A stretch of 64,000 nucleotides of DNA, taken from positions 1 through 64,000 of the forward strand of contig JAFGXR010000028.1 in assembly GCA_016936555.1 (NCBI GenBank). The letters are read 5' to 3'. The notes under the pieces are model-generated. The model did not search any database. It was not told where the DNA came from and saw only the letters and a list, made by a program, of their open reading frames with translations. Positions 1-64,000 of the stretch are shown here, one piece after another. How positions within the stretch are numbered: position 1 is the first letter of the stretch; each line of letters opens with the position of its first letter. The position numbers and the translations under genes were made by a program. This DNA comes from Spirochaetales bacterium. GTDB lineage: Bacteria; Spirochaetota; Spirochaetia; DSM-2461.

Positions 1-141
1 GCACTTGAAGAAGTGGATTATATTTATATCGATTTTCCCGATAAACTTCCTCATCCTGTAAATGAGCTGTCCTTTGTAACAAGGGCTGTAAAAAAAGCCC
101 GGGAATACTCCGGGCTTCTTCAAAGGATACTGAATCAGTAA
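1..141 (+). CDS. 3' end of an unidentified protein (partial)
   Basis: The first 141 bases read as one open frame on the plus strand ending in TAA; the start lies outside the window. The 46 visible residues begin ALEEVDYIYIDFPDK and end LLQRILNQ, mixing acidic and aromatic residues with a basic helix-like tail. I do not recognise the family. It converges on lepA with 2 bases between the stops. Its last third also contains the hairpin and A-run that work as a terminator for lepA on the other strand, which constrains its codon choice (KKAREYSG). That it is coding is inferred only from the uninterrupted frame and the tail-to-tail fit with lepA. Confidence 0.55.
   Translation, partial: ALEEVDYIYIDFPDKLPHPVNELSFVTRAVKKAREYSGLLQRILNQ
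90..117 (-). terminator. Rho-independent terminator of lepA, inside the convergent gene
   Basis: Positions 95-102 and 110-117 form a perfect 8-bp stem (AAGCCCGG / CCGGGCTT) with a 7-base loop. Read on the minus strand it is followed by seven T (complement of 90-96). It lies 27 bases past the lepA stop and entirely inside the coding part of the plus-strand gene. Confidence 0.8.
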
Positions 142-143
142 GA

Positions 144-1952
144 TCAATCCTCGTCTGTCCGCAGAACGGCGAGAAAAGCCTCCTGCGGCAACTCGACGTT
201 TCCGACCATCTTCATTCGCTTCTTTCCTTCTTTCTGTTTTTCCAGAAGCTTTTTCTTTCTTGTAATATCACCACCATAACACTTGGCTGTTACATCTTTC
301 CTGAGTGCACTGATTGTCTCTCGGGCGACGATAGTATTTCCGATTGCGGCCTGAATGGGGATTTTAAACTGCTGTCTCGGAATCTCCCCTTTCAGCTTTT
401 TACAGACAGCCTTACCTCTGTCGTGAGCATTATCCTTAAAGACAAGCTGACTCAAGGCATCAACGACATCTCCATTGAGAAGTATATCGAGTTTTACTAG
501 AGACGTTTCCTTGAAACCGTGCAGTTCATAATCAAATGAGGCATATCCGCGGCTGATTGATTTCAATTTATCATAAAAATCGAAAAGAACTTCTGCCAGG
601 GGCATTTCATAAAAAATCTCTACCCGTTTTTCATCGAGATAATTCATTTCCTGCTGGATACCCCGTTTATTCATGCATAGAGTCATAATATTACCAAGGT
701 ATTCCGTGGGAGTAATAATAGCCGCTTTAATATAGGGTTCCTCTGCCTTTTCTATCGAACCGGGATCAGGATACTCGGCCGGATTATCAAGATAATAGGT
801 TTCCCCTTTCATATTGGTTAACCTGTACTGAACAGAAGGAGATGTCAGCACGATATTCAGCCCGAATTCTCTTTCCAGTCTGGCTTGTACAACTTCGAGA
901 TGAAGAAGCCCGAGAAAACCGCAGCGGAAACCGAATCCCAGAGCGGCGGAAGAGTCTTTCTCATAAATGAGTGACGCATCGTTGAGCTTGAGCTTATCAA
1001 TAGCGGTATGAAGCTCCTGATACTGATTGGTATCAATAGGATAAATAGAGGAGAAAACAACCGGTTTGACTTCACGGAATCCTTCGCAGGGCTCCGTACA
1101 GGGATTTTTTTTAAAAGTGACCGTATCGCCTACTCTGACATCGGTAATGTTTTTTATACCGGCAATAAAATATCCTACATCGCCGGCCTGCAGTTTTCCT
1201 GTTTTATCCAGTGTGATTTTAAATACGCCGACATCCTCTACTGTGTAGTCGGCGTTATTGGACATGAATTTAATATTATCTCCTTCTTTCAGTTCACCAT
1301 CAAACATACGAACATGTATAACTACACCGCGATAAGGATCATAATGGGAGTCGAAGATCAAGGCTTTTAAGGGCTTGCTTCTTTCACCCGATGGAGCGGG
1401 AATCCATTCCACAAGACCTTCCATCAATTCATCAATTCCGAGACCGGTCTTGGCGGAAATGGGAAAAGCCATATCGGAATCGAGTCCCAGATCGTGTTCA
1501 ATCTGATGCTTCACTCTTTCGAGATCGGCACTGGGAAGGTCCATTTTATTGATAACAGGAATAATTTCCAGATCATGCTCCATTGCCATAAACATATTGG
1601 ACAGCGTCTGGGCTTCTACTCCCTGAGTAGCATCAATGAGAAGAAGAGCTCCTTCACAGGAGGAAATGGCACGGGAGACTTCATAGGCAAAATCAACATG
1701 CCCCGGAGTATCGACAAGATTAAGTTCGTATTCCTTGCCGTTTTTGCTTTGAAAAGGGATGGTAACAGCCTGGGATTTTATAGTAATTCCTCTTTCCCTT
1801 TCGATATCCATGGAATCAAGCATCTGATTTTGAAAGTTACGATCATTCACGACATGAGTCTTCTGGAGAAACCGGTCTGCAAGAGTCGATTTCCCATGAT
1901 CGATATGGGCTATTATGCAAAAATTCCTTATATTGGACTGGTCTTTATTCAT
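144..1952 (-). CDS. lepA: Elongation factor 4 (LepA), ribosomal back-translocase GTPase
   Basis: 602 residues, the usual LepA length. The P-loop AHIDHGKST is near residue 16, with DTPGHVD (G3) and NKMD (G4) following; the C-terminal end has the LepA-specific KKLLEKQKEGKKRMK stretch. LepA binds the ribosome and can reverse EF-G translocation or assist initiation and assembly. The start ATG has no Shine-Dalgarno; the bases before it read TTCCTCCT, more like an anti-SD. A TTGATG-17-TATTAT promoter ends 7 bases before the ATG, so the transcript is probably leaderless. It is downstream of the signalling operon on the same strand but appears to have its own promoter. Terminator within the convergent gene at 90-117. 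Confidence 0.97.
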   Translation of the reverse strand: MNKDQSNIRNFCIIAHIDHGKSTLADRFLQKTHVVNDRNFQNQMLDSMDIERERGITIKSQAVTIPFQSKNGKEYELNLVDTPGHVDFAYEVSRAISSCEGALLLIDATQGVEAQTLSNMFMAMEHDLEIIPVINKMDLPSADLERVKHQIEHDLGLDSDMAFPISAKTGLGIDELMEGLVEWIPAPSGERSKPLKALIFDSHYDPYRGVVIHVRMFDGELKEGDNIKFMSNNADYTVEDVGVFKITLDKTGKLQAGDVGYFIAGIKNITDVRVGDTVTFKKNPCTEPCEGFREVKPVVFSSIYPIDTNQYQELHTAIDKLKLNDASLIYEKDSSAALGFGFRCGFLGLLHLEVVQARLEREFGLNIVLTSPSVQYRLTNMKGETYYLDNPAEYPDPGSIEKAEEPYIKAAIITPTEYLGNIMTLCMNKRGIQQEMNYLDEKRVEIFYEMPLAEVLFDFYDKLKSISRGYASFDYELHGFKETSLVKLDILLNGDVVDALSQLVFKDNAHDRGKAVCKKLKGEIPRQQFKIPIQAAIGNTIVARETISALRKDVTAKCYGGDITRKKKLLEKQKEGKKRMKMVGNVELPQEAFLAVLRTDED

Positions 1953-1959
1953 AGGAGGA

Positions 1960-1988
1960 ATAATATCTTAAGAAAGAGAAATCATCAA
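1960..1988 (-). promoter_or_regulatory. Sigma-70-type promoter of lepA, leaderless arrangement
   Basis: Minus strand TTGATG (1983-1988), 17-base spacer, TATTAT (1960-1965). Seven bases separate the -10 box from the ATG at 1952, so +1 falls on or next to the A of the start codon. It overlaps the end of the upstream histidine kinase gene. Confidence 0.6.
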
Positions 1989-3823
1989 TTACTGTCGAGA
2001 CACTTCCTGACAAGTACAGAAAAATCATCAGGGTCAAAAGGTTTCTGAATAAAGTGATCGAGTTTACTATTCCCCACATGGGCCGTAGATGTAAATATAG
2101 TTTTCAGAGATGGAGAAAAGATAGAGATCCTTTCGCTTAGTTCCTCACCGGAAATCAAAGGCATAAAAAGATCGGTTACCAGAAGATCAAAAGGCCTGTT
2201 CCGCTTCTCGCATAATAAAAGAGCCTCTCCGGCATATCCCGTATCAGTTACGTTATATTTTTTATTTCTGAGAATTCTTACCATAATGGAGCGGACAAAA
2301 TCATCCTCTTCAACAACCAGAACGGATTCATTGCCGAGATCGTTCACCGCAGATCGTTTCCCATCCGACTTTCCAGGATTTACCGATTCCTGTCGGGCAA
2401 AATACAAATCGAAAACGGTTCCGCTTCCAACGGAGCTTTTCAGGTCGATATAGCCTCCTGAATGCTGGATAATTCCATATACTGTTGAAAGGCCGAGCCC
2501 TATTCCTTTCCCCCCCTTGGTGGAAAAGAACGGTTCAAATATCATGGATTGAATTTCAGCAGGGATTCCGCTTCCATTATCTTCTACTGAAATTTTCACA
2601 TATATACCCGCCGGCAACTCTCCTGACCGGAGAAATGTTTTTCTATCAATCTGAACAACTTCAGTAGAAATTTTAATTTTACCGCTTCCGATTATGGCAT
2701 CCCGGGAATTCACAACAAGATTGATGAGAATCTGTTCCATCTGAACCGGATCAATACTGATTATAGTGTCCGAACCGGTAAGTCCGATTTCGAGTTCAAT
2801 TAAATCTGGTACCATCCTATCAAAAATCCGTTCCAGATCTATAATGATCGAATTAAGATCGATGTTCCTGGGATTATGCACCTGGTTCTCGGAAAATGTC
2901 AGAAGCTGTTTTGTCAACTTCACAGCCTTTTTGGATGTCTGCTGTATACCCTTTATATCATTTTCCAGAGAAGGTTCTGCGTCCATAAGCGCCGTATTAT
3001 CGAGAATCAGGGAACAGTAACCCATTATGACCGTCAGGAGATTATTAAAATCATGGGCGACTCCTCCGGCCAGTCTCCCGACAGCTTCCATTTTATGTGA
3101 TTCTCTTAACTGCGTTTCCAGATAGAGTTGGAGCGTTATATCAGAGAGGATACGGACGGAAGTCCCCTGATTTCTAAGATTACCTCTGAGGAAAGTCTGT
3201 TTGATTTCAAGAGTTCTAATATTTCCTTCGAAATCTCTGAAATCTCCCCGCTGTCTGTTAACGGAATAATCGAGGGGAAAAACTTCATCAAAAAGCCGAT
3301 TCGCAAAATCTCCCGGACCGGTAAGTTTATGTGAAGCGGGATTCATATACTTGATGATGTTTTCCTTATCACAGATTATAACAGCATCGTCTATACTATC
3401 GAATGTAGAAACGAATAGAGCCTCCCGTTCTTTCAGCTTTTCTTCAAGGTCGATGATATTCAATGCCATTTCTATGATAACGAGAAGCCGCCGTTTATCG
3501 TATGGCTTTATAATATAACCGTAAGGATAGGAATTCTTTGCTTTCTCCAGTGTGATTTTATCTGCATATGCCGTCAGGAAAATCACGGGAATATCATAGA
3601 GCTCTTTGATTTTCAAAGAGGAATCAAGACCATCCAGGATCCCTTTGATATTGATATCCATAAGAATCAGATCAGGTCGGGGATATTTTTCAAAATCGAG
3701 GAAGAGATCATCGCTGGACTGACAAACACGGTTTATCTCATATCCGGCATTTTCGAGGAGCATGGAAAGATCAAGCGAAACGATCGCCTCGTCTTCGACA
3801 ATGAGGATCGATTTTTTAGTCAT
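1985..3823 (-). CDS. Hybrid histidine kinase: receiver, PAS, HisKA/HATPase, receiver
   Basis: 612 residues, no membrane segment, so cytoplasmic. Order seen: N-terminal receiver (about 1-120, phospho-acceptor Asp in LILMDINIKG), PAS (about 130-235, VIICDKEN), dimerisation domain with phospho-His in AGGVAHDFNNLL (about 257), ATPase with N box NLVVNSRDAI, G1 DNGSGIP and G2 GIGLGLSTV (about 370-480), and a C-terminal receiver (Asp in LLVTDLFMP). The HisKA type resembles NtrB-like kinases. It follows the 133-residue receiver gene by 9 bases with no clear Shine-Dalgarno, so translational coupling is likely. The N-terminal receiver is similar to that of the kinase at 4215-5945. Signal and target are unknown; it probably acts in a phosphorelay with its operon neighbours. 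Confidence 0.9.
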   Translation of the reverse strand: MTKKSILIVEDEAIVSLDLSMLLENAGYEINRVCQSSDDLFLDFEKYPRPDLILMDINIKGILDGLDSSLKIKELYDIPVIFLTAYADKITLEKAKNSYPYGYIIKPYDKRRLLVIIEMALNIIDLEEKLKEREALFVSTFDSIDDAVIICDKENIIKYMNPASHKLTGPGDFANRLFDEVFPLDYSVNRQRGDFRDFEGNIRTLEIKQTFLRGNLRNQGTSVRILSDITLQLYLETQLRESHKMEAVGRLAGGVAHDFNNLLTVIMGYCSLILDNTALMDAEPSLENDIKGIQQTSKKAVKLTKQLLTFSENQVHNPRNIDLNSIIIDLERIFDRMVPDLIELEIGLTGSDTIISIDPVQMEQILINLVVNSRDAIIGSGKIKISTEVVQIDRKTFLRSGELPAGIYVKISVEDNGSGIPAEIQSMIFEPFFSTKGGKGIGLGLSTVYGIIQHSGGYIDLKSSVGSGTVFDLYFARQESVNPGKSDGKRSAVNDLGNESVLVVEEDDFVRSIMVRILRNKKYNVTDTGYAGEALLLCEKRNRPFDLLVTDLFMPLISGEELSERISIFSPSLKTIFTSTAHVGNSKLDHFIQKPFDPDDFSVLVRKCLDSN

Positions 3824-3832
3824 CGGAGTGTT

Positions 3833-4234
3833 CTATTGTTCTTCAAATCCCAGTTTTGCCATTTCCTGTTTTAATTGCGCGATTTCAACTGGTTTGACAA
3901 TATAAGATGAAGCTTCTCCTTTATTGTAAGCTGTCACAACATTTTTGGGATCTCCCAGTGCTGTGGTCATTATAACCTTCACACGGTCTACATCGGATAA
4001 ACCTATCTCTCTCTCGTATGCGCGGATCTGCTGCAGAGCTTCCTGACCATCCATCTCCGGCAGCATGATATCCATCATTATCAGATTATAGGGTGATTTT
4101 TCCTCCCATGCCATTTTAAAAGAGCTGAGCGCTTCCTCTCCATCGACAACGACATCACAATTGCCATAACCGGCAAGAAGCTTTTTCATAAGAACTCGAC
4201 TTCCAAAATCATCTTCAACTATAAGAATTCTCAT
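3833..4234 (-). CDS. Single-domain response regulator (CheY-like receiver)
   Basis: 133 residues forming one receiver domain: acidic pair EDD near the N-terminus, phospho-acceptor Asp in NLIMMDIMLPEMDG, switch Thr in MTTALG, and Lys in IVKPVE. There is no output domain, so it should act by protein contact or as a phosphorelay intermediate. The start is supported by GGAGGAG 6 bases before the ATG; the gene begins inside the last codons of the upstream kinase (20-base overlap), a sign of coupled translation. Lying between two receiver-containing kinases, it is a natural phosphate acceptor for one or both. That partnership is inference from gene order. Confidence 0.9.
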   Translation of the reverse strand: MRILIVEDDFGSRVLMKKLLAGYGNCDVVVDGEEALSSFKMAWEEKSPYNLIMMDIMLPEMDGQEALQQIRAYEREIGLSDVDRVKVIMTTALGDPKNVVTAYNKGEASSYIVKPVEIAQLKQEMAKLGFEEQ

Positions 4235-5945
4235 AAACTCCTCCTGCGGAACTGACTGTGTGCGATGTCAATTCCATGAAAATCTTATCTAATTTCTCTT
4301 TATTTTTCAATTTAACCGCAGCTGATAACCTGAAAAGCGCTTCCGATTCGAAATTCAGTTCAACTATCCTGTAGTCTTCCCGGAATTTCCGGATAAGCCT
4401 GTTACAGGAATCATAATCTTTACTTTCGAAAAGTTTCCTGACCTCTTCAACCAGAAATAGAAGCTCTTTTTCCAGTTTACTGGGGTCTCGTGAAGTATGT
4501 CCTACGGGATCGTGGATATTTTCAACGCTTTTCTGGTCAGAACTGATTTCAACAGGAAGACGGATTGTAAAGGAACTGCCTTGGGAGAATTCACTCTCCA
4601 CTTCAAGAGTCCCTTTTAACAGTTGAACCAATTTATTCACCAGAGTTAATCCTACTCCGACTCCTCCGTAGTATCTTGTTCTTGAACCGTCTACCTGAGT
4701 AAAAAGCTGAAAAATTTTTTCTTTCTGCTCTTCCGACAGCCCTATTCCCGTATCGACAAACTGGAGGATGAGAGCCTCGTCATCAACCTGAGCCGCTACC
4801 TGTATCAAACCTTTTTTTGTAAATTTCAAGGCATTGCTGAGCAGACAGGATATAATATCGCGGATTTTATTCTTATCGGAAATAATGATCGGCAATTCGC
4901 CCATCAGGACATTGAGTTCAATCGATTTCACTTCCGCCTGCTCTCTGAAAGTAGAGACGACATCTTCAATCAGAGACGTTATGGAAAAGCGGCTCTTCCG
5001 GATTGTAACTTCTCCCCTGTCAATCTCCGCCAACTCCAGAAGATCGTTGACCTGTTTCAAAAGAGAACCTGCGGCTTTGCCTATCAGATCATGCATTTCC
5101 CGGATCTCACTGTCTGATGACAACTCGGCAATAATGCTGTTCATACCTATAATCGTATTAAGAGGTGTCCTGAGCTCATGGGTAATATTTGCCAGGAAAT
5201 CATTTTTGGCACGGCTGGAATCTTCAGCTGCACGGCGAGCTTTTTCCAGACCGATTTCATAGGCGACTTGCCTGGTGATATCATGAATGAAATGAACCAT
5301 TCCCAGTTTCTGGTCACCATCGAAGATTTCAGTTCCGGAATAATCGATCTCGATTTCCCTCTCGCCCTTGAGGAATCTACTTCGCCCTTTCTCCGTTGAG
5401 ACAAATTCACCGATGTCAAAGACTTCTCCAGGCGATAAATTGAAGTCCATTAACTCACCGGCTTTTTTATTGAAAAAGACAACGCGTTTTTCTTCTGTAA
5501 CTGTGATAACGGCGTCATTCATATTATTGAGAGTACTGTATAACCAGTTACTGTTATCCTGAATTTTTTTCCTGACATCGTCCCGCTTGATTGCAAGTTC
5601 TATAGTTACAAGAAGTTCCCCTTCCCGGAACGGTTTCAGGATGTAACCCGACGCATCGGATATTCTGGCTTTTTTCATCGTTTTCTCATCTGCAAAAGCA
5701 GTGAGAAAAATAATGGGGCTGTCTACATCTCTCCTTATGAGCGAAGCTGTTTCAATACCATCCATCGAACCTTTCAGATTGATGTCCATCAGAATCAGGT
5801 CGGGAGTGGCTTCTTTGGCCCGTTCAATAGCACGGCTGCCTGTTGAAACTATATCGACGACCTGGTAGCCATGAGCCTCCAGTCTTGTCTGTATATCGAG
5901 AGCGACAATACTTTCATCTTCGACTATAAGAATCCGCTTATCCAA
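4215..5945 (-). CDS. Receiver-PAS-histidine kinase with helical C-terminal extension
   Basis: 576 residues, soluble. Receiver at about 1-120 (Asp in LILMDINLKGSMDG), PAS at about 130-225 (AVITVTEEKRVVFFN), HisKA with phospho-His in FLANITHELRTPLN (about 255), HATPase with N box LLSNALKF, G1 DTGIGLS and G2 GVGVGLTLV (about 350-475). About 90 further residues are helical and charged (KELLFLVEEVRKLFESKDY) and may be a degenerate Hpt-like or dimerisation segment; no clear phospho-His was seen there. The start is TTG at 5945. The 13 bases between it and the upstream cheY stop contain an AAGGTT-GG-AACCTT inverted repeat and only a weak ribosome site. Cotranscribed with the chemotaxis genes. Confidence 0.9.
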   Translation of the reverse strand: MDKRILIVEDESIVALDIQTRLEAHGYQVVDIVSTGSRAIERAKEATPDLILMDINLKGSMDGIETASLIRRDVDSPIIFLTAFADEKTMKKARISDASGYILKPFREGELLVTIELAIKRDDVRKKIQDNSNWLYSTLNNMNDAVITVTEEKRVVFFNKKAGELMDFNLSPGEVFDIGEFVSTEKGRSRFLKGEREIEIDYSGTEIFDGDQKLGMVHFIHDITRQVAYEIGLEKARRAAEDSSRAKNDFLANITHELRTPLNTIIGMNSIIAELSSDSEIREMHDLIGKAAGSLLKQVNDLLELAEIDRGEVTIRKSRFSITSLIEDVVSTFREQAEVKSIELNVLMGELPIIISDKNKIRDIISCLLSNALKFTKKGLIQVAAQVDDEALILQFVDTGIGLSEEQKEKIFQLFTQVDGSRTRYYGGVGVGLTLVNKLVQLLKGTLEVESEFSQGSSFTIRLPVEISSDQKSVENIHDPVGHTSRDPSKLEKELLFLVEEVRKLFESKDYDSCNRLIRKFREDYRIVELNFESEALFRLSAAVKLKNKEKLDKIFMELTSHTVSSAGGVYENSYS

Positions 5946-5957
5946 AAGGTTCCAACC

Positions 5958-6323
5958 TTACCCGAGAAGTTTTTTGACCACAGCCAGGAGCTTTTCAGAA
6001 GTAAAGGGCTTTACAATCCAGCCTGTTGCTCCCGCAGCTTTCCCTTCTTCCATTTTACTTGACTGGGACTCAGTAGTCAGGATAATGATGGGAATAAACC
6101 GGAAGTCAGCCAGTTCCCTGATTTTGGAAACCATAGTAATCCCATCCATATTAGGCATATTAACATCGGATACAACCATATCTACAGCTGATCCTTTGAT
6201 TTTTTCCAATCCTTCAGCTCCGTCAGCTGCTTCTATTGTTTCAAAGCCTTCCTGCTGCAGAACAAAAGTCACACTCTGTCGAATCGCTGCCGAATCATCT
6301 ACAACCAGTATTTTTTTTGCCAC
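5958..6323 (-). CDS. cheY: CheY-like response regulator
   Basis: 121 residues, a compact receiver: DD pair in ILVVDDSAAIRQ, phospho-Asp in MVVSDVNMPNMDG, Thr in ILTTES, Lys in IVKPFTSEKL. This is typical of CheY proteins encoded next to cheA/cheB. It would be phosphorylated by CheA; whether it binds the flagellar switch or serves the two nearby hybrid kinases cannot be told from sequence. It lies 28 bases after cheB, and the start follows AAGGAGA at good spacing. The gene symbol is by domain and context. Confidence 0.85.
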   Translation of the reverse strand: MAKKILVVDDSAAIRQSVTFVLQQEGFETIEAADGAEGLEKIKGSAVDMVVSDVNMPNMDGITMVSKIRELADFRFIPIIILTTESQSSKMEEGKAAGATGWIVKPFTSEKLLAVVKKLLG

Positions 6324-6351
6324 GTTAATCTCCTTAATCGGGTAAAAATTA

Positions 6352-7434
6352 TTATTTCGCCGCCTTTAAAGCCGCTGCTGCTATCTGTTCCAGCGGGATG
6401 ATCAAATCAACACATCCTCTTTTAATCGCTTCATTGGGCATACCGAATACGACACAGCTCTTCTCGTCCTGAGCGATATTATAGGCACCGGTTTCCTTCA
6501 TTTCTTTCATTCCCCGCGCACCGTCGTCTCCCATTCCAGTCATTATAATGCCCACAGCATTCTTTCCGACAAAACGGGAAGCCGACCGGAACAGGACATC
6601 AACAGAAGGCCGGTGACGGCAGACAAGAGGTCCGTCTTTCACTTCGACATAATATCTGGCACCGCTTCTCTTTAACAGACAGTGCTTATTTCCCGGTGCA
6701 ATTAGAGCACGCCCTCTTATGACTGAATCATTATCCGACGCTTCTTTAATTTCAAGATCGCAGATGCTGTTCAGACGCTGGGCGAATGCTTTGGTAAAGT
6801 TTTCCGGCATATGCTGCACAATGACAATTCCCGGAGCATCTATAGGCATTGATTCGAGAAATACCTTAAGAGCCTCGGTTCCACCGGTAGAAGCACCGAC
6901 AACGATAATCTTTTCCGTCGTATCGATGTGGGTGGGGCCTACAGCTTTCGGCAAAACGACATCTGCAGAAAGTTTGGGTTGAACTTCACGCCTTACAGTT
7001 GCAGGTCTGGCAGCTCCTTTTTTTATTTTCGCTATCGACGCGGCTTTGACAGCATCGATTAACCTGACTTTTGAATCCTCCAGAAATTGCTTCGTCCCCA
7101 TCTTGGGTTTCTGAATGATGTCAACGGCACCATATTCCAGGGCATTCAAAGCATTGTCTGAGCCTTCCTCGCTTTTACTTGAACAAATTATAACCGGAAT
7201 TGGATTTTCAGACATTATCTTTTTCAGAAAAGTCAGGCCATCCATTCTCGGCATTTCAATATCGAGAGTGATAACATCGGGCTTATCGGCTTCAAGCCTT
7301 TTTAAAGCAATCAGCGGATCAGCAGCGACTCCGACGACTTCTATACTGCGGTCCTCTTCAAATATCTGTTTCAGAGTTTGTCTTACAACGGCAGAATCAT
7401 CGACAATCAGAACTCTGATTTTGGATGAACTCAT
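6352..7434 (-). CDS. cheB: Protein-glutamate methylesterase CheB
   Basis: 360 residues from the ATG at 7434, preceded by GGAGGAG at 7 bases; an upstream in-frame ATG at 7479 has no such site and would overlap cheA. Receiver at about 1-120 (Asp in [13 protein letters not shown]), a Lys/Ala/Arg-rich linker, then the methylesterase domain with the Ser-His-Asp triad in [22 protein letters not shown] and [10 protein letters not shown]. CheB removes methyl groups from chemoreceptor glutamates for adaptation when phosphorylated by CheA. It starts 13 bases after cheA. No cheR, cheW or receptor gene is in the window, so the rest of the system is elsewhere. Confidence 0.96.
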
Positions 7435-7447
7435 CGGCTCTCCTCCT

Positions 7448-9568
7448 TCAGGTAAGAAGCTTCTCTTCTTTCTGGACAATCTGTGTAATTTTCAAGACGT
7501 CCAGAATCAGTGCTATGGAACCATCTCCGAGAATAGTACCGCCCGACAATCCCTCGACATCCTTGTATATGGATCCAAGGGTTTTAATAACAGTCTGATA
7601 ATCACCGATAACTTCATCGACAATAAAACCGATTCTATGGTCATGGGTATTCACAACAATTAATTGCTCGATTTCAGGCTGATCCCCTTTAATATCAAAA
7701 AAGTCGCGCAGCCGGATAAAGGGAAGAATCTCGCCGCGAACACTGGCGATATTCTGTTTGCCATTCTCATGTTCTCCCTGAATATGCTCAACACATTCCT
7801 CCACGACAGAAAGGGGAAAGACATAAAATTCATCATCAATCTGGACAAGGAGCCCTTCGATAATAGCCAGTGTCAACGGCAGCTTAAGCTCTATTGCCGT
7901 GCCTTTGCCCGCTTCACTGCTGATAGAAACCATTCCGCCGAGGGTTTCTATCTCTTTACGGACGACATCCATGCCGACTCCTCTTCCGGACACTTTTGTT
8001 ATGGTAGAACTCGTTGAAAAACCGGCGGCAAAAATCAGTTTGAACAGCTCGGATTCGGGAAGATCTTCGTCGGGAAGTATCAGACCCTTATCAATGGCCT
8101 TTCTTCTTATTCGTACCGTATCAAGACCCGCTCCGTCATCGGCAACAGTTATAATGACACTGGCACCGGAATGACGGGCTGAAAGAGTGATTGTTCCTCC
8201 AGCCGGTTTTCCCGCGGCGATTCTCTCCTCAGGAGATTCAATACCGTGATCGATGGAGTTTCTGATCAAGTGGACCAGAGGATCGTTCAGTTTTTCAATA
8301 ACTGTTTTATCGAGCTCCGTTTCTCCTCCAACAGTAACGAGGGCGATTCCCTTTCCAAGATCCGCGGAGAGATCGCGGACGAGTCGTTTGAATTTACTGA
8401 AAGTCGTGCCGATAGGTAACATACGCATGCTCATGGAATTGTCTCTGAGCTCAGCCGTCAGTCTCTCAAGCTGCTCTGAAATCGAAATAATGGAAGCATC
8501 CTGTTTATGAGATGCCAGTTCGGACAAATGCGCCTGTACAGTTACCATTTCGCCGACCAGATCGACAAGCTCGTCGAGTTTGACAGAATCAACACGAACG
8601 CTTCCGCTTGTGGTAATAGTTTTCTTTCTTTCCATAAGAGTGTTTATCTGTTGCTGTTCCTCCAGAGCTGAGTCCAACTGAGGTTTAGTGACGAGATTAT
8701 TCTCTATAAGTACTTCTCCGACTTTTTTCTGACTGGTCAGAATTTTATTGATATCTTCAGATTTGACAATGCCTCTATCAACGAGGATCTCTCCGATTTT
8801 TTTACCGCTTTCATCATGGCTGTCGGAAATAGCAGTAATTCTCACTTCCGCAGAACTTTCGACAAAAATAAATACATCCCGGATCTCCTCTTCCGGTGTC
8901 GTCGTCGATAGAATTATTTCCCAGGAAGTATAATTGAACTCGGGATTGATAGCTGTTAACGACGGGATTTCCTCTTTAACGGCAATGATCGATATTTCAC
9001 CCAGTTCCCGCAATTCAGCCAGAAGAAGCAGAGGGTTTGTTCCGGAGAGGAAAATATTGTTTTCCGGGCAGAAAATAATCCGGTAAGTAATCAGTTCATC
9101 TGATATGTAGGGATCGGATTCATCGGCATGCTTGTCATCGGACCTATAAGGAACTTCCGAAACATCATGACTCTTCACTTCAGACAAATCACTATTCTGT
9201 TTACGGACTTCAGCCTTGAAAGCAGCGAGCAGAGTATTGACTTCTTCGTTAAGTTTTTTTGAAGAGTCTTCAAGCATTATTCTGATATAATCCCGTGACG
9301 TGAGTGTCATATCGATCAGTTCTTTAGTCACCGAGAGTTTTCCGGCCCTAAGGAGATCCATAATGTTTTCGACCTCATGAGTAAAAAGAGAAATATCATC
9401 AAAACCAAACATAGCGGCAGAACCCTTAATCGTATGCATGATTCTGAAAACCGATGAAATGGTTTCCGGATCATCCGGTTCCTCTTCAAGTCTCAGTAAA
9501 GCGTCTTCAAGTTCAATAAGAAGTTCAAAGGCTTCCTCTCTGAATGCCTCTTTAAATTGATCTACCAT
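7448..9568 (-). CDS. cheA: Chemotaxis histidine kinase CheA with unusual middle segment
   Basis: 706 residues from the ATG at 9568, which has AAGGGG 9 bases upstream; a GTG at 9586 is a less likely start. P1 Hpt domain with phospho-His in [13 protein letters not shown] (about 45), a P2-like segment (about 165-270), then about 60 residues resembling the paired-helix N-terminal domain of type II/MshE ATPases ([32 protein letters not shown]), dimerisation P3 ([12 protein letters not shown]), kinase P4 (N box [13 protein letters not shown]1 DDGAGLD, G2 [10 protein letters not shown]) and CheW-like P5. It phosphorylates CheY and CheB. It follows the STAS gene by 4 bases. The extra MshEN-like pair is the odd feature. 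Confidence 0.95.
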
Positions 9569-9572
9569 AGCC

Positions 9573-9899
9573 TCAATCCCCTTCACCGATCATTTGCCTG
9601 AAAAGCATGGATCCACTATTGTGAAAGTTTCTGTCAAATCCGGCTAGTTTGACAGCCGATAGAAAATCTTCGGGAACATCTCCACTCAATGAAAGTTCCT
9701 TTCCCTTTATCTCCGCTTCCAAACCGGCCGCATAGAGTAATTGAAGAAAGGAAAGATCGACCTTTCCTACTTTAGAAAGATTTATGAGAATTGAATCCTT
9801 TTTACTTTTCATTGCCTGGAGTAATGATTCTTTAACAGATTGGGCTCTTTCGATTGTCTGGGGCCCTTCAAATGTTAAAACCTGAATTTTCTCAGCCAT
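9573..9899 (-). CDS. STAS-domain protein, first gene of the che operon
   Basis: 108 residues with the STAS fold pattern: an N-terminal strand pair, SILINLSKVGKVDLSFLQLL (conserved Asp and Ser-Phe-Leu around the usual phospho-Ser site) and the C-terminal AGFDRNFH. STAS proteins act as anti-sigma antagonists or as scaffold regulators of kinases. Here the gene leads the chemotaxis operon and is 4 bases from cheA, suggesting a role linked to CheA or receptors. The Shine-Dalgarno GGAGG is 7 bases before the ATG. Which partner kinase or phosphatase it has is unknown. Confidence 0.85.
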   Translation of the reverse strand: MAEKIQVLTFEGPQTIERAQSVKESLLQAMKSKKDSILINLSKVGKVDLSFLQLLYAAGLEAEIKGKELSLSGDVPEDFLSAVKLAGFDRNFHNSGSMLFRQMIGEGD

Positions 9900-9947
9900 A
9901 CATACCTCCGAAGTCGATCATTACAGGTCTCTGAAACCCTATAAACA

Positions 9948-9975
9948 ATTATAAGTATAATAGATGAGAAATCAA
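9948..9975 (-). promoter_or_regulatory. Sigma-70-type promoter of the STAS-cheA operon
   Basis: Minus strand TTGATT (9970-9975), 16-base spacer, TATAAT (9948-9953). Transcription would begin about 42 bases before the STAS gene, leaving room for its Shine-Dalgarno. It separates the operon from the protease gene upstream. Confidence 0.55.
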
Positions 9976-9987
9976 ACAGGATAAAAA

Positions 9988-11793
9988 CTATATGAAAAAC
10001 CCTTTTTCCAGATATGTTCCGATCTGCACTGCTGATTCGATAAATCCGGCTTTCCGGCTTTTCATAATTATCTCCATGAGAAGGATATTACTATTCTCCG
10101 GAGTCTCCCATTTTCTAAGGAGAACAGAATCACCGGCAGCAAGTCCCGCTTCATCAGCAGTAGTACCCGGATATACCTCTGTAAGATTATAGAGGATATT
10201 TTTATTCCCCGTTCCCTTAATTCTCTCTCCATTCATGCCAAAAAGAGGAAGAAGCAGATTATCAAAAGCATCTCTTTCAAGAGCTTCTTTCATTGGTCTC
10301 TGAGGTCTCTGGTCCAGTGATGCGATTGCGGAATGGTTTCCTTCTCCATTCATCCATTCTATTTTAACAAGGGTATCGATAACTTTTTTTAAAAAAAATC
10401 TTTGAAGCTCGGTAATTTTTCTGAACTTTCTGCCGTTTATTGATTCTATGAGATCGCCCCGCTTCAATCCGATCTGACGCGCCGGAGATCCGGGCGAGAC
10501 ATAAAGGACTTCCAGTTTCCCCGAACGTTCGAATAGTGCTGCTCCCAACCAGGAGTGACGAACTGCTCCACCGATGTATAAGTCAGGCAGAATATCTTTT
10601 ACATCGGAAACAGGAATAGCAAAGTTTACCCCTTCAAACTGCTCTATGCCGGCAAAGACGATGCCGATAACTTCCCCGTATGAGTTTAGGAGAGGACCTC
10701 CGCTATTTCCCGGATTAATAGGAACATCAATCTGCAATGTGTCTCCCAGATTCTGAAGCTGCCTGTTCAATGTCGAAACAGATCCCGTTGTCACGGTATT
10801 TTTTAAACCGCCGGGAGACCCGATGGCCAATATTTTATCTCCTGGTGACGGATCGTACTCTCGTGCCAGAGAAAAGATATAGAGAGGATCGACTTCACAT
10901 TTGATCAGAGCTACATCCAGCTCCTTATCCCAGCCTATAACTTTTGCCGGAATCCGCTCCTCGCTGTCATCGGACAATTTGATGAAGAGTCGGGAAAAAC
11001 CTTCATACTCCGGATCAACTTCGCTGGAAATCACATGATAATTAGTCAGGATATGTCCGTCTCCATCAATAAAAAAACCGCTTCCGATACCCCGATCCGG
11101 TACGCCGACTCCATTTTCTATACGGATACCCCGATTGACCCAGACCGTGACAGTACCGCCGGTCATATCCTGGAAAGTCGCTTTTCCACTGAGGATTCTG
11201 ATAGTTTGCGGATCGGCATTCATCGATTCTTTTACATAATAATCGAAAAGATTCTGAAGAGGACCTCTTATACCGGCTTTGATCAGTTTTTGCTCAAGCT
11301 CTTTTAAGGAATTTTCTTCAAGATCTTCAAAGTCGAGATTGTTATAGAAAGCGGAAATCGCCGCTCCGTCCTGATCATGGTCAAAAAGACTGATTATGTA
11401 TTTGAATTGAAGATCTGTATTGGACTGATCTTCAATATATTTCTCTTCCCCAATCGCCTGGAAAGAATTGAAATACCTGATGGCTTCTCTATAATTTCCC
11501 TCATCCAAAGCACCAAGAAATTCCCGCTCCATTTGATTCAGAGCCAGAGGATAAAGAATTCGGACATCATCATATTCAGGAATATCTTCAGAAGCGGAAA
11601 GAATATATTGCAGGGCTTTGGAAGTCTGTCCTTCGTCTATAAGCGTATTTATGGTTTTTAGGTTTTTTTCTTTTAAAATGTGTTCTATATCCGAATCGTT
11701 CATTCCCGGCATTTCTCCCGGCTCCGGCAGAGAACCGCAACTGAGAAATAATGTGAGAAAAAGAAAAATTGAGAATACAGATTTTTTAATCAT
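9988..11793 (-). CDS. DegP/HtrA-like serine protease lipoprotein with PDZ domain
   Basis: 601 residues. N-terminal lipoprotein signal with lipobox LFLSC (Cys about 19). A helical, TPR-like region of about 180 residues comes first, then a trypsin-like domain with His in ILTNYHVI, Asp in LDVALIKC and Ser in GNSGGPLLN (about 385), then PDZ sequence (GSPARQIGLKRGDLIESING). A second, degenerate PDZ-like unit (TADEAGLAAGDSVLL) ends the protein. It probably works in the periplasm on damaged or regulatory substrates, anchored by lipid. The Shine-Dalgarno AGGAAA precedes the ATG. It is 8 bases after the upstream exported gene and probably cotranscribed with it and ftsH, which would make a protein quality-control group. 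Confidence 0.9.
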   Translation of the reverse strand: MIKKSVFSIFLFLTLFLSCGSLPEPGEMPGMNDSDIEHILKEKNLKTINTLIDEGQTSKALQYILSASEDIPEYDDVRILYPLALNQMEREFLGALDEGNYREAIRYFNSFQAIGEEKYIEDQSNTDLQFKYIISLFDHDQDGAAISAFYNNLDFEDLEENSLKELEQKLIKAGIRGPLQNLFDYYVKESMNADPQTIRILSGKATFQDMTGGTVTVWVNRGIRIENGVGVPDRGIGSGFFIDGDGHILTNYHVISSEVDPEYEGFSRLFIKLSDDSEERIPAKVIGWDKELDVALIKCEVDPLYIFSLAREYDPSPGDKILAIGSPGGLKNTVTTGSVSTLNRQLQNLGDTLQIDVPINPGNSGGPLLNSYGEVIGIVFAGIEQFEGVNFAIPVSDVKDILPDLYIGGAVRHSWLGAALFERSGKLEVLYVSPGSPARQIGLKRGDLIESINGRKFRKITELQRFFLKKVIDTLVKIEWMNGEGNHSAIASLDQRPQRPMKEALERDAFDNLLLPLFGMNGERIKGTGNKNILYNLTEVYPGTTADEAGLAAGDSVLLRKWETPENSNILLMEIIMKSRKAGFIESAVQIGTYLEKGFFI

Positions 11794-11801
11794 ATTTTTT
11801 C

Positions 11802-13415
11802 CTAGTTATTGCTGAACCAGAAGTTTTCAAAGGAAAAATCCCATGAATAAAGATCATTCTGTGTGATAGAATCCTCTTTTCCGGGAAAACTATAAAGGAC
11901 TTTTCCTTCAGAGGATTGTATATACTGAGCGTCGGGAATGAAATCTTCATTAAAATCCCAACTCCTGACCTGGAGGATAGACCAATCCTCTATATATTCC
12001 GGTTTACCATTATTATTCCAGTCTAGCGCTATTCCACTTAATTTTCCATCATCATAATACTCAAAGATATCGACAATATCGTCTTTATTGAGATCTTTCC
12101 GGCCTGTACGGGGCAACCAGGCTGATATATCGAGAAAATAGCTGAATGTTCCATCACCCCTCGAATCCTCTCTGATTCCGGTCAACTCTCCATTTCTGAA
12201 ACTGTATTCTCTGTAAATATCAGCGCTGCCGGGAAAGTATTCCGACATCAGATAAGACATTTCAATCAGATCAGGTTCTTCCAGAGCTGATCCATAGATA
12301 CTAAGAGATCGCTCTTCATTATACTTCCAGCTGAAGTCATCTAGTTCGGTGATAGGTGTGTACTCCGTCCCGGGATAAATTCTGAAGGTTCTTCTAAGAT
12401 TGTCCCTGTATAAATCGACCGTATCCAGATATGGATAGTCAGAATAGGAAAATTCGAAACCTGCCCCATCTTTGTTTATATATATATTGACTGGTTGACC
12501 GCTATCGAATTTAACTGAAAGATCCGTGATATTATCCTGGTCAGGATCACTGAGATAAGTAATTAATGATCCGGATACAGTTACGATTTCATCGGATACC
12601 CCATCAAAGTTGTAATCTCCGAAATAAACGCCATCAGTCAGATTATCCCTTCCATAGGAACGGATCATAAGATTGCGGCTTTTATTTATGGCTTCATCAT
12701 CACTTCCCCGACCGCTTTCCAGAAGAAAGAAAGCCGTTTCACCGAAAATATCCCTGTATAGCTCCAGTAATTCATTTCTGCCCGTATCACTGCTGTTGAG
12801 TATAAGATTCTGAAAAATCACTTCATCTCCGGTTTCACTATTAATTCGATGAAGCGCCATTCTCAGTTTTTCGCGGTAATCATTCCTCATATCGGACCTC
12901 ATCAGGAAGAGAAGGGCTTTTAAACTGTAAGGATTTTTCATATAGACTTCACCGGCAAGAGTACAGCTGTAATCAATTAGTCCGGATCGGAAGGCGGCAT
13001 CAGAAACTTTCAGCAGAATTTGCTGATCTTTTTCAAATATCTCCCGCTTTTCCTCAAAGAAAGAGAGAACAGCAGCATAAGAGGAAGTTATATTGATAAG
13101 ATTGAGATAACGGGAATATAAATCGTAGTAATAATCCGTATATACTTCCGTAAGATCAATACTCCTGCGATATAAGCTGATCGATTTAAGGCGATCACCC
13201 TGTTCTTCTCTGAGGAGGCCGGCAAGATACCAGGCTTCGGGAAGATCTGAAGAGAACTCCATCGCTCTGGCGACATATTCATCTGCCAGATCAAAATTGT
13301 CTCTCTCATAAAAATAGAATGCTTCATCGGTATACAGGGCAGCCAGCTCCCGGTCAACTTCTCCATAAAGGAAAGCTGTAGATAAGAGGAGCAGGAGACA
13401 GGAAATTGTTCTCAT
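11802..13415 (-). CDS. Exported TPR protein with repeated calcium-loop-like motifs
   Basis: 537 residues from the ATG at 13415 (TTG at 13418 also possible). A hydrophobic signal peptide (SCLLLLLSTAFLYG) is followed by TPR-like helices to about residue 230. The second half carries several acidic DxDxDG-type loops: DYNFDGVSD, DPDQDNITD, DLNKDDIVD, DWNNNGKPE and DFNEDFIPD, resembling EF-hand or dockerin calcium sites spaced through beta-rich sequence. I do not recognise a named family. It is probably periplasmic or surface associated. It is placed 9 bases after the ftsH stop and 8 before the protease gene, so the three are likely one transcript. Confidence 0.8.
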   Translation of the reverse strand: MRTISCLLLLLSTAFLYGEVDRELAALYTDEAFYFYERDNFDLADEYVARAMEFSSDLPEAWYLAGLLREEQGDRLKSISLYRRSIDLTEVYTDYYYDLYSRYLNLINITSSYAAVLSFFEEKREIFEKDQQILLKVSDAAFRSGLIDYSCTLAGEVYMKNPYSLKALLFLMRSDMRNDYREKLRMALHRINSETGDEVIFQNLILNSSDTGRNELLELYRDIFGETAFFLLESGRGSDDEAINKSRNLMIRSYGRDNLTDGVYFGDYNFDGVSDEIVTVSGSLITYLSDPDQDNITDLSVKFDSGQPVNIYINKDGAGFEFSYSDYPYLDTVDLYRDNLRRTFRIYPGTEYTPITELDDFSWKYNEERSLSIYGSALEEPDLIEMSYLMSEYFPGSADIYREYSFRNGELTGIREDSRGDGTFSYFLDISAWLPRTGRKDLNKDDIVDIFEYYDDGKLSGIALDWNNNGKPEYIEDWSILQVRSWDFNEDFIPDAQYIQSSEGKVLYSFPGKEDSITQNDLYSWDFSFENFWFSNN

Positions 13416-13424
13416 CAAAACGTT

Positions 13425-15281
13425 TTATTTCTCTCCAATCAAAGGTATTTCAAGCAGTTCTCTAATTTCCTTATCGTCAAGAGTTTCCTTCTCCAGAAGT
13501 ATTTCCGTCAATCTTTCGAGCTGTTCGCGATGAGTCCCCAGAAGAATGCGGACCTCATCGAGAGAGCTTTGAAGGATTCTTTTTATTTCCCTGTCAATTA
13601 ATGATGCCGTTTCATCAGAATAATCTTTATGCTGGGCAATTTCCTTCCCGATAAAAATAGGCTCATCATTCTGTCCATAGGAAACCGGACCCAGTTCCGC
13701 GCTCATACCCCAGTCGCAGACCATTTTCCGCGCCAGTTCGGTCGCCTGTTCCAGATCATTCTGGGCTCCGGTGGAGGTTTCACCATAAATGAGTTCTTCA
13801 GCAGCATATCCTCCGTAACAGATTTTTATTCTGTCGTAAATCCAGCCGCTGCTTCGCGAGTATTTATCCTCTTCGGGAAGTGAAAAAGTGACCCCCAGCG
13901 CCCGTCCCCTTGGAATGATAGTGACTTTGTGAATCGGATCGGCATTATCAAGAAAATAATGAAGAAGTGCATGGCCGGCTTCGTGGTAAGCTGTCATTTT
14001 CTTTTCAGATTCGGAAAAAACCCTTGAAGTTCTGGCAACCCCCATCAGGACTTTATCACTGGCTTCTTCAAAATCGACCATTTCCACCAGCTCCTTCCTG
14101 CTTCTGGCTGCAAAAAGAGCCGCTTCATTGACAATATTGGCCATATCTGCGCCGGAAGAACCGGGGGTAGCCCTGGCAATGATGGAAAGATCAACAGATT
14201 CCCCGAGATTAATTCTCCGGGCATGAATCTTCAGAATAGCCTCCCTCTCTTTCACATCGGGAAGATCGACAACGACCTGCCGGTCGAAGCGCCCCGGCCT
14301 GAGAAGAGCCGGGTCGAGAACATCGGGCCTGTTTGTCGCTGCAATGATGATGACTCCTTCCTGTGTATCAAAGCCATCCATCTCCACCAGAAGCTGATTC
14401 AGAGTCTGTTCCCTTTCATCATGGCCTCCGCCGTATCCGGCGCCGCGTGTTCTTCCCACGGCATCAATTTCATCAATGAAGAGAATGCATGGCGCATTTT
14501 TCCGACCCGTTTCGAAAAGATCGCGGACACGGCTTGCCCCTACTCCGACAAACATTTCAACAAAATCGGAACCGGACATGTGAAAGAATGCCACGCCCGC
14601 TTCTCCGGCCACGGCTTTAGCCAGCAAAGTCTTTCCTGTTCCGGGACTACCCACCAGTAAAACACCTTTCGGAATCTTGGCCCCGATACTTGTGAATCGC
14701 GTCGGGTTTTTCAAAAACTCGACGACTTCCTGGAGCTCGAATTTGGCTTCGAGCTGGCCGGCGACATCTGTAAATGTGATGGGATTATTGTCTCTCTCGT
14801 ATTTCCTGGCTTTGCTCTTTCCGAAGGAGAACGCTTTGCCTCCACCCGAGCCGCCCTGAACGGACCGGAACATCCACCAGATAAATACAAACATGAGTAT
14901 CCAGGGCAGGATCTGCATGACAATGGTGCCGACGCCTATTTTCTGGGCTCCTCCCGAAACTTCCACACCCTTGTCTTTAACGACTTCCATCAGCTGTTCA
15001 TCATAATAGGGGATTTTTGTTTTGAAAGATGTAATGGCTCCCGTCCGGTCGACAAGTGTGCCGAATATCTCTCTCTGATCGAGAATTTCAATTTCCCGGA
15101 CATTTCCCTGCCCCAACTGCTGATAAAAAAGAGAATAGGAGATTTCATTGATTGTCGATGTGTCTGAAAAAGAAAATACAAATAGGAAAAGAGTGACCAG
15201 GGAGAACAGGAAAAAAAGGGCGTACTTATTGTTATTGTCAAAAAAATCATTGGGATCTTTATTGTTTTTATCTTCATGCAT
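13425..15281 (-). CDS. ftsH: ATP-dependent zinc metalloprotease FtsH
   Basis: 618 residues. Two membrane segments (about 20-40 and 115-135) flank a periplasmic loop. AAA+ domain with Walker A GSPGTGKT, Walker B LFIDEID and the second region of homology ([19 protein letters not shown]); the zinc site HEAGH is at about residue 425 with the distal Asp in [11 protein letters not shown]. It degrades membrane and some soluble proteins. Shine-Dalgarno GAGG before the ATG. It sits 22 bases after tilS, the classical tilS-ftsH pairing. Confidence 0.97.
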
Positions 15282-15303
15282 AAGAAGGCCTCACTTGCTC
15301 TTT

Positions 15304-16671
15304 CTATTCTTTTCCTACCTCTAAGTATAATATATTAAATTTTTCCGATGCATTCATTTTTTTCTTGCGATGGATATTTTTAAACCCTTCCAGTTCACCC
15401 AGAACCGCCGCAATCCCCGAAGAATCTTCAACAAGGGGAACGCTGTAGCGCAGTGATCTGTCGAGCCCCCACTGCCTGTAGATTTCCTTCAATTTTCTGA
15501 CTCCCTGATCCGTTTCTATCACATCTCCGTCAATGGAAGAACGGAAGAAAACCGGAGAACCATCGGTCAGGAAAAGGGGAATCCCTCTCCTTGAGTTGAG
15601 TGTGATGCGATAGCGGTTAACTTGTATTTCTGAATTCTCAGAAAGAATGGAGAAAAAGCCCATTTCAAGACCGGGATCCCTTTTCATAACCAGGCGTTCC
15701 GGCTGAGCTTCAACCACCAAGCCGTAAGCGCGTGCATAGATTCGCCCCGGGATGATATTTCCCTCTGTCAGGGAATTAAAAAAACCCGATGGAAGGCGAA
15801 ATCCCTTCTCATCCCCGGAGAAGAGATGATCGAAAAACTTATAGAGAATTTTCTTTCTGACGAAAGAATTGCAATCATTAAAATCACTGAGGCATAGGGA
15901 CGCCGTATTTTTATCGAGTATCAGGGATTTGCCGGAGCTCACTTCTTCGAACAGAAGATCCAGGTCGTTAAAAGTCTTTTCCTGCTTCAACATTGCTTTT
16001 TCCAAACCGGGGAAAATATCCTCTATAACTGGAATGAGCTGATTGCGGACCCTGTTTCTTAAAAATTCATTTTCACCATTGGAAGGATCTGCGCACCAGT
16101 CCTGTCCGATTTCGGTGAGGTACGAGAGGATTTCAGCTTTCCGGATATGAATAAGAGGCCTGAGAATGTGCTTGTTGCTATGAGGTATGCCTTTCAGGCC
16201 CGCAGGACCGTTCCCTTGAAAAAAACGGGTAATTATAGTTTCAATCTGATCATCGAGGTTGTGCCCGAGAAGAAGAGATGCCTTCCCGTATTGACCAAGA
16301 ACCGATTCAAAGAATCTATAACGGTATTCCCTGGCCACGTCTTCAGTACTGCGTTTTTCTCTGGAGGAGATTGCGCTTATTTCTCCGAACCGGATTTTTT
16401 TTTCGAATAAGGGAATATTGTATTGGGCTGTGAGGTTTCTGACAAACCGGTCTTCCCTATCCAGTTCTTCCCTGTCTCGCAGGCCGTGATTGACATAGGC
16501 AGCACCGAGCTGCAGGGAGAGTTTATCTCTGATCGCGACAAGAGACCTGAGAAGAGCTGTCGAATCAGGACCGCCCGATAAGGCGATCAGACACATTGTC
16601 CCGGCCTCTAATTGATTATGCTTCAGGAATAATAATACTTCTTCAGTCAGCCTTTTTTCGATTGAGCTCAT
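15304..16671 (-). CDS. tilS: tRNA(Ile)-lysidine synthase TilS
   Basis: 455 residues. The PP-loop ATP-binding motif LSGGPDSTALL is near residue 30; LGHNLDDQIET and the C-terminal substrate-binding region follow (GDVIETDQGVRKLKEIYRQ). TilS adds lysine to C34 of the CAU anticodon of one tRNA-Ile so that it reads AUA. The start ATG overlaps the end of pth by 29 bases and has AAGG 7 bases upstream inside pth. Confidence 0.95.
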   Translation of the reverse strand: MSSIEKRLTEEVLLFLKHNQLEAGTMCLIALSGGPDSTALLRSLVAIRDKLSLQLGAAYVNHGLRDREELDREDRFVRNLTAQYNIPLFEKKIRFGEISAISSREKRSTEDVAREYRYRFFESVLGQYGKASLLLGHNLDDQIETIITRFFQGNGPAGLKGIPHSNKHILRPLIHIRKAEILSYLTEIGQDWCADPSNGENEFLRNRVRNQLIPVIEDIFPGLEKAMLKQEKTFNDLDLLFEEVSSGKSLILDKNTASLCLSDFNDCNSFVRKKILYKFFDHLFSGDEKGFRLPSGFFNSLTEGNIIPGRIYARAYGLVVEAQPERLVMKRDPGLEMGFFSILSENSEIQVNRYRITLNSRRGIPLFLTDGSPVFFRSSIDGDVIETDQGVRKLKEIYRQWGLDRSLRYSVPLVEDSSGIAAVLGELEGFKNIHRKKKMNASEKFNILYLEVGKE

Positions 16672-17221
16672 TCATTACCTTCTCGCGCTGGTCGTCGCAG
16701 ATCTGAAGAACGGCAGCGGCGCAGTTTCTGAATGATTCTTCATAAATAAGCCATTCCTCTTCAGGTGGATCTCCAATGACATAATCCCTGACCAGGTCGC
16801 GATGACCGGGATGCCCGATCCCGATAAATATCCTCATATATTCGTTGCTGTGAAGCACATTGCTGATCGATTTCAAGCCGTTGTGCGCAGCGGGAGAACC
16901 TTTGAGCTTCAGCTTGCAACGCCCCGGCATAAGATCCAGATTATCGCAAAGGACCAGTAGATTCTCAGTTTTCATTTTGAATTTATTCAGAATTTCAGGA
17001 AAGATATTTCCTGATAGATTCATAAAAGTGAGAGGTTTGACAAGAACGATTCTGTTCCCGTTATAGACAGTATTACAGTAAAGATAAGGCTTTAAAAACC
17101 TTTTCCTGAAAGACAGATCAAGCTCCCTTATGAGGAGCTCGATAACTTTAAAACCGACGTTGTGCCGGTTATTTTCATATTTTCGGCCCGGATTTCCCAG
17201 GCCGACAACAATAAGATCCAG
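16643..17221 (-). CDS. pth: Peptidyl-tRNA hydrolase, apparently with a CTG start
   Basis: 192 residues if it starts at CTG (17219-17221). The protein begins LDLIVVGLGNPGRKYENNRHN, matching the family start including the catalytic His in RHNVGF; TFMNLSGN and GHPGHRDLVRDY follow. An ATG further down (17023) would delete the catalytic N-terminus, so it cannot be the real start. No ATG, GTG or TTG exists between the rplY stop and the conserved motif. The frame is the same as rplY: its TAA, then AAC, then CTG. Pth recycles peptidyl-tRNA. Translation probably restarts after L25, or an unusual start or a small amount of TAA read-through is used; a base error in the assembly is the alternative. Confidence 0.9.
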   Translation of the reverse strand: MDLIVVGLGNPGRKYENNRHNVGFKVIELLIRELDLSFRKRFLKPYLYCNTVYNGNRIVLVKPLTFMNLSGNIFPEILNKFKMKTENLLVLCDNLDLMPGRCKLKLKGSPAAHNGLKSISNVLHSNEYMRIFIGIGHPGHRDLVRDYVIGDPPEEEWLIYEESFRNCAAAVLQICDDQREKVMNELNRKKAD

Positions 17222-17224
17222 GTT

Positions 17225-17821
17225 TTACTCGTTATCCGCAGATTCTGCTTCTTCTTCAGTAGAAACAGCAGCGCCTTTGGGATGGTTAACAACAACGACT
17301 GTCTGATTTTTCGCAGCCATGATAGTAACACCTTTGATCTCTGCCAGATCACCGACATGAATAGAGTGACCGACCAGAAGACCATCGAGGTTAACAACGA
17401 TTTCCTGGGGAAGATCTTTGGGAAGACATTCAACTTCCATTTCAGAGATCTTCTGTACGAGAATACCGCCTTCCTTAACACCGGGTGAATTTCCTGTCAG
17501 AACAACAGGAACATGAGTTTTCAGTTTCTTACCTTTTTCGATTTCATAAAAATCGAGGTGCCCGATTCTGCTAGTGACAATATCTTCCTGAAAATCTTTG
17601 ATAAGGACTTCACATGTTTCCTTACCGAAATCGAGAGTGATAATTGTATTTTCAGAAATCGTCTTGAATTTCTTGCCAAATTCTCTTTCATTTACAGTGA
17701 TGTTTCTGCTTTCATGCGCACCATAAATAATTGCAGGAATTTTTCCTTCGCTTCTCATTCTACCGGCCGGTCCCTTACCGAACTCATTACGAAGCTCAAC
17801 GGAAAGAGTCTTATGCTCCAT
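17225..17821 (-). CDS. rplY: 50S ribosomal protein L25 (CTC/TL5 two-domain type)
   Basis: 198 residues from the ATG at 17821, with AAGGAG 7 bases upstream; the open frame runs further back, but through the tRNA gene, so those starts are excluded. N-terminal L25 5S-rRNA-binding domain (RNEFGKGPAGRMRSEGKIPA) and the extra beta domain of CTC-type proteins (about 95-180), with an acidic tail EEEAESADNE. It lies just after tRNA-Gln and immediately before pth in the same frame, as in the spoVG-ctc-pth order of many bacteria. Confidence 0.96.
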   Translation of the reverse strand: MEHKTLSVELRNEFGKGPAGRMRSEGKIPAIIYGAHESRNITVNEREFGKKFKTISENTIITLDFGKETCEVLIKDFQEDIVTSRIGHLDFYEIEKGKKLKTHVPVVLTGNSPGVKEGGILVQKISEMEVECLPKDLPQEIVVNLDGLLVGHSIHVGDLAEIKGVTIMAAKNQTVVVVNHPKGAAVSTEEEAESADNE

Positions 17822-17861
17822 TAATTTCTCCTTAGTACCTACTAATAATACTTTTTCAGAT

Positions 17862-17933
17862 CTTGGACGGCAGGATTCGAACCTGCGAATGCCGGGATCA
17901 AAACCCGGTGGCTTACCGCTTGCCGACGTCCAA
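17862..17933 (-). tRNA. tRNA-Gln (anticodon TTG)
   Basis: Minus strand cloverleaf of 72 bases: acceptor TTGGACG/CGTCCAA, anticodon stem CCGGG/CCCGG with loop TTTTGAT giving anticodon TTG, T arm GCAGG-TTCGAAT-CCTGC, discriminator base G as expected for glutamine. CCA is not encoded. It lies between spoVG and rplY on the same strand, 40 bases before the L25 start, so it may be cut from the operon transcript. Confidence 0.93.
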
Positions 17934-18030
17934 ATATAATCTTTTATCCGGTCAAGCCCAAATTCCCCGAATCGTGAACCGGGGATGAAGGCTGTGAGCA
18001 ATCGCGGCAAGCCGCAACCTTCCCGAACAG

Positions 18031-18060
18031 GAATACTCCGAACCCAGGGATCGGAGATTC
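18031..18060 (-). other. Stem-loop after spoVG
   Basis: 18031-18040 and 18052-18060 pair over 9 bp with one bulged base (GAATCTCCG / CGGAGTATTC on the minus strand). No T-run follows, so it is not a standard terminator. It may be a processing or stability element between spoVG and the tRNA. Two further short GC stems lie at about 17960-18015. Confidence 0.4.
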
Positions 18061-18064
18061 TTAT

Positions 18065-18346
18065 TTATTCATCAGCAGGAACTTCGTCCGAGTCTCCGAT
18101 TTTGTTGTACTCATCAAGGATCCGGTCCTGCAGAACAGCCCGGAAATCCGTATTGATGGGATGAGCAACGTCTTTATATTCACCGTTTTTTGTCCGCCTG
18201 CTGGGCATGGCGATGAATATGCCGTTCTCACCTTCGATCACCTTTACATTGTGAACCACAAAGGATTCATCAAAAGTAACCGTTACATAAGCCTTCAGTT
18301 TTCCGTCAGCATTTACTTTGCGTATGCGGATGTCAGTAATATCCAT
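18065..18346 (-). CDS. spoVG: SpoVG family RNA/DNA-binding regulator
   Basis: 93 residues from the ATG at 18346, chosen because AAGGAGGAG lies 5 bases upstream. Typical SpoVG sequence: [53 protein letters not shown]. In Borrelia and other bacteria SpoVG binds nucleic acid and tunes gene expression. It sits in the nadC-nadB-ispE run, just after ispE, and ahead of tRNA-Gln and rplY. The acidic tail DSDEVPADE is normal for the family. Confidence 0.95.
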
Positions 18347-18376
18347 CTGCTCCTCCTTCCGCTGTTTAAGTTGCAA

Positions 18377-19270
18377 TTAACTAAATTGTAATGCAGCTTC
18401 CATAGCAGTATCAAGTGGATTTGCAAATATCGTTCTACCGACAGATTCTGAAAGCTTTTCCGAAGCGGAAACACAATCTTCCTGCCTGCTGAAAATGCCG
18501 AACAGAACACTTCCGCTACCGGACATTCCCGCAAAATCAGCGTTAGAATAATAAAAAAGATTCACGATATGCTCAAGTACATTGTGCTCTTTTTTTAAAC
18601 AATTCAGGAAACTATTGTGAAAGTTCCACCGGGAAATATCGCCTTCACCGTACAATCGAAGAACCTCTTCGGGAGAAAGGGGATATTCAGGCTTATGATT
18701 CTGCCTGAAGCGGTTAAGCGAAATAAAAGCCTGACCGGTATTTATACTGAAGTCAGGTACTGCCAGAAGAATTCTATAATCCGTTCTGGCCGGGATCGGC
18801 TCCAGAATTTCACCGCGACCTCTCACAGCGGCGGCAGGAGTACCCAGAAAGAAGGGAACATCGCTGCCCAGCTGAGCTCCCAGATCCATTAATTCCCTTT
18901 CCTGAAGTTTAATTCCGGAAAGAAGTTCCATGGCTTTGAGTACGGAAGCGGCATTTCCCGAGCCCCCGCCCAGCCCCCCGCCCTGAGGAATCTTCTTGTC
19001 GATTGTTATATGAACTGATTTTTTATATCCCGTCGCATTGCGAAAAAGAGACATTGCCTTGAACATGATATTCTCATCATCGGGAAAATCAAAGGGACCA
19101 TCGATCGAGCACCCGCCCTCCCCGACTGTTTCATCAATGATTATGCGGTCATAGAGGGAGATCATCTGAAAGAGTGAAAACAAATCGTGAAATCCGTCTT
19201 CCCGTTTTCCAAAGACATCAAGATGGAGATTTATTTTTGCAGGGGAATCTATCAGAACCGATCTATTCAC
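18377..19270 (-). CDS. ispE: 4-diphosphocytidyl-2-C-methyl-D-erythritol kinase IspE
   Basis: 297 residues from the GTG at 19270: AAGGAG lies 6 bases upstream and the start overlaps the nadB stop by 8 bases. The open frame extends to 19357 but without a ribosome site. GHMP kinase motifs: PAKINLHLDV near the N-terminus and the phosphate loop PQGGGLGGGSGNAA; C-terminal MSGSGSVLFG. It phosphorylates CDP-ME in the MEP pathway of isoprenoid synthesis. Overlap with nadB suggests coupled translation. Confidence 0.95.
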   Translation of the reverse strand: MNRSVLIDSPAKINLHLDVFGKREDGFHDLFSLFQMISLYDRIIIDETVGEGGCSIDGPFDFPDDENIMFKAMSLFRNATGYKKSVHITIDKKIPQGGGLGGGSGNAASVLKAMELLSGIKLQERELMDLGAQLGSDVPFFLGTPAAAVRGRGEILEPIPARTDYRILLAVPDFSINTGQAFISLNRFRQNHKPEYPLSPEEVLRLYGEGDISRWNFHNSFLNCLKKEHNVLEHIVNLFYYSNADFAGMSGSGSVLFGIFSRQEDCVSASEKLSESVGRTIFANPLDTAMEAALQFS

Positions 19271-20852
19271 GGCTTTCTCCTTTATCAGGTATATAATGAC
19301 AACCCAGAGATTTGGAATTGGAGAGAGCCCCTTTCGTGATATTAACTGCCGTTTCAACGGCGTTTCTCAGCTCCAGAATTTCTCTGGTAACATAGGACTG
19401 TTTGTAGAATTTTTCCACGCGGTGCCTCAGATAGTTCAAATCAGCAAGAGCTCTTTCAAGCCTTTTCTTTGATCTCCGGATTCCCACATAGTTCCACATA
19501 ATGGTTCTGATTGTCTTCATATCGCTGTCAATGAGTATGGAGTCGAAACACTCCTCCCGTCTTGGATAGACCCAGTCGGGTATCGTATCGAGAAGAACCG
19601 CATCATTCCGCCTGTCCCCCGATGAAATATGCCGTGCGGCTCTCAGCCCGAAGACGACTCCCTCCAGGAGGGAAACCGAAGCCAGCCTGTTGGCTCCGTG
19701 CAGTCCCGTGCAGGCCGCTTCCCCCACGGCATAGAGACCCTCTATTTCCGTAGAGCCGTCCAGATCCGTTTTAATTCCGCCGCAGAAATAGTGAGCCGCC
19801 GGTACAACGGGAATCAGATCAGTTCTGATATCGATCTGCAGTTTCCGGCAGGTTTCAAATATCTGGGGGAATCGCTCGTCCAGCTTATGATTCTCTATAT
19901 GTCTGGCATCGAGATAAACGCAGTCCGATCCGGTTTCCTCCATTTCATTATAGATAGCCCTGGAAACTTCATCACGGGGAGCCAGATCTTTCAGTTCCTT
20001 GTTGTATCTATTCATAAAAGGCTCGCGGAATCTGTTCAGCAGTATAGCCCCTTCTCCCCGCAGAGACTCGGTTATAAGAAAATTCTCGGAATCGCGATGA
20101 AAGAGAGTTGTAGGATGAAACTGGATATATTCACTATTTATGAGTTCGGCGCCGGTTCTGTATGCCATAGCTATTCCGTCACCGGTCGCGCAGGACGGAT
20201 TGGAAGTATGTTCGTACAATGCTCCGACTCCTCCTGTCGCGATGATAACCGAGGGAGCAAAAAAAGAAATGACATCCCTGTTTTTTATATCGAGAACATA
20301 GGCTCCCAGAACTTTTTTCTTTTTGTATTTTTCCTGATGATCCGATGAGTGGTGGCAGTTGGTAATAAGATCGAGGGCCATCATGGAAGTACAAATTTCG
20401 ATCCTCTCATGACTTGCAGCTACTTCCAGCAACCCTCTTGACAAGGCAAATCCCGATTTATCCCTGGAGTGAAGGATCCTTCTTACGGAATGGGCAGCCT
20501 CACGCGTCAACTCATGTCCACCTTTTTCATCCTTTGAAAAGTGGACCTTAATCCTGTCAACGAGAAACTGGTTCATCATAGCAGGCCCCTGTTCCGCAAC
20601 GAGTCTGACAGCGTCCCTGTTGTTAATATAGCATCCGGCTTTCAGGATGTCCTGATAAATCAGATCGGGGGAATCATCTTCTCCCGGGCCGACGATCCCC
20701 CCCTGAGCATAGAGGGTATTAGATTCTCCGGCATCATTGTTTTTTGTTATCAGAAAGACATTGAGCCCCAGATCCGCCGATTCGATGGCAGCACACAACC
20801 CCGCGATTCCTGTTCCGATAACAAGAACATCACTGTAATTACGCAATTCCAA
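19263..20852 (-). CDS. nadB: L-aspartate oxidase NadB
   Basis: 529 residues. FAD-binding VIGTGIAGLCAAIESA at the N-terminus, the substrate-binding HELTREAAHSVRRILHSRD region, the CGGIKTDLDG motif and GLHGANRLASVSLLEG typical of NadB. It oxidises L-aspartate to iminoaspartate, the first step of de novo NAD synthesis, using O2 or fumarate as acceptor. It follows nadC by 4 bases in one transcript. NadA (quinolinate synthase), which must act between NadB and NadC, is not in this window. Confidence 0.96.
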   Translation of the reverse strand: MELRNYSDVLVIGTGIAGLCAAIESADLGLNVFLITKNNDAGESNTLYAQGGIVGPGEDDSPDLIYQDILKAGCYINNRDAVRLVAEQGPAMMNQFLVDRIKVHFSKDEKGGHELTREAAHSVRRILHSRDKSGFALSRGLLEVAASHERIEICTSMMALDLITNCHHSSDHQEKYKKKKVLGAYVLDIKNRDVISFFAPSVIIATGGVGALYEHTSNPSCATGDGIAMAYRTGAELINSEYIQFHPTTLFHRDSENFLITESLRGEGAILLNRFREPFMNRYNKELKDLAPRDEVSRAIYNEMEETGSDCVYLDARHIENHKLDERFPQIFETCRKLQIDIRTDLIPVVPAAHYFCGGIKTDLDGSTEIEGLYAVGEAACTGLHGANRLASVSLLEGVVFGLRAARHISSGDRRNDAVLLDTIPDWVYPRREECFDSILIDSDMKTIRTIMWNYVGIRRSKKRLERALADLNYLRHRVEKFYKQSYVTREILELRNAVETAVNITKGALSNSKSLGCHYIPDKGESRE

Positions 20853-20856
20853 AGGG

Positions 20857-21690
20857 TTACCCGATTTTCAGGGAGAAATCAAAAGCTCTGACAGAGTGGG
20901 TCAAGCCTCCGACAGAAATGAAATGGACACCCGTAGGGCTGTATTTCATGATTTTTTCAATATGCATATTTCCCGAAGCTTCAAAGGTAACGGCGCCGTT
21001 TCCCAGAGCGACAGCCTCTGAGCATAATTCCGGATCCATATTGTCGAGCATGATCCTCTCGACTCCCAGGGAAACCGCCTCACGGACTTCATCGAGATTT
21101 CTGCATTCTACCTCTATCTCAAAGGAACTGTTCCATTTATCTCGGACTCTCTCAACAGCTGCTGTAATAGACCCCGCAGCATCGATATGATTGTCTTTTA
21201 TCATGACCATATCGTACAATCCCATTCTGTGGTTTTTACCTCCACCGACAGAGACCGCATATTTCGACAGGGTCCTATAGCCGGGAAGTGTTTTTCTCGT
21301 ATCGAGAATTACTGCTCCGCCTGTTTTATCAGCCGCGGTAACGCATTTATCCGTCTCTGTTGCTATTCCCGACAAAAAGGATAGGAAATTTATAGCAGTC
21401 CGCTCAGCTTCAAGAATTGATGCAGTCCTCCCGGATATTTCTGCTATTCGATCTCCGGGAACCAGAATTTCCCCGTCTTTTTTCAAAAGCCTCACATCAA
21501 GAGATGAATCAACTCTTTCAAAAACCTGCTGAAAAAACCCGATACCTGCCAGAACTCCACTGTCTTTACTATATAAAACAGCTCTTGTCGCTTCTTCACC
21601 GAATATGGCCCGCGATGTGATATCACCGACTTCCTTCAGATCTTCATCGAGGGCCAATTCAAGAATTTTATCGAAATATGAATCTTTCAT
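20857..21690 (-). CDS. nadC: Nicotinate-nucleotide pyrophosphorylase (quinolinate phosphoribosyltransferase) NadC
   Basis: 277 residues. Family motifs: EVGDITSRA, DTRKTLPGYRTLSKYAVSVGGGKNHRMGL split across about residues 129-157, FEIEVECRNLDE and ASGNMHIEKI. It converts quinolinate and PRPP to nicotinate mononucleotide. It is the first gene of the nadC-nadB-ispE run. The ATG has no Shine-Dalgarno; a TTGAAA-17-TAGAAT promoter ends 7 bases upstream, so the mRNA should be leaderless. No NAD-dependent operator is apparent. Confidence 0.96.
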   Translation of the reverse strand: MKDSYFDKILELALDEDLKEVGDITSRAIFGEEATRAVLYSKDSGVLAGIGFFQQVFERVDSSLDVRLLKKDGEILVPGDRIAEISGRTASILEAERTAINFLSFLSGIATETDKCVTAADKTGGAVILDTRKTLPGYRTLSKYAVSVGGGKNHRMGLYDMVMIKDNHIDAAGSITAAVERVRDKWNSSFEIEVECRNLDEVREAVSLGVERIMLDNMDPELCSEAVALGNGAVTFEASGNMHIEKIMKYSPTGVHFISVGGLTHSVRAFDFSLKIG

Positions 21691-21697
21691 AGGTGCG

Positions 21698-21726
21698 ATT
21701 CTACGATGGATTTTTTTTTATTTCAA
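21698..21726 (-). promoter_or_regulatory. Promoter of nadC, leaderless arrangement
   Basis: Minus strand TTGAAA (21721-21726), 17-base spacer holding nine A, TAGAAT (21698-21703), then 7 bases to the ATG at 21690. It is back to back with the CheX-like gene's promoter, whose -35 box starts 12 bases away. Confidence 0.65.
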
Positions 21727-21737
21727 CATAGTTCAGT

Positions 21738-21766
21738 TTGACAGAGACAACGGCTATATAATATAT
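21738..21766 (+). promoter_or_regulatory. Promoter of the CheX-like gene, leaderless arrangement
   Basis: TTGACA (21738-21743) is a perfect -35 box. The -10 is either TAATAT (21759-21764, spacer 15) or ATATAT (21761-21766, spacer 17). The GTG start is at 21774, 7-9 bases further, with no ribosome site between. Confidence 0.5.
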
Positions 21767-21773
21767 TTTTATT

Positions 21774-22235
21774 GTGATTGAAGATGATTTCAGCTATCTG
21801 CCTATCAGTTTAAGAGCTTTTCTCAAAGCCGCCGGTTTTTCAGGCTCTGTGAGGTCTGTCAAAAAAATAAAATATCCGACCGGTGTTCTTACTACGATCG
21901 GCATAACCGGTGATAAAGTCGGGTTTCTGACTTTGACAATGAGTGAGGGAAATGCAGTCTCTCTCGCCAAACGTTTTGCCAACCTTATGGAAATACCCAT
22001 TGCCTCACAGGAGCTTTCAGATTCCCACCTCGAAGCTCTTGCCGAACTGACAAATCAGATAGCCGGCAGAGTTGTCATGTTTATGGAAGACCATAAACTG
22101 AACTGTTCCATAACTCCTCCGACAGTCATGTCCGGCGGTGGTATCTCATTCAGTTTAAATACCATGAAAGTTCACAGAATTTTTAAAATTTCTCTTAAAA
22201 CAAGCTATTTCTACGTATCGATCGGTATAAAATAA
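21774..22235 (+). CDS. CheX-like chemotaxis phosphatase domain protein
   Basis: 153 residues from a GTG. The CheX/CheC-type pattern is seen in VGFLTLTMSEGNAVSLAKRFAN, then LSDSHLEALAELTNQIAGR (the ExxN helix with the Glu and Asn used to dephosphorylate CheY-P) and PTVMSGGGISFS. It may dephosphorylate one of the CheY-like receivers of this region. It stands alone, divergent from nadC, and the acidic-protein gene follows 28 bases later. The GTG is at the start point predicted from the promoter, so it is likely read from a leaderless mRNA. Confidence 0.8.
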   Translation: MIEDDFSYLPISLRAFLKAAGFSGSVRSVKKIKYPTGVLTTIGITGDKVGFLTLTMSEGNAVSLAKRFANLMEIPIASQELSDSHLEALAELTNQIAGRVVMFMEDHKLNCSITPPTVMSGGGISFSLNTMKVHRIFKISLKTSYFYVSIGIK

Positions 22236-22263
22236 CCTCAATTTAAAAAAAGGAAGCGCGTTT

Positions 22264-22557
22264 ATGGAAAACCCGGAAATGTCTGAATCAGCAGAAGAGA
22301 CACTTCTCTTTTATCCCGGTGGTGACTTCGCCGAAGAGAATGATCTCTATGATGAAAATGAGGATGATTACGATTTCGACGAAGATGAAAGTTATGATGA
22401 CGGAATTATCGGATCGTCGAAACTGGATGAGGACTGGGAATACGGATACGAAGATGATTCCGACGATCCAAGCCAGGAAACTGCCTATTCCAGTTTTGAG
22501 CAGGAAATAGAAGACAGTCTCCAGGAAACAGAGGATTACGACGAGCTGGACGACTGA
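22264..22557 (+). CDS. Highly acidic small protein of unknown function
   Basis: 97 residues, of which 42 are Asp or Glu, with one Lys and no Arg. It is rich in Tyr and Ser, with runs such as YDENEDDYDFDEDESYDD, and is surely disordered in part. AGGAAG lies about 7 bases before the ATG, supporting it as real. Nothing marks a family. It may bind a basic partner (ribosomal, nucleic-acid-binding or divalent cation). Its end overlaps the end of rsfS tail to tail by 22 bases. It may be cotranscribed with the CheX-like gene. Confidence 0.7.
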   Translation: MENPEMSESAEETLLFYPGGDFAEENDLYDENEDDYDFDEDESYDDGIIGSSKLDEDWEYGYEDDSDDPSQETAYSSFEQEIEDSLQETEDYDELDD

Positions 22558-22898
22558 TAGATTATCTCACCGCCGGACCAGCGGTCTTCAATATCGTAGA
22601 AACGGCGGGAATCCTCATCCATCAGATTTATAATATAATCGCCGCAGTCGAAAAGAACCCAGCCTTCCGAATCATCCCGGTTCCTCGCATTTTTGATATC
22701 ATCGCCCTTAGAAAGAACATATTTCTTCACTTCATTCTTTAAACCGCGAATATGGGTTTCACTGGTACCTGTCGCAATGACAATGTAATCGCCCCAGCTG
22801 CATAAACCGGTTATTTTCAAAACCTGCACATTGAGTGCTTTGTTCTCTTCAAGAACCTGAGCCACTTCCAGAACTCTTTTACTTAACATATCTTCCAT
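22536..22898 (-). CDS. rsfS: Ribosomal silencing factor RsfS (Iojap)
   Basis: 120 residues from the ATG at 22898, with AAGGA 5 bases upstream; a TTG at 22901 is adjacent. RsfS motifs: LNVQVLKITGLCSWGDYIVIATG, WVLFDCGDYIINLMDEDSRRFYDIEDRW. It binds L14 and blocks joining of the ribosomal subunits in starvation. It has an unusual Ser-rich tail. It overlaps the LCP gene by 20 bases and ends the obg-nadD-yqeK-LCP-rsfS run, the common bacterial order. Confidence 0.95.
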   Translation of the reverse strand: MEDMLSKRVLEVAQVLEENKALNVQVLKITGLCSWGDYIVIATGTSETHIRGLKNEVKKYVLSKGDDIKNARNRDDSEGWVLFDCGDYIINLMDEDSRRFYDIEDRWSGGEIIYQSSSSS

Positions 22899-24066
22899 CA
22901 AAATCCTTACCTAAAATAAGTGTAATATCTATTGTATCATCGAGAGACGCATCGGCCTCTGAATGCCATCGTTCGCATTTCAACAGGCCTGCCAGCCCTT
23001 TCGCTGCATCTGGATTACCCTTTCGATCGAGAATAACCGTACTTTCGACCTCCTGTCCGTCCACGCGGGTCGCATTACCCAGCCCGGCAATTTTATAGCC
23101 GAAACTCTTGAGTATCTGGGATGTTCTTGATGCCAGGCCACTAATGTCCGTTCCGTTGAGAATCTCAACAGAAAAGGCGACCCCCTGATCCGACAGGGAT
23201 TGGATATTTACCAGATAATCTTCGATCTGGTTGACCAGTTCCTTCAGCAGCCTCTCATCATAATGGGGAAATAAAAGCTCTTTATTATCGACGAAACGCT
23301 TAACCCCCAGGACTTTATTATATTGCAGACGGTCCATATCCAGATCGGAGAGATACAACAGGAAGTTTTCAAAAGACTTCCTGTCCATATTCGTCAAAGC
23401 CATTTCCCTGGTAAAATCACTGAGCTGATCTGTAGATAGGTATGATCTTTTTTCAGCGAGTTTCTCAAGGAATGATTTTATAAATTTATGATGCCTGTCG
23501 ATTTTCTCCGAATCCGATTCTCCATCAAGATTGTAAAGCAGATAGGAAATGACCTTCGATCCGTCAAGAGTGACGCTGCCGGGAGGCAGCAGAAAAGTCA
23601 GCCCGTCCTTCTTCATATCAACGGGATTCGCAATAAAAAGATTTAAACCGTCGATAAGATCCACCATCTTTTCCAGATCCTGAAGCGAGATGATGTAATA
23701 GAAGGGAATATCGATACCGGTAAGGGCACCGACCTTCTTCCTGAAAGGATCTATATCATTTTCATCGAAGAGAATATCAATCCTGTCCACCTTGTTGAGA
23801 TTGGAAATAATTGATCCCGTATTTCCCGGAATATCCAATACAGCTCCCTTTCCGGTTTCCCGGTAGAAAAGAAACAATTCCGTCAAGAGAGGCTTACCAG
23901 CATCCGTAACGGTTATCATGACCGGAACGACAGCTTCAGATTTCACCATTTCTGACATTTTATCCGTTCTGACCTGGAAATACAGAAACAGGGCTGTGAT
24001 GATTATGACAAGCATCATTGCAATGAGTAATATCAAAGATCTGTCATTTTCCTTTTCTCTCTTCAA
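22879..24066 (-). CDS. LytR-CpsA-Psr family protein with LytR_C domain
   Basis: 395 residues. Cytoplasmic basic start, one membrane helix (SLILLIAMMLVIIITALFLYF), an LCP-like domain (about 60-230: AVLDIPGN, VDLIDGLNLFI) and a C-terminal LytR_C domain (VEILNGTDISGLASRT to about 390). LCP proteins transfer glycopolymers to peptidoglycan in Gram-positives; in spirochaetes the substrate is not clear. Key Arg residues of the LCP site could not be placed with confidence, so catalysis is uncertain. The start is TTG, forming a TTGA overlap with the yqeK stop. Confidence 0.85.
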   Translation of the reverse strand: MKREKENDRSLILLIAMMLVIIITALFLYFQVRTDKMSEMVKSEAVVPVMITVTDAGKPLLTELFLFYRETGKGAVLDIPGNTGSIISNLNKVDRIDILFDENDIDPFRKKVGALTGIDIPFYYIISLQDLEKMVDLIDGLNLFIANPVDMKKDGLTFLLPPGSVTLDGSKVISYLLYNLDGESDSEKIDRHHKFIKSFLEKLAEKRSYLSTDQLSDFTREMALTNMDRKSFENFLLYLSDLDMDRLQYNKVLGVKRFVDNKELLFPHYDERLLKELVNQIEDYLVNIQSLSDQGVAFSVEILNGTDISGLASRTSQILKSFGYKIAGLGNATRVDGQEVESTVILDRKGNPDAAKGLAGLLKCERWHSEADASLDDTIDITLILGKDFDGRYVK

Positions 24067-24599
24067 CTCAGTTCCTCAATCATTTGCATCAAAGCCGGTT
24101 CAAGAGGCATTTCTTCAGCTTCCAGATGCGACCTTATCGAAAGGGCTATGGATAAAACCATATCATCTAAATCCAAAGAGAACAATCTCTCCCTCTCCTG
24201 ACGGGATAGATGAGTTCTACCATCTTCCATATAATCCGCTGCAAAAAGGATTTTACCGACCTTATCCAGTCCAGGACCACCGGAAATGTGATGTCGGACA
24301 GCTTTTAGAACCGAAGCATTCTTTATTCCGAAATCTCTCTCGAGAACCAATGCACCGGCTTCTCCATGCAGCAGTATCGGATGCTCGTGATCTTTTCCGG
24401 TTATATTTTTCAAGTCCACACCCGAATACTCCCGGCAGATATCATGTCCGAGGCCTGCCAGAGCGCAGAGATGCTGATCTTCCATAAATTTCTCAGCCAG
24501 TGACAGAGAAGCCCTTTCAGTTCCCTCGCAATGCCTGAACCTTTTTGCCGACAAAGATCGACGAAGGTGAGCTCTCAACTCTTCAATAATTTCAGACAT
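24063..24599 (-). CDS. yqeK: YqeK-type HD-domain nucleotide hydrolase (Ap4A symmetrical hydrolase)
   Basis: 178 residues of an HD-superfamily fold: metal ligands in KRFRHCEGTERAS, LGHDICRE, LLHGEAGA and FAADYMEDGR, the YqeK arrangement. Characterised YqeK proteins split Ap4A into two ADP. The start ATG lies inside the last codons of nadD (8-base overlap) and the gene ends in the overlap with the LCP gene, so the group is translated in a chain. Confidence 0.9.
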   Translation of the reverse strand: MSEIIEELRAHLRRSLSAKRFRHCEGTERASLSLAEKFMEDQHLCALAGLGHDICREYSGVDLKNITGKDHEHPILLHGEAGALVLERDFGIKNASVLKAVRHHISGGPGLDKVGKILFAADYMEDGRTHLSRQERERLFSLDLDDMVLSIALSIRSHLEAEEMPLEPALMQMIEELS

Positions 24600-25161
24600 A
24601 GAGCTTTCTCTCCATAATATAGTTGGCAGCTTCCAGGGGAATCAGAGATGATACATCTATGCCCGACTTGATATAGTCTCTTAATTGAGATGATGAGAGT
24701 GAGAATATAGAGTTGTCTGCATAGCGGTGGGGAAAGTTGAGTTCGACCCTATTTTCATATAAACGATGGGCGATGATCAGATCTGCCATTTCGAAGATAC
24801 GATCGGTCGAACGCCATTTGAGAAAATTCTCCGCAAGATCGTCGCCGATGATCAAACCCGGCTTCCCATCGAAATCATAATTCCCGTATATGTGCTCTAG
24901 TGTCTCTACGGTATAGGACACTCCTTTCCTTAGGATTTCACATTCGGAATACACAGCCCAGTCATAGGGCACAAGAGAAAGTCGCAGCATTTCAAGCCGC
25001 TGCTCCGCTGTCACCTCTCCGGAAATGTCCTTATGAGCGGGAATATAGGAGGGCACGAAAAGGATTCTGTCATATCCGAATTCCTTTCGTACCACCATGG
25101 CCAGATTGATGTGTCCATTATGGAGGGGATTAAACGTCCCTCCCAGCATTGCCAGCTTCAT
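24592..25161 (-). CDS. nadD: Nicotinate-nucleotide adenylyltransferase NadD
   Basis: 189 residues. N-terminal GGTFNPLHNGHINLA carries the nucleotidyltransferase HxGH-type motif and FSLSSSQLRDYIKSG is the second conserved motif. It makes deamido-NAD from nicotinate mononucleotide, so with nadB and nadC three of the NAD synthesis steps are in this window in two operons. The start follows the obg stop by 3 bases with no strong Shine-Dalgarno, suggesting coupling. Confidence 0.95.
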   Translation of the reverse strand: MKLAMLGGTFNPLHNGHINLAMVVRKEFGYDRILFVPSYIPAHKDISGEVTAEQRLEMLRLSLVPYDWAVYSECEILRKGVSYTVETLEHIYGNYDFDGKPGLIIGDDLAENFLKWRSTDRIFEMADLIIAHRLYENRVELNFPHRYADNSIFSLSSSQLRDYIKSGIDVSSLIPLEAANYIMERKLYV

Positions 25162-25164
25162 AAA

Positions 25165-26151
25165 TCAGTGAGCCATATTCAGTAGATTCAGCCGGACCTC
25201 CTCAAGACCGGTTCGGGCGAAAACAGATATGGAAATGATTTTCTCATCGGGGTATTTTCTTCGAAGCTGCTCCAGAGCCTCTTCTGTTCCCTCAAGATCT
25301 GTTTTTGTTGCAATAATGATTCTCGGTTTCCTGAGAAGCGATGCTTCAAATTCTTTCAGTTCATTTTTCAAATGCTCGAAAGCATCGAGAAACGCAGGAT
25401 CGCTGAGATCAATCATAAAAGCAAGTCCGGCGGTTCGGGCGATATGCCTGAGAAAGCGCAGACCCAGACCGGCGCCGTGGGAGGCTCCATCAATAATTCC
25501 GGGAATGTCCGCCAGAACGACTTCCCGGTCTGCGATTCTGAGCATACCAAGGTTGGGAATCTTCGTCGTAAAGGGATAGGCACCCACTTTTGGGTCGGCG
25601 TTCGTCAGCTCCTTGAGAAGACTCGATTTACCGGCATTGGGAAAACCGACAAATCCCACATCGGCGATCATATTCAATTCGAGGAGTATTTCCGCGTACT
25701 GCCCTTCGATACCGGGCTGAGCGTAACGGGGCACCTGTTTTTTGGAGGAACGGTAATGCCAGTTTCCGAGACCGCCTTTCCCGCCCTGGAGAAACACCCA
25801 TTGCTCTCCGTCGATATTCTCGGAGAAATCCTTGACAACCTGTTTTGATTCGTAGTCCCGGATAATAGTTCCCGGAGGCACGAGAATAAGGATATCCTCT
25901 CCATCTTTGCCATGCATTCTTCTGCCCATTCCGGGCTGTCCGTTTTTGGCTTTAAACGTGTGTTTAGCGTTTAAGTGACTGAACGTCTTCAGATTTTTTC
26001 TGACTTCAAATACCACATTGCCGCCCCGGCCCCCATCTCCACCGTCCGGTCCGCCCTTGGCTACATATTTCTCTCTACGGAAAGAAACACAGCCCGGACC
26101 GCCGTTGCCGGAAAAGAGCTCAAGACGGGTTTCATCAATAAATCCCTGCAC
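25165..26151 (-). CDS. obg: Obg family GTPase, ribosome assembly factor
   Basis: 328 residues from a GTG preceded by AAAGG. Glycine-rich Obg fold at about 1-158 (GGPGCVSFRREKYVAKGGPDG), then a G domain with GFPNAGKSSL, DIPGIIDGA, ATKTD. The optional OCT domain is absent, as in many short Obg proteins. It acts in 50S maturation and stress control. It is downstream of rpmA across a 200-base spacer full of stem-loops. Confidence 0.96.
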   Translation of the reverse strand: MQGFIDETRLELFSGNGGPGCVSFRREKYVAKGGPDGGDGGRGGNVVFEVRKNLKTFSHLNAKHTFKAKNGQPGMGRRMHGKDGEDILILVPPGTIIRDYESKQVVKDFSENIDGEQWVFLQGGKGGLGNWHYRSSKKQVPRYAQPGIEGQYAEILLELNMIADVGFVGFPNAGKSSLLKELTNADPKVGAYPFTTKIPNLGMLRIADREVVLADIPGIIDGASHGAGLGLRFLRHIARTAGLAFMIDLSDPAFLDAFEHLKNELKEFEASLLRKPRIIIATKTDLEGTEEALEQLRRKYPDEKIISISVFARTGLEEVRLNLLNMAH

Positions 26152-26179
26152 AATCGACCTTTAAATCTTATTTCTATCT

Positions 26180-26345
26180 CCCCTGAAATTACGGCAGGGG
26201 CATATCACTGCAAAAGCCTACATATCGTGAGCAGAGCACCCGACAGGTAGGCTTTGGCAAGTAAATCCGGCGGCACAAACCGCCGATTTCCAATGTAAAA
26301 CTTCGCATCTGCTGACGCAAAGCAATTCAACGGGGTGAAAACCCT
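26180..26345 (-). other. Run of five stem-loops between rpmA and obg
   Basis: On the minus strand, in order: 26332-26345 (small 4-5 bp), 26301-26322 (9 bp with two G-T pairs, 4-base loop), 26268-26285 (CGGCGG/CCGCCG, 6-base loop), 26213-26255 (AAAGCCTAC/GTAGGCTTT, 9 bp, 25-base loop) and 26180-26200 (CCCCTG/CAGGGG, 9-base loop). None is followed by a T-run. The whole spacer is therefore structured RNA within the rplU-obg message, or a separate small RNA. Confidence 0.5.
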
Positions 26346-26351
26346 AATGAA

Positions 26352-26606
26352 TCAGTTTGCTTCTGTAATAGAAACTCTCTTCTTTCCTTTTTTGAAGTGA
26401 AAAAGAACGCTTCCGCTTACTTTTGCAAAAAGTGTGAAGTCTCTTCCGAGTCCTACATTTTCACCGGGGTGAATTTTAGTTCCTTTCTGACGGACGATAA
26501 TTTCGCCGGCTTTAACAGTCTGACCGCCGAAACGTTTTACTCCGAGTCTTTTGGAATTGGAATCTCTTCCGTTCTTTGAGCTACCGCCACCTTTCTTATG
26601 AGCCAT
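26352..26606 (-). CDS. rpmA: 50S ribosomal protein L27
   Basis: 84 residues: [21 protein letters not shown] is the standard N-terminus right after the start Met, so there is no N-terminal extension of the Firmicutes type cut by Prp, although prp is the neighbour. [14 protein letters not shown] and the basic C-terminus follow. AGGAAA precedes the ATG within prp (11-base overlap). Confidence 0.97.
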
Positions 26607-26949
26607 GAATCATTTCCTCATTACTAATAATTTCAAGTCTGATACAAGCGGGATAATCCCTTTCAAGGTCGGACAAACCGTTTAACAGAAACTCCGTTAT
26701 CCCTTCTGTCCACTCCCGCTTCCCTTCATCGATCTTCAAAACTTTCAGTTTAAAAGATCCTCTTTCTCCGGATTCGAACGTGCAGTTCTCTCGGAACCGC
26801 GAAATCAGAATCCGGCCGGCTGTTCTCGCAAGAACCGTTACGGCAGAACAGACAATGTCATATCCCCTTTCCCCGTAGCCGGCATGACCGCTGACATCCA
26901 GATGAACCAGACAGGAGCGATCGTCGATAACAGCACTGGCAGTTATCAT
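26596..26949 (-). CDS. prp: Ribosomal-processing cysteine protease Prp-like protein
   Basis: 117 residues from the ATG at 26949, one base after the rplU stop; a TTG at 26970 is possible but weaker. Catalytic pair seen in [23 protein letters not shown] (split: His in GHAGYG, Cys in DIVCS). In Firmicutes Prp removes an N-terminal extension of L27. Here L27 begins directly with the mature sequence, so the enzyme must have another substrate or role, or has been kept without L27 cleavage. Placed between rplU and rpmA as usual. Confidence 0.9.
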
Positions 26950-26950
26950 T

Positions 26951-27262
26951 TTACAGTTTGATATCCTCAACTGTAAGCATTGTGTACTGCTGTCTGTGAC
27001 CCTGGGTCTTCTTGTAACCTTTTCTTCTTTTCTTTTTGAAGACGATTACTTTCTTGTCCTTGATTGTATCACCAATCTTAGCTGTTACCTTAGCTCCGTC
27101 CACATAGGGAGTTCCGATTTTTGTTTCCTTTTCGTCGGAAACGAGCATAACTTTGTCAAGTTCAAGCGACTGTCCGGCCTCTGCATCGAACCTGTCCACT
27201 TTAAGAACGGAACCTTTGACAGCCTTGTACTGCTTTCCTTTGATTTCTACAAGAGCGTACAT
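26951..27262 (-). CDS. rplU: 50S ribosomal protein L21
   Basis: 103 residues, normal length. MYALVEIKGKQYKAVKGSVLKVDRF is cut here to its known parts: the YALVEIKGKQY start, ITDKK-like DTIKDKKVIVFKKKRRKGYKKTQGHRQ (basic 23S-binding loop) across residues 67-95. AAAGAGG before the ATG. First gene of rplU-prp-rpmA-obg. A structured leader is upstream. Confidence 0.97.
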   Translation of the reverse strand: MYALVEIKGKQYKAVKGSVLKVDRFDAEAGQSLELDKVMLVSDEKETKIGTPYVDGAKVTAKIGDTIKDKKVIVFKKKRRKGYKKTQGHRQQYTMLTVEDIKL

Positions 27263-27400
27263 TAAACCAACCTCTTTAAAATATATTTTCGGCCGGCAGT
27301 AAACAGATCTCGGAGACCGGACTATTCCCGTCGGACCATCCGGTCCTGGTGAGGTTTAAAAGTCCTAAAAATCTCCCGTCCTTACTACGGGCATCGAAAT
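27263..27400 (-). promoter_or_regulatory. Structured 5' leader of rplU
   Basis: Two competing hairpins share bases: GACCGGA/TCCGGTC (27315-27321 with 27339-27345) and GGACC/GGTCC (27333-27337 with 27342-27346). Upstream of them a CCCGT/ACGGG stem (27375-27379 with 27387-27391) is followed by ATTTTT on the minus strand, like a weak terminator. A TTGATT-17-TAGGAT promoter may start the leader just upstream. This layout fits autoregulation by a ribosomal protein, which is inference. Confidence 0.4.
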
Positions 27401-27407
27401 CCTAATC

Positions 27408-27438
27408 AAATAGCCGATTTTAATCAATGCGGAATCGG
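27408..27438 (-). terminator. Possible weak terminator of argS
   Basis: Minus strand AGCCGATT pairs with AATCGGCT across a 13-base loop shortly after the argS stop, followed by ATTTGATT instead of a clean T-run. Its 3' half also overlaps the possible rplU promoter. Confidence 0.4.
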
Positions 27439-27448
27439 CTGTTCCCGC

Positions 27449-29194
27449 CTACATTTTGTCAAGAAACCGAATATTAATCAGTTTGAAGGCATTTTTCAAG
27501 ACCTGAAGGACGGCTTTTGACAGCTCAATTCTCGTAACAATCAGATCGGAATCATCATTATTCAGAATAGGGTTCTCATGATAGAACCGGCTGAAGTTTC
27601 TGGAAAGCTCGTATGCGAATGAAGCGATGACCGAGGGATTCATTTCAGAGGCGGCCTGATCGACCATTCCCGGATATGCCCCGATCAGCTTGATAAGCTC
27701 CCAGGCTTCAGGTGAGGTCAGCAGTTCCGGTCTGAACTCCCCCCTGTAATCTCCCGATTCATATTTTCTCAGCATACTGCTGATACGGGCTCCCATATAC
27801 TGCATATAAGGTCCGGTATTGCCATTGAAAGAGAGAGACTCCCTGGGATTGAAAACCATATCCTTCAAGGGGGATATATGAAGCAGATAATAGTTCAGAG
27901 CACCCAGAGCAATGGCATGAGCCGTTCCTGTAACATCCTCAAGCTCCTCTTCCCTGCCTTTGGATTTAATCTCTTCAATGACAAGGTCTTCCAGCTGTGT
28001 CAGCAGATCATCGGCATCGACGACTGTCCCTTCGCGGGATTTCATCTTACCCTCCGGAAGATTGACCATTCCGTAGGAGAGATGATACAACTGATCAGCC
28101 CATTCATAACCGAGTTTTTTCAGTGTGTGAAAAAGAACTTTAAAATGATATTCCTGCTCATTACCCACGACATAAATCAAACGGTCGAAGGGAAAATCCC
28201 CATGCCGGGCTATGGCGGTCCCCAGATCCTGGGTTACATAAACCGATGTGCCGTCTCCACGGAGAAGAACTTTCGTATCCAGCCCGATATCACTCATATC
28301 AAGACGGATGCTTCCGTCTTCGTCTTTATAGAAATGACCGTCTTCAAGGCCTTTCATAACAATGTCCTTGCCGGACAGATACGTTTCACTTTCGAAGTAA
28401 AAACGATCAAAGGAGATATCGGTTCTGGCATAGGTTTCGTTTATTCCATCAAGAGTCCATTTATTCATGGTCTCCCAGAGAGCCCTGGTCTCGCTGTCCC
28501 CGTCTTCCCATTTTTTAAGCATCTCCTGAGCCTGACCGTCGGCACCGGAATCTTCTTTGGCCCAGTTATTATATTTGACGTAATAATTACCGACAAAATG
28601 ATCGCCTTTGCTTCCCGTTGAATCGGGAGTCTCTCCGTTTCCGAATTTACTGTAGGCAAGCATGGACTTACAGATATGGACACCTCTGTTGTTGATGAGG
28701 TTGACTTTCTGGACATCCGCACCGGCCGCTTCGAGAATCCGGGCCGTACTCTCGCCGAGGATATCATTTCTCAGATGCCCCAGGTGAAGCGGTTTATTCG
28801 TATTGGGGCTTGAGAACTCTATCATTACTTTTTCGCCTTTCAGGCTTTCCGTGCGACCGTATTGATCACCTTTTTCCTGAACAGATTTCAGAACCGACTG
28901 AAAAACTGACTGACGGCTTATATAAATATTGATATATGGACCGGCCGTTTTGGCTTCACCGGGAATATCCCCGCCGAGAGAGGCTGCGATCTCGGCCGCT
29001 ATAGCGGGAGGAGCTTTTTTGAAATCTCTGGCAAAGGGGAACATGGGAAAAGCCAGATCTCCCATATCCGATCTGGGAGGGGTTTCCACAATAATTCTGT
29101 CCCTGGGATCTTCCATCTCTATTCCCGCATCTGCAGCGGCTTTTTTCAGAGAGGAGGCAATGATATCCTTCCACTGCTCTTTCAATTCCTGCAT
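27449..29194 (-). CDS. argS: Arginyl-tRNA synthetase
   Basis: 581 residues from the ATG at 29194, with AAAGGAG 5 bases upstream; an earlier in-frame start at 29248 has no ribosome site. Class I HIGH-type motif in NKPLHLGHLRND, the ArgRS-specific GKMKSREGTVV in place of KMSKS, and the C-terminal anticodon-binding DALR domain (GPYMQYMGARISSMLRKY onward). The message has a 145-base upstream region with inverted repeats but no T-box. Confidence 0.97.
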   Translation of the reverse strand: MQELKEQWKDIIASSLKKAAADAGIEMEDPRDRIIVETPPRSDMGDLAFPMFPFARDFKKAPPAIAAEIAASLGGDIPGEAKTAGPYINIYISRQSVFQSVLKSVQEKGDQYGRTESLKGEKVMIEFSSPNTNKPLHLGHLRNDILGESTARILEAAGADVQKVNLINNRGVHICKSMLAYSKFGNGETPDSTGSKGDHFVGNYYVKYNNWAKEDSGADGQAQEMLKKWEDGDSETRALWETMNKWTLDGINETYARTDISFDRFYFESETYLSGKDIVMKGLEDGHFYKDEDGSIRLDMSDIGLDTKVLLRGDGTSVYVTQDLGTAIARHGDFPFDRLIYVVGNEQEYHFKVLFHTLKKLGYEWADQLYHLSYGMVNLPEGKMKSREGTVVDADDLLTQLEDLVIEEIKSKGREEELEDVTGTAHAIALGALNYYLLHISPLKDMVFNPRESLSFNGNTGPYMQYMGARISSMLRKYESGDYRGEFRPELLTSPEAWELIKLIGAYPGMVDQAASEMNPSVIASFAYELSRNFSRFYHENPILNNDDSDLIVTRIELSKAVLQVLKNAFKLINIRFLDKM

Positions 29195-29214
29195 AAAAAC
29201 TCCTTTCCTGGTAT

Positions 29215-29340
29215 GAGAGATCGTCTCCTGTCGGGGATGGCCCGGCAACAGTAAAAATCTGCTGAAGCCCGGGATTTCATACTCCGGAGGAACGACTCTT
29301 AGGCAAGCTGTAAACAGAGATTACGATCTGCCTTTTATTG
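29215..29340 (-). promoter_or_regulatory. Inverted-repeat-rich leader upstream of argS
   Basis: Minus strand CCCGGGCTTCAGCAG pairs with CTGTTGCCGGG (stem of 6 + 5 with a GCTT bulge, 29243-29276 region), and AGGCA/TGCCT flanks a longer loop just before. There is no AGGGTGG T-box element and no clear terminator, so I can only call it a structured leader. Confidence 0.35.
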
Positions 29341-29395
29341 ATGCTTACTTAATTAATATCAAAAAAGAGAACGAAGAGTCAATTGAGGGGCGTTT

Positions 29396-31084
29396 TCAGA
29401 GTTCTTTTTCTTCCAGCACTTTCATTTCCGAAATGTATCGGACGATTTTATTGATCATAAGAGACAGCAGCTTGAAGGTTTCTCTCAACTCGGTATTGGC
29501 TTTTCCGCCGATTGAAGAGATGTTGGACAGTGTATCGTAAGCTCCTCCGTCACCAACAACAATTCCCTGCAGGATTTTAGCCATAAGCCTCATATGGCCG
29601 ATGAAGCCCGAGACGAGAGGCTCCACTTCCATATCCATATGTTGCAAGGCATTAATTACCGCATTTTTATAGGTTTCCTCTTCTGCATTTTCGGGAAATA
29701 CACTGTGATCCACGGGAAAAGAAGGACTGTCTATTATTGCTTTTAATCCGGTGAATTTTTTCCCCAGCATATCGATATAGGTAATCACTTTGTCAAATTC
29801 CGCTTTATTGTCTTTTTTATAGAATTCCCCTTCACGCCGGATAATCATAAACGTGGAATAGAAGCGGTTGGGCAGAATCTCAGACAGAAATGACTGAATA
29901 AAAGCCAGGCTTTTTTCATAAGTTGCGGGACTTCCCGGAAAATAATGATTGCGGGAGTACTTTTCAACAGGCTTGACATATCTGACCCCGGTCAGAGAAC
30001 AAACATCTTTTTCCGTATCGTTTTTCTTTCTTTCATTGACGAAAAACGCATAGGATCTGGATATCCGGGCAGCCCAGAATTTTCTGTAGAGGCGAAACCA
30101 GTCATCGACAAGAGGCGGAGTCTGAGCTCCCTTTGAGAGATCTCCCGATAAGACCCGAACCAGATGCTCGAGAGGAACATTTTTATTAAAGTTGCGGATG
30201 AAAGAGAGAAAGGTATCCGCCGCCATCATTTTCCTGTTGAGAATCTCTCCGGGACCGGCTTTGGAGTCCTCATAGAGAAACAAAGCCTCCAGGGCACGGA
30301 CAGTCGGAGGTTTGTTCAGGGACCTGAGAATTCCCGCAAGTTCGAGGAGAGGCTCGTGGACATCTTCTATCCTGCAGACCGGCTCTGCTCCCGGAACGAT
30401 AGAGTCAAAACTCTTGAGAATGGAACCGAGGTTGAAACTGGACAGAAGATAGAGACTGTAAAGACTCTGACAGGCTTCGTTCATGATCGCGCAGTCAAGA
30501 TCGGAGACCGACTCCATCTTCATATTGAAGAACTCGTCAATTTCCGCTTTTATTTCAGAGGAATCGCGTTCCATATCCTCTTTTTCCAGAATCCACGGAT
30601 CCGTTTTGTCGAGCAGTTCCCTCTGTAGATCCGGAAGGACAATCCCTCCGACAAAGGCATAGAAATCCTGTTTGTTATCATAACTGAAAACCTGGCGCAG
30701 GGGTTTTCTGAAAAAACGGCACGGCTCCTTTAATTTGACAAGCTCATCGTAAAAGGTGTTTTTGAGTACCTGCGCTTTAAAATCAGCCAGGTTGCTGTTG
30801 TGAAAATACTTTTTCCGTAGAACATTGACTTTATACTCTTTCAGAAGCGTGGGAATATCCTTCTGCTTAACAAGGGATTGAAGAAAAAGAACTATCTTCT
30901 GCAACACATTAAGAGTTTCGTAATCCATCTGATTCTGCTGAAAATCTCCATCCGCGGTCTCTTCCTGAGAAACAAGGGGTTCCTGGGACAGATCAAGAGA
31001 AATTTCCATCTTTTCCAGCATTTCTTTTTTTTCAATGGTGGATAAATTTATTATAAGTTTGTCAAAATTCGTCAGATTATCCAT
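29396..31084 (-). CDS. Large cytoplasmic protein of a spirochaete-type family, function unknown
   Basis: 562 residues, no signal peptide or membrane helix, helical throughout with Leu/Phe-rich stretches. The start MDNLTNFDKLI and the body (FFRKPLRQVFSYDNK, RFYSTFMIIRREGEFY, the C-terminal MINKIVRYISEMKVLEEKEL) are like a family I associate with spirochaetes (possibly DUF5312); I cannot confirm this by search. The gene is divergent from cimA. No Shine-Dalgarno precedes the ATG; a TTGCTT-17-TAAAAT promoter ends 7 bases before it. No function is proposed. Confidence 0.75.
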   Translation of the reverse strand: MDNLTNFDKLIINLSTIEKKEMLEKMEISLDLSQEPLVSQEETADGDFQQNQMDYETLNVLQKIVLFLQSLVKQKDIPTLLKEYKVNVLRKKYFHNSNLADFKAQVLKNTFYDELVKLKEPCRFFRKPLRQVFSYDNKQDFYAFVGGIVLPDLQRELLDKTDPWILEKEDMERDSSEIKAEIDEFFNMKMESVSDLDCAIMNEACQSLYSLYLLSSFNLGSILKSFDSIVPGAEPVCRIEDVHEPLLELAGILRSLNKPPTVRALEALFLYEDSKAGPGEILNRKMMAADTFLSFIRNFNKNVPLEHLVRVLSGDLSKGAQTPPLVDDWFRLYRKFWAARISRSYAFFVNERKKNDTEKDVCSLTGVRYVKPVEKYSRNHYFPGSPATYEKSLAFIQSFLSEILPNRFYSTFMIIRREGEFYKKDNKAEFDKVITYIDMLGKKFTGLKAIIDSPSFPVDHSVFPENAEEETYKNAVINALQHMDMEVEPLVSGFIGHMRLMAKILQGIVVGDGGAYDTLSNISSIGGKANTELRETFKLLSLMINKIVRYISEMKVLEEKEL

Positions 31085-31091
31085 GTTTCTA

Positions 31092-31120
31092 ATTTTATTT
31101 CTATTATATGCTCAAAGCAA
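31092..31120 (-). promoter_or_regulatory. Promoter of the unknown protein gene, leaderless arrangement
   Basis: Minus strand TTGCTT (31115-31120), 17-base spacer, TAAAAT (31092-31097), 7 bases to the ATG. A second -10-like TATAAT lies inside the spacer, so an alternative start with a short leader is possible. Confidence 0.45.
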
Positions 31121-31139
31121 CAAAGAGTAAGGATTTATT

Positions 31140-32723
31140 ATGAATAACTTGAAGAAAATAACAATTTTCGACACAACATTGAGGGATGGAACTCAGGGAA
31201 CGGGAATAAATCTTACCCTGAAAGACAAACTTGATATTGCAGCCAGACTTGACGATGCGGGAATTGACTATATTGAAGGCGGTTTTCCCCTTTCTTCCGA
31301 AAAGGAAGCTTCATTTTTCAGACTGGCAAAAAAAGAGAATTATAAACACTCTAAAATAGCAGCTTTCGGGTCAACTAGAAAATCGGGAAACAACGTTGAT
31401 TCCGACCCCTATATTACAGCCATGCTCGAAGCGGAAACTCCGGCTGTCGTTGTGGTTGGAAAATCATGGAAAGAGCATGTTGAAAAAGTTATTGGTACGA
31501 CTTTCGAAGAAAATCTTGAAATGATTTACGATTCTATTTCATACCTGAAGAGAGAAGGCCGGGAAGTTATTTTCGATCTGGAACATTTCTTCGACGGATA
31601 CAAGGGTGATACGGAATATGCCCTGAATGTTCTGAGGACAGGAACAGAAGCGGGAGCCGACTCACTAGTCCTTTGCGACACCAACGGCGGAACACTGCCC
31701 AATGAAGTGATGGATATCCTGGGAGCGTTGCCCCAGAGCGAACTGGCGCCCATCGGCGTACACTATCATAACGATACGGGAAACGCCGTGGCTAATTCCA
31801 TTTTATCGGTTCGCTCCGGAGCCACTCATATTCAGGGTACGATTAACGGCTGGGGAGAACGGTGCGGGAATGCGAACCTCTGTATCATTGTCCCGAACCT
31901 GGCTCTGAAAATGGGTTACAAGACCAATATGAATGAGAATATTGACGGCCTGACATCCCTCTCACGCTTCGTTGCCGAAAAAGCCAATATCATTCCCGAC
32001 AGGAATCAGCCCTATGTGGGAGAAGCAGCATTCAGCCATAAAGCCGGGCAGCATGCCGATGTCATCGCCAAAGCTCCGGAACTGATGGAGCACATCGACG
32101 GCAAGTTAGTCGGTAACAAGAGGAAAATCCTCATATCAGGACTGGCGGGAAAATCCACTATCGTCAGGAAACTGGCAAAATACGGTGAATTCGATAAAAA
32201 CTCGGAAATCGTGGCCAGGCTTTTCGAAGACCTGAAGGAGAAGGAGCTTGAAGGGTATGAGTATGAAGCAGCTGAAGCGTCCTTCGATCTCCTTATCCGG
32301 AAAGCTCTTGGACGGTTCACATCGCTTTTCGATTTGAATAATTATCATCTAGAATCTTTTAAAACAAACGGCACCGTATCCAAAACTGTGGGTCGGATCT
32401 TTCTGAAAGCCAACGGGATAGAGCACATGGGTGCGGCTGTCAGCAACGGTCCCGTGGAGACAATTGACGACGCGCTGAGAGATGCTCTGACGGAAACCCA
32501 TCCCTTCCTTGCGAAAATGAGTCTGATAGACTACAAGGTCCGGGTATTGAATCCGGAAGAGGCGTCTCATGCCAAAGTAAGAGTTTTTATAACATCATCG
32601 GATCACCAGCACAGCTGGGATACGGTTGGCGTTTCGGAAAACATTGTAGAAGCTTCATGGGAAGCTCTCGTGGAAAGCATGGATTATTATTACAATAATT
32701 ATGTAATAGACCCCGAGGAATAA
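31140..32723 (+). CDS. cimA: (R)-citramalate synthase CimA
   Basis: 527 residues. The DTTLRDGTQGTGINLTLKDK motif and HYHNDTGNAVANS (metal-binding HxH-type) mark the LeuA/HCS catalytic barrel; GTINGWGERCGNANL is CimA-type; the C-terminal regulatory domain (about 400-525) follows. It condenses pyruvate with acetyl-CoA to citramalate, giving isoleucine without threonine deaminase. AAGGA lies 7 bases before the ATG. Single gene, ended by a strong hairpin. Confidence 0.93.
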   Translation: MNNLKKITIFDTTLRDGTQGTGINLTLKDKLDIAARLDDAGIDYIEGGFPLSSEKEASFFRLAKKENYKHSKIAAFGSTRKSGNNVDSDPYITAMLEAETPAVVVVGKSWKEHVEKVIGTTFEENLEMIYDSISYLKREGREVIFDLEHFFDGYKGDTEYALNVLRTGTEAGADSLVLCDTNGGTLPNEVMDILGALPQSELAPIGVHYHNDTGNAVANSILSVRSGATHIQGTINGWGERCGNANLCIIVPNLALKMGYKTNMNENIDGLTSLSRFVAEKANIIPDRNQPYVGEAAFSHKAGQHADVIAKAPELMEHIDGKLVGNKRKILISGLAGKSTIVRKLAKYGEFDKNSEIVARLFEDLKEKELEGYEYEAAEASFDLLIRKALGRFTSLFDLNNYHLESFKTNGTVSKTVGRIFLKANGIEHMGAAVSNGPVETIDDALRDALTETHPFLAKMSLIDYKVRVLNPEEASHAKVRVFITSSDHQHSWDTVGVSENIVEASWEALVESMDYYYNNYVIDPEE

Positions 32724-32741
32724 AACAGTTTTTTCGAATTC

Positions 32742-32780
32742 AAAAGGCAGCCCGGTTTGATTCAGGCTGCCTTTTTTTCT
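32742..32780 (+). terminator. Terminator of cimA, possibly shared with carB
   Basis: AAAAGGCAGCC (32742-32752) pairs with GGCTGCCTTTT (32765-32775), 12-base loop, followed by further T. On the minus strand the stem is followed by TTTTG, so it can also stop carB transcription, which ends at 32814. Confidence 0.88.
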
Positions 32781-32813
32781 CCCACCCGACTTGTCGATGG
32801 ACATAGTGAGATT

Positions 32814-35800
32814 TTATCTGCTGAAATCCGGCAGAGGGCTGATCGAGAGTGTTCCTTTTCGAATCCACTCGATCCCTTTCACCGCGGCCTGAGCCGCACT
32901 CGTCGTAGTCGTATAGGGTATTTTCCTTCTGACGGCTTCAGCCCGGATATACGTATCGCCGTATTGGGAATACTGCCCCATCGGTGTATTGATCAGCAGA
33001 TCGATTCGCCCTGCCGCCATATGGTCAACGACATTGGGATGCCCTTCATGGATTTTGAGTATGACCTCCGCGAAGATTCCCTTTGAAAAGAGAAAATCCG
33101 CCGTTCCTCTGGTCGCAGCGATATCAAATCCCATCTCAACGAACTCTTTCACAACGGGAAGGATAGTCTCGCGGTCTTTTTTATTCACTGAAACATAGAC
33201 ACGCCCTTTTGAGGGAAGATGGGTATTAACGGCAATCTGGGCTTTGGCAAAGGCTTCTCCGAAAGTACTGCCCGTACCGGCGGCCTCTCCTGTAGATTTC
33301 ATTTCAGGTCCAAGTATGGGATCCTGACCGGCAAAGCGGTCGAATGAGAACACCGCTTCCTTGACAGCCCAGCCGGTTATGCACTCTCCCCGGCCGATTC
33401 CCGAAGAATCGACGAGGTTCTGAGCTTTCAGGTCTTCTCCGTCCCAGACTTTCACCGCCGCATCGACCAGATCGACCCCTGTCACTTTGGAAAGAAAAGG
33501 AACGGTTCGCGAAGCTCTTGGATTGACTTCGATGAGATAGAGAATATCATCCTTCACGGCAAACTGAATATTGAGGAATCCCCGGACATTCAGTTCACGG
33601 CTGATATCCCAGGCCGCTTTTTCCATCTCCCTCAGAATCGCATCTTTCGACTTATAGGGAGGGATAACGCAGGCTGAGTCGCCGCTGTGAATTCCCGCAG
33701 CCTCTATATGCTGGAGGATTCCTCCGATAAAAATATTCACGCCGTCTGCTACGGCATCGAGATCGTACTCGAAAGCATCTTCGAGGAACTGATCCACAAG
33801 GAGAGGACTTTTTTCCGAAACACGGACAGCTTTATTCAGATATTCATTGAGCTCATCATCATTATAGGCGATGAACATACTTTTTCCACCGAGAACAAAA
33901 GAAGGGCGCAGCAGAACAGGATAACCGATCTGGTGCGCAAAGCTTCTCACTTCATCATTGGTAAGCGCCGTTTTATTGCGGGGCTGTTTGAGATTCAGCT
34001 TATCGAGCATGACCGCGAAGAGCTTTCTGTCCTCTGCCGTATTGATGCTGTCAAGACTGGTCCCGGTAAGATCGGCACCGGCAGAGAGAAGATCGCCGGC
34101 CATATTCAGCGGAGTCTGTCCACCCAGCTGAACAACAACTTTGTCGGCATTTTCCTTTTCAATAACCGAAATGACATGCTCGCTGCTGAGCGGCTCCAGA
34201 TAGAGTCTGTCAGAGACATTATAATCGGTTGAAACTGTTTCGGGATTGGAATTGACCATGATGGTTTTATAGCCCCTTTTCCGCCAGGCTTTTGAAGCAA
34301 GGGTACAGCATGTGTCAAATTCCAGCCCCTGACCGATCCGATTGGGACCGCTGGAAATTATGACGACTTTTTTGCAGTCTTCCGATCCGCCTTCGTCTAT
34401 TTCGCCCCAGGTAGAATAGAAATAAGGAGTTTCCGCCGTGAACTCACCGGCACAGGTATCAACGAAATGATAGGAGGGTTTCATCCCGAAGGATTTTCTT
34501 CTGGCGGTGATGTCAGAACCGATAGCCCCGACCAGCGTTCCGATGCGCTTATCGGTCAACCCCATCCGTTTGGCCTCCAGCAGTAGCTCTTCATCCAATC
34601 CGGCTGAACCGGCTTCACTCAGTCTCTTCTCCAGTTCAACCTGACGTGTCATCATATATAGGAACCATTTATCGAAACCTGTGGTTTTATTGAGTTTCTC
34701 CATGGCTTGGGGTCCTTCTTTTTTCAGAACCGTATAAGCAGCCAGTATCCGGAATGGATTGGCCGTCGTCAGCATGGTATTGATATCCTTTTCAGAAACA
34801 GAAAGTTCTTCAATTCCTTCGAATCCGATTTCCGCCGCACAGACCGCTTTATTCAGTGCTTCTTCCGCTGTTCGGCCGATGGCCAGAGCCTCTCCGACAG
34901 AGCGCATCTGCGTTCCCAGCGCTGTTCCGCTCAAGGGGAACTTCTCCGTCTCGAAACGGGGAACTTTTACGGCGCAGTAATCGAGAGCCGGCTCGAAGCA
35001 GGACACGGATTTGCCGGTTATCTCATTGACGATCTCATCCAGAGTATATCCGACTGCCAGCTGGGCGCTGCACGAGGCGATGGGAAATCCCGTAGCCTTA
35101 CTGGCCAGAGCCGACGAGCGGGAAACCCGGGGATTCATTTCAATGACAATCTGCCTTCCCGTTTCAGGATCAACGGCGAACTGAACATTAGCCCCTCCGC
35201 AGTCAACACCCACGGCTCTGAGGATATCGATCGAAGCGGTTCTCATCCTCTGGTACTCCGAGTCCGACAGCGTCTGAATCGGTGCGATAGTTATGCTGTC
35301 CCCCGTATGGACCCCCATCGGGTCGATATTTTCGATGGAACAGACGATAATGGCGTTGTCTCCCTTATCGCGCATAACCTCCATCTCGAACTCTTTCCAA
35401 CCGATGAGACACTCTTCGATCAAAGCCTCCCCGACAGGACTTTCAATCAGCGCCTTCTCGAAGACGCTCATCAGCTCCTCTTCCGAAGAGGCGATAGCAC
35501 CGCCCATTCCTCCGAGAGTGAAACTCGGTCTGACGACCAGTGGATACCCCCATTTCCGCCCCATTTCAACCGCTTCATCGAGCTTTCCCGTAATAGTGGA
35601 TTTTGCCGACTCCAGTCCGAGCTCCGCCACAACTTCCTTGAAGAGCCTGCGGTCTTCCGCAAGATTGATTGCTTCGATGTTGGCTCCTATTATCCTGACA
35701 TTGTGTTTTTTCAGAACCCCGGCTTTATCCAGCGCCAGAGTGAGGTTCAGAGCAGTCTGACCTCCCATCGTTGAAAGTATGGCATCGGGTTTTTCCTCTT

Positions 35801-36035
35801 CGATAATCCTTTCGACATAGGGGACCGAAAGAGGCTCGATATAGATTTTATCCGCCGTACCGGGCGTCGTCATAACGGTAGCCGGGTTCGGATTGACCAG
35901 AATGACTTCATATCCCTCTTTTTTCAGGGATTTTACCGCCTGAGTTCCCGAATAGTCGAACTCACAGGCCTGGCCGATCACAATGGGACCGGAACCGATG
36001 ATCAGTATTTTTTTTATGCTTTTATCCGCTGGCAT
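32814..36035 (-). CDS. carB: Carbamoyl-phosphate synthase large subunit
   Basis: 1073 residues, the full two-half enzyme: two ATP-grasp units ([20 protein letters not shown] near the N-terminus and [17 protein letters not shown] at about 560) and the C-terminal MGS-like allosteric domain (residues about 935 on; [12 protein letters not shown]). It makes carbamoyl phosphate from the ammonia passed by CarA, for pyrimidines and arginine. It starts on the base after the carA stop, with GGGAGGGG upstream inside carA. Confidence 0.97.
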
Positions 36036-37211
36036 TTATTTCCCCTCCCACTCTTTTGTCAGTTTGACGAACTCGCTGAATATCCATGTAGAATCGTCAG
36101 GCCCGGGCTCCGCTTCGGGATGGAATTGCGTCGTGAATATTTTTTTCTCCCGGGAAATCAGTCCTTCGACGGACTGGTCATTGGCATTTCTGAAACGGAC
36201 TGATACATCGGAAGGAAGAGATGTCTCATCGACCATAAAGCCGTGATTCTGCGCCGTAACAAAGACACGGCCAGTTTCTTCATCGCGTACCGGATGATTT
36301 CCGCCATGATGTCCGAACTTCATTTTCTCCGTTTTTCCACCGAGGGCTAGACCCATAATCTGATGGCCGAGACAGATTCCGAAAACAGGGACTTTCCCGA
36401 TCAGCGATTCGCACAACCCGATCTGGTTTTCCAGAACAGCCGGATCTCCCGGCCCATTGGAAAATAGTACTGCGTCGATCTGGGCGGCCAGAATCTGTTC
36501 TCTGGAAACCGTTGAGGGAAAGAGTGTAACATTGACCCCCCGGTTCTCCATCTCCTGAACAATTCCCTTTTTTATGCCGCAGTCAATCAGAGCGAAGTTC
36601 AATGCCTCCTGTTTCGGCGCAGCGGGAGCAATCATCGTTTCTGTTCCCAGCTCGTCGATCAGATTTCTCCCCTCCATAGACGGTATGGATTTCAGATAGT
36701 CCAGAACCAGGGCGATCTCCTCATCACTGAGTCTTTTTTTATCACTTCTGACAATGACACCGTTACGGCTGCCCTCATTGCGGAGACTGAGAGTCAAAGC
36801 TCTCGTATCGATATCGGATATGCACCGGATCCCCTCTTTCTTAAGGAAGTCATTAAAAAAAAGCCGCCCCTCAGCTACCGGACCATTATAAAATGACCTG
36901 ACAACCAAAGCGGCGGCTTGCTTCCCGGCGGAAGTACTACCTGAACTGTGCGGGCCCGTCTGGGACCACTTTTCCTCGGTACCGTAATTGCCTATGTGCG
37001 GGTAAGTCATCAGAACAATCTGTCCCGTATAAGAGGGATCGGTCACGATCTCCTGATATCCCGTCATGGAAGTATTGAAAACGACTTCTCCGACGGGACA
37101 ATCCTCTGTATTCCCTTTTTTCAACTCACTGACAAGAGGGATTTGAGCGCCCCAACCGAATCCCTTGAAGACCGCGCCGTCTTCAAGAATGAGAAAAGAG
37201 TTTACTTTCAT
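36036..37211 (-). CDS. carA: Carbamoyl-phosphate synthase small subunit
   Basis: 391 residues. N-terminal CarA domain (LVLEDGAVF-like ILEDGAVFKGFGWGA) and class I glutaminase with nucleophile Cys in FGICLGHQIMG and His in TQFHPEAEPGP. It releases ammonia from glutamine for CarB. The ATG follows GGTGA. With PyrBI at 52-54 kb it supplies the pyrimidine route. Two palindromes in the upstream region may be operator sites. Confidence 0.96.
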   Translation of the reverse strand: MKVNSFLILEDGAVFKGFGWGAQIPLVSELKKGNTEDCPVGEVVFNTSMTGYQEIVTDPSYTGQIVLMTYPHIGNYGTEEKWSQTGPHSSGSTSAGKQAAALVVRSFYNGPVAEGRLFFNDFLKKEGIRCISDIDTRALTLSLRNEGSRNGVIVRSDKKRLSDEEIALVLDYLKSIPSMEGRNLIDELGTETMIAPAAPKQEALNFALIDCGIKKGIVQEMENRGVNVTLFPSTVSREQILAAQIDAVLFSNGPGDPAVLENQIGLCESLIGKVPVFGICLGHQIMGLALGGKTEKMKFGHHGGNHPVRDEETGRVFVTAQNHGFMVDETSLPSDVSVRFRNANDQSVEGLISREKKIFTTQFHPEAEPGPDDSTWIFSEFVKLTKEWEGK

Positions 37212-37318
37212 TTCACCAGCCTTTTAAAACATTTTCGTATTTGTAATATAAAAGGGGCATGAATGGCAAACACTTTTTGTGTATTTATTCCATTAATTTA
37301 ATTTTTTTTAGACTTTTA

Positions 37319-37362
37319 TGTATATTACAGAAGATCTATGCATAAACAATGTATAATATACA
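37319..37362 (-). promoter_or_regulatory. Two palindromes upstream of carAB, candidate operator
   Basis: TGTATAATATACA (37350-37362) is a perfect palindrome about an A; TGTATATTACA (37319-37329) is a shorter relative. Their centres are 32 bases apart, three helical turns, in an AT-rich spacer of 155 bases. Spacing suits a dimeric repressor such as ArgR- or PyrR-independent pyrimidine control, but no family can be named. Confidence 0.4.
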
Positions 37363-37366
37363 CAAT

Positions 37367-37897
37367 TTATTCACCAACGTAGTTTATAAAAGTAGTTATA
37401 TTGTATCCTTCAAGAACCTCATCGAAATTGAGAAACGGCAATCCGATTACGGAAAAGACATCAGTAACTTCAGCGCCGCCTTCTTTCAGAAGATCAGCTG
37501 CCGCTTTCAGAGTACCTCCCGTCGCCAGAAGATCATCGACTATCAGGACATTTTTTCCGACGGGAATGTCCGCCTTATGGATCTCAATCGTCGCTTCACC
37601 GTATTCCAATTCGTAGGATTTTTTTATTGTCTCGCCGGGCAGCTTTCCTGCTTTACGGACGAGAATTAGCGGCAACCCGAGCCTTTCAGCTAAAGGAGCG
37701 GCAAAAATGAATCCTCTCGACTCCACTGCGGCAACGGCACCGATACTGCGGGAGGAATAGACCTCAGCCATTTTATCGAGAACCCACTTAAATGCACCGG
37801 GATTCATCATAATGCTTGTAATATCATAAAAGAGAATACCGGGTTTAGGGAAATCCGGAACTTTTCTGATGACATCATCAAGGTTAAAATCTTTCAA
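37367..37897 (-). CDS. apt: Adenine phosphoribosyltransferase
   Basis: 176 residues from a TTG start with AGG upstream. Motifs: PDFPKPGILFYDIT, the substrate flap AAVESRGFIFAAPLA, and the PRPP-binding VLIVDDLLATGGTLKAA. It salvages adenine to AMP. A TTGACA-17-TAGTAT promoter precedes it. The stop is only 5 bases from the carA palindrome. Confidence 0.95.
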   Translation of the reverse strand: MKDFNLDDVIRKVPDFPKPGILFYDITSIMMNPGAFKWVLDKMAEVYSSRSIGAVAAVESRGFIFAAPLAERLGLPLILVRKAGKLPGETIKKSYELEYGEATIEIHKADIPVGKNVLIVDDLLATGGTLKAAADLLKEGGAEVTDVFSVIGLPFLNFDEVLEGYNITTFINYVGE

Positions 37898-37935
37898 TTT
37901 GTACCTGCCTTATAAAATAATTGGTCACAAAGCAG

Positions 37936-37964
37936 ATACTAATCGCCACATCACTATCTGTCAA
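37936..37964 (-). promoter_or_regulatory. Sigma-70-type promoter of apt
   Basis: Minus strand TTGACA (37959-37964), 17-base spacer, TAGTAT (37936-37941). The leader would be about 30 bases, containing the Shine-Dalgarno. Confidence 0.65.
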
Positions 37965-38022
37965 TTGCCCTGTTTCTCATAGATTGTAAGCCTGGATCGA
38001 GAGTTCGCGGGAGAATTTATCC

Positions 38023-38052
38023 TTGGACAAAATAAGTTGCGCAAATTATCAT
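38023..38052 (+). promoter_or_regulatory. Promoter of the MinD-like gene, leaderless arrangement
   Basis: TTGGAC (38023-38028), 18-base spacer, TATCAT (38047-38052), then 6 bases to the ATG at 38059. The TTG that could be taken as an upstream start codon is the -35 box. Confidence 0.5.
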
Positions 38053-38058
38053 ACTTAT

Positions 38059-38970
38059 ATGAAACAAATTATACCTATAGCCAGCGGTAAGGGCGGTGTC
38101 GGAAAAACCACAACAGTCGCGAACCTCGGAATTTCCCTTGCGAGAAAGGGAAAAACTGTCATTATGATCGACCTGGACCTCGGAGAATCAAATCTCCACA
38201 CTGTTATGGGTATCAAAAATATAAAACCCGGTCTCGGTCACTTCATCAATAAAAGGGAAGAGTCATTTGAATCTCTTATCCAGGAAACGGGAATCGACCG
38301 GCTCTACCTGATCACAGGAGATTCGCTGTTTCCCGGAGCAGCCAATCTCCCCTATTTCCAGAAGAAGAAAATTATAAAGTCCATCCGGGAGCTCACTGCA
38401 GATTACATTCTCCTCGACATAGGTTCGGGCTCTTCCTACAATGTCATAGATTTTTTCCTCATATCCCCGGAGAACATGATCGTAACGATTCCTGAAACCA
38501 CAGCCCTGCTCAACGCTTATTCATTTCTGAAGAACGCCCTGTACAGACTGATTTACCTGGCTCTGCCACCTCACAGTGACGAAAGAGACTATTTTAATGA
38601 ATTCAGCAGAGAGTCCATTGAAAAAGGAGAAAACAACCTTGCCAACCTGGTTCAGGTCATGAGTAGATTCAGCGAAGATCTCAGCAGAAGAATCAGTCAT
38701 TCACTCTCCCAGTTCAGTCCCCACGTTGTTTTCAATATGTCATTGAGTGCCGATGAAAAGTTCATCACCGACAAACTGATCAGAATAACCGATAAAAATC
38801 TTGGAAAAAAAATCCGCACAGCCGGACAGCTGCCCTGGGTGAACGAAATGAGACGATCTTCAATCATTATGAAACCCTATCTCCAGTTATATGAGAAAAG
38901 CAGCTATGAAGAAGCAATGAACAATCTGACAAATTACATAGATGACAATTTCAAATTCAGATTCCATTGA
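38059..38970 (+). CDS. MinD/ParA-family ATPase (FlhG/FleN-like)
   Basis: 303 residues from the ATG. Deviant Walker A SGKGGVGKTT with signature Lys, Walker A' IDLDLGESNLHTVMG and Walker B YILLDIGSG. The middle (IVTIPETTALLNAYSF) matches FlhG/MinD; about 60 residues before the C-terminus are divergent, and no clear membrane-targeting helix ends it. It may control flagellar number or placement, or another polar system; no flhF is adjacent. It converges with tsaD, ending 5 bases before its stop. The start at the ATG, not at the TTG 36 bases upstream, is supported by the promoter and by homology. Confidence 0.85.
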   Translation: MKQIIPIASGKGGVGKTTTVANLGISLARKGKTVIMIDLDLGESNLHTVMGIKNIKPGLGHFINKREESFESLIQETGIDRLYLITGDSLFPGAANLPYFQKKKIIKSIRELTADYILLDIGSGSSYNVIDFFLISPENMIVTIPETTALLNAYSFLKNALYRLIYLALPPHSDERDYFNEFSRESIEKGENNLANLVQVMSRFSEDLSRRISHSLSQFSPHVVFNMSLSADEKFITDKLIRITDKNLGKKIRTAGQLPWVNEMRRSSIIMKPYLQLYEKSSYEEAMNNLTNYIDDNFKFRFH

Positions 38971-38975
38971 ATTCT

Positions 38976-39989
38976 TCAGGGGTACTTTCTCTTGAACGAG
39001 GGCACTCTCGCCATGGCATTGACAGTAAGATCGGAAACATCTCCCTCTTTCAGATAATGGTAGCCGATCGCCGCAATCATGGCGCCGTTATCCGTACAGA
39101 GCTTTAAGGAGGGATAATAGGCTTCAATTCCGTGAATCGATGAAATAGCTTTTCTGAAATAGCTGTTAGCCGTGACACCGCCTCCGGCGACAACCCGGTT
39201 GAGACCTGTGTCCTTGACGGCTTTCTTCAATCTTTTGATAAGGATATCGATTGCAGTTTTCTGAAATGAGGCGGCTATATTCTCCGGAGATTTCTCGTAA
39301 CCTTCATTATGAAACTGGTCTAGCTGATTGATGACGGCTGTTTTCAGCCCGGAATAGGAAACATCGTATGCATGATCCCCTTTATGAAGATTCGGTTTGG
39401 GAAATGAGAAAGCTTTCGGATCGCCTTTCTCCGCCATTTTGTCGATGATGACTCCGCCGGGGTAACCGAAATTATAGAATTTGGCCACCTTGTCAAAAGC
39501 TTCGCCGCAGGCATCGTCAATTGTCGTTCCCAGCACCTCCACTTCATCGAATCCGGATACTTTTGAAATGATCGTATGACCTCCGGAAACAAGAAGACCG
39601 ATATAGGGGTATTCAATATCATATTCGAGATGGGGAGCATAAAGATGAGCCCGGATATGATCGACTCCCACAAAAGGGATATCGAGAGACCATGCGAGTC
39701 CTTTGGCGAAAGAGAGGCCGACGAGCAGCGATCCCACAAGTCCCGGACGGTTTGTAACGGCGATGCCGTCGATCTGATCGGCAGTCATACCGGCTTCCGC
39801 GAGTGATTCTTCAACAACGGGATAAATCCATTCGGTATGAAGCCTCGATGCTATTTCAGGAACAACCCCGTTAAAGGGTTTATGCAGATCAATCTGAGTA
39901 GCTATCACATTGCTGAGAATTCTCTTTCCGTCTTCAACAACTGCTACAGAACACTCATCGCAGGAACTCTCTATACCTAATACCAACAT
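38976..39989 (-). CDS. tsaD: tRNA N6-adenosine threonylcarbamoyltransferase TsaD
   Basis: 337 residues. ASKHA fold with the iron-binding HIRAH in VDHIRAHLYAP, SGGHT, GEAFDKVAK and the third metal ligand Asp in LCTDNGAMIAA. It makes t6A37 on ANN-decoding tRNAs together with TsaB, C and E, which are not in this window. AGAGG lies about 10 bases before the ATG. It runs convergent with the MinD-like gene. Confidence 0.96.
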   Translation of the reverse strand: MLVLGIESSCDECSVAVVEDGKRILSNVIATQIDLHKPFNGVVPEIASRLHTEWIYPVVEESLAEAGMTADQIDGIAVTNRPGLVGSLLVGLSFAKGLAWSLDIPFVGVDHIRAHLYAPHLEYDIEYPYIGLLVSGGHTIISKVSGFDEVEVLGTTIDDACGEAFDKVAKFYNFGYPGGVIIDKMAEKGDPKAFSFPKPNLHKGDHAYDVSYSGLKTAVINQLDQFHNEGYEKSPENIAASFQKTAIDILIKRLKKAVKDTGLNRVVAGGGVTANSYFRKAISSIHGIEAYYPSLKLCTDNGAMIAAIGYHYLKEGDVSDLTVNAMARVPSFKRKYP

Positions 39990-40043
39990 ATATACGCCTC
40001 TTCGCTCATTATCCGACAGTAATCTTTCGCTTACGTTTGAATA

Positions 40044-40078
40044 TAAAAAGAGCTGTTCCAGACAAACCGGAACAGCCC
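40044..40078 (-). terminator. Terminator of the sigma factor gene
   Basis: Minus strand GCTGTTCC / GGAACAGC (40069-40076 and 40052-40059), 9-base loop, then TCTTTTTAT. It lies 53 bases past the sigma factor stop and before tsaD. Confidence 0.85.
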
Positions 40079-40128
40079 CGATAGAAAGAATTTATGAATA
40101 AAGCTTTTACAAGTCAAGTGGCATCGTT

Positions 40129-40968
40129 TTAATTAAAGAGAAACTCCTTATACTCCTCAGCCTGAGATCTCAATTTTCTTAAAGCTCTGATTTCGATCTG
40201 CCGGACAGTTTCGGGAGAAATTCCCATCTCCTCCCCGATTCTCTTCAAGGTATACTTTTCCCCGCCGTAGAAAGAAAAGCGGTATTTCAGGATTTCCTTC
40301 TCCCGTTCCATTAAAGTCTCGAGAAAACGGACCGTATCCTCTTTAATGCTTTTCCTGATCAATTCCATATCGGGAGAGTAAGTGTTATCCTCCACGACAT
40401 CGAGAAGAGTTCCGTTATCAAGATTAATTTCACTGTCAAGAGAAACGACGGCATTTGAAATCTCCAGAATGGAAAGGACCTCATCGGGCTCCATTCCGGC
40501 ATATTCGGCGATTTCCTCGATCGAGGGATTGCGCATATTCATCTGGGTCAAAGTGTTAATAGTGCTCTGTATCCGTCTGAGAGACTCTTCTTTCCTATGA
40601 GGAAGTCTGATCGCTCGTTTCTTATTGGATATGGCTCTTACAATAGACTGCTTGATCCACCAGGATGCATATGTACTGAATCTGACACTTTTTCTGTAAT
40701 CGAATTTTCCCGCTGAACGAATCAGGCCGAGATTTCCTTCCTGAATCAGATCCAGAAGATTCAGATCCGTTCCCGTATAAGCTTTGGCTATTTTTACGAC
40801 TAATCTTAGATTTGAATTTATAAGTTCCTGTCTTGCAAGCTCATCGCCCCGTTCGATCCGCCTGGACAAGTCCATTTCCTCTTCAAAGGATAAAAGTGGG
40901 AATTGGCTGATTTGTTCAAAATAGCTTTTAAGTGCATCTTCGTGGTCAATCGTATTCTTTTTACTCAT
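40129..40968 (-). CDS. Sigma-70 family RNA polymerase sigma factor, RpoS-sized
   Basis: 279 residues. Lacks region 1.1. Region 1.2 ([17 protein letters not shown]), region 2 with the -10-recognising [16 protein letters not shown], region 3, and region 4 helix-turn-helix [25 protein letters not shown]. It is complete and of group 2/3 type, close in length to the RpoS of Borrelia. GCAGGAG precedes the ATG. A close match to the sigma-54 promoter lies just upstream, so expression probably needs RpoN and an activator. It is placed after the flagellar flgF-flgG-flgJ genes behind a strong terminator. I leave the symbol empty because RpoS orthology is not proven. Confidence 0.92.
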
Positions 40969-40989
40969 AACAACTCCTGCATTAAATAA

Positions 40990-41006
40990 TGCAAGAGCTG
41001 TGCCAA
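40990..41006 (-). promoter_or_regulatory. Sigma-54 (-24/-12) promoter of the sigma factor gene
   Basis: Minus strand TTGGCACAGCTCTTGCA: GG and GC elements are exactly 10 bases apart and both core blocks TGGCAC and TTGC are intact. The start of transcription would be about 12 bases on, around 40979, leaving an 11-base leader holding the Shine-Dalgarno. A GCATTATTTAATGC inverted repeat overlaps the -12 side. Confidence 0.75.
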
Positions 41007-41022
41007 GAATCAGATTTAGCCT

Positions 41023-41062
41023 TCAAAAAAAAATAATCCCTTATTCAGAAAGGGATTATTCA
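41023..41062 (-). terminator. Terminator of the flgF-flgG-flgJ operon
   Basis: Perfect 11-bp stem AATAATCCCTT / AAGGGATTATT (41032-41042 with 41050-41060), 7-base loop, followed on the minus strand by nine T. Confidence 0.92.
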
Positions 41063-41146
41063 ATAAAATAGAAATCTGGTTTCTTAAAGTTCAGTTATTA
41101 TGTATAGATTTTTATACAGTTTAACTAATAATATAACTCATATTTT

Positions 41147-41473
41147 TTAAAAAACAGGTCGCTGGGTCGATAACTGACGAAACATCATATCGGAAATTCC
41201 CAGATTTGCAGTTTCTGCCATTTTTTTCGCATACTCATCGTAAAGCATATCCTCAAAAATCTCCTGACCCATTCCCCCATCAAGAAGGCCGCTTTTAGTC
41301 ACTGTTTTTTTCATACTGTTTAGCATCTGCTTTATGAAGAGAGCTTCGAATTCAACAGTGGCTTCCTTCAGTTTTTTATCATCGGAAGACATAGTGCTTC
41401 TGACGCTTGAATTCAAAGCCGAATCCACTGTGGAACTTGCATAATTAGCCATTCCCGTTGCTGTTACGTCCAT
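41147..41473 (-). CDS. flgJ: Flagellar rod-binding protein (FlgJ N-terminal domain type)
   Basis: 108 residues with the rod-binding domain only: VEFEALFIKQMLNSMKKTV and GGMGQEIFEDMLYDEYAKKM. The muramidase domain of enterobacterial FlgJ is absent, as in spirochaetes and many other groups. It helps the rod assemble in the periplasm. Third gene of the operon, 17 bases after flgG, ended by a strong hairpin. Confidence 0.9.
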   Translation of the reverse strand: MDVTATGMANYASSTVDSALNSSVRSTMSSDDKKLKEATVEFEALFIKQMLNSMKKTVTKSGLLDGGMGQEIFEDMLYDEYAKKMAETANLGISDMMFRQLSTQRPVF

Positions 41474-41490
41474 GATTTAAACCATCCTGT

Positions 41491-42285
41491 TTATCTCTTG
41501 AGGCTGTTAGCTATTCCGAGCATGGTATCGGAAGTCTGAATGGCTTTGGAGTTCAGCTCGTAAGCTCTCTGGGCCACGATCATATTTACCATCTCTTTCA
41601 CAACTGAAACGTTTGAGTTTTCTATAAACTTCTGCAGAGTTTTACCCATTCCGTCAAATCCCGGTCTGCCCGTAATGGCGTCACCTGAAGCATTGGTCAC
41701 TTTATAGGTGTTATCCCCGATAGCCTGAAGACCGGCAGGATTGACAAACCGGAAAATCTGAAGTTGTCCAACCTGCAGAGGATCATCACTACCGGGGATT
41801 TTAACTGTGACCCGTCCGTCCTGGCTGATTGTCAGACTTTCGCGTATAAAATCTTCAGGAAGAACAAGTTCAGGAAGCATTTTATTTCCGTTCGATGTGA
41901 CAAACTGCCCGTTCGAATCAATTTTAAAGGATCCGTCTCTCGAGTAACCGTATGTCCCGTCAAGCTGGAGCGTCCGGAAAAATCCTTCCCCCTGAATAGC
42001 GATATCGGCTTCATTTCCCGTGTTCTGAAGAGATCCCTGGGTAAACATTCTCTGAGACGCACCGACCTTTACACCATGGCCGACCTGTATACCTGTCGGA
42101 ACAACGGTTTCTTCAGTAGCCGGTGTTCCGGCTATACGTGATGTCTGATACAGAAGATCTTCAAAATCCGCTCTGACCTGTTTGAAACCCGTCGTATTGA
42201 CGTTTGACAGGTTGTTTGAAATTGTGTCGATATTAAACTGCTGGGCATTCATCCCCGATGCGGCAGTCCATAATGATCTCATCAT
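41491..42285 (-). CDS. flgG: Flagellar distal rod protein FlgG
   Basis: 264 residues, standard length. N-terminal RSLWTAASGMNAQQFNIDTISNNLSNVNT-type rod motif (residues about 3-31), FFRTLQLDGTYGYSRDGSF in the middle, and C-terminal EMVNMIVAQRAYELNSKAIQTSD. GAGGA precedes the ATG (two ATG codons side by side). It forms the distal rod of the periplasmic flagella. Confidence 0.96.
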   Translation of the reverse strand: MMRSLWTAASGMNAQQFNIDTISNNLSNVNTTGFKQVRADFEDLLYQTSRIAGTPATEETVVPTGIQVGHGVKVGASQRMFTQGSLQNTGNEADIAIQGEGFFRTLQLDGTYGYSRDGSFKIDSNGQFVTSNGNKMLPELVLPEDFIRESLTISQDGRVTVKIPGSDDPLQVGQLQIFRFVNPAGLQAIGDNTYKVTNASGDAITGRPGFDGMGKTLQKFIENSNVSVVKEMVNMIVAQRAYELNSKAIQTSDTMLGIANSLKR

Positions 42286-42305
42286 ACTCTATTCCTCACC
42301 GCAGC

Positions 42306-43160
42306 TTAGAATCTGGCCGCGTTATTTATAAGTTTATCGAGAAGACTGTCATGGGTGGAAATAACTTTCTGATTGGCTTCGTATGCTCTGTTGACTTCGA
42401 TCATTTCCACCATTTCCCTGACGGGATTGACATTGGAACCTTCGAGAAATCCCTGACGGATCTTCGGTCTGTCCGAGCCACCCAGAATCTGCGCCTGTCC
42501 CGACTCAGTCGTATCGGTCCACAGAGATGTTCCCTGTTTCTTGATAAACCGGTCACCCTGACCATCGAAGCCGACAATTTTAAGTGTATCGACCAGTTCA
42601 GTGTTTTCCCAGGTATTTTCATCCATAGTCACAAGCCGATCAGGATCATCGGCAAAATCGAGGTTCTGCCAGACTTTCCCGTCTTCATCGATTGTAAAAT
42701 TGTTGGCTTTGATTTGAATGGGGCCATTCTCACCGAGCACATGATACCCCTCTTTTGTGAGCAGATATCCCTCTTTGCCCAGAATAAAGGAACCGTTTCT
42801 CGTGTACCGTTCCCCTTCGTTGGTCTGAATTGAAAAAAAGCCCTTATTTTCCAAAGCCATATCGAAGGGATTCTCTGTCTGCTTCAGGGCACCCTGGGTA
42901 AAAACGGTATAGGACTCATTGTATTCCACACCGGTACCAAGCTTCCCGACCACAGGAGCCACATCGACGGAACCGACAGGAAAGCGGTGAACGCCGTCGT
43001 CGTCAAAGCGACGCATAAGCATTTCCGGGAAAGCTTTCTGAATGGATGTGTCTTTTTTGTATCCCGTGACATCCACATTGGCCAGGTTGTTGGCCAGCGC
43101 ATCCATGCGATGCTGCTGGGCCTGCATGCCGCTGGCTCCTGTGTAGATACCTCTAACCAT
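42306..43160 (-). CDS. flgF: Flagellar rod/basal-body protein, FlgF-type
   Basis: 284 residues, of the same family as flgG: VRGIYTGASGMQAQQHRMDALANNLANV at the N-terminus (residues about 2-29), YTRNGSFILG, and MVEMIEVNRAYEANQKVIST at the C-terminus. Two FlgG-like genes in a row is the spirochaete arrangement; the first is FlgF (also called FlhO). The symbol is by order and divergence. The Shine-Dalgarno GGAGG is partly paired in a perfect hairpin. Confidence 0.9.
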   Translation of the reverse strand: MVRGIYTGASGMQAQQHRMDALANNLANVDVTGYKKDTSIQKAFPEMLMRRFDDDGVHRFPVGSVDVAPVVGKLGTGVEYNESYTVFTQGALKQTENPFDMALENKGFFSIQTNEGERYTRNGSFILGKEGYLLTKEGYHVLGENGPIQIKANNFTIDEDGKVWQNLDFADDPDRLVTMDENTWENTELVDTLKIVGFDGQGDRFIKKQGTSLWTDTTESGQAQILGGSDRPKIRQGFLEGSNVNPVREMVEMIEVNRAYEANQKVISTHDSLLDKLINNAARF

Positions 43161-43166
43161 GAATTC

Positions 43167-43199
43167 CTCCGATCATTCTTCTACTTAAAATGATCGGAG
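43167..43199 (-). promoter_or_regulatory. Hairpin over the flgF ribosome-binding site
   Basis: Perfect 11-bp inverted repeat CTCCGATCATT / AATGATCGGAG (43189-43199 with 43167-43177) and 11-base loop on the minus strand. The 3' arm contains CGGAG, the first part of the Shine-Dalgarno CGGAGGAATTC-ATG. No T-run follows, so it is not a minus-strand terminator. Confidence 0.6.
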
Positions 43200-43225
43200 A
43201 ATGGTTTTTTTACTTAAGATATTTT

Positions 43226-44185
43226 CTACAAACTTATGCCGCGGCTTTTGAAACCCGATCCGATGACGTCATGCACTTCATTCATAATGATAAAAGCGTC
43301 GGGATCTTCCTGGAGAATGATATATTTCAGCTGGGCGGACTGGCGGATACTGAAGGAAACGAAGAGAATCTTCTTTTCCTGTCCCGTATATCCCCCTTCC
43401 CCGTAAATAAAGGTAACGCCTCTTTCCAGTTCATCAAAAATCCGGTCTTTTATTCTGTCAGCAGCTCCGTTATCTGTGCAGATAATATGAGCTGCTTTTA
43501 CCCGGGAGAGACCTTCCGTCACCATATCCACAATTTTGGAGGAAAGAAAAAGAGCGAAATAGCTCCATATAATCAGATTGAGATCGCCGAACATAACTCC
43601 CGTAAAAAGGATTATGGAAGTTTCTATAATGAGGTACCCGTTACCTACGGAAATATTGAATTTCTTTTTGAGAAAAGCTACGGGTATATCCGTACCGCCT
43701 GTAGAAGCCCGGGATTTGAAAATAATACCGATTCCGACCCCCAGAAATATGGATCCGGCTATTGTGGCGATCAGGATTTCGTCGGTCATGGCCAGTTCCG
43801 ACAGATTCTTCAGCGTTCCGTCGACCATATTGTACTTCTCGATCAGTGGAACGAGAATGCCCCATTTGTAAAGCCTGGCCGGCGCCACCAGATCCACCAT
43901 CAGGGAACTGATAAAAAAGCCGGCAAAGGTTCCCAGACCGAATTCTTTCCCGATAAAAAAGATTCCGAGAATCCAGAGAGGGATGTTCATGGCCAGCATG
44001 GTGCCCCCCGCATTCCAACCGAAGAAATGGAGAAAGATCTGACTTAATCCACCGACTCCGCCGGGTGCGACTTTATAAGGGAGAAGAAACCAAGAGAGGC
44101 CGATTCCGTAGATGAGACTGCCCAGAAGGATCCCTCCGGCCTGTTTGAAAAATCCGTAGATTGTCAGCTTTGATTTATCCCCCAT
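43226..44185 (-). CDS. YitT family membrane protein (DUF2179 C-terminus)
   Basis: 319 residues. About five or six membrane helices in the first 210 residues (LLGSLIYGIGLSWFLLPY, GTMLAMNIPLWILGIFFIG, GSIFLGVGIGIIFKS), including the family motif RASTGGTDI, then the soluble DUF2179 domain (RVKAAHIICTDNGAADRI, VTFIYGEGGYTG). Members are common and their transported substrate is not established. GGGAG lies 9 bases before the ATG. It is upstream of flgF on the same strand with 65 bases between. Confidence 0.9.
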   Translation of the reverse strand: MGDKSKLTIYGFFKQAGGILLGSLIYGIGLSWFLLPYKVAPGGVGGLSQIFLHFFGWNAGGTMLAMNIPLWILGIFFIGKEFGLGTFAGFFISSLMVDLVAPARLYKWGILVPLIEKYNMVDGTLKNLSELAMTDEILIATIAGSIFLGVGIGIIFKSRASTGGTDIPVAFLKKKFNISVGNGYLIIETSIILFTGVMFGDLNLIIWSYFALFLSSKIVDMVTEGLSRVKAAHIICTDNGAADRIKDRIFDELERGVTFIYGEGGYTGQEKKILFVSFSIRQSAQLKYIILQEDPDAFIIMNEVHDVIGSGFKSRGISL

Positions 44186-44230
44186 TAATGACTCCCGTAA
44201 TCGATCTGATAATGTTTTAATTAATCAAAA

Positions 44231-44260
44231 TTGACATACAAAAGTAATTTGTTCAATAAT
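44231..44260 (+). promoter_or_regulatory. Possible promoter of the PilZ gene
   Basis: TTGACA (44231-44236), 18-base spacer, AATAAT (44255-44260). The start would be about 44267, just before the AGAGG ribosome site. Confidence 0.45.
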
Positions 44261-44277
44261 TAAGTAGAGGTAATTTG

Positions 44278-44643
44278 ATGAAAGAACACAGAAGGTTTAA
44301 CAGAGCTGATTATCACACGAAAGGATACTTCATTAAAAATGGACAGGAAGTACACTTCGGAATTATCAACATCTCTCTGAACGGAATACTGGTGGATCCG
44401 GACAGTATGGATGACTATTCGCTGAATATGGTGGTCCCTCTGAACATTCAACTATCATCTTCAGATGTAGAAATCAGGACCACCTCAAAACTGGTTCACC
44501 AGGAAAACCATCATTTCGGGTTTCGCTTTGAAGAAATAGATGTTGAAAGTATGATACATCTGAGAAGACTCGTGGAACTCAATTCCGATAGTGCCGATCA
44601 GATAGCGAAGGAGCTGCACTTTCTCAATAAAGAGGAATCGTAA
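44278..44643 (+). CDS. PilZ-domain protein, probable c-di-GMP receptor
   Basis: 121 residues, one PilZ domain. Both c-di-GMP binding motifs are present: RxxxR in EHRRFNR near the N-terminus and NISLNGILV (D/NxSxxG type) about 20 residues on. It has no output domain, so it should act by binding a partner, perhaps in the motor or a regulator. The ATG at 44278 has AGAGG 7 bases upstream; a TTG directly before is weaker. It converges on the Crp-like gene with no bases between. Confidence 0.88.
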   Translation: MKEHRRFNRADYHTKGYFIKNGQEVHFGIINISLNGILVDPDSMDDYSLNMVVPLNIQLSSSDVEIRTTSKLVHQENHHFGFRFEEIDVESMIHLRRLVELNSDSADQIAKELHFLNKEES

Positions 44644-45309
44644 TTATTCCTCAATCGCCTCCTGACGTCTTCTTCTGGAGTCGACCTGTCTTCTGAACTC
44701 ATTTATATTCTTTACAGTAATTCTGTCGTTATCAATTTCCAGCTTTCTCTGGATGGAAAAGTTATTCAGTACAGGCTGACACTCATCGGGAGAAATTCCG
44801 GCCCAATGGGCGATATCGTCTATGGAGTTGTTGAAAACCACTTTTCCGGATGTTTCTACATCTTCGGAAATGTAATTGCCCACCTCGAAAAGCATGAGAA
44901 AAACATCCATTATTTTCGCATCGATATCTTCCAGAGTGAGAATCATAAACCGCCTTTTCTGGTCATACAACCGTTTAGTAAACAACCGGAGCAGTTTCAT
45001 GGCCATCTGGGGGTTGCCTTTCATAAGAATCTCGAAATTTTCTTTATTGAATTCCAGAAGCTTGCATGGTTCTACGGCAATTATAGTCGCACTCCGGGGG
45101 GCTTCCTCCAGGAGCGCCATCTCACCGAAAAACTCACCGGGGTGGAGAATATCCAGTGTTTTTTCAATATTTCCGAAAATCTTGACAATTTTAACCTTTC
45201 CCGACTGAATGAGATAAAAACTGTCACCGGGTTCATATTCACAGAAAACGATATCCCCGGGATTGTATGTAACGGCGAAACGTTCGAACATGGAAAGGTC
45301 CAGCTTCAT
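44644..45309 (-). CDS. Crp/Fnr-like regulator with cyclic-nucleotide-binding domain
   Basis: 221 residues. cNMP-binding domain at about 5-120 (FYLIQSGKVKIV, HPGEFFGEMALLEEAPRSATIIA with the phosphate-binding Arg), then a long dimerisation helix (about 120-145) and a winged helix-turn-helix (SIDDIAHWAGISPDECQPVLNNF). The C-terminal tail is Arg-rich (RRQVDSRRRRQE). No cysteine set typical of Fnr is visible, so a ligand such as cAMP or c-di-GMP is more likely than iron-sulfur. It overlaps the previous cNMP gene by 4 bases (ATGA). Confidence 0.88.
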   Translation of the reverse strand: MKLDLSMFERFAVTYNPGDIVFCEYEPGDSFYLIQSGKVKIVKIFGNIEKTLDILHPGEFFGEMALLEEAPRSATIIAVEPCKLLEFNKENFEILMKGNPQMAMKLLRLFTKRLYDQKRRFMILTLEDIDAKIMDVFLMLFEVGNYISEDVETSGKVVFNNSIDDIAHWAGISPDECQPVLNNFSIQRKLEIDNDRITVKNINEFRRQVDSRRRRQEAIEE

Positions 45310-46268
45310 CTGCTTTCTCCTTCCAATCTCTGTAATGTTTCCGTAATGAGTATGTAAATCTGTTGTGAGGGATCGCTCATGGAGAGGGCCTTTTTGTAAA
45401 AACTTATAGCTTTCTCTGTATCACGATTCGCCTTGTAACACTCTCCTATATAATAAAGAGCTTCCGGAACATATTGGCTCTGGCCGTTTTTCTTTATGAA
45501 ATCAGTTAGCCGTATGGACGCATCGCTGCCTCTTCCCAGGCGGAAAAGACAGACACCGACCCGCAAAGCCGATTCCTCTGAATCGGGAGAACGGGATTCC
45601 TGGATCTTACTGAAAAGCTGAAGAGCTTTTCTGAACTCGCCGGACTCGTAATATTCCATTGCCTCATCAAAGGAATAGATATTTCCACCACCGGAAGAAT
45701 ACCCCTCCGCGGAGGACAAGGTTCCGGTATCGGCATACATACTTTCGCCGTAATCGATTTTTTCCCTGACTTCATTGAGGAATTTTCCAGCCGGATAATG
45801 AATAAGGTATCTCTTGAACGCCGCAACAGACTGGCGGAATTTCTGCGTATTGTGGTAATACAGACCGATGCTGAAGAGCCCTTCTTCGGGATTGCGGCTG
45901 TCACCGGTTGACAGAAGATTCTGGACCTGTCTGTGAATGCGCCTGAGCTGGTTCGAATAAACCTTCAGCATCTTCATAATTATACGGGTATTGCTTGAAG
46001 CGACCTGTTCAAACTCTTCAACGGTAAAAGCCAGAACTGTGGAATCGACCAGAGCCAGAGCCTGTTCGTCAGTTGCGTACCCGCCTAAAGCCGATTTAAC
46101 ACCGAAAAGCTCACCGGTACGTATCTGATCCTGATCTTCCTGGCCCGTCTGAATATCCTGATAGTTCAGGCTGACCACTCCGGACTTGAGAACATAAACA
46201 TAACTGTTTCTGAACCCCTTCATGTATATGACATTACCGGCACGGAAATTAACAGCTCTTGGTGACAC
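45306..46268 (-). CDS. Cyclic-nucleotide-binding domain plus TPR protein
   Basis: 320 residues from the GTG at 46268, with AGGAG 7 bases upstream; the frame runs back to 46325 but that start would overlap the divergent gene region. cNMP-like domain at about 1-115 (FRAGNVIYMKGFRNSYVYVLKSG, FGVKSALGG), then TPR-like helices at about 150-310 (YHNTQKFRQSVAAFKRYL, YESGEFRKALQLFSKI). No DNA-binding motif was seen. It may tether a nucleotide signal to a protein partner. Its stop overlaps the Crp-like gene start, so the two are probably made together. Confidence 0.85.
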   Translation of the reverse strand: MSPRAVNFRAGNVIYMKGFRNSYVYVLKSGVVSLNYQDIQTGQEDQDQIRTGELFGVKSALGGYATDEQALALVDSTVLAFTVEEFEQVASSNTRIIMKMLKVYSNQLRRIHRQVQNLLSTGDSRNPEEGLFSIGLYYHNTQKFRQSVAAFKRYLIHYPAGKFLNEVREKIDYGESMYADTGTLSSAEGYSSGGGNIYSFDEAMEYYESGEFRKALQLFSKIQESRSPDSEESALRVGVCLFRLGRGSDASIRLTDFIKKNGQSQYVPEALYYIGECYKANRDTEKAISFYKKALSMSDPSQQIYILITETLQRLEGESR

Positions 46269-46351
46269 ATTCGCTCCTGTAGATATGACTCTTACTATAA
46301 AATGATAAGACTGCCCTATTGGCATGTCAACAACTATAAACCATTGGAATC

Positions 46352-46380
46352 TTGAATCAACAATAAAAAAAAAGTATTCT
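46352..46380 (+). promoter_or_regulatory. Promoter of the PHP gene, near-leaderless arrangement
   Basis: TTGAAT (46352-46357), 17-base spacer, TATTCT (46375-46380); the ATG at 46390 is 9 bases on, so the leader would be 0-3 bases. Confidence 0.5.
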
Positions 46381-46389
46381 CAATGGGAT

Positions 46390-47214
46390 ATGATAGATCT
46401 ACACACTCATTCCACAGAGTCGGACGGAACCAATACTCCCGCCGAACTGATGGATCTGGCTAAGGAAAGAGGAATCACAACCATAGCTCTGACAGACCAT
46501 GACACCTGCGCCGGCCTGGAGGAAGCGGAAAACAGAGCCAGAGAACTCGGTATCCGCTTTATACCGGGAATTGAACTGGAAATCAGTTTCAAGCCGGGAG
46601 AATTCCATCTGCTCGGTCTCAATATAATCAACTGGAAAACCGAAATGGTTCCCGCTCTCGATCTGATTATGAGACGGCGGCTTGAAAGAAACCTCAAGAT
46701 GGTGAGCCTTATGCAATCCCTGGGAATCGAACTTTCTTATGAAGACGTGGTTGAAGAAGCAAAAGGGCAAGTTATCGGCCGTCCCCATTTTGCATCCCTG
46801 CTCGTGAAAAAGGGGATCGTCAAAAACAGCGCCAAAGCATTTGAAAAGTATCTTGCAGTCGGACGGCCTTTCTACATAGAAAAGGAAGCTCTTGCTCTCG
46901 ATGAAGGGATAGATCTTATCAAACGATCGGGCGGGCATCCTGTTATAGCACATCCCATGTCTCTATTCGTATCCTGGGGGAAGCTGCCGGAACGGCTCGC
47001 TCAATGGAAAGAAACGGGTATAGAGGGAATAGAAGTCTGGCATTCCGGCGCCAAACCGAGAAAAAGCAGAAGACTGGAAATCATCGCTGATGATCTTGGT
47101 TTTTTTAAAACAGGCGGGTCCGATTATCATGGAGACAACAGGAAAGACAGACCTCTCGGCCTTGGTACAGGAGGAAAAGCCGTTCCGATCGACCCGGCTG
47201 TGCCTTTCCTGTGA
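46390..47214 (+). CDS. PHP-domain phosphoesterase (nucleoside bisphosphate phosphatase / RNase AM type)
   Basis: 274 residues from the ATG at 46390; the open frame begins at 46324 but upstream starts lie before the promoter. Metal motifs: DLHTHSTESDGT, LTDHDT, PGIELE, GRPHFA, HPVIAHP and GSDYHGD. The length and pattern match the family that removes phosphates from 3',5'-nucleoside bisphosphates or 5' RNA ends. Its stop overlaps the next gene's GTG start (GTGA). Confidence 0.9.
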   Translation: MIDLHTHSTESDGTNTPAELMDLAKERGITTIALTDHDTCAGLEEAENRARELGIRFIPGIELEISFKPGEFHLLGLNIINWKTEMVPALDLIMRRRLERNLKMVSLMQSLGIELSYEDVVEEAKGQVIGRPHFASLLVKKGIVKNSAKAFEKYLAVGRPFYIEKEALALDEGIDLIKRSGGHPVIAHPMSLFVSWGKLPERLAQWKETGIEGIEVWHSGAKPRKSRRLEIIADDLGFFKTGGSDYHGDNRKDRPLGLGTGGKAVPIDPAVPFL

Positions 47215-48095
47215 AAATAAAACTTCTTGTCTTTATTATATGTCTGATACCTCTGCCTCTTTTCGCCCTCTATCCGGAAATAGGACGATTTCATAAATCC
47301 GATATATATTATGCTCAGCTTCAGTATGAGATTGGAGAATATTATAAACGCCACCAGGCTGGAAGCCCTTCCATCCCTCTTAATTTCTATACATATGAAG
47401 TCAAGGAGAAAGATTCGGTTTTTTCCATCAGTTCCATACTGAATCTGAGTTACGATACGATTGTCTCCCTCAACGGCCTCGAACATCCCGATGCTCTGGA
47501 ACCGGGAGAGATCCTTCTTATCCCCAACAGTCCCGGAGTATATATCTCCCAGGAACCGGAAACCGATCTCGAAGAAATTGTTTTTCAAAGAGGGGGTGAC
47601 GGGAAAAAAGTCTTTATCGCGAAAAGCGGGAAGAAGATTCCCTATCTCTACATCGCCGGTTCATACCTCTCGGGAAAAGAGAGAGCTTTCTTTTTAAGGA
47701 CTCTTTTCAGAAAACCCTTAGCAGTGACTATTGAGACGTCCTCTTTCGGATACCGCATTCACCCCGTACTGGGGAACAGGCATTTTCATACGGGGATCGA
47801 TTACCGGGCTGCAGAAGGAACTGATGTCATGGCCTCTGAAGACGGAGTGATTTCCGGAACGGGAATCTTGGGAAATTACGGTTTATATATTATAATTGAT
47901 CATGGAAACGGATACCAAACGGTATATAGCCATCTGAATAGAGTTAATGTTAAAATTCATGATAGGGTTCTGTCCGGTCAAGTAGTAGCTGAATCGGGAA
48001 ACACGGGCGTTTCCACCGGACCGCATTTGCATTTTGAAATAAGGAAAGAGGGGATTCCGGTTGATCCCGCTCTCTTTTTTCCCGGAGATTATTAA
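47211..48095 (+). CDS. Exported LysM and M23 peptidase (LytM) protein
   Basis: 294 residues from a GTG. Signal peptide LLVFIICLIPLPLFA, a LysM-like domain at about 60-105 (YEVKEKDSVFSISSILNLSYD), and M23 peptidase at about 185-285 with zinc ligands in HTGIDYRAAEGTDV and the HLHFEI motif. It should cut or control cutting of peptidoglycan in the periplasm. It overlaps the PHP gene by 4 bases, and the next gene by 1 base (TAATG). Confidence 0.92.
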   Translation: MKIKLLVFIICLIPLPLFALYPEIGRFHKSDIYYAQLQYEIGEYYKRHQAGSPSIPLNFYTYEVKEKDSVFSISSILNLSYDTIVSLNGLEHPDALEPGEILLIPNSPGVYISQEPETDLEEIVFQRGGDGKKVFIAKSGKKIPYLYIAGSYLSGKERAFFLRTLFRKPLAVTIETSSFGYRIHPVLGNRHFHTGIDYRAAEGTDVMASEDGVISGTGILGNYGLYIIIDHGNGYQTVYSHLNRVNVKIHDRVLSGQVVAESGNTGVSTGPHLHFEIRKEGIPVDPALFFPGDY

Positions 48096-49063
48096 TGAAA
48101 AAAAAGTTATCGGTGTTTTTCTATGCCCTTCTTTCGCTTTCCCTCTGGGCTGAGAATGTCAACGGTCTGTTCATAGGTGAACTCTCTCTGGCAAGGGAAA
48201 ACACTCTGGAAATGGCTCTGGAGGAAATAACAGCTGTTGTTTTTGATAAGGAAACTTCTTTCCTTGAAGGAATAGAACTTAAAATTGAAGTTCCCAGAGA
48301 ACTGCAGCAATACAGAAATTCCTTTGCCGTATATATGTACAAAAATGTAACTCCGGAACCATCCGCTGATAGTCGCTTTTATAATGGATCGAGGATTTTC
48401 ATGCGGATGCTTCCTGTACAGAACAATATCTACCTTAGAATTCCGGCTTTTCAGGAAAACTCGATGGTTCAGAACGCCGACTCCATTCTTATTCCCGGGT
48501 TCACAGAGCGAGGAGATTATCCCCTGCTCGCGACAATCATACCCATTATGAAAGGGGTGCCCGGATCGGCATTCCTGGAAAAGTTTAAATTGACCTGCCG
48601 ACCGATCTACTCACCAAAGGGATCTTTATCCCTGAATATTGGCAGCAACCTCGAGAAAGATGATGAAAGCTTTTCCGTTTCCATTGACAGCCAGCCGGTA
48701 AAATGGCCATTCGGTGATTTCATTCTCGATGAGGGCCTTCATGAACTGATCGTTTCCAGCTCGACGGGAATGTCCAAGACGGCCAGTGTTGTCATCAATG
48801 CCGGAGAAAAATCGTTCCTGGATCTTCAGTTCAATTATTCGGAACCGCGTATCCTGATAGACGCCCCTGAAGGGATAGGAATTTATCTCGATGATGAGGT
48901 GCTTATCCGCAAAGACCCCGAAGCTCATATTACTCTGGATGCAGGTGAACACTCCATCGTGTTCGAAATAGGAGGATATCAGTACAGCCGGGATTTTACC
49001 GTTGTTCCAGGTGATTCTCTTACAATTTCGCTTCAGATGGATGTTTTGATACATAAAAATTAA
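48095..49063 (+). CDS. Exported protein with PEGA-like C-terminal domain
   Basis: 322 residues. Signal peptide KLSVFFYALLSLSLWA. The middle (about 25-220) is beta-rich and unfamiliar. The C-terminal 70 residues (ILIDAPEGIGIYLDDEVL, LDAGEHSIVFEIGGYQYS) resemble a PEGA surface domain. Coupled by a 1-base overlap to the M23 peptidase gene, so it may assist in cell wall work. It ends the three-gene transcript; a terminator follows at 49155. Confidence 0.8.
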   Translation: MKKKLSVFFYALLSLSLWAENVNGLFIGELSLARENTLEMALEEITAVVFDKETSFLEGIELKIEVPRELQQYRNSFAVYMYKNVTPEPSADSRFYNGSRIFMRMLPVQNNIYLRIPAFQENSMVQNADSILIPGFTERGDYPLLATIIPIMKGVPGSAFLEKFKLTCRPIYSPKGSLSLNIGSNLEKDDESFSVSIDSQPVKWPFGDFILDEGLHELIVSSSTGMSKTASVVINAGEKSFLDLQFNYSEPRILIDAPEGIGIYLDDEVLIRKDPEAHITLDAGEHSIVFEIGGYQYSRDFTVVPGDSLTISLQMDVLIHKN

Positions 49064-49154
49064 ATGATTGGGTTTTTATACCGATTATATTAGTGTCAGC
49101 GGCGGACATAGTGCCCCTCCCAGTTTACTATTCTGTCGTTGACGCCCTTTGGGT

Positions 49155-49183
49155 GGGCCGGATTTTCCGGCCCTTATTTCTTT
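49155..49183 (+). terminator. Terminator after the PHP-M23-PEGA operon
   Basis: GGGCCGG / CCGGCCC stem (49155-49161 with 49167-49173), 5-base loop, followed by TTATTTCTTT. It directly precedes the PBP1A promoter. Confidence 0.85.
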
Positions 49184-49196
49184 ACCCCCAATCAGC

Positions 49197-49225
49197 TTGA
49201 CAAAAAGCACCTGCCAACGTAATTT
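49197..49225 (+). promoter_or_regulatory. Promoter of the PBP1A gene, leaderless arrangement
   Basis: TTGACA (49197-49202), 17-base spacer, TAATTT (49220-49225), then 7 bases to the ATG at 49233. No purine-rich ribosome site is present. Confidence 0.65.
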
Positions 49226-49232
49226 AAGCTAT

Positions 49233-51755
49233 ATGAACTTTACCGGAACGAGAAAAATCATTCTCATTACACTTCTGTCCCTTATGGGTGCCGTATCAAT
49301 CGGTCTGGGAATCAGTCTCGGCTTTGCACTCGCCATTACAAGGAATACAATCAATTCAGAAAATTTCGGAGTATACCAGCCGGCTATGCCGTCTCAGCTC
49401 CTGGATATAAACGGAAATCTTATTACGGAGCTCTTCGGAGATGAAAAAAGAGATGTCGTGAGTATTACCGAACTGCCGAAATCACTTATGAAAGCTCTTA
49501 TAACCAGAGAGGATTCGGCTTTTTTCCATCACAACGGATTCAATATAGTCGGTTTTTCAAGAGCTCTTTACAACAACGTTTTCGGGGATTATACCTCGGG
49601 GGGAAGTACTCTTACCCAGCAGGTGGCCGGTCACCTCTATGCAGACAGACGTGATAAATCCATAGTCAGAAAAATACGCGAACTCTGGTGGGCCTGGCAG
49701 CTGGAACGTCAGCTGACGAAATTTGAAATTCTGGAAATCTATTTAAATAAAATGGATCTCGGACATGGTGTTTCCGGTGTAGAAGCGGGCTCCCAGTATT
49801 TTTTTCAGCATCCTGCCAGTGAGAACACAATCGCGGAAAACGTCATGCTCGTCATTCAGTATGCCCTCCCCGGTTTATACTCACCGATACGTCAACCGGA
49901 ACGGGCCAGAATACAGCAGAGAAACATCCTCAATCAGGTCGTTTCAAACGGTTATGTAACACAGGAGGAAGCCGACAACTCCTTCATTCTTTTCTGGGAT
50001 AACTGGGACTGGTCCAGGGATAATATCGCCACAGCTTTTTTTGACAGAGAGGATAAAGCTCCCTGGTTCAGTGAATATGTCCGCGGAGAACTTGATAATA
50101 TGCTCTACGGGACTCAGGATATGCTGAGAGACGGCTATACCGTACATACGACGCTCAACCTTGATTACCAGAAAGACGCCGATGAAGTCATCGACAGAAA
50201 TCTCCAGAACTGGAATAGAATTTACAAAAGCAGGCGGGGCACTAGAATGGATTATGTCGATGAGGAATTCGTTCCCATTTTCGACATGCTCTCCCTTGCG
50301 TTCAATATCGATAGTATCCGCGTCGCCGGATCCCAGGATAAAAAGAATGCCGAGGATTTATACGAAGAACAGATCGTACCGACCCTTGATATTTTATCCC
50401 AGCTATTCGGTCTGAATGATGCAAAATCGGTCGTGGATTTCTCCTACGAAAAAATTAATTCACAGCTCGATAAATCAAGCATCGAAACTGCTCTTATAAC
50501 TCTGGATAATGAAACGGGATACATTCTGGCCATGATTGGAGGTAGTAAATTCGAAAGAGGAAACCAGTTGAACAGAGCTCTTCAGGGGTCTCTGCAGCCG
50601 GGATCGACTTTTAAACCGATTTTTTACTCCTATGCTATCTCGTCGGGCCTTTTTACCACCGCATCAAGAATTTTCGACGGACCAACCGTTTTTACAAGTC
50701 CGGACGGACAGCCTTATACACCTTTGAACTATCGCGGAGAATGGATGGGAAATGTCCTTCTCAGAACAGCCCTCGCCAACTCAATGAATGTTCCTTCCAT
50801 CAAAATAATGGAGGGAATCGGTTTTGATGCAGCCATAGACAGAGCGTCAAAACTCTACGGCATGACTGATCCCGTACAGATCAGCGAAACTTTCCCGAGA
50901 GTATATCCCCTGGCCCTGGGAGTTATAGCCATAGCTCCGGTTCATACGGCAAGAGCCTATGCGACCTTCGCCAACCAGGGTCGGGCCGTGGAACCCATAG
51001 CCATTCGATATGTACTGGATCGGGACGGGAATGTAATAGCCAATCCCGAAAAGGAACTGAGAGAAAGACAGAAGGAAATGGGCGAAGAGCGCCAGATTCT
51101 CTCCCCCCAGGCAGCCTATATCATGACGAATCTTATGGAGACGACTGTTAAATCGGGAACACTCCGCTGGAGAAGCCATGAGGTCGGCGGTTATGACGGA
51201 ATGCCCATGGCCGGTAAAACAGGAACGACACAGAACTGGGAAGATGCCTGGGCTGCCGGGTTCTCTCCCTATTATACGACGGTAATATGGGCGGGATTCG
51301 ACAAAAAAGGAGTGTCTCTGGGTACGGAGTTGACTGGATCAACAGCGACCGGAGTTGCCTGGGCACAGTATATGAAAGCGATTCATCAGGGTCTTCCCCT
51401 GAGAGAGTTCTACAAACCGGAGACCGGCATCGTAGAAGTGGAAGTTGACGCAGACACGGGTCTGCTCCCCAGTGAATACAGTGAGAACACCATAACAGAA
51501 GTATTTATCGCAGGAACCGAGCCACGGGTCGTCGAAACCTATCATGAAAACAGAGAATACCGGAACACTTATTACTCCGATAAAATGCTCACGACCATCT
51601 CCTATGAGTCCTATGACGCCGGGCTGGACCTGACGATAGAAGACCCTTTCAGCAATAACGATTATGTTCTGGAAGGTCTGGATATCGACCTCGATTTCCT
51701 CAATGATTCCGGGTCAGAAAGCGAAGAGGATTCTGAGAATTTACTTCTTGACTGA
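49233..51755 (+). CDS. Penicillin-binding protein 1A, bifunctional transglycosylase/transpeptidase
   Basis: 840 residues from the ATG at 49233; the frame is open from 49149 but that part precedes the promoter. N-terminal membrane anchor (IILITLLSLMGAVSIGLG), glycosyltransferase 51 (EDSAFFHHNGFN, GGSTLTQQVAGHLY), then transpeptidase with SxxK in PGSTFKP, SxN in LANSMN and KTG in AGKTGTTQNWEDAW. An insert of about 90 residues between about 340 and 430 separates the two. The C-terminal tail is acidic (SESEEDSE). It polymerises and crosslinks peptidoglycan. ParB-like gene follows. Confidence 0.95.
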   Translation: MNFTGTRKIILITLLSLMGAVSIGLGISLGFALAITRNTINSENFGVYQPAMPSQLLDINGNLITELFGDEKRDVVSITELPKSLMKALITREDSAFFHHNGFNIVGFSRALYNNVFGDYTSGGSTLTQQVAGHLYADRRDKSIVRKIRELWWAWQLERQLTKFEILEIYLNKMDLGHGVSGVEAGSQYFFQHPASENTIAENVMLVIQYALPGLYSPIRQPERARIQQRNILNQVVSNGYVTQEEADNSFILFWDNWDWSRDNIATAFFDREDKAPWFSEYVRGELDNMLYGTQDMLRDGYTVHTTLNLDYQKDADEVIDRNLQNWNRIYKSRRGTRMDYVDEEFVPIFDMLSLAFNIDSIRVAGSQDKKNAEDLYEEQIVPTLDILSQLFGLNDAKSVVDFSYEKINSQLDKSSIETALITLDNETGYILAMIGGSKFERGNQLNRALQGSLQPGSTFKPIFYSYAISSGLFTTASRIFDGPTVFTSPDGQPYTPLNYRGEWMGNVLLRTALANSMNVPSIKIMEGIGFDAAIDRASKLYGMTDPVQISETFPRVYPLALGVIAIAPVHTARAYATFANQGRAVEPIAIRYVLDRDGNVIANPEKELRERQKEMGEERQILSPQAAYIMTNLMETTVKSGTLRWRSHEVGGYDGMPMAGKTGTTQNWEDAWAAGFSPYYTTVIWAGFDKKGVSLGTELTGSTATGVAWAQYMKAIHQGLPLREFYKPETGIVEVEVDADTGLLPSEYSENTITEVFIAGTEPRVVETYHENREYRNTYYSDKMLTTISYESYDAGLDLTIEDPFSNNDYVLEGLDIDLDFLNDSGSESEEDSENLLLD

Positions 51756-51762
51756 AATTGTT

Positions 51763-51799
51763 AAAGCCTGTTTTTGCCGAGAGGCTCCGGGCTTTTTTC
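51763..51799 (+). terminator. Probable terminator after PBP1A
   Basis: AAAGCC pairs with GGGCTTT around a nested GCC-GAGA-GGC hairpin, followed by TTTTTTC. Weaker than most others, so some read-through into the ParB-like gene may occur. Confidence 0.6.
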
Positions 51800-51838
51800 A
51801 ATTCACCTAAAGACATACAGTTGTAAAGGAGGTTTTCT

Positions 51839-52231
51839 TTGCAGTTGGATATAAACAAGATAGTCATCAACAAACGGGTCAGAAGAAATACGGGAGATTT
51901 AAGCCAGCTGGCGGAAAGCATGGAAAAATACGGCCAGATGCATCCTGTCATCGTCAATAAAAAAATGGAACTGATTTCAGGTTATCGCAGAATACAATGT
52001 GCCCGCCAGCTCAACTGGAAAACGGTTTTTGCCCTGGTTGTGGATGTAAACTCAGATGCGGAAAAACTGGCGATGGAACTTGAGGAAAACCTGAGGCGCA
52101 AAGATTTTACAGAAGATGAAAAAATAGAAGCGTTTAAGAAGCTGGCAAAGCTTAACCGGCCCAATTTTTTCAGCCGTCTGTTCAAAGCTTTAAGCCAGTT
52201 TTTCAAAGGACTGTTCAAAAGTGGGAAATAA
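51839..52231 (+). CDS. ParB N-terminal (CTPase-like) domain mini protein with amphipathic tail
   Basis: 130 residues from a TTG start with AAAGGAGG 6 bases upstream. ParB/sulfiredoxin-type domain at about 1-95: IVINKRVRRNTGDLSQLAESM, HPVIVNKKMELISGYRRIQCARQL (GYRR in the CTP-binding box) and ELEENLRRKDF. The DNA-binding helix-turn-helix and dimer domain of true ParB are missing. The last 22 residues (PNFFSRLFKALSQFFKGLF) form a basic, aromatic amphipathic helix that could bind membrane. Function unknown; adjacency to PBP1A suggests an envelope role, which is inference. Confidence 0.85.
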   Translation: MQLDINKIVINKRVRRNTGDLSQLAESMEKYGQMHPVIVNKKMELISGYRRIQCARQLNWKTVFALVVDVNSDAEKLAMELEENLRRKDFTEDEKIEAFKKLAKLNRPNFFSRLFKALSQFFKGLFKSGK

Positions 52232-52262
52232 AAATGGGCTGCCTTTCGGCAGCCCTTTTTTT
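52231..52262 (+). terminator. Terminator of the ParB-like gene, usable in both directions
   Basis: GGGCTGCC-TTTC-GGCAGCCC (52236-52255) followed by seven T, with AAAA on the other side. pyrBI ends at 52271 on the minus strand, so it probably terminates that gene as well. Confidence 0.92.
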
Positions 52263-52270
52263 CCGGAGAA

Positions 52271-53863
52271 TCAGATATCCCAGATTTCGTGGTATTTATG
52301 CGAGGTATCGCAGAACCGACATATAAACGTCGTCTCACTGGACCGGTAGAAATCGGTTGCGATATTCTCATGCTCCGAAGGATGAGAGATACAATTTTCA
52401 TTTTTACAGGAAATCTCATCGAAATTGTAGATTCTCGGTGGCATATGAAGCCTGTATTTCTTTTTAACTGAGGAGTTTTCGATAATATTGAGCGTACAAC
52501 CCGGTGCGATAGCGGCCAGTTTTTTCAGCTCTTTTTCATCGAAGGACAGTACATCGGGAAGAGAAATAATCCCTTTAAAATTATCGGGATCCGAAGTATG
52601 GAAAACACCATGGGAACTCCGGCAGTTCAGACTGAGTATTCTTCTGATCCTGTCTATGAGGTTCCAGATATGATCCAGATCATCTCCCTTTCCGATATGG
52701 TCTATGACGATACCCTCTTCCACAGGTTTAATTCCGACTTTATAACGGTCCTGCACTTTTGTCGTTCTGGTAACGGGGATCTCTTCAATAAACTCTTTCT
52801 TTGCCTTTGCGAATGATTTCGGCACACCTTCAAAATCCAGACCTATCTTTCCGGCGACCATACCGATCTCGATAATTCTGGTAAAATATCCGTTCATGGA
52901 CTGCTCGTCCCAACCGTTCAACGCCGTTCTGTCCAGGAATCCCGGTATTACCGGATGCACTTTATGGCGGGGCAAGGGATGATAGAACTTCGTTCCTGTC
53001 GGTAATTTGCTCATGAACTCTTCACGGAAGGTTACGGCGGCTCTCAGATATTTTGCTTTTTCCTTAACTTCATCTCCCATTCTTTCGAGCTGAAGTCTGG
53101 TAAAATACCAGATATCGGCAATAGAAGACTGCTCGAGATACTCATCAATGGATTCAAAGCGTCGCACTTCATATCCGTTTGCAACCATTCTCTGTTCATA
53201 ATGATCCGGCAGGGAAAGATCATCAGGGGCTATCAGGTCTACTTTGACCTTCCTGAAAACCCTTAACCCGTCAACCTTTGAATGAACGGTTCTACCGTGA
53301 TAGAGATCTCCGGTCAGAGCGATATGGATTTCACTGTTATCCCAGTTCTTTTTCTCGAGAAATGTGTATTCATCGAGAAATTCCTGTGTCGGATGCTCAT
53401 GTTTCCCGTCTCCGCCGTTGATAAAGGCAGGTTTATCATATCCGATTTTATCGGCATACTCTCCGAGAAGTTCATCGAGCATGGTACAGACACCTTCCTG
53501 AGCCGTCCTCATGATAAAAACCGACCGGTTGCTGTAACCGAAAAGCATTTTTATAGTATCACCGATACTTTCGCTTTTATTGAAGGATGATGTCTGGGCA
53601 TCGAAATTGTTGAGTTTCACATTGTGAAACGCAGCGGCATTCCGGAAAGATTCCTTTGTTCTGGTGCTGTTTTCAAAAAACATGAGATAGACACCAAGTT
53701 CCGGATCATCAATCCGGAAGTCGGAGGTATCTCCCCCTTCGCGGATAAGTCTCTTCAGCTCTGCAGTCTTGCGGTACAGATAGAGCTGCTCATCTACGGA
53801 CAGATCGTCCACTACGGATATGGTTCTTCCGTAGAAGTGGCTTTTTCCCTCTTGTGTCGGCAT
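52271..53863 (-). CDS. pyrBI: Fused aspartate carbamoyltransferase, catalytic plus regulatory (PyrB-PyrI)
   Basis: 530 residues, far longer than PyrB alone (about 310). Residues about 1-370 are the catalytic chain with the carbamoyl-phosphate loop STRTKESF, HPTQEFLDEY and HPLPRHKVHP. Residues about 380-530 match PyrI: VEEGIVIDHI with the allosteric nucleotide domain, then a zinc domain with CKNENC and CRFC. This order of fusion is known from Thermotoga and Treponema. It condenses carbamoyl phosphate and aspartate and is likely feedback controlled. GAGGGAA before the ATG. Confidence 0.94.
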   Translation of the reverse strand: MPTQEGKSHFYGRTISVVDDLSVDEQLYLYRKTAELKRLIREGGDTSDFRIDDPELGVYLMFFENSTRTKESFRNAAAFHNVKLNNFDAQTSSFNKSESIGDTIKMLFGYSNRSVFIMRTAQEGVCTMLDELLGEYADKIGYDKPAFINGGDGKHEHPTQEFLDEYTFLEKKNWDNSEIHIALTGDLYHGRTVHSKVDGLRVFRKVKVDLIAPDDLSLPDHYEQRMVANGYEVRRFESIDEYLEQSSIADIWYFTRLQLERMGDEVKEKAKYLRAAVTFREEFMSKLPTGTKFYHPLPRHKVHPVIPGFLDRTALNGWDEQSMNGYFTRIIEIGMVAGKIGLDFEGVPKSFAKAKKEFIEEIPVTRTTKVQDRYKVGIKPVEEGIVIDHIGKGDDLDHIWNLIDRIRRILSLNCRSSHGVFHTSDPDNFKGIISLPDVLSFDEKELKKLAAIAPGCTLNIIENSSVKKKYRLHMPPRIYNFDEISCKNENCISHPSEHENIATDFYRSSETTFICRFCDTSHKYHEIWDI

Positions 53864-53878
53864 CGTTCCCTCTATAAA

Positions 53879-55414
53879 TTATTTAATCTGATTAAGCGTT
53901 TCCAGAGTTTCCGCAGAAAGCTCTACAATACCTCCGTCAGATGTCTGAACATAAATGCTCGACCCCTGGATCAGGGGAGACATATAGGGTTCAACAGAAA
54001 CAGCTGAAGTTGCTTTGAGGGAGAGTGTCGCATCAAACAGCCCTAATTTCAAGTCGTTTCCTTCGCTGATGACAGCAAAAAAATTATTTTTTGAAACCCA
54101 GAGAAGTGTGTCGGGAAAAACCGTCGCCTCGCTGGAATTTGCTATTTCAAGCGTGGCCATATCGATCTGGACAAGTTTTACAGCACCCGGTCCGCTTTCC
54201 ATCCCGGCTACGGCAAAGAGCTTTCCGCTGAGAAGGGTCAGGGTCCGGCCCCGGATGGAATTGAGCTCCGACTCCCCTGTAACCTTATAGTTGTCGATAT
54301 CGACCTTGATCAGACGGCCATAGGGAACTCCGTCCCCTGTATTTTCTATTTTAAGCATGATGACTTCGGTTCCGACTCCCGGATCCTTTGAAGTAAAGAC
54401 GCTCTGCGAGGCTTCCTCCTCATCAATCTGCCTGTTGGCATCATCGGCGATGTCCTCGCGCATCTTCACGACTTCATCTTTTTCTTCTTCCAGTGCGGCT
54501 TTTTCCTCTTCGAGCTGCGTTTCCTGCTCAGCGATCTGTTCTTTCTGCTGCTCCAGTTCGGCAACCTGTTTCTCTTCCGCCGCTGTCAAGGTTTCTTTTT
54601 CCGAGCTGTCATCGTTTGTTTTAATCTCATCGATTGCCTCGTCGACCTGCTGCTTCTCTTCGGCCAGCTGCTCCTGCTCCCGCCCGATGGCCTGCTCTTC
54701 CCGGGCGATTTCCTCTTCTCTCAGATCGACCATATCCTTGCGGGTATCGATAGCATCATCTTTTTCCTCCCGCATGACTTCGATGACATCTTCAGAAGTG
54801 ATTTCTCCCGTATCAATTGCTTTGCCGGTTTCAGAACTGCGCCGTTCCGACAGGGGGATGACGATGGCCGATTTTCCGGCCCATTCGCTGTAATGTGTAG
54901 ACAGTCCGGCTTTTTCCGGCGTGAGATATTGAACGACACCTTCTTTATAGACGCCCTGATAGTAAGGGAGATTCTGATAATATGCCGCGTTGTAATAGGT
55001 GATGAACTCGGCCAGGAGAAAGGCGTCGTCGAAATCGTATGAATAGGCGCTCTGCAGATAGGAGGCGATGATGTAGCGGAGGTTTCTGATATGATCGACC
55101 GCTCCGTCACGACCTACGAAAAAGATATCGCCATCGAGTCCTTCGGGTATTTCAGGCTGGACGGAATGTATGACCGAATACTTGTTCCCGATGGTGAAAT
55201 TGCCGAAACGGTCCGGTTCAACCTGTCTGCCGAGCTGGGTTCCGAGCCCGAGGATTTCCTCAAGCGTATTTATGAATTTATAGGGACCGACATAGTTGTA
55301 GAATTCAATTTTCTTATCGCCATAGGATTGTACTTCGTCCCGGTCTACATCAATCGACCAAAGTGAAACCGTTAGAATCAGTGTCAGAATAATCAGTAAT
55401 GCCGGCTTTTTCAT
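53879..55414 (-). CDS. P83/100 family exported protein
   Basis: 511 residues from the ATG at 55414 (AGGAGAG 4 bases upstream). Signal peptide LLIILTLILTVSLWS. N-terminal domain at about 20-215 (DEVQSYGDKKIEFYNYVGP, FLLAEFITYYNAAYYQNLPYY) typical of the Borrelia P83/100 family, a Glu/Gln/Lys-rich coiled coil at about 220-345, and a C-terminal beta-propeller-like part (VKLVQIDMATLEI, ISEGNDLKLGLFDATL). The function of the family is not established. It is 15 bases upstream of pyrBI and follows the exported PQQ/HEAT gene. Confidence 0.92.
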   Translation of the reverse strand: MKKPALLIILTLILTVSLWSIDVDRDEVQSYGDKKIEFYNYVGPYKFINTLEEILGLGTQLGRQVEPDRFGNFTIGNKYSVIHSVQPEIPEGLDGDIFFVGRDGAVDHIRNLRYIIASYLQSAYSYDFDDAFLLAEFITYYNAAYYQNLPYYQGVYKEGVVQYLTPEKAGLSTHYSEWAGKSAIVIPLSERRSSETGKAIDTGEITSEDVIEVMREEKDDAIDTRKDMVDLREEEIAREEQAIGREQEQLAEEKQQVDEAIDEIKTNDDSSEKETLTAAEEKQVAELEQQKEQIAEQETQLEEEKAALEEEKDEVVKMREDIADDANRQIDEEEASQSVFTSKDPGVGTEVIMLKIENTGDGVPYGRLIKVDIDNYKVTGESELNSIRGRTLTLLSGKLFAVAGMESGPGAVKLVQIDMATLEIANSSEATVFPDTLLWVSKNNFFAVISEGNDLKLGLFDATLSLKATSAVSVEPYMSPLIQGSSIYVQTSDGGIVELSAETLETLNQIK

Positions 55415-55436
55415 CAATCTCTCCTATTTTTCCCAC

Positions 55437-57137
55437 CTACTTGAGGCGCGGGCCTCCGGTAAACTTGTCAAATATCTCTCCAGCCCTTTTCCGGATTCCA
55501 TAAGGCGCATTGCTGCTGTTTATGGATGAAAGGACGTGCAAACCCGACTGATCGGGTATTATTCCATTGTAATATACAATCTCCTCAAGTGTATCACATA
55601 TAGTTAATAATACACCATCATCATTGAAAAACCTCTCTTTAGCGAGGCTGACAGCCCTGGTCGCCGCGCCGTCGTAATCGAAACCGATTCTGGCCAGAGC
55701 CCATATGGCCGATACGGCTGCGGAAGCGTTATCTTCCTGATGGAGATGGCCTATAATGAATTTTCTCGTGCGGATGTCACCGATTTCGCCAAGCAGGTTG
55801 AGTGCCCTGATCCGGACGAGAGAGCTGCTGTTGGAGACCAGAGATCCGTCAAAGGAGGCATAACTGATCCCTTCCTCGGCCATGGCAATGAGAAGCAAAG
55901 TGGCGAAGGGGAATTTTTCAATAAGCTGATTATCCCTGTGGAGGTCTTCGAAGCGGTCTATGATTTCCAGCCTTTTATCAAGCTCCGGCGATTGGGACAT
56001 CATCTGAAAATACAGATATCCGGGGTATCCCTCGTAATACTCCTGCAGCCTTTTCAGGCTGGCTCCCGAATCGACAGCTCCGTTCCTCAGGGGACCTCCG
56101 CGGAAACCGGACCATCCCTCGGCGGAAGAAGGGGTTTTATAACAATAGACAATCCAGTTCTCTCCTCCGCTGAAAAGATTGGCCGCGGCTCCTATCAGGG
56201 GGGCAGCCATGGCCGTATCGCTTTCTATCCCGATCAACTCTTCGTCGAGCAGCCGGTAAAGTTTTCTGTCGCGGCCGAATATATAGAGAGCCTCTTTGCT
56301 GTCCGCCGCCGCATAGCCGTCAGTCGGTGGTCCCTGGAAACGTCTCCTTTCCGTTCCGTCGGGGCTGAGAGTAACGATCATCCCGGAAGAATAGACGATA
56401 TAGATATATCCGGGAGTACTGAGGAGAGAAACGGGTTTTCCCGGTGGCAGAGAATCCGATTCCCAGATAAGTTCCCCTTTTATATCGAGACAGTACGCTT
56501 TTCTTTCGGAAGTAACAGCCAGGAGATAATCATTGCGGAGAGCCAGCATCTGAGCCCGGGAATCCAGATGATAGGACCAGCCGCTGTTCCCTGTGGGGGT
56601 ATAGGAGGAAATCCTGTTGTTCTCTCCTGAGATATAGAGCGATCCGTCCTGATCCACGACAGGAGAGGTGTAACTGTAGGCTGCCGGTTTCTCCCAGAGG
56701 ACACGCCCTCTGCCGTTGATTTTTATAAGTCTGCCGTCATCCATGGGAAGAACAACAGCCCCCTCCGGAGATGCGGCGGGAGAACCAGATAAGGAGCTTG
56801 TAAACTGCCTTTTCCAGCGAACAGTCCCCCCCGGTGTAACAGCTATGAGTTTCCGGCTTTCAGTGAAGAGATAAACCGTAAAATCCGCACCGACGAAGAG
56901 CACATCGCTGAGCGGCTCTCCGGCGCGGTACGACCAGATAAGAGTTCCCGAATAGGGTTTGATAGCCTGCAGGGTATTGTCGTCAGTAAGCACATAGACT
57001 GTGCCGGCCGGATCCGATGCGGGAATACCCAGCACCGATCCGGTTACGGCGAAACGCCAGTTCAGCTCGACCTGGGCGAAAAGGCAATGAGAGGCGATTG
57101 AGACGAGAAGTAAAGCTAATGTCCTTTTCTTTTTAAT
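55437..57137 (-). CDS. Exported PQQ-like beta-propeller and HEAT-repeat protein, probable ATT start
   Basis: 566 residues if translation begins at ATT (57135-57137). This gives IKKKRTLALLLVSIASHCLFA, a perfect signal peptide (first residue would be Met); GGAGG lies 10 bases upstream inside the rlmD gene. The nearest standard start, a GTG at 57035, would remove the signal and part of the first blade. PQQ-like repeats fill about 30-330 (GTVYVLTDDNTLQAIKPYSG, GRVLWEKPAA, GELIWESDS), then HEAT-like repeats at about 400-540 (IRALNLLGEIGDIRTRKFI, SAIWALARIGFDYDG). It is likely periplasmic or outer-membrane linked (BamB-like folds exist but orthology is not claimed). It overlaps rlmD by 22 bases. 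Confidence 0.8.
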   Translation of the reverse strand: MKKKRTLALLLVSIASHCLFAQVELNWRFAVTGSVLGIPASDPAGTVYVLTDDNTLQAIKPYSGTLIWSYRAGEPLSDVLFVGADFTVYLFTESRKLIAVTPGGTVRWKRQFTSSLSGSPAASPEGAVVLPMDDGRLIKINGRGRVLWEKPAAYSYTSPVVDQDGSLYISGENNRISSYTPTGNSGWSYHLDSRAQMLALRNDYLLAVTSERKAYCLDIKGELIWESDSLPPGKPVSLLSTPGYIYIVYSSGMIVTLSPDGTERRRFQGPPTDGYAAADSKEALYIFGRDRKLYRLLDEELIGIESDTAMAAPLIGAAANLFSGGENWIVYCYKTPSSAEGWSGFRGGPLRNGAVDSGASLKRLQEYYEGYPGYLYFQMMSQSPELDKRLEIIDRFEDLHRDNQLIEKFPFATLLLIAMAEEGISYASFDGSLVSNSSSLVRIRALNLLGEIGDIRTRKFIIGHLHQEDNASAAVSAIWALARIGFDYDGAATRAVSLAKERFFNDDGVLLTICDTLEEIVYYNGIIPDQSGLHVLSSINSSNAPYGIRKRAGEIFDKFTGGPRLK

Positions 57138-58234
57138 AGAGCCACTGCCTCCATATGGGATGTCTGGGGATAAAAATCGAAGAGTCGATAATCCTCCATC
57201 TCATAATTATCGGCAAGTAAATCCTTCAAGTCCCGGGCCATAGTGGCGGGATCGCAGGAAATATATAGAATTTTTTCAGTTTTTGAAGCACTGAGATATT
57301 TCCTCACCGGCCTGGTCAATCCGGTTCTGGGAGGATCGAGGATAATCGTATCGGCGGCTTCTGCTTTTTTCCCTTTTCCGCTGATCCATTTTTCCAGGCT
57401 CAGGGGATGAAAGGTATGGCGGACCGAAAGATTCCTGTCCACGTAAGGAGCCACGTTGCGGTTCATCTCCACAGCTTCAATCTCTTCGAATAGATCTTCA
57501 ACCAGAGCGCTCATCAGCCCCACTCCGCAGTACAGATCGACCAGTTTTCTTCCCGAAACGTTTTTTCTCAGATAAGATCCGAGTTCCGGAAGGATGGAAA
57601 GATTACTCTGAAAAAAGAGACTGCTGTTGAATGAGATTTCCTTATTGAGTACGGAGACGGAAATATCTTTTTTTTCCGTTTCCATGGAGAACCATTCATC
57701 GGTGCCGTAGACTGTAACCCTTTCCTGATCTTCCGGAAAAACTCTTCCTTTTAAAAAAGAATTTATACCTTGAGATGCAACGGGACAGGACACCACCGGA
57801 ACGATTGCATGGCCGGATTTCTCCCGGAACCCCATGGAGCCTTCGGCATAATGAACCTGAACGCGGTTTCTGTACCCGAAAGGTTCGGACGGGACCACGG
57901 GAATCTCCTCAAGGCCTATTCCGGCGTTCCTCTCCAGATGCTCTGAGGCAAATTTCTTCTTGGCTTCCAGCTGGGCATCGTAGGTCATATGCTGCATATT
58001 GCAGCCGCCGCACCGGCCGTAAAGAGAGCAGACCGGTTTCACTCTCTGTTCGGAAGGGATGAGGACATTGACGAGATCCGCTTCACTGAAACTTTTCCTC
58101 TCATCAATGATACGGATCTCAACTGTTTCTCCTGCGAGTACGTAGGGTACGAAAACGACCTTGCCATTTACCCGGCAGAGCCCTTTCCCCCCTGGAATGA
58201 GTTTTTCTATTTCAACAGTAATGATGTCTTGCAT
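57116..58234 (-). CDS. rlmD: 23S rRNA (uracil-5-)-methyltransferase, RlmD/RumA type
   Basis: 372 residues. TRAM domain at about 1-60 (VEIEKLIPGGKGLCRVNGK), iron-sulfur Cys set in CSLYGRCGGC plus SCPVAS, then the Rossmann methyltransferase with LYCGVGLMS, LDPPRTG and the catalytic Cys in YISCDPATMARDL. The substrate U could be 747 or 1939 (RlmCD-like); I choose RlmD as the general family name. A leaderless arrangement is likely (TTGTGA-18-TAAAAT, 7 bases to the ATG). Confidence 0.9.
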   Translation of the reverse strand: MQDIITVEIEKLIPGGKGLCRVNGKVVFVPYVLAGETVEIRIIDERKSFSEADLVNVLIPSEQRVKPVCSLYGRCGGCNMQHMTYDAQLEAKKKFASEHLERNAGIGLEEIPVVPSEPFGYRNRVQVHYAEGSMGFREKSGHAIVPVVSCPVASQGINSFLKGRVFPEDQERVTVYGTDEWFSMETEKKDISVSVLNKEISFNSSLFFQSNLSILPELGSYLRKNVSGRKLVDLYCGVGLMSALVEDLFEEIEAVEMNRNVAPYVDRNLSVRHTFHPLSLEKWISGKGKKAEAADTIILDPPRTGLTRPVRKYLSASKTEKILYISCDPATMARDLKDLLADNYEMEDYRLFDFYPQTSHMEAVALLKRKGH

Positions 58235-58241
58235 TTTCTCT

Positions 58242-58271
58242 ATTTTACAGGAACAGCCAATCGAATCACAA
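58242..58271 (-). promoter_or_regulatory. Promoter of rlmD, leaderless arrangement
   Basis: Minus strand TTGTGA (58266-58271), 18-base spacer, TAAAAT (58242-58247), then 7 bases to the ATG at 58234. Confidence 0.5.
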
Positions 58272-58324
58272 CATAATTGTCAATTTATTTATGATCATGG
58301 ATAATTTTGTATCTATATACTTTG

Positions 58325-58353
58325 TTGCTTTTAATGAATTATAGTCCTATAAT
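58325..58353 (+). promoter_or_regulatory. Promoter of rex in a very AT-rich spacer
   Basis: TTGCTT (58325-58330), 17-base spacer, TATAAT (58348-58353), about 75 bases before the rex Shine-Dalgarno. No Rex-type TTGTGA...TCACAA operator was found around it. The spacer 58272-58420 is dominated by A/T runs (TATATA). Confidence 0.5.
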
Positions 58354-58434
58354 CTATATATAAATATATATACATACTTTCATTTTTTATATATAGTAGC
58401 ATTTATATATAATAAGTAGATATCAGGGACGGTT

Positions 58435-59073
58435 ATGCACAAATTAAATAAGAATGTCACGATGAGCTCAGCCAGTATACCAACAATACGGCGGTTACCT
58501 TCCTATCTTTATCTGGTCAGAAAAGCCAAGGAAGAAGGCATCGAAATAATTTCCGGGACTGTCATTGCCAATGAACTGGATTTGGAACCCATCCAGGTCC
58601 GCAAAGATCTGGCTTCTACCGGTATCATCGGAAAGCCCAGAGTCGGTTACAAGGTTACCGATCTGATCGAAGCCATTGAAAAGTTTCTCAACTGGGATAA
58701 AAAACACAACGCCATACTTGTCGGAGCCGGAAATCTCGGATCAGCTCTGCTGGGCTATAAAGAATTTTCCAAAAACGGTTTGAATTTCATGGCTGCTTTT
58801 GATGTAGATGAAAAAAAAATAGGAACATCCATCAACGGGACCAGAGTCTACGATATCAGCGAACTTGAAGCCTTCGCAAAAAAAGAGGATGTGCAGATTG
58901 CCGTTCTGACCGTCAGATCGGGAATTGCCCAGGATGTGGCCGACCTTATAAGCGAGGCCGGAATCCGCACCATTTGGAACTTCACGAAAGTGAAGCTCAA
59001 AGTCCCCAAAGATGTGCTGCTCCTGAAAGAGGATCTTTCATCCAGTTACGCAGTCCTTTCTGTCTACAGCTGA
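58435..59073 (+). CDS. rex: Redox-sensing transcriptional repressor Rex
   Basis: 212 residues. Winged helix at about 15-80 (IPTIRRLPSYLYLVRKAKEEG, QVRKDLASTG), then a Rossmann NAD(H)-binding domain with GAGNLGSALLGY and FDVDEKKIG, and a C-terminal domain-swap helix. Rex senses NADH/NAD+ and usually represses fermentation and respiration genes, which fits an anaerobic or facultative spirochaete. GGGACGG precedes the ATG. Confidence 0.96.
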   Translation: MHKLNKNVTMSSASIPTIRRLPSYLYLVRKAKEEGIEIISGTVIANELDLEPIQVRKDLASTGIIGKPRVGYKVTDLIEAIEKFLNWDKKHNAILVGAGNLGSALLGYKEFSKNGLNFMAAFDVDEKKIGTSINGTRVYDISELEAFAKKEDVQIAVLTVRSGIAQDVADLISEAGIRTIWNFTKVKLKVPKDVLLLKEDLSSSYAVLSVYS

Positions 59074-59074
59074 C

Positions 59075-59100
59075 AAGCCGGTTATACCGGCTTTTTTTTA
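59075..59100 (+). terminator. Terminator of rex
   Basis: AAGCCGGT / ACCGGCTT (59075-59082 with 59086-59093), 3-base loop, then TTTTTTA. It overlaps the last codons of the convergent macrodomain gene. Confidence 0.88.
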
Positions 59101-59636
59101 TTCCGCTGAATCTCTTCTACCGTCTTTTTATAGATTGGAATGTAGCTTTGACTGAATAAAACGATGATGACCCTTTCAAGTCCGCATTGGCCCTGTACCA
59201 AATGATCCGTAATGGTTTCGATAGCAATTTCCGAGGCCTTGTCCATGGGATATCCATAGACTCCCGCACTGATAGCCGGGAAGGAAATGCTTTTCAGTCC
59301 CCGGCTTTCTGCCAGTTCCAGAGAGCTTCTGTATGCGGAGGAAAGCAGTTCAGCTTCTCCCCCCTGACCGCCCCGGTAAACCGGTCCGACGGTGTGAATG
59401 ACATATTTTGCCGGCAGATTATAAGCTCCGGTAATCTTTGCCCGACCGGTCGGGCATCCACCGAGACTCCGGCATTCTTCCAGAAGTCCCGGTCCCGCTT
59501 TCCTGTGAATGGCTCCGTCGACTCCGCCTCCTCCGAGAAGGGAGTTGTTGGCGGCATTGACTATGGCGTCTGTTCCGATTTCCGTTATATCTCCCGTCAC
59601 GATCTTCAAAGCGCATCTTCCGAATACCCACTCCAT
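59082..59636 (-). CDS. Macrodomain protein, O-acetyl-ADP-ribose deacetylase type
   Basis: 184 residues. DAIVNAANNSLLGGGGVDGAIH is the ADP-ribose-binding loop; GYPMDKASEIA and GVYGYP are in place of the usual GIYGYP second loop. Members hydrolyse O-acetyl-ADP-ribose or ADP-ribose from proteins. CGGGAGG precedes the ATG. It is divergent from GDPD and convergent with rex; no ADP-ribosyltransferase or sirtuin gene is in the window. Confidence 0.92.
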   Translation of the reverse strand: MEWVFGRCALKIVTGDITEIGTDAIVNAANNSLLGGGGVDGAIHRKAGPGLLEECRSLGGCPTGRAKITGAYNLPAKYVIHTVGPVYRGGQGGEAELLSSAYRSSLELAESRGLKSISFPAISAGVYGYPMDKASEIAIETITDHLVQGQCGLERVIIVLFSQSYIPIYKKTVEEIQRNKKKPV

Positions 59637-59712
59637 AACAACCTCCCGGATAAAAAACAGCTGTTGGTATAATATTAAATGTAAACCTATAATTCACAGA
59701 AGAGGTAGTTCC

Positions 59713-60507
59713 GTGAAAGATTTTTTTACTCCCGATCCCGTAATTCTGGCTCACAGAGGAGACAGTGTCCGTTACCCCGAAAACACCATGCCGGCTTTCC
59801 AGAGCGCCGTGGAAATGGGCGTTGATGTCATTGAGACCGATGTTCATCTGAGTCAGGACGGAGAAGTTGTCATCTGGCATGACGACTCTCTTGAGAGGAT
59901 GACCGGTGATCCCCGCAAAATCACAGAAATGAACTGGGATGAGATTAAAAAAATTAATGCCGCATACCAGTTCACTCCCGACGGCGGAAAATCTTTTCCC
60001 TACAGAGAGAATCCGGTATTTCCGGTTCTTCTCAGAGATCTGCTCTCCCGGTTTCCGGAGATGAGGTTCAATGTCGATCTGAAAGATGACAAACCGGAAC
60101 TGGCGGAAGCCCATGGAAAGATTCTGATGGAAACGGGAGCTCTCTCGAGAGTCGTTACCGCATCATTTCATCCGGCCATCCTTAAGCTTTTCCGCAGAGG
60201 ATATCCCGGAGCTCTTACGTCCTGTACCTCCGGCGAAGTGCTGAAGCTGTTGATTCTTTTTCACACACGACTGCTTTATCTGCCTTTACCTTACAGGATG
60301 AAGGTACTTCAGGTTCCTGAATTCAGCGGAAAAACCCGAATCCTCTCATCGGAATTTATTTCAGTTCTCCATAAAAGAGGTTTCAGAATTCAGGTCTGGA
60401 CAGTTAATGAAAAAGATGAAATGGTACGGTTCCTGCAAATGGGTGTCGATGGCATTTTTACGGACCGCCCCGCTCTTCTGAAGGAAACTTTGGGAAAAGA
60501 CCTGTAA
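59713..60507 (+). CDS. Glycerophosphodiester phosphodiesterase
   Basis: 264 residues from the GTG at 59713, with AGAGG 8 bases upstream; the frame is open further back but through the divergent promoter region. Catalytic HRGDSVRYPENTM near the N-terminus, ETDVHLSQDGEVVIWHDDSL and the C-terminal VDGIFTDRPALL. It is soluble, cytoplasmic, and hydrolyses glycerophosphodiesters to glycerol-3-phosphate. Ends with no hairpin close by; two terminators lie 165 bases on. Confidence 0.93.
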   Translation: MKDFFTPDPVILAHRGDSVRYPENTMPAFQSAVEMGVDVIETDVHLSQDGEVVIWHDDSLERMTGDPRKITEMNWDEIKKINAAYQFTPDGGKSFPYRENPVFPVLLRDLLSRFPEMRFNVDLKDDKPELAEAHGKILMETGALSRVVTASFHPAILKLFRRGYPGALTSCTSGEVLKLLILFHTRLLYLPLPYRMKVLQVPEFSGKTRILSSEFISVLHKRGFRIQVWTVNEKDEMVRFLQMGVDGIFTDRPALLKETLGKDL

Positions 60508-60672
60508 AAATGCTTTTCCCTCTTTACAAAGAGACTCAAATTTGTGAATATCCATTATGGAAAATAACAGATTGAAAAACATTGGACACTTCAATTTTGT
60601 GAACAGACCCCTCAGGGGCAATTTGCGCCTGTCCCTTTCCGGTCGACAGCGTTTTTCCGTCAATATGAAAAG
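60508..60672 (+). other. Gene-free spacer after GDPD
   Basis: This is the first half of the only stretch over 300 bases without a supported gene (60508-60845). It has small inverted repeats (CCCCT-CA-GGGG and GGGGCAATTTGCGCC at about 60607-60632) but no recognised RNA family. An open frame from 60557 crosses both terminators and has no ribosome site, so I do not call it a gene. Confidence 0.4.
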
Positions 60673-60699
60673 ACCCGCCTTTGCGCGGATTTTTTTTTA
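60673..60699 (+). terminator. First of two tandem terminators before guaB
   Basis: CCGC / GCGG stem with a 6-base loop followed by nine T (to 60698). Confidence 0.7.
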
Positions 60700-60713
60700 C
60701 CCGAGCCAATTAT

Positions 60714-60746
60714 GCCCGACAGAGAATTCTGCCGGGCTTTTTTTTA
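60714..60746 (+). terminator. Second tandem terminator before guaB
   Basis: GCCCG / CGGGC with one A-C mismatch, then CAGA / TCTG, 4-base loop, followed by eight T. The two together give strong separation of guaB from GDPD. Confidence 0.85.
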
Positions 60747-60845
60747 ATCCCGATACAGTCAGACAGCAGAGATGAATCTGCTGATGATGCCAACAGGCTG
60801 TATGTACAAAATTCAATTTAAACACAGAAAAAAAGGAGTGAAAAA

Positions 60846-62282
60846 GTGTTAACAATTTCTGAAAAATACAGTTATGACGATGTCCTGCTGGAACCGGCTT
60901 ATTCCGATGTTCTACCCGGCGATGCCGATATCCGCGCAAGACTGGCCGGTGATATCTTTCTGAATATCCCCATTATATCCGCCGCGATGGATACCGTAAC
61001 TGAAAAGGAGATGGCTGTAGCACTGGCACTTCAGGGAGGAGCGGGGGTGATCCACAGAAATCTCTCTCCTCAGGATCAGGCGGCGCAGGTGGGAGCGGTC
61101 AAGCGCTTTCTGAACTGGGTTATAGAAAATCCGATCACAGTTGAAAAAGGACAGACCGTCGCGGATGTCCAGATCATAATGGACAGATACGGAATATCCG
61201 GACTCCCCGTTGTGGACAACGGATTGCTCTGCGGAATTATTACAGGCAGGGATTTGAGGTTCTGCAGCGATATGTCTCTGAAAGTAGAGCAGCTGATGAC
61301 AAAAGATCCCATTGTGGAAAAGGGAAATGTCAATCCCGTTTCGGCCCGGGAAAAATTCAACTCCCACAGGATTGAAAAGCTCCCTGTTATCGACAATGAA
61401 GGACATCTGACCGGACTTATCACAGTCAAAGATATTGAAAAGCACGAGAAATTCCCTCTCGCGGCCATGGACAACCACGGAAATCTTATAGTCGGGGCTG
61501 CTGTTTCCCCGATGGATTACGAGAAAAGACTCCCTCTGCTCATCGAGAATAAATGTGATTTCGTCGTTCTCGATACGGCACACGGCTTGAGCAGAGCTGT
61601 TCTGAAAGCCGTCGAGGGCATCAAGAGCAAATACGGCATGACGGTTATCGGCGGAAATGTCGTCAACGCAGAGGGGACGAGAGCTCTGATCGAAGCGGGA
61701 AGCGATGCCGTGAAAATCGGAGTTGGACCTGGTTCCATCTGTACGACCAGAATTGTCGCCGGAGTCGGCGCTCCCCAGTTCTCCGCTGTTTACGAATCAG
61801 CAGAAGAAGCGGACAAGTACAATATTCCCGTCATCGCCGACGGCGGAATTAAATTCTCCGGAGATATCACGAAGGCGATCGGAGCGGGAGCCTCGACGGT
61901 CATGATCGGAAATCTTCTGGCGGGACTGAAGGAATCTCCCGGAAAAGAGGTTATCTACGAGGGGCGTATATTCAAACAGTACCGCGGTATGGGTTCGGTC
62001 GGAGCCATTAAAGACGGAAGCGGCGACCGATACCAGATGAAAGAAAACGACCAGCCCGTACCGGAAGGCGTTGAAGGCCGAGTCCCCTACAAGGGTGAGC
62101 TCGGTCCCTATCTGCAGCAGCTGACGACAGGACTGAAAAAGGGCATGGGTTACTGCGGCTGCAAAGATATCGAGACATTGAGAAAATACAAAAAATTCGT
62201 CAAAATTACCGGTGCCGGTCTGAGAGAGAGCCATGCCCATGATGTGGCGATTTCCCAGGACGCACCCAATTATTCGGTTTAA
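60846..62282 (+). CDS. guaB: IMP dehydrogenase
   Basis: 478 residues from a GTG with AAAGGAG about 7 bases upstream. Two CBS domains at about 95-205 ([39 protein letters not shown]), catalytic Cys in [26 protein letters not shown] and the flap [15 protein letters not shown]. It oxidises IMP to XMP, the first step to GMP; guaA follows at 20 bases. No guanine riboswitch was recognised. Confidence 0.96.
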
Positions 62283-62302
62283 GAGACATATAAGGAATGG
62301 AA

Positions 62303-63859
62303 ATGGATAAAATACTGATTTTGGATTTCGGCGGCCAGACGAGCCAGCTGATCGGCAGGAGAATTCGCGACATCGGGGTTTATGCTGAAATAATCCACGG
62401 AGATTCGGAGCTGACCGATGAAATTCTCACCAATGACGTTAAAGGTGTTATTCTCTCAGGTTCCCCCTATTCAGTTTACGAAGAGGGATCGCCCCGCCCC
62501 GACAGCAGAGTTTTTTCTCTCGATATACCCGTTCTGGGCATCTGTTACGGGCTGCAGGTAACGACCTGGGAAAAGGGCGGCAAAGTTGCACCTCTCCATA
62601 CGAAAGAATACGGAAGGAGCGCCATCCGCTATCATATCAGCGATTGTCCCCTTCTGAAGGATATTCCCGATAATTTCGTCTCCTGGATGAGCCACGGTGA
62701 CAGTCTGGACGAACTGGCACCGGGTTTCGATCTTGTGGCGGAAAGCGAACACAAGCTGCCGGCCATCGTTGAAAACCGGGAGATGGGCTTCTGGGGACTC
62801 CAGTTCCATCCCGAAGTGACCCACTGTGAATACGGATCGAAGATTCTGGAAAATTTCGCCGTAAATATCTGCGGAGCCTCCAAAGGCTGGTCCATGGATA
62901 AATACGTGGAAGATGCAGCGGAGAGGCTGAGAGAGCAGGTCGGAACCGGCAAGGTTCTTCTTCTCATTTCGGGAGGGGTTGACTCCACGGTTGCCGGGGG
63001 ACTGCTCCTTAAATCCCTCGATCCGCAAAATGTCTATCTGATGTATATCGATACGGGAATGATGAGAAAAAACGAAACCGGACAGGTTTCGGAGAACCTG
63101 AAAAAACTGGGCGCCGAAAATCTGATGATCATCGACGCAAGGGACCGCTTTCTCGGTCCCCTCGAAGGTATCAGCGAACCCGAGGCGAAGCGCAAGTGTA
63201 TCGGAGACACTTTTATCCGCGTACAGGAAGAGGAAATAGCCAAGCACATCAGCGGTGATTACTTTCTGGCGCAGGGAACCCTTTACACAGACCTTATTGA
63301 ATCGGGTAAAGGTGTGGGCAACAAAGCGGGCGTTATCAAATCCCATCACAATGTGGGAACACCCCTTGTCGAGCAGAAGCGGAAAGAGGGAAAAATCGTG
63401 GAGCCTCTCGATATGCTCTACAAAGATGAAGTGAGACGGCTGGGCCTTCTTCTCGGCATAGAGGAAAAAATCGTCTACCGCCATCCCTTCCCCGGTCCCG
63501 GTCTGGGCATCAGAATCCTCGGAGAAGTGACAGAGGAGAAATGCGATATCCTCCGTGAAGCTGATGCGATCTACATTGAAGAGCTCCATAAAAGAGGACT
63601 CTACAGCCAGATCTGGCAGGCTTTCGCCGTTCTGCTGCCGGTCCGCTCTGTCGGCGTTACGGGAGATGCCAGAGAGTACGGATATGTTCTGGCTCTGAGA
63701 GCTGTTGTCTCCCATGACGGAATGACAGCAGACGTTTTCGACTTCCCGACAAAGGACCTGCTCGAGATTTCCTCTCTCATTACGAACAAGGTAAAAGAGA
63801 TAGGACGGGTCGTGTACGATATTTCCTCCAAACCGCCTTCAACAATTGAGTGGGAATAG
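62303..63859 (+). CDS. guaA: GMP synthase (glutamine-hydrolysing)
   Basis: 518 residues from the ATG at 62303, with AAGGA 6 bases upstream (an ATG at 62297 is too close to that site). Glutaminase with Cys in LGICYGLQVTTW and His in FHPEVTH, ATP pyrophosphatase loop LLISGGVDSTVAG, and the C-terminal dimerisation domain HPFPGPGLGIRILGEV to DISSKPPSTIEWE. It converts XMP to GMP and forms an operon with guaB. Confidence 0.97.
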   Translation: MDKILILDFGGQTSQLIGRRIRDIGVYAEIIHGDSELTDEILTNDVKGVILSGSPYSVYEEGSPRPDSRVFSLDIPVLGICYGLQVTTWEKGGKVAPLHTKEYGRSAIRYHISDCPLLKDIPDNFVSWMSHGDSLDELAPGFDLVAESEHKLPAIVENREMGFWGLQFHPEVTHCEYGSKILENFAVNICGASKGWSMDKYVEDAAERLREQVGTGKVLLLISGGVDSTVAGGLLLKSLDPQNVYLMYIDTGMMRKNETGQVSENLKKLGAENLMIIDARDRFLGPLEGISEPEAKRKCIGDTFIRVQEEEIAKHISGDYFLAQGTLYTDLIESGKGVGNKAGVIKSHHNVGTPLVEQKRKEGKIVEPLDMLYKDEVRRLGLLLGIEEKIVYRHPFPGPGLGIRILGEVTEEKCDILREADAIYIEELHKRGLYSQIWQAFAVLLPVRSVGVTGDAREYGYVLALRAVVSHDGMTADVFDFPTKDLLEISSLITNKVKEIGRVVYDISSKPPSTIEWE

Positions 63860-63881
63860 AGGATATCTTCGTCCATAGTTA

Positions 63882-63913
63882 ACGGAGCCTCCCGAAGGGA
63901 GCTCCGTTTTTTT
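63882..63913 (+). terminator. Terminator of guaBA
   Basis: ACGGAG / CTCCGT and CTCCC / GGGAG with one bulged C, loop GAA, then TTTTTTTT. Confidence 0.88.
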
Positions 63914-63936
63914 TCTTCTTTTTTTTGAAGATGTTG

Positions 63937-63942
63937 TATAAT
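63937..63942 (+). promoter_or_regulatory. -10 box of the last partial gene, leaderless arrangement
   Basis: Perfect TATAAT 8 bases before the ATG at 63951; no good -35 box because the terminator T-run is there. No Shine-Dalgarno. Confidence 0.35.
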
Positions 63943-63950
63943 TTAAAACT

Positions 63951-64000
63951 ATGAAAGGAAAATATATCGTAACCATTGCTATTTCAGCGGTATTTCTGGT
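63951..64000 (+). CDS. Start of an exported or membrane protein (partial)
   Basis: Only the first 16 codons are in the window: MKGKYIVTIAISAVFLV, a basic start and a hydrophobic run like a signal peptide or membrane anchor. The rest lies beyond the end. Nothing more can be said of the product. Confidence 0.45.
   Translation, partial: MKGKYIVTIAISAVFL

Follow-up and report, generated by a model that had tools for sequence, protein, structure and literature searches.

A Conserved CUG Codon Behind rplY as the Probable Start of the Peptidyl-tRNA Hydrolase Gene in Spirochaetia

The gene for peptidyl-tRNA hydrolase (pth) in a Spirochaetales bacterium follows directly on rplY, the gene for ribosomal protein L25, and very probably starts at a conserved CUG codon, most plausibly by termination-reinitiation after L25. 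The evidence consists of the lack of a standard start codon, the conserved position of the CUG, its Shine-Dalgarno (SD) context, its nearness to the rplY stop and its independence of the reading frame relative to rplY. As far as comparative sequence can tell, the conserved CUG is a feature of rplY-linked pth in the class Spirochaetia. Bacterial genes hardly ever retain CUG as a conserved start; a pth that keeps it across many families, including genomes in which it is the sole pth found, offers a natural setting in which to study how CUG initiation works and why it would be selected.

The rplY–pth Junction

The window, a 64,000-nucleotide stretch of contig JAFGXR010000028.1 (assembly GCA_016936555.1), carries on its minus strand the gene order rplY (L25)–pth–tilS–ftsH, with a tRNA-Gln gene (17861–17934) upstream of rplY; the names tilS and ftsH were given from the translations, without a family search. 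The features relevant to the junction are as follows:

17225–17821, minus strand: rplY (50S ribosomal protein L25/Ctc), with an acidic C-terminal tail; from ORF calls and family match
17228–17230, minus strand: GAG, a weak Shine-Dalgarno-like element 6 nt before the CTG, kept in 4/4 species of the genus
17225–17227, minus strand: TAA, the rplY stop codon; from the sequence
17219–17221, minus strand: CTG, proposed pth initiation codon, 6 codons before GLGNPG; from conservation, position and SD tests
16643–17221, minus strand: pth (peptidyl-tRNA hydrolase, PthA), 192 codons plus stop counted from the CTG; from family matches and alignment
17186–17203, minus strand: GLGNPG motif, whose codons form a hairpin shortly after the start; from sequence, alignment and folding
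17021–17023, minus strand: internal ATG, the first in-frame standard start in the ORF list, which would give a 126-aa fragment
15304–16671, minus strand: tilS, the next gene, with a 29-nt overlap with the end of pth; from the ORF list

The identity of both proteins is well supported by profile scores. The predicted pth product scores 168 bits against TIGR00447 (cut-off 100) and 185.6 bits against PF01195 (cut-off 27), and its family match makes it unambiguously a bacterial peptidyl-tRNA hydrolase; in an alignment, it keeps every residue that is invariant in 36 class members (GLGNPG, HN, MN.SG, and D..D). The L25 sequence scores 168 bits against TIGR00731 (cut-off 73).

The original prediction held that pth lacks a standard start codon and lies in frame, one codon after the rplY stop, and both the sequence and the ORF list bear this out. 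Reading along the minus strand, the rplY TAA (17227–17225) is followed by AAC (17224–17222) and CTG (17221–17219), which leaves a gap of 3 nt between stop and CTG, the close spacing typical of a termination-reinitiation pair. The same frame continues through GAT CTT ATT GTT GTC and then GGC CTG GGA AAT CCG GGC, encoding GLGNPG (17203–17186). The stop-to-stop ORF spans 16643–17224 (193 codons), and no ATG, GTG, or TTG occurs in the pth frame of the window between the rplY stop and GLGNPG; the earliest one is the internal ATG at 17023, past both GLGNPG and the conserved His region. A promoter of pth's own was considered and set aside: the search returned 6 consensus matches, compared to 3.0 expected from shuffled sequences, which is uninformative.

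Some 15 nt past the CUG, the codons of the GLGNPG motif form a strong hairpin (17185–17204), with z = −3.1 in a 91-nt segment. This hairpin is probably a by-product of the motif codons, although it could help a weak start.

Conservation within the Genus

Comparing the junction with close relatives, as the original prediction had proposed, showed that none of the congeners has a standard start at this position; the CTG is invariant in 4/4 species. Three congeners, from separate assemblies, read GAG TAA TTT CTG GAT, GAG TAG TTT CTG GAT, and GAG TAA AAT CTG GAT, where the window has GAG TAA AAC CTG GAT, so that all four share the pattern GAG-TAR-NNN-CTG-GAT. The Pth proteins of these four species are 65–82% identical, and both the stop and the spacer codon vary while the CTG remains constant. 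Since only 23% of the internal leucine codons of CUG-start genes are CTG, a mere leucine residue at this position would not yield an invariant CTG.

Survey of the Class Spirochaetia

The survey covered 37 families and 71 genera (an unassigned label was counted as one), represented by 130 rplY-linked pth loci once identical proteins had been removed. In a first set of 84 loci, scored at −4 to −8 codons from GLGNPG, 29 had a CUG and no standard start. A further set was fetched after the pattern had been defined, and 29 of its 47 scored loci were CUG-only; a few of the loci come from genomes closely related to those of the first set, however, and the hold-out is thus not fully independent. In the pooled set, scored at −4 to −9 codons, 59/130 loci have a CUG and lack a standard start. 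For 40 of these 59, the CUG is obligate, there being no ATG, GTG, or TTG anywhere from the preceding in-frame stop to GLGNPG; the 40 loci carry labels of 20 families and 31 genera, with one unassigned locus counted in each figure. Because the loci are related by descent, these counts, as well as the p-values given below, overstate independence, and the number of named families represented, about 19, is a safer measure than raw locus numbers.

The position of the codon is equally constrained. Among the 59 CUG-only loci, the CUG lies 6 codons before GLGNPG in 32 and 5 codons before it in 17 (49 in total), which is also where normal Pth starts sit. Across the class, it mostly falls 0–5 nt after the rplY stop, and, taking rplY as frame 0, CUG-only pth genes occur in frame 0, +1, and +2 alike. 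In two loci (L142 and L300), the CUG forms a CTGA overlap with the rplY TGA, an analogue of the familiar ATGA. Within one family, a GTG occupies position −8 in L117, where L085 and L088 have CTG at −8. Not every member of the class has the CUG, common as it is: some use AUG, GUG, or UUG, or starts in another frame inside the rplY tail. Its retention within the genus, across the class, and in the later set of loci indicates that the pattern is in excess of chance.

Shine-Dalgarno Context and Controls

An SD core lies 5–16 nt upstream of the CUG in 75% of the 59 loci, as opposed to 11% of internal CTG codons and 13% of CTGs in rplY. The SD hybridization energy is −6.3 kcal/mol at CUG starts versus −2.9 kcal/mol in controls (3.4 better, p = 1.4e-6, for loci related by descent). 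Although an upstream SD is thus found class-wide, the locus in the window has a weak GAG. CUG-only starts were absent (0/46) among pth paralogues not linked to rplY (PthB), of which 45/46 have a standard start, and they were likewise absent (0/75) among pth genes of 75 non-spirochaete genomes from other phyla, collected in a named-genome scan with a generic Pth motif.

Alternative Readings of the Junction

The original prediction allowed that read-through of the rplY stop might yield an L25–Pth fusion, joined in frame through an AAC-CTG linker. The short gap and the in-phase arrangement, found both at this locus and in many of its relatives, are what such a fusion would need, but it does not fit the CUG-start relatives in which pth lies in frame +1 or +2. 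The stop codon varies among TAA, TAG, and TGA even where pth is in frame 0 (L158 has TGA), the linker codon is not kept within the genus (AAC, TTT, TTT, AAT), and read-through would leave both the conserved CTG and the upstream SD unexplained; we consider this fusion extremely unlikely. A start at another non-standard codon near the motif, such as the ATT at 17212–17210 that the same prediction had named or another near-cognate codon, is very unlikely as well. ATT is present in the window and is a known rare start codon (PMC4611024); however, the four species of the genus have ATT, TTG, CTA, and TTA at this position, whereas the CTG is invariant, and the SD spacing suits the CTG.

The third reading, in which the junction stems from a mistake in sequencing or assembly, or pth has decayed and is sustained by a second copy, draws on the state of the genome, a draft of 134 contigs that is 95% complete and does contain a second pth. 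It is largely refuted and scarcely credible. The junction is not an assembly error, because the separately assembled genomes of three other species show GAG-TAR-NNN-CTG-GAT as well; the ORF is unbroken and lacks none of the invariant Pth residues, and in two complete single-contig genomes the one pth that was detected has an obligate CUG. Initiation at the CTG after L25, another possibility named at the outset, is strongly supported by its conservation, position, and SD context.

Loci with No Start Close to the Motif

The loci that have neither a nearby standard start nor a CUG are almost all in frame +1 relative to rplY. The acidic, GAA-rich tail of rplY contains ATG, GTG, or TTG codons when it is read one base further along, in the pth frame. 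In frame +1 loci, a standard start may lie further upstream in this tail, which counts against the CUG reading there. In about 19 such loci (L022, L046, L064, and others), pth seems to start inside the acidic tail. A +1 frameshift fusion was considered for the loci without a nearby start and rejected: no shared slippery motif was seen, and nearly all of them have ATG, GTG, or TTG in the pth frame within the rplY tail. For these same reasons, an overlapping upstream start, which would add a Lys-rich N-terminal extension, is a simpler explanation than frameshifting.

Two further arrangements were observed. One genus (L039, L046, and L052) keeps an ACG at −5 and has no ATG, GTG, or TTG, nor a CTG at the usual place; there, pth may start at the ACG or further upstream, within the rplY tail. 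The frame 0 locus L287 has neither a standard start nor a CUG between the rplY stop and GLGNPG, and its nearest near-cognate codon is ATC.

A Second pth and Genomes with One pth

The lack of a standard start had been called striking for an essential enzyme, a description that holds in part. The genome of the window has a second full-length pth (PthB; G000:C132:36189-36689; L002, L071) in which several ATG codons lie in frame close to the start, so that the window pth alone need not be essential here. Both the rplY-linked copy and PthB are present in most genomes of the class. However, in two relatives with single-contig genomes, G032 and G057 (99–100% complete), one pth was detected: in its frame, a stop is followed by GGAG and then CTG, without a standard start.

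Proposed Mechanism and Relation to Known Systems

In the mechanism that we propose, initiator fMet-tRNA would read the CUG at 17221–17219, giving a protein that begins Met-Asp-Leu-Ile-Val-Val-Gly-Leu-Gly-Asn-Pro. After terminating L25 synthesis at the neighbouring stop, ribosomes would re-initiate at this CUG, guided by a purine-rich SD within the end of rplY. The spacing of the two genes suggests that re-initiation, rather than de novo initiation, is probably the operative step. The arrangement resembles known termination-reinitiation (TeRe) pairs, in which stop and start overlap or lie a few nucleotides apart, but it differs from them in that the codon for re-initiation would be CUG rather than AUG, GUG, or UUG, and in that the coupling is deduced from the spacing alone. 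In E. coli gene pairs, coupling depends strongly on distance and is effective at spacings like these (PMC10666635), and CUG initiates poorly and forms less stable complexes than AUG, GUG, or UUG (PMC11497404). Placing such a weak start after a gene with high translation would thus give a modest amount of Pth, and the likely role of the CUG is to couple Pth to abundant L25 while holding Pth output low. Pth output is possibly also sensitive to the fidelity of initiation factors.

The same gene order, rplY/ctc–pth (spoVC), occurs in several other phyla; there pth has standard starts, and the CUG-only form was seen only in spirochaetes when compared with the 75 pth genes of other phyla. CUG starts are rare, and a survey of start-codon evolution in prokaryotes counted 2 AUG-to-CUG switches among 61,358 ancestral AUG starts; like pth here, non-AUG starts in that survey have stronger SD signals, but it does not appear to report a CUG retained in a single gene over many families (PMC5622118). 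Caulobacter dnaA was discarded as a CUG precedent because its CUG is not used in vivo (PMC8443254). Conserved non-AUG starts in translation genes and TeRe pairs are both known, whereas for a pth starting with CUG, as for a survey of spirochaete start codons, we found no earlier description in the open-access papers searched.

These codons matter for annotation too. Prodigal considers only ATG, GTG, and TTG (PMC2848648), and a pth of this kind is therefore expected to be called truncated (in the window, 126 instead of 192 aa, lacking GLGNPG and the conserved His) or to be missed. Truncated or missed calls can mislead lists of essential genes and work on Pth as a drug target.

A close parallel is infC, the gene for initiation factor IF3, which has an AUU start codon. 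Like this and other conserved rare starts, pth would be a gene of the translation machinery with a phylogenetically conserved weak start; unlike infC, its codon is CUG and is found directly behind the stop codon of a ribosomal protein. AUU is a rare start codon that IF3 discriminates against (PMC4611024). The pth CUG could be an ancient, selected control point, at which low-fidelity re-initiation behind L25 lets Pth follow ribosomal-protein synthesis and respond to IF3 activity. We regard this idea as speculative and rather unlikely, and offer the link to IF3 as a hypothesis; if true, it would imply a feedback between initiation fidelity and the clearance of peptidyl-tRNA. The draft assembly that contains the window yielded no match to the IF3_N domain, probably owing to a gap. 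In the relatives examined (L233–L244), the infC start is a conserved TTG in 12/12, three of which also have an adjacent ATG.
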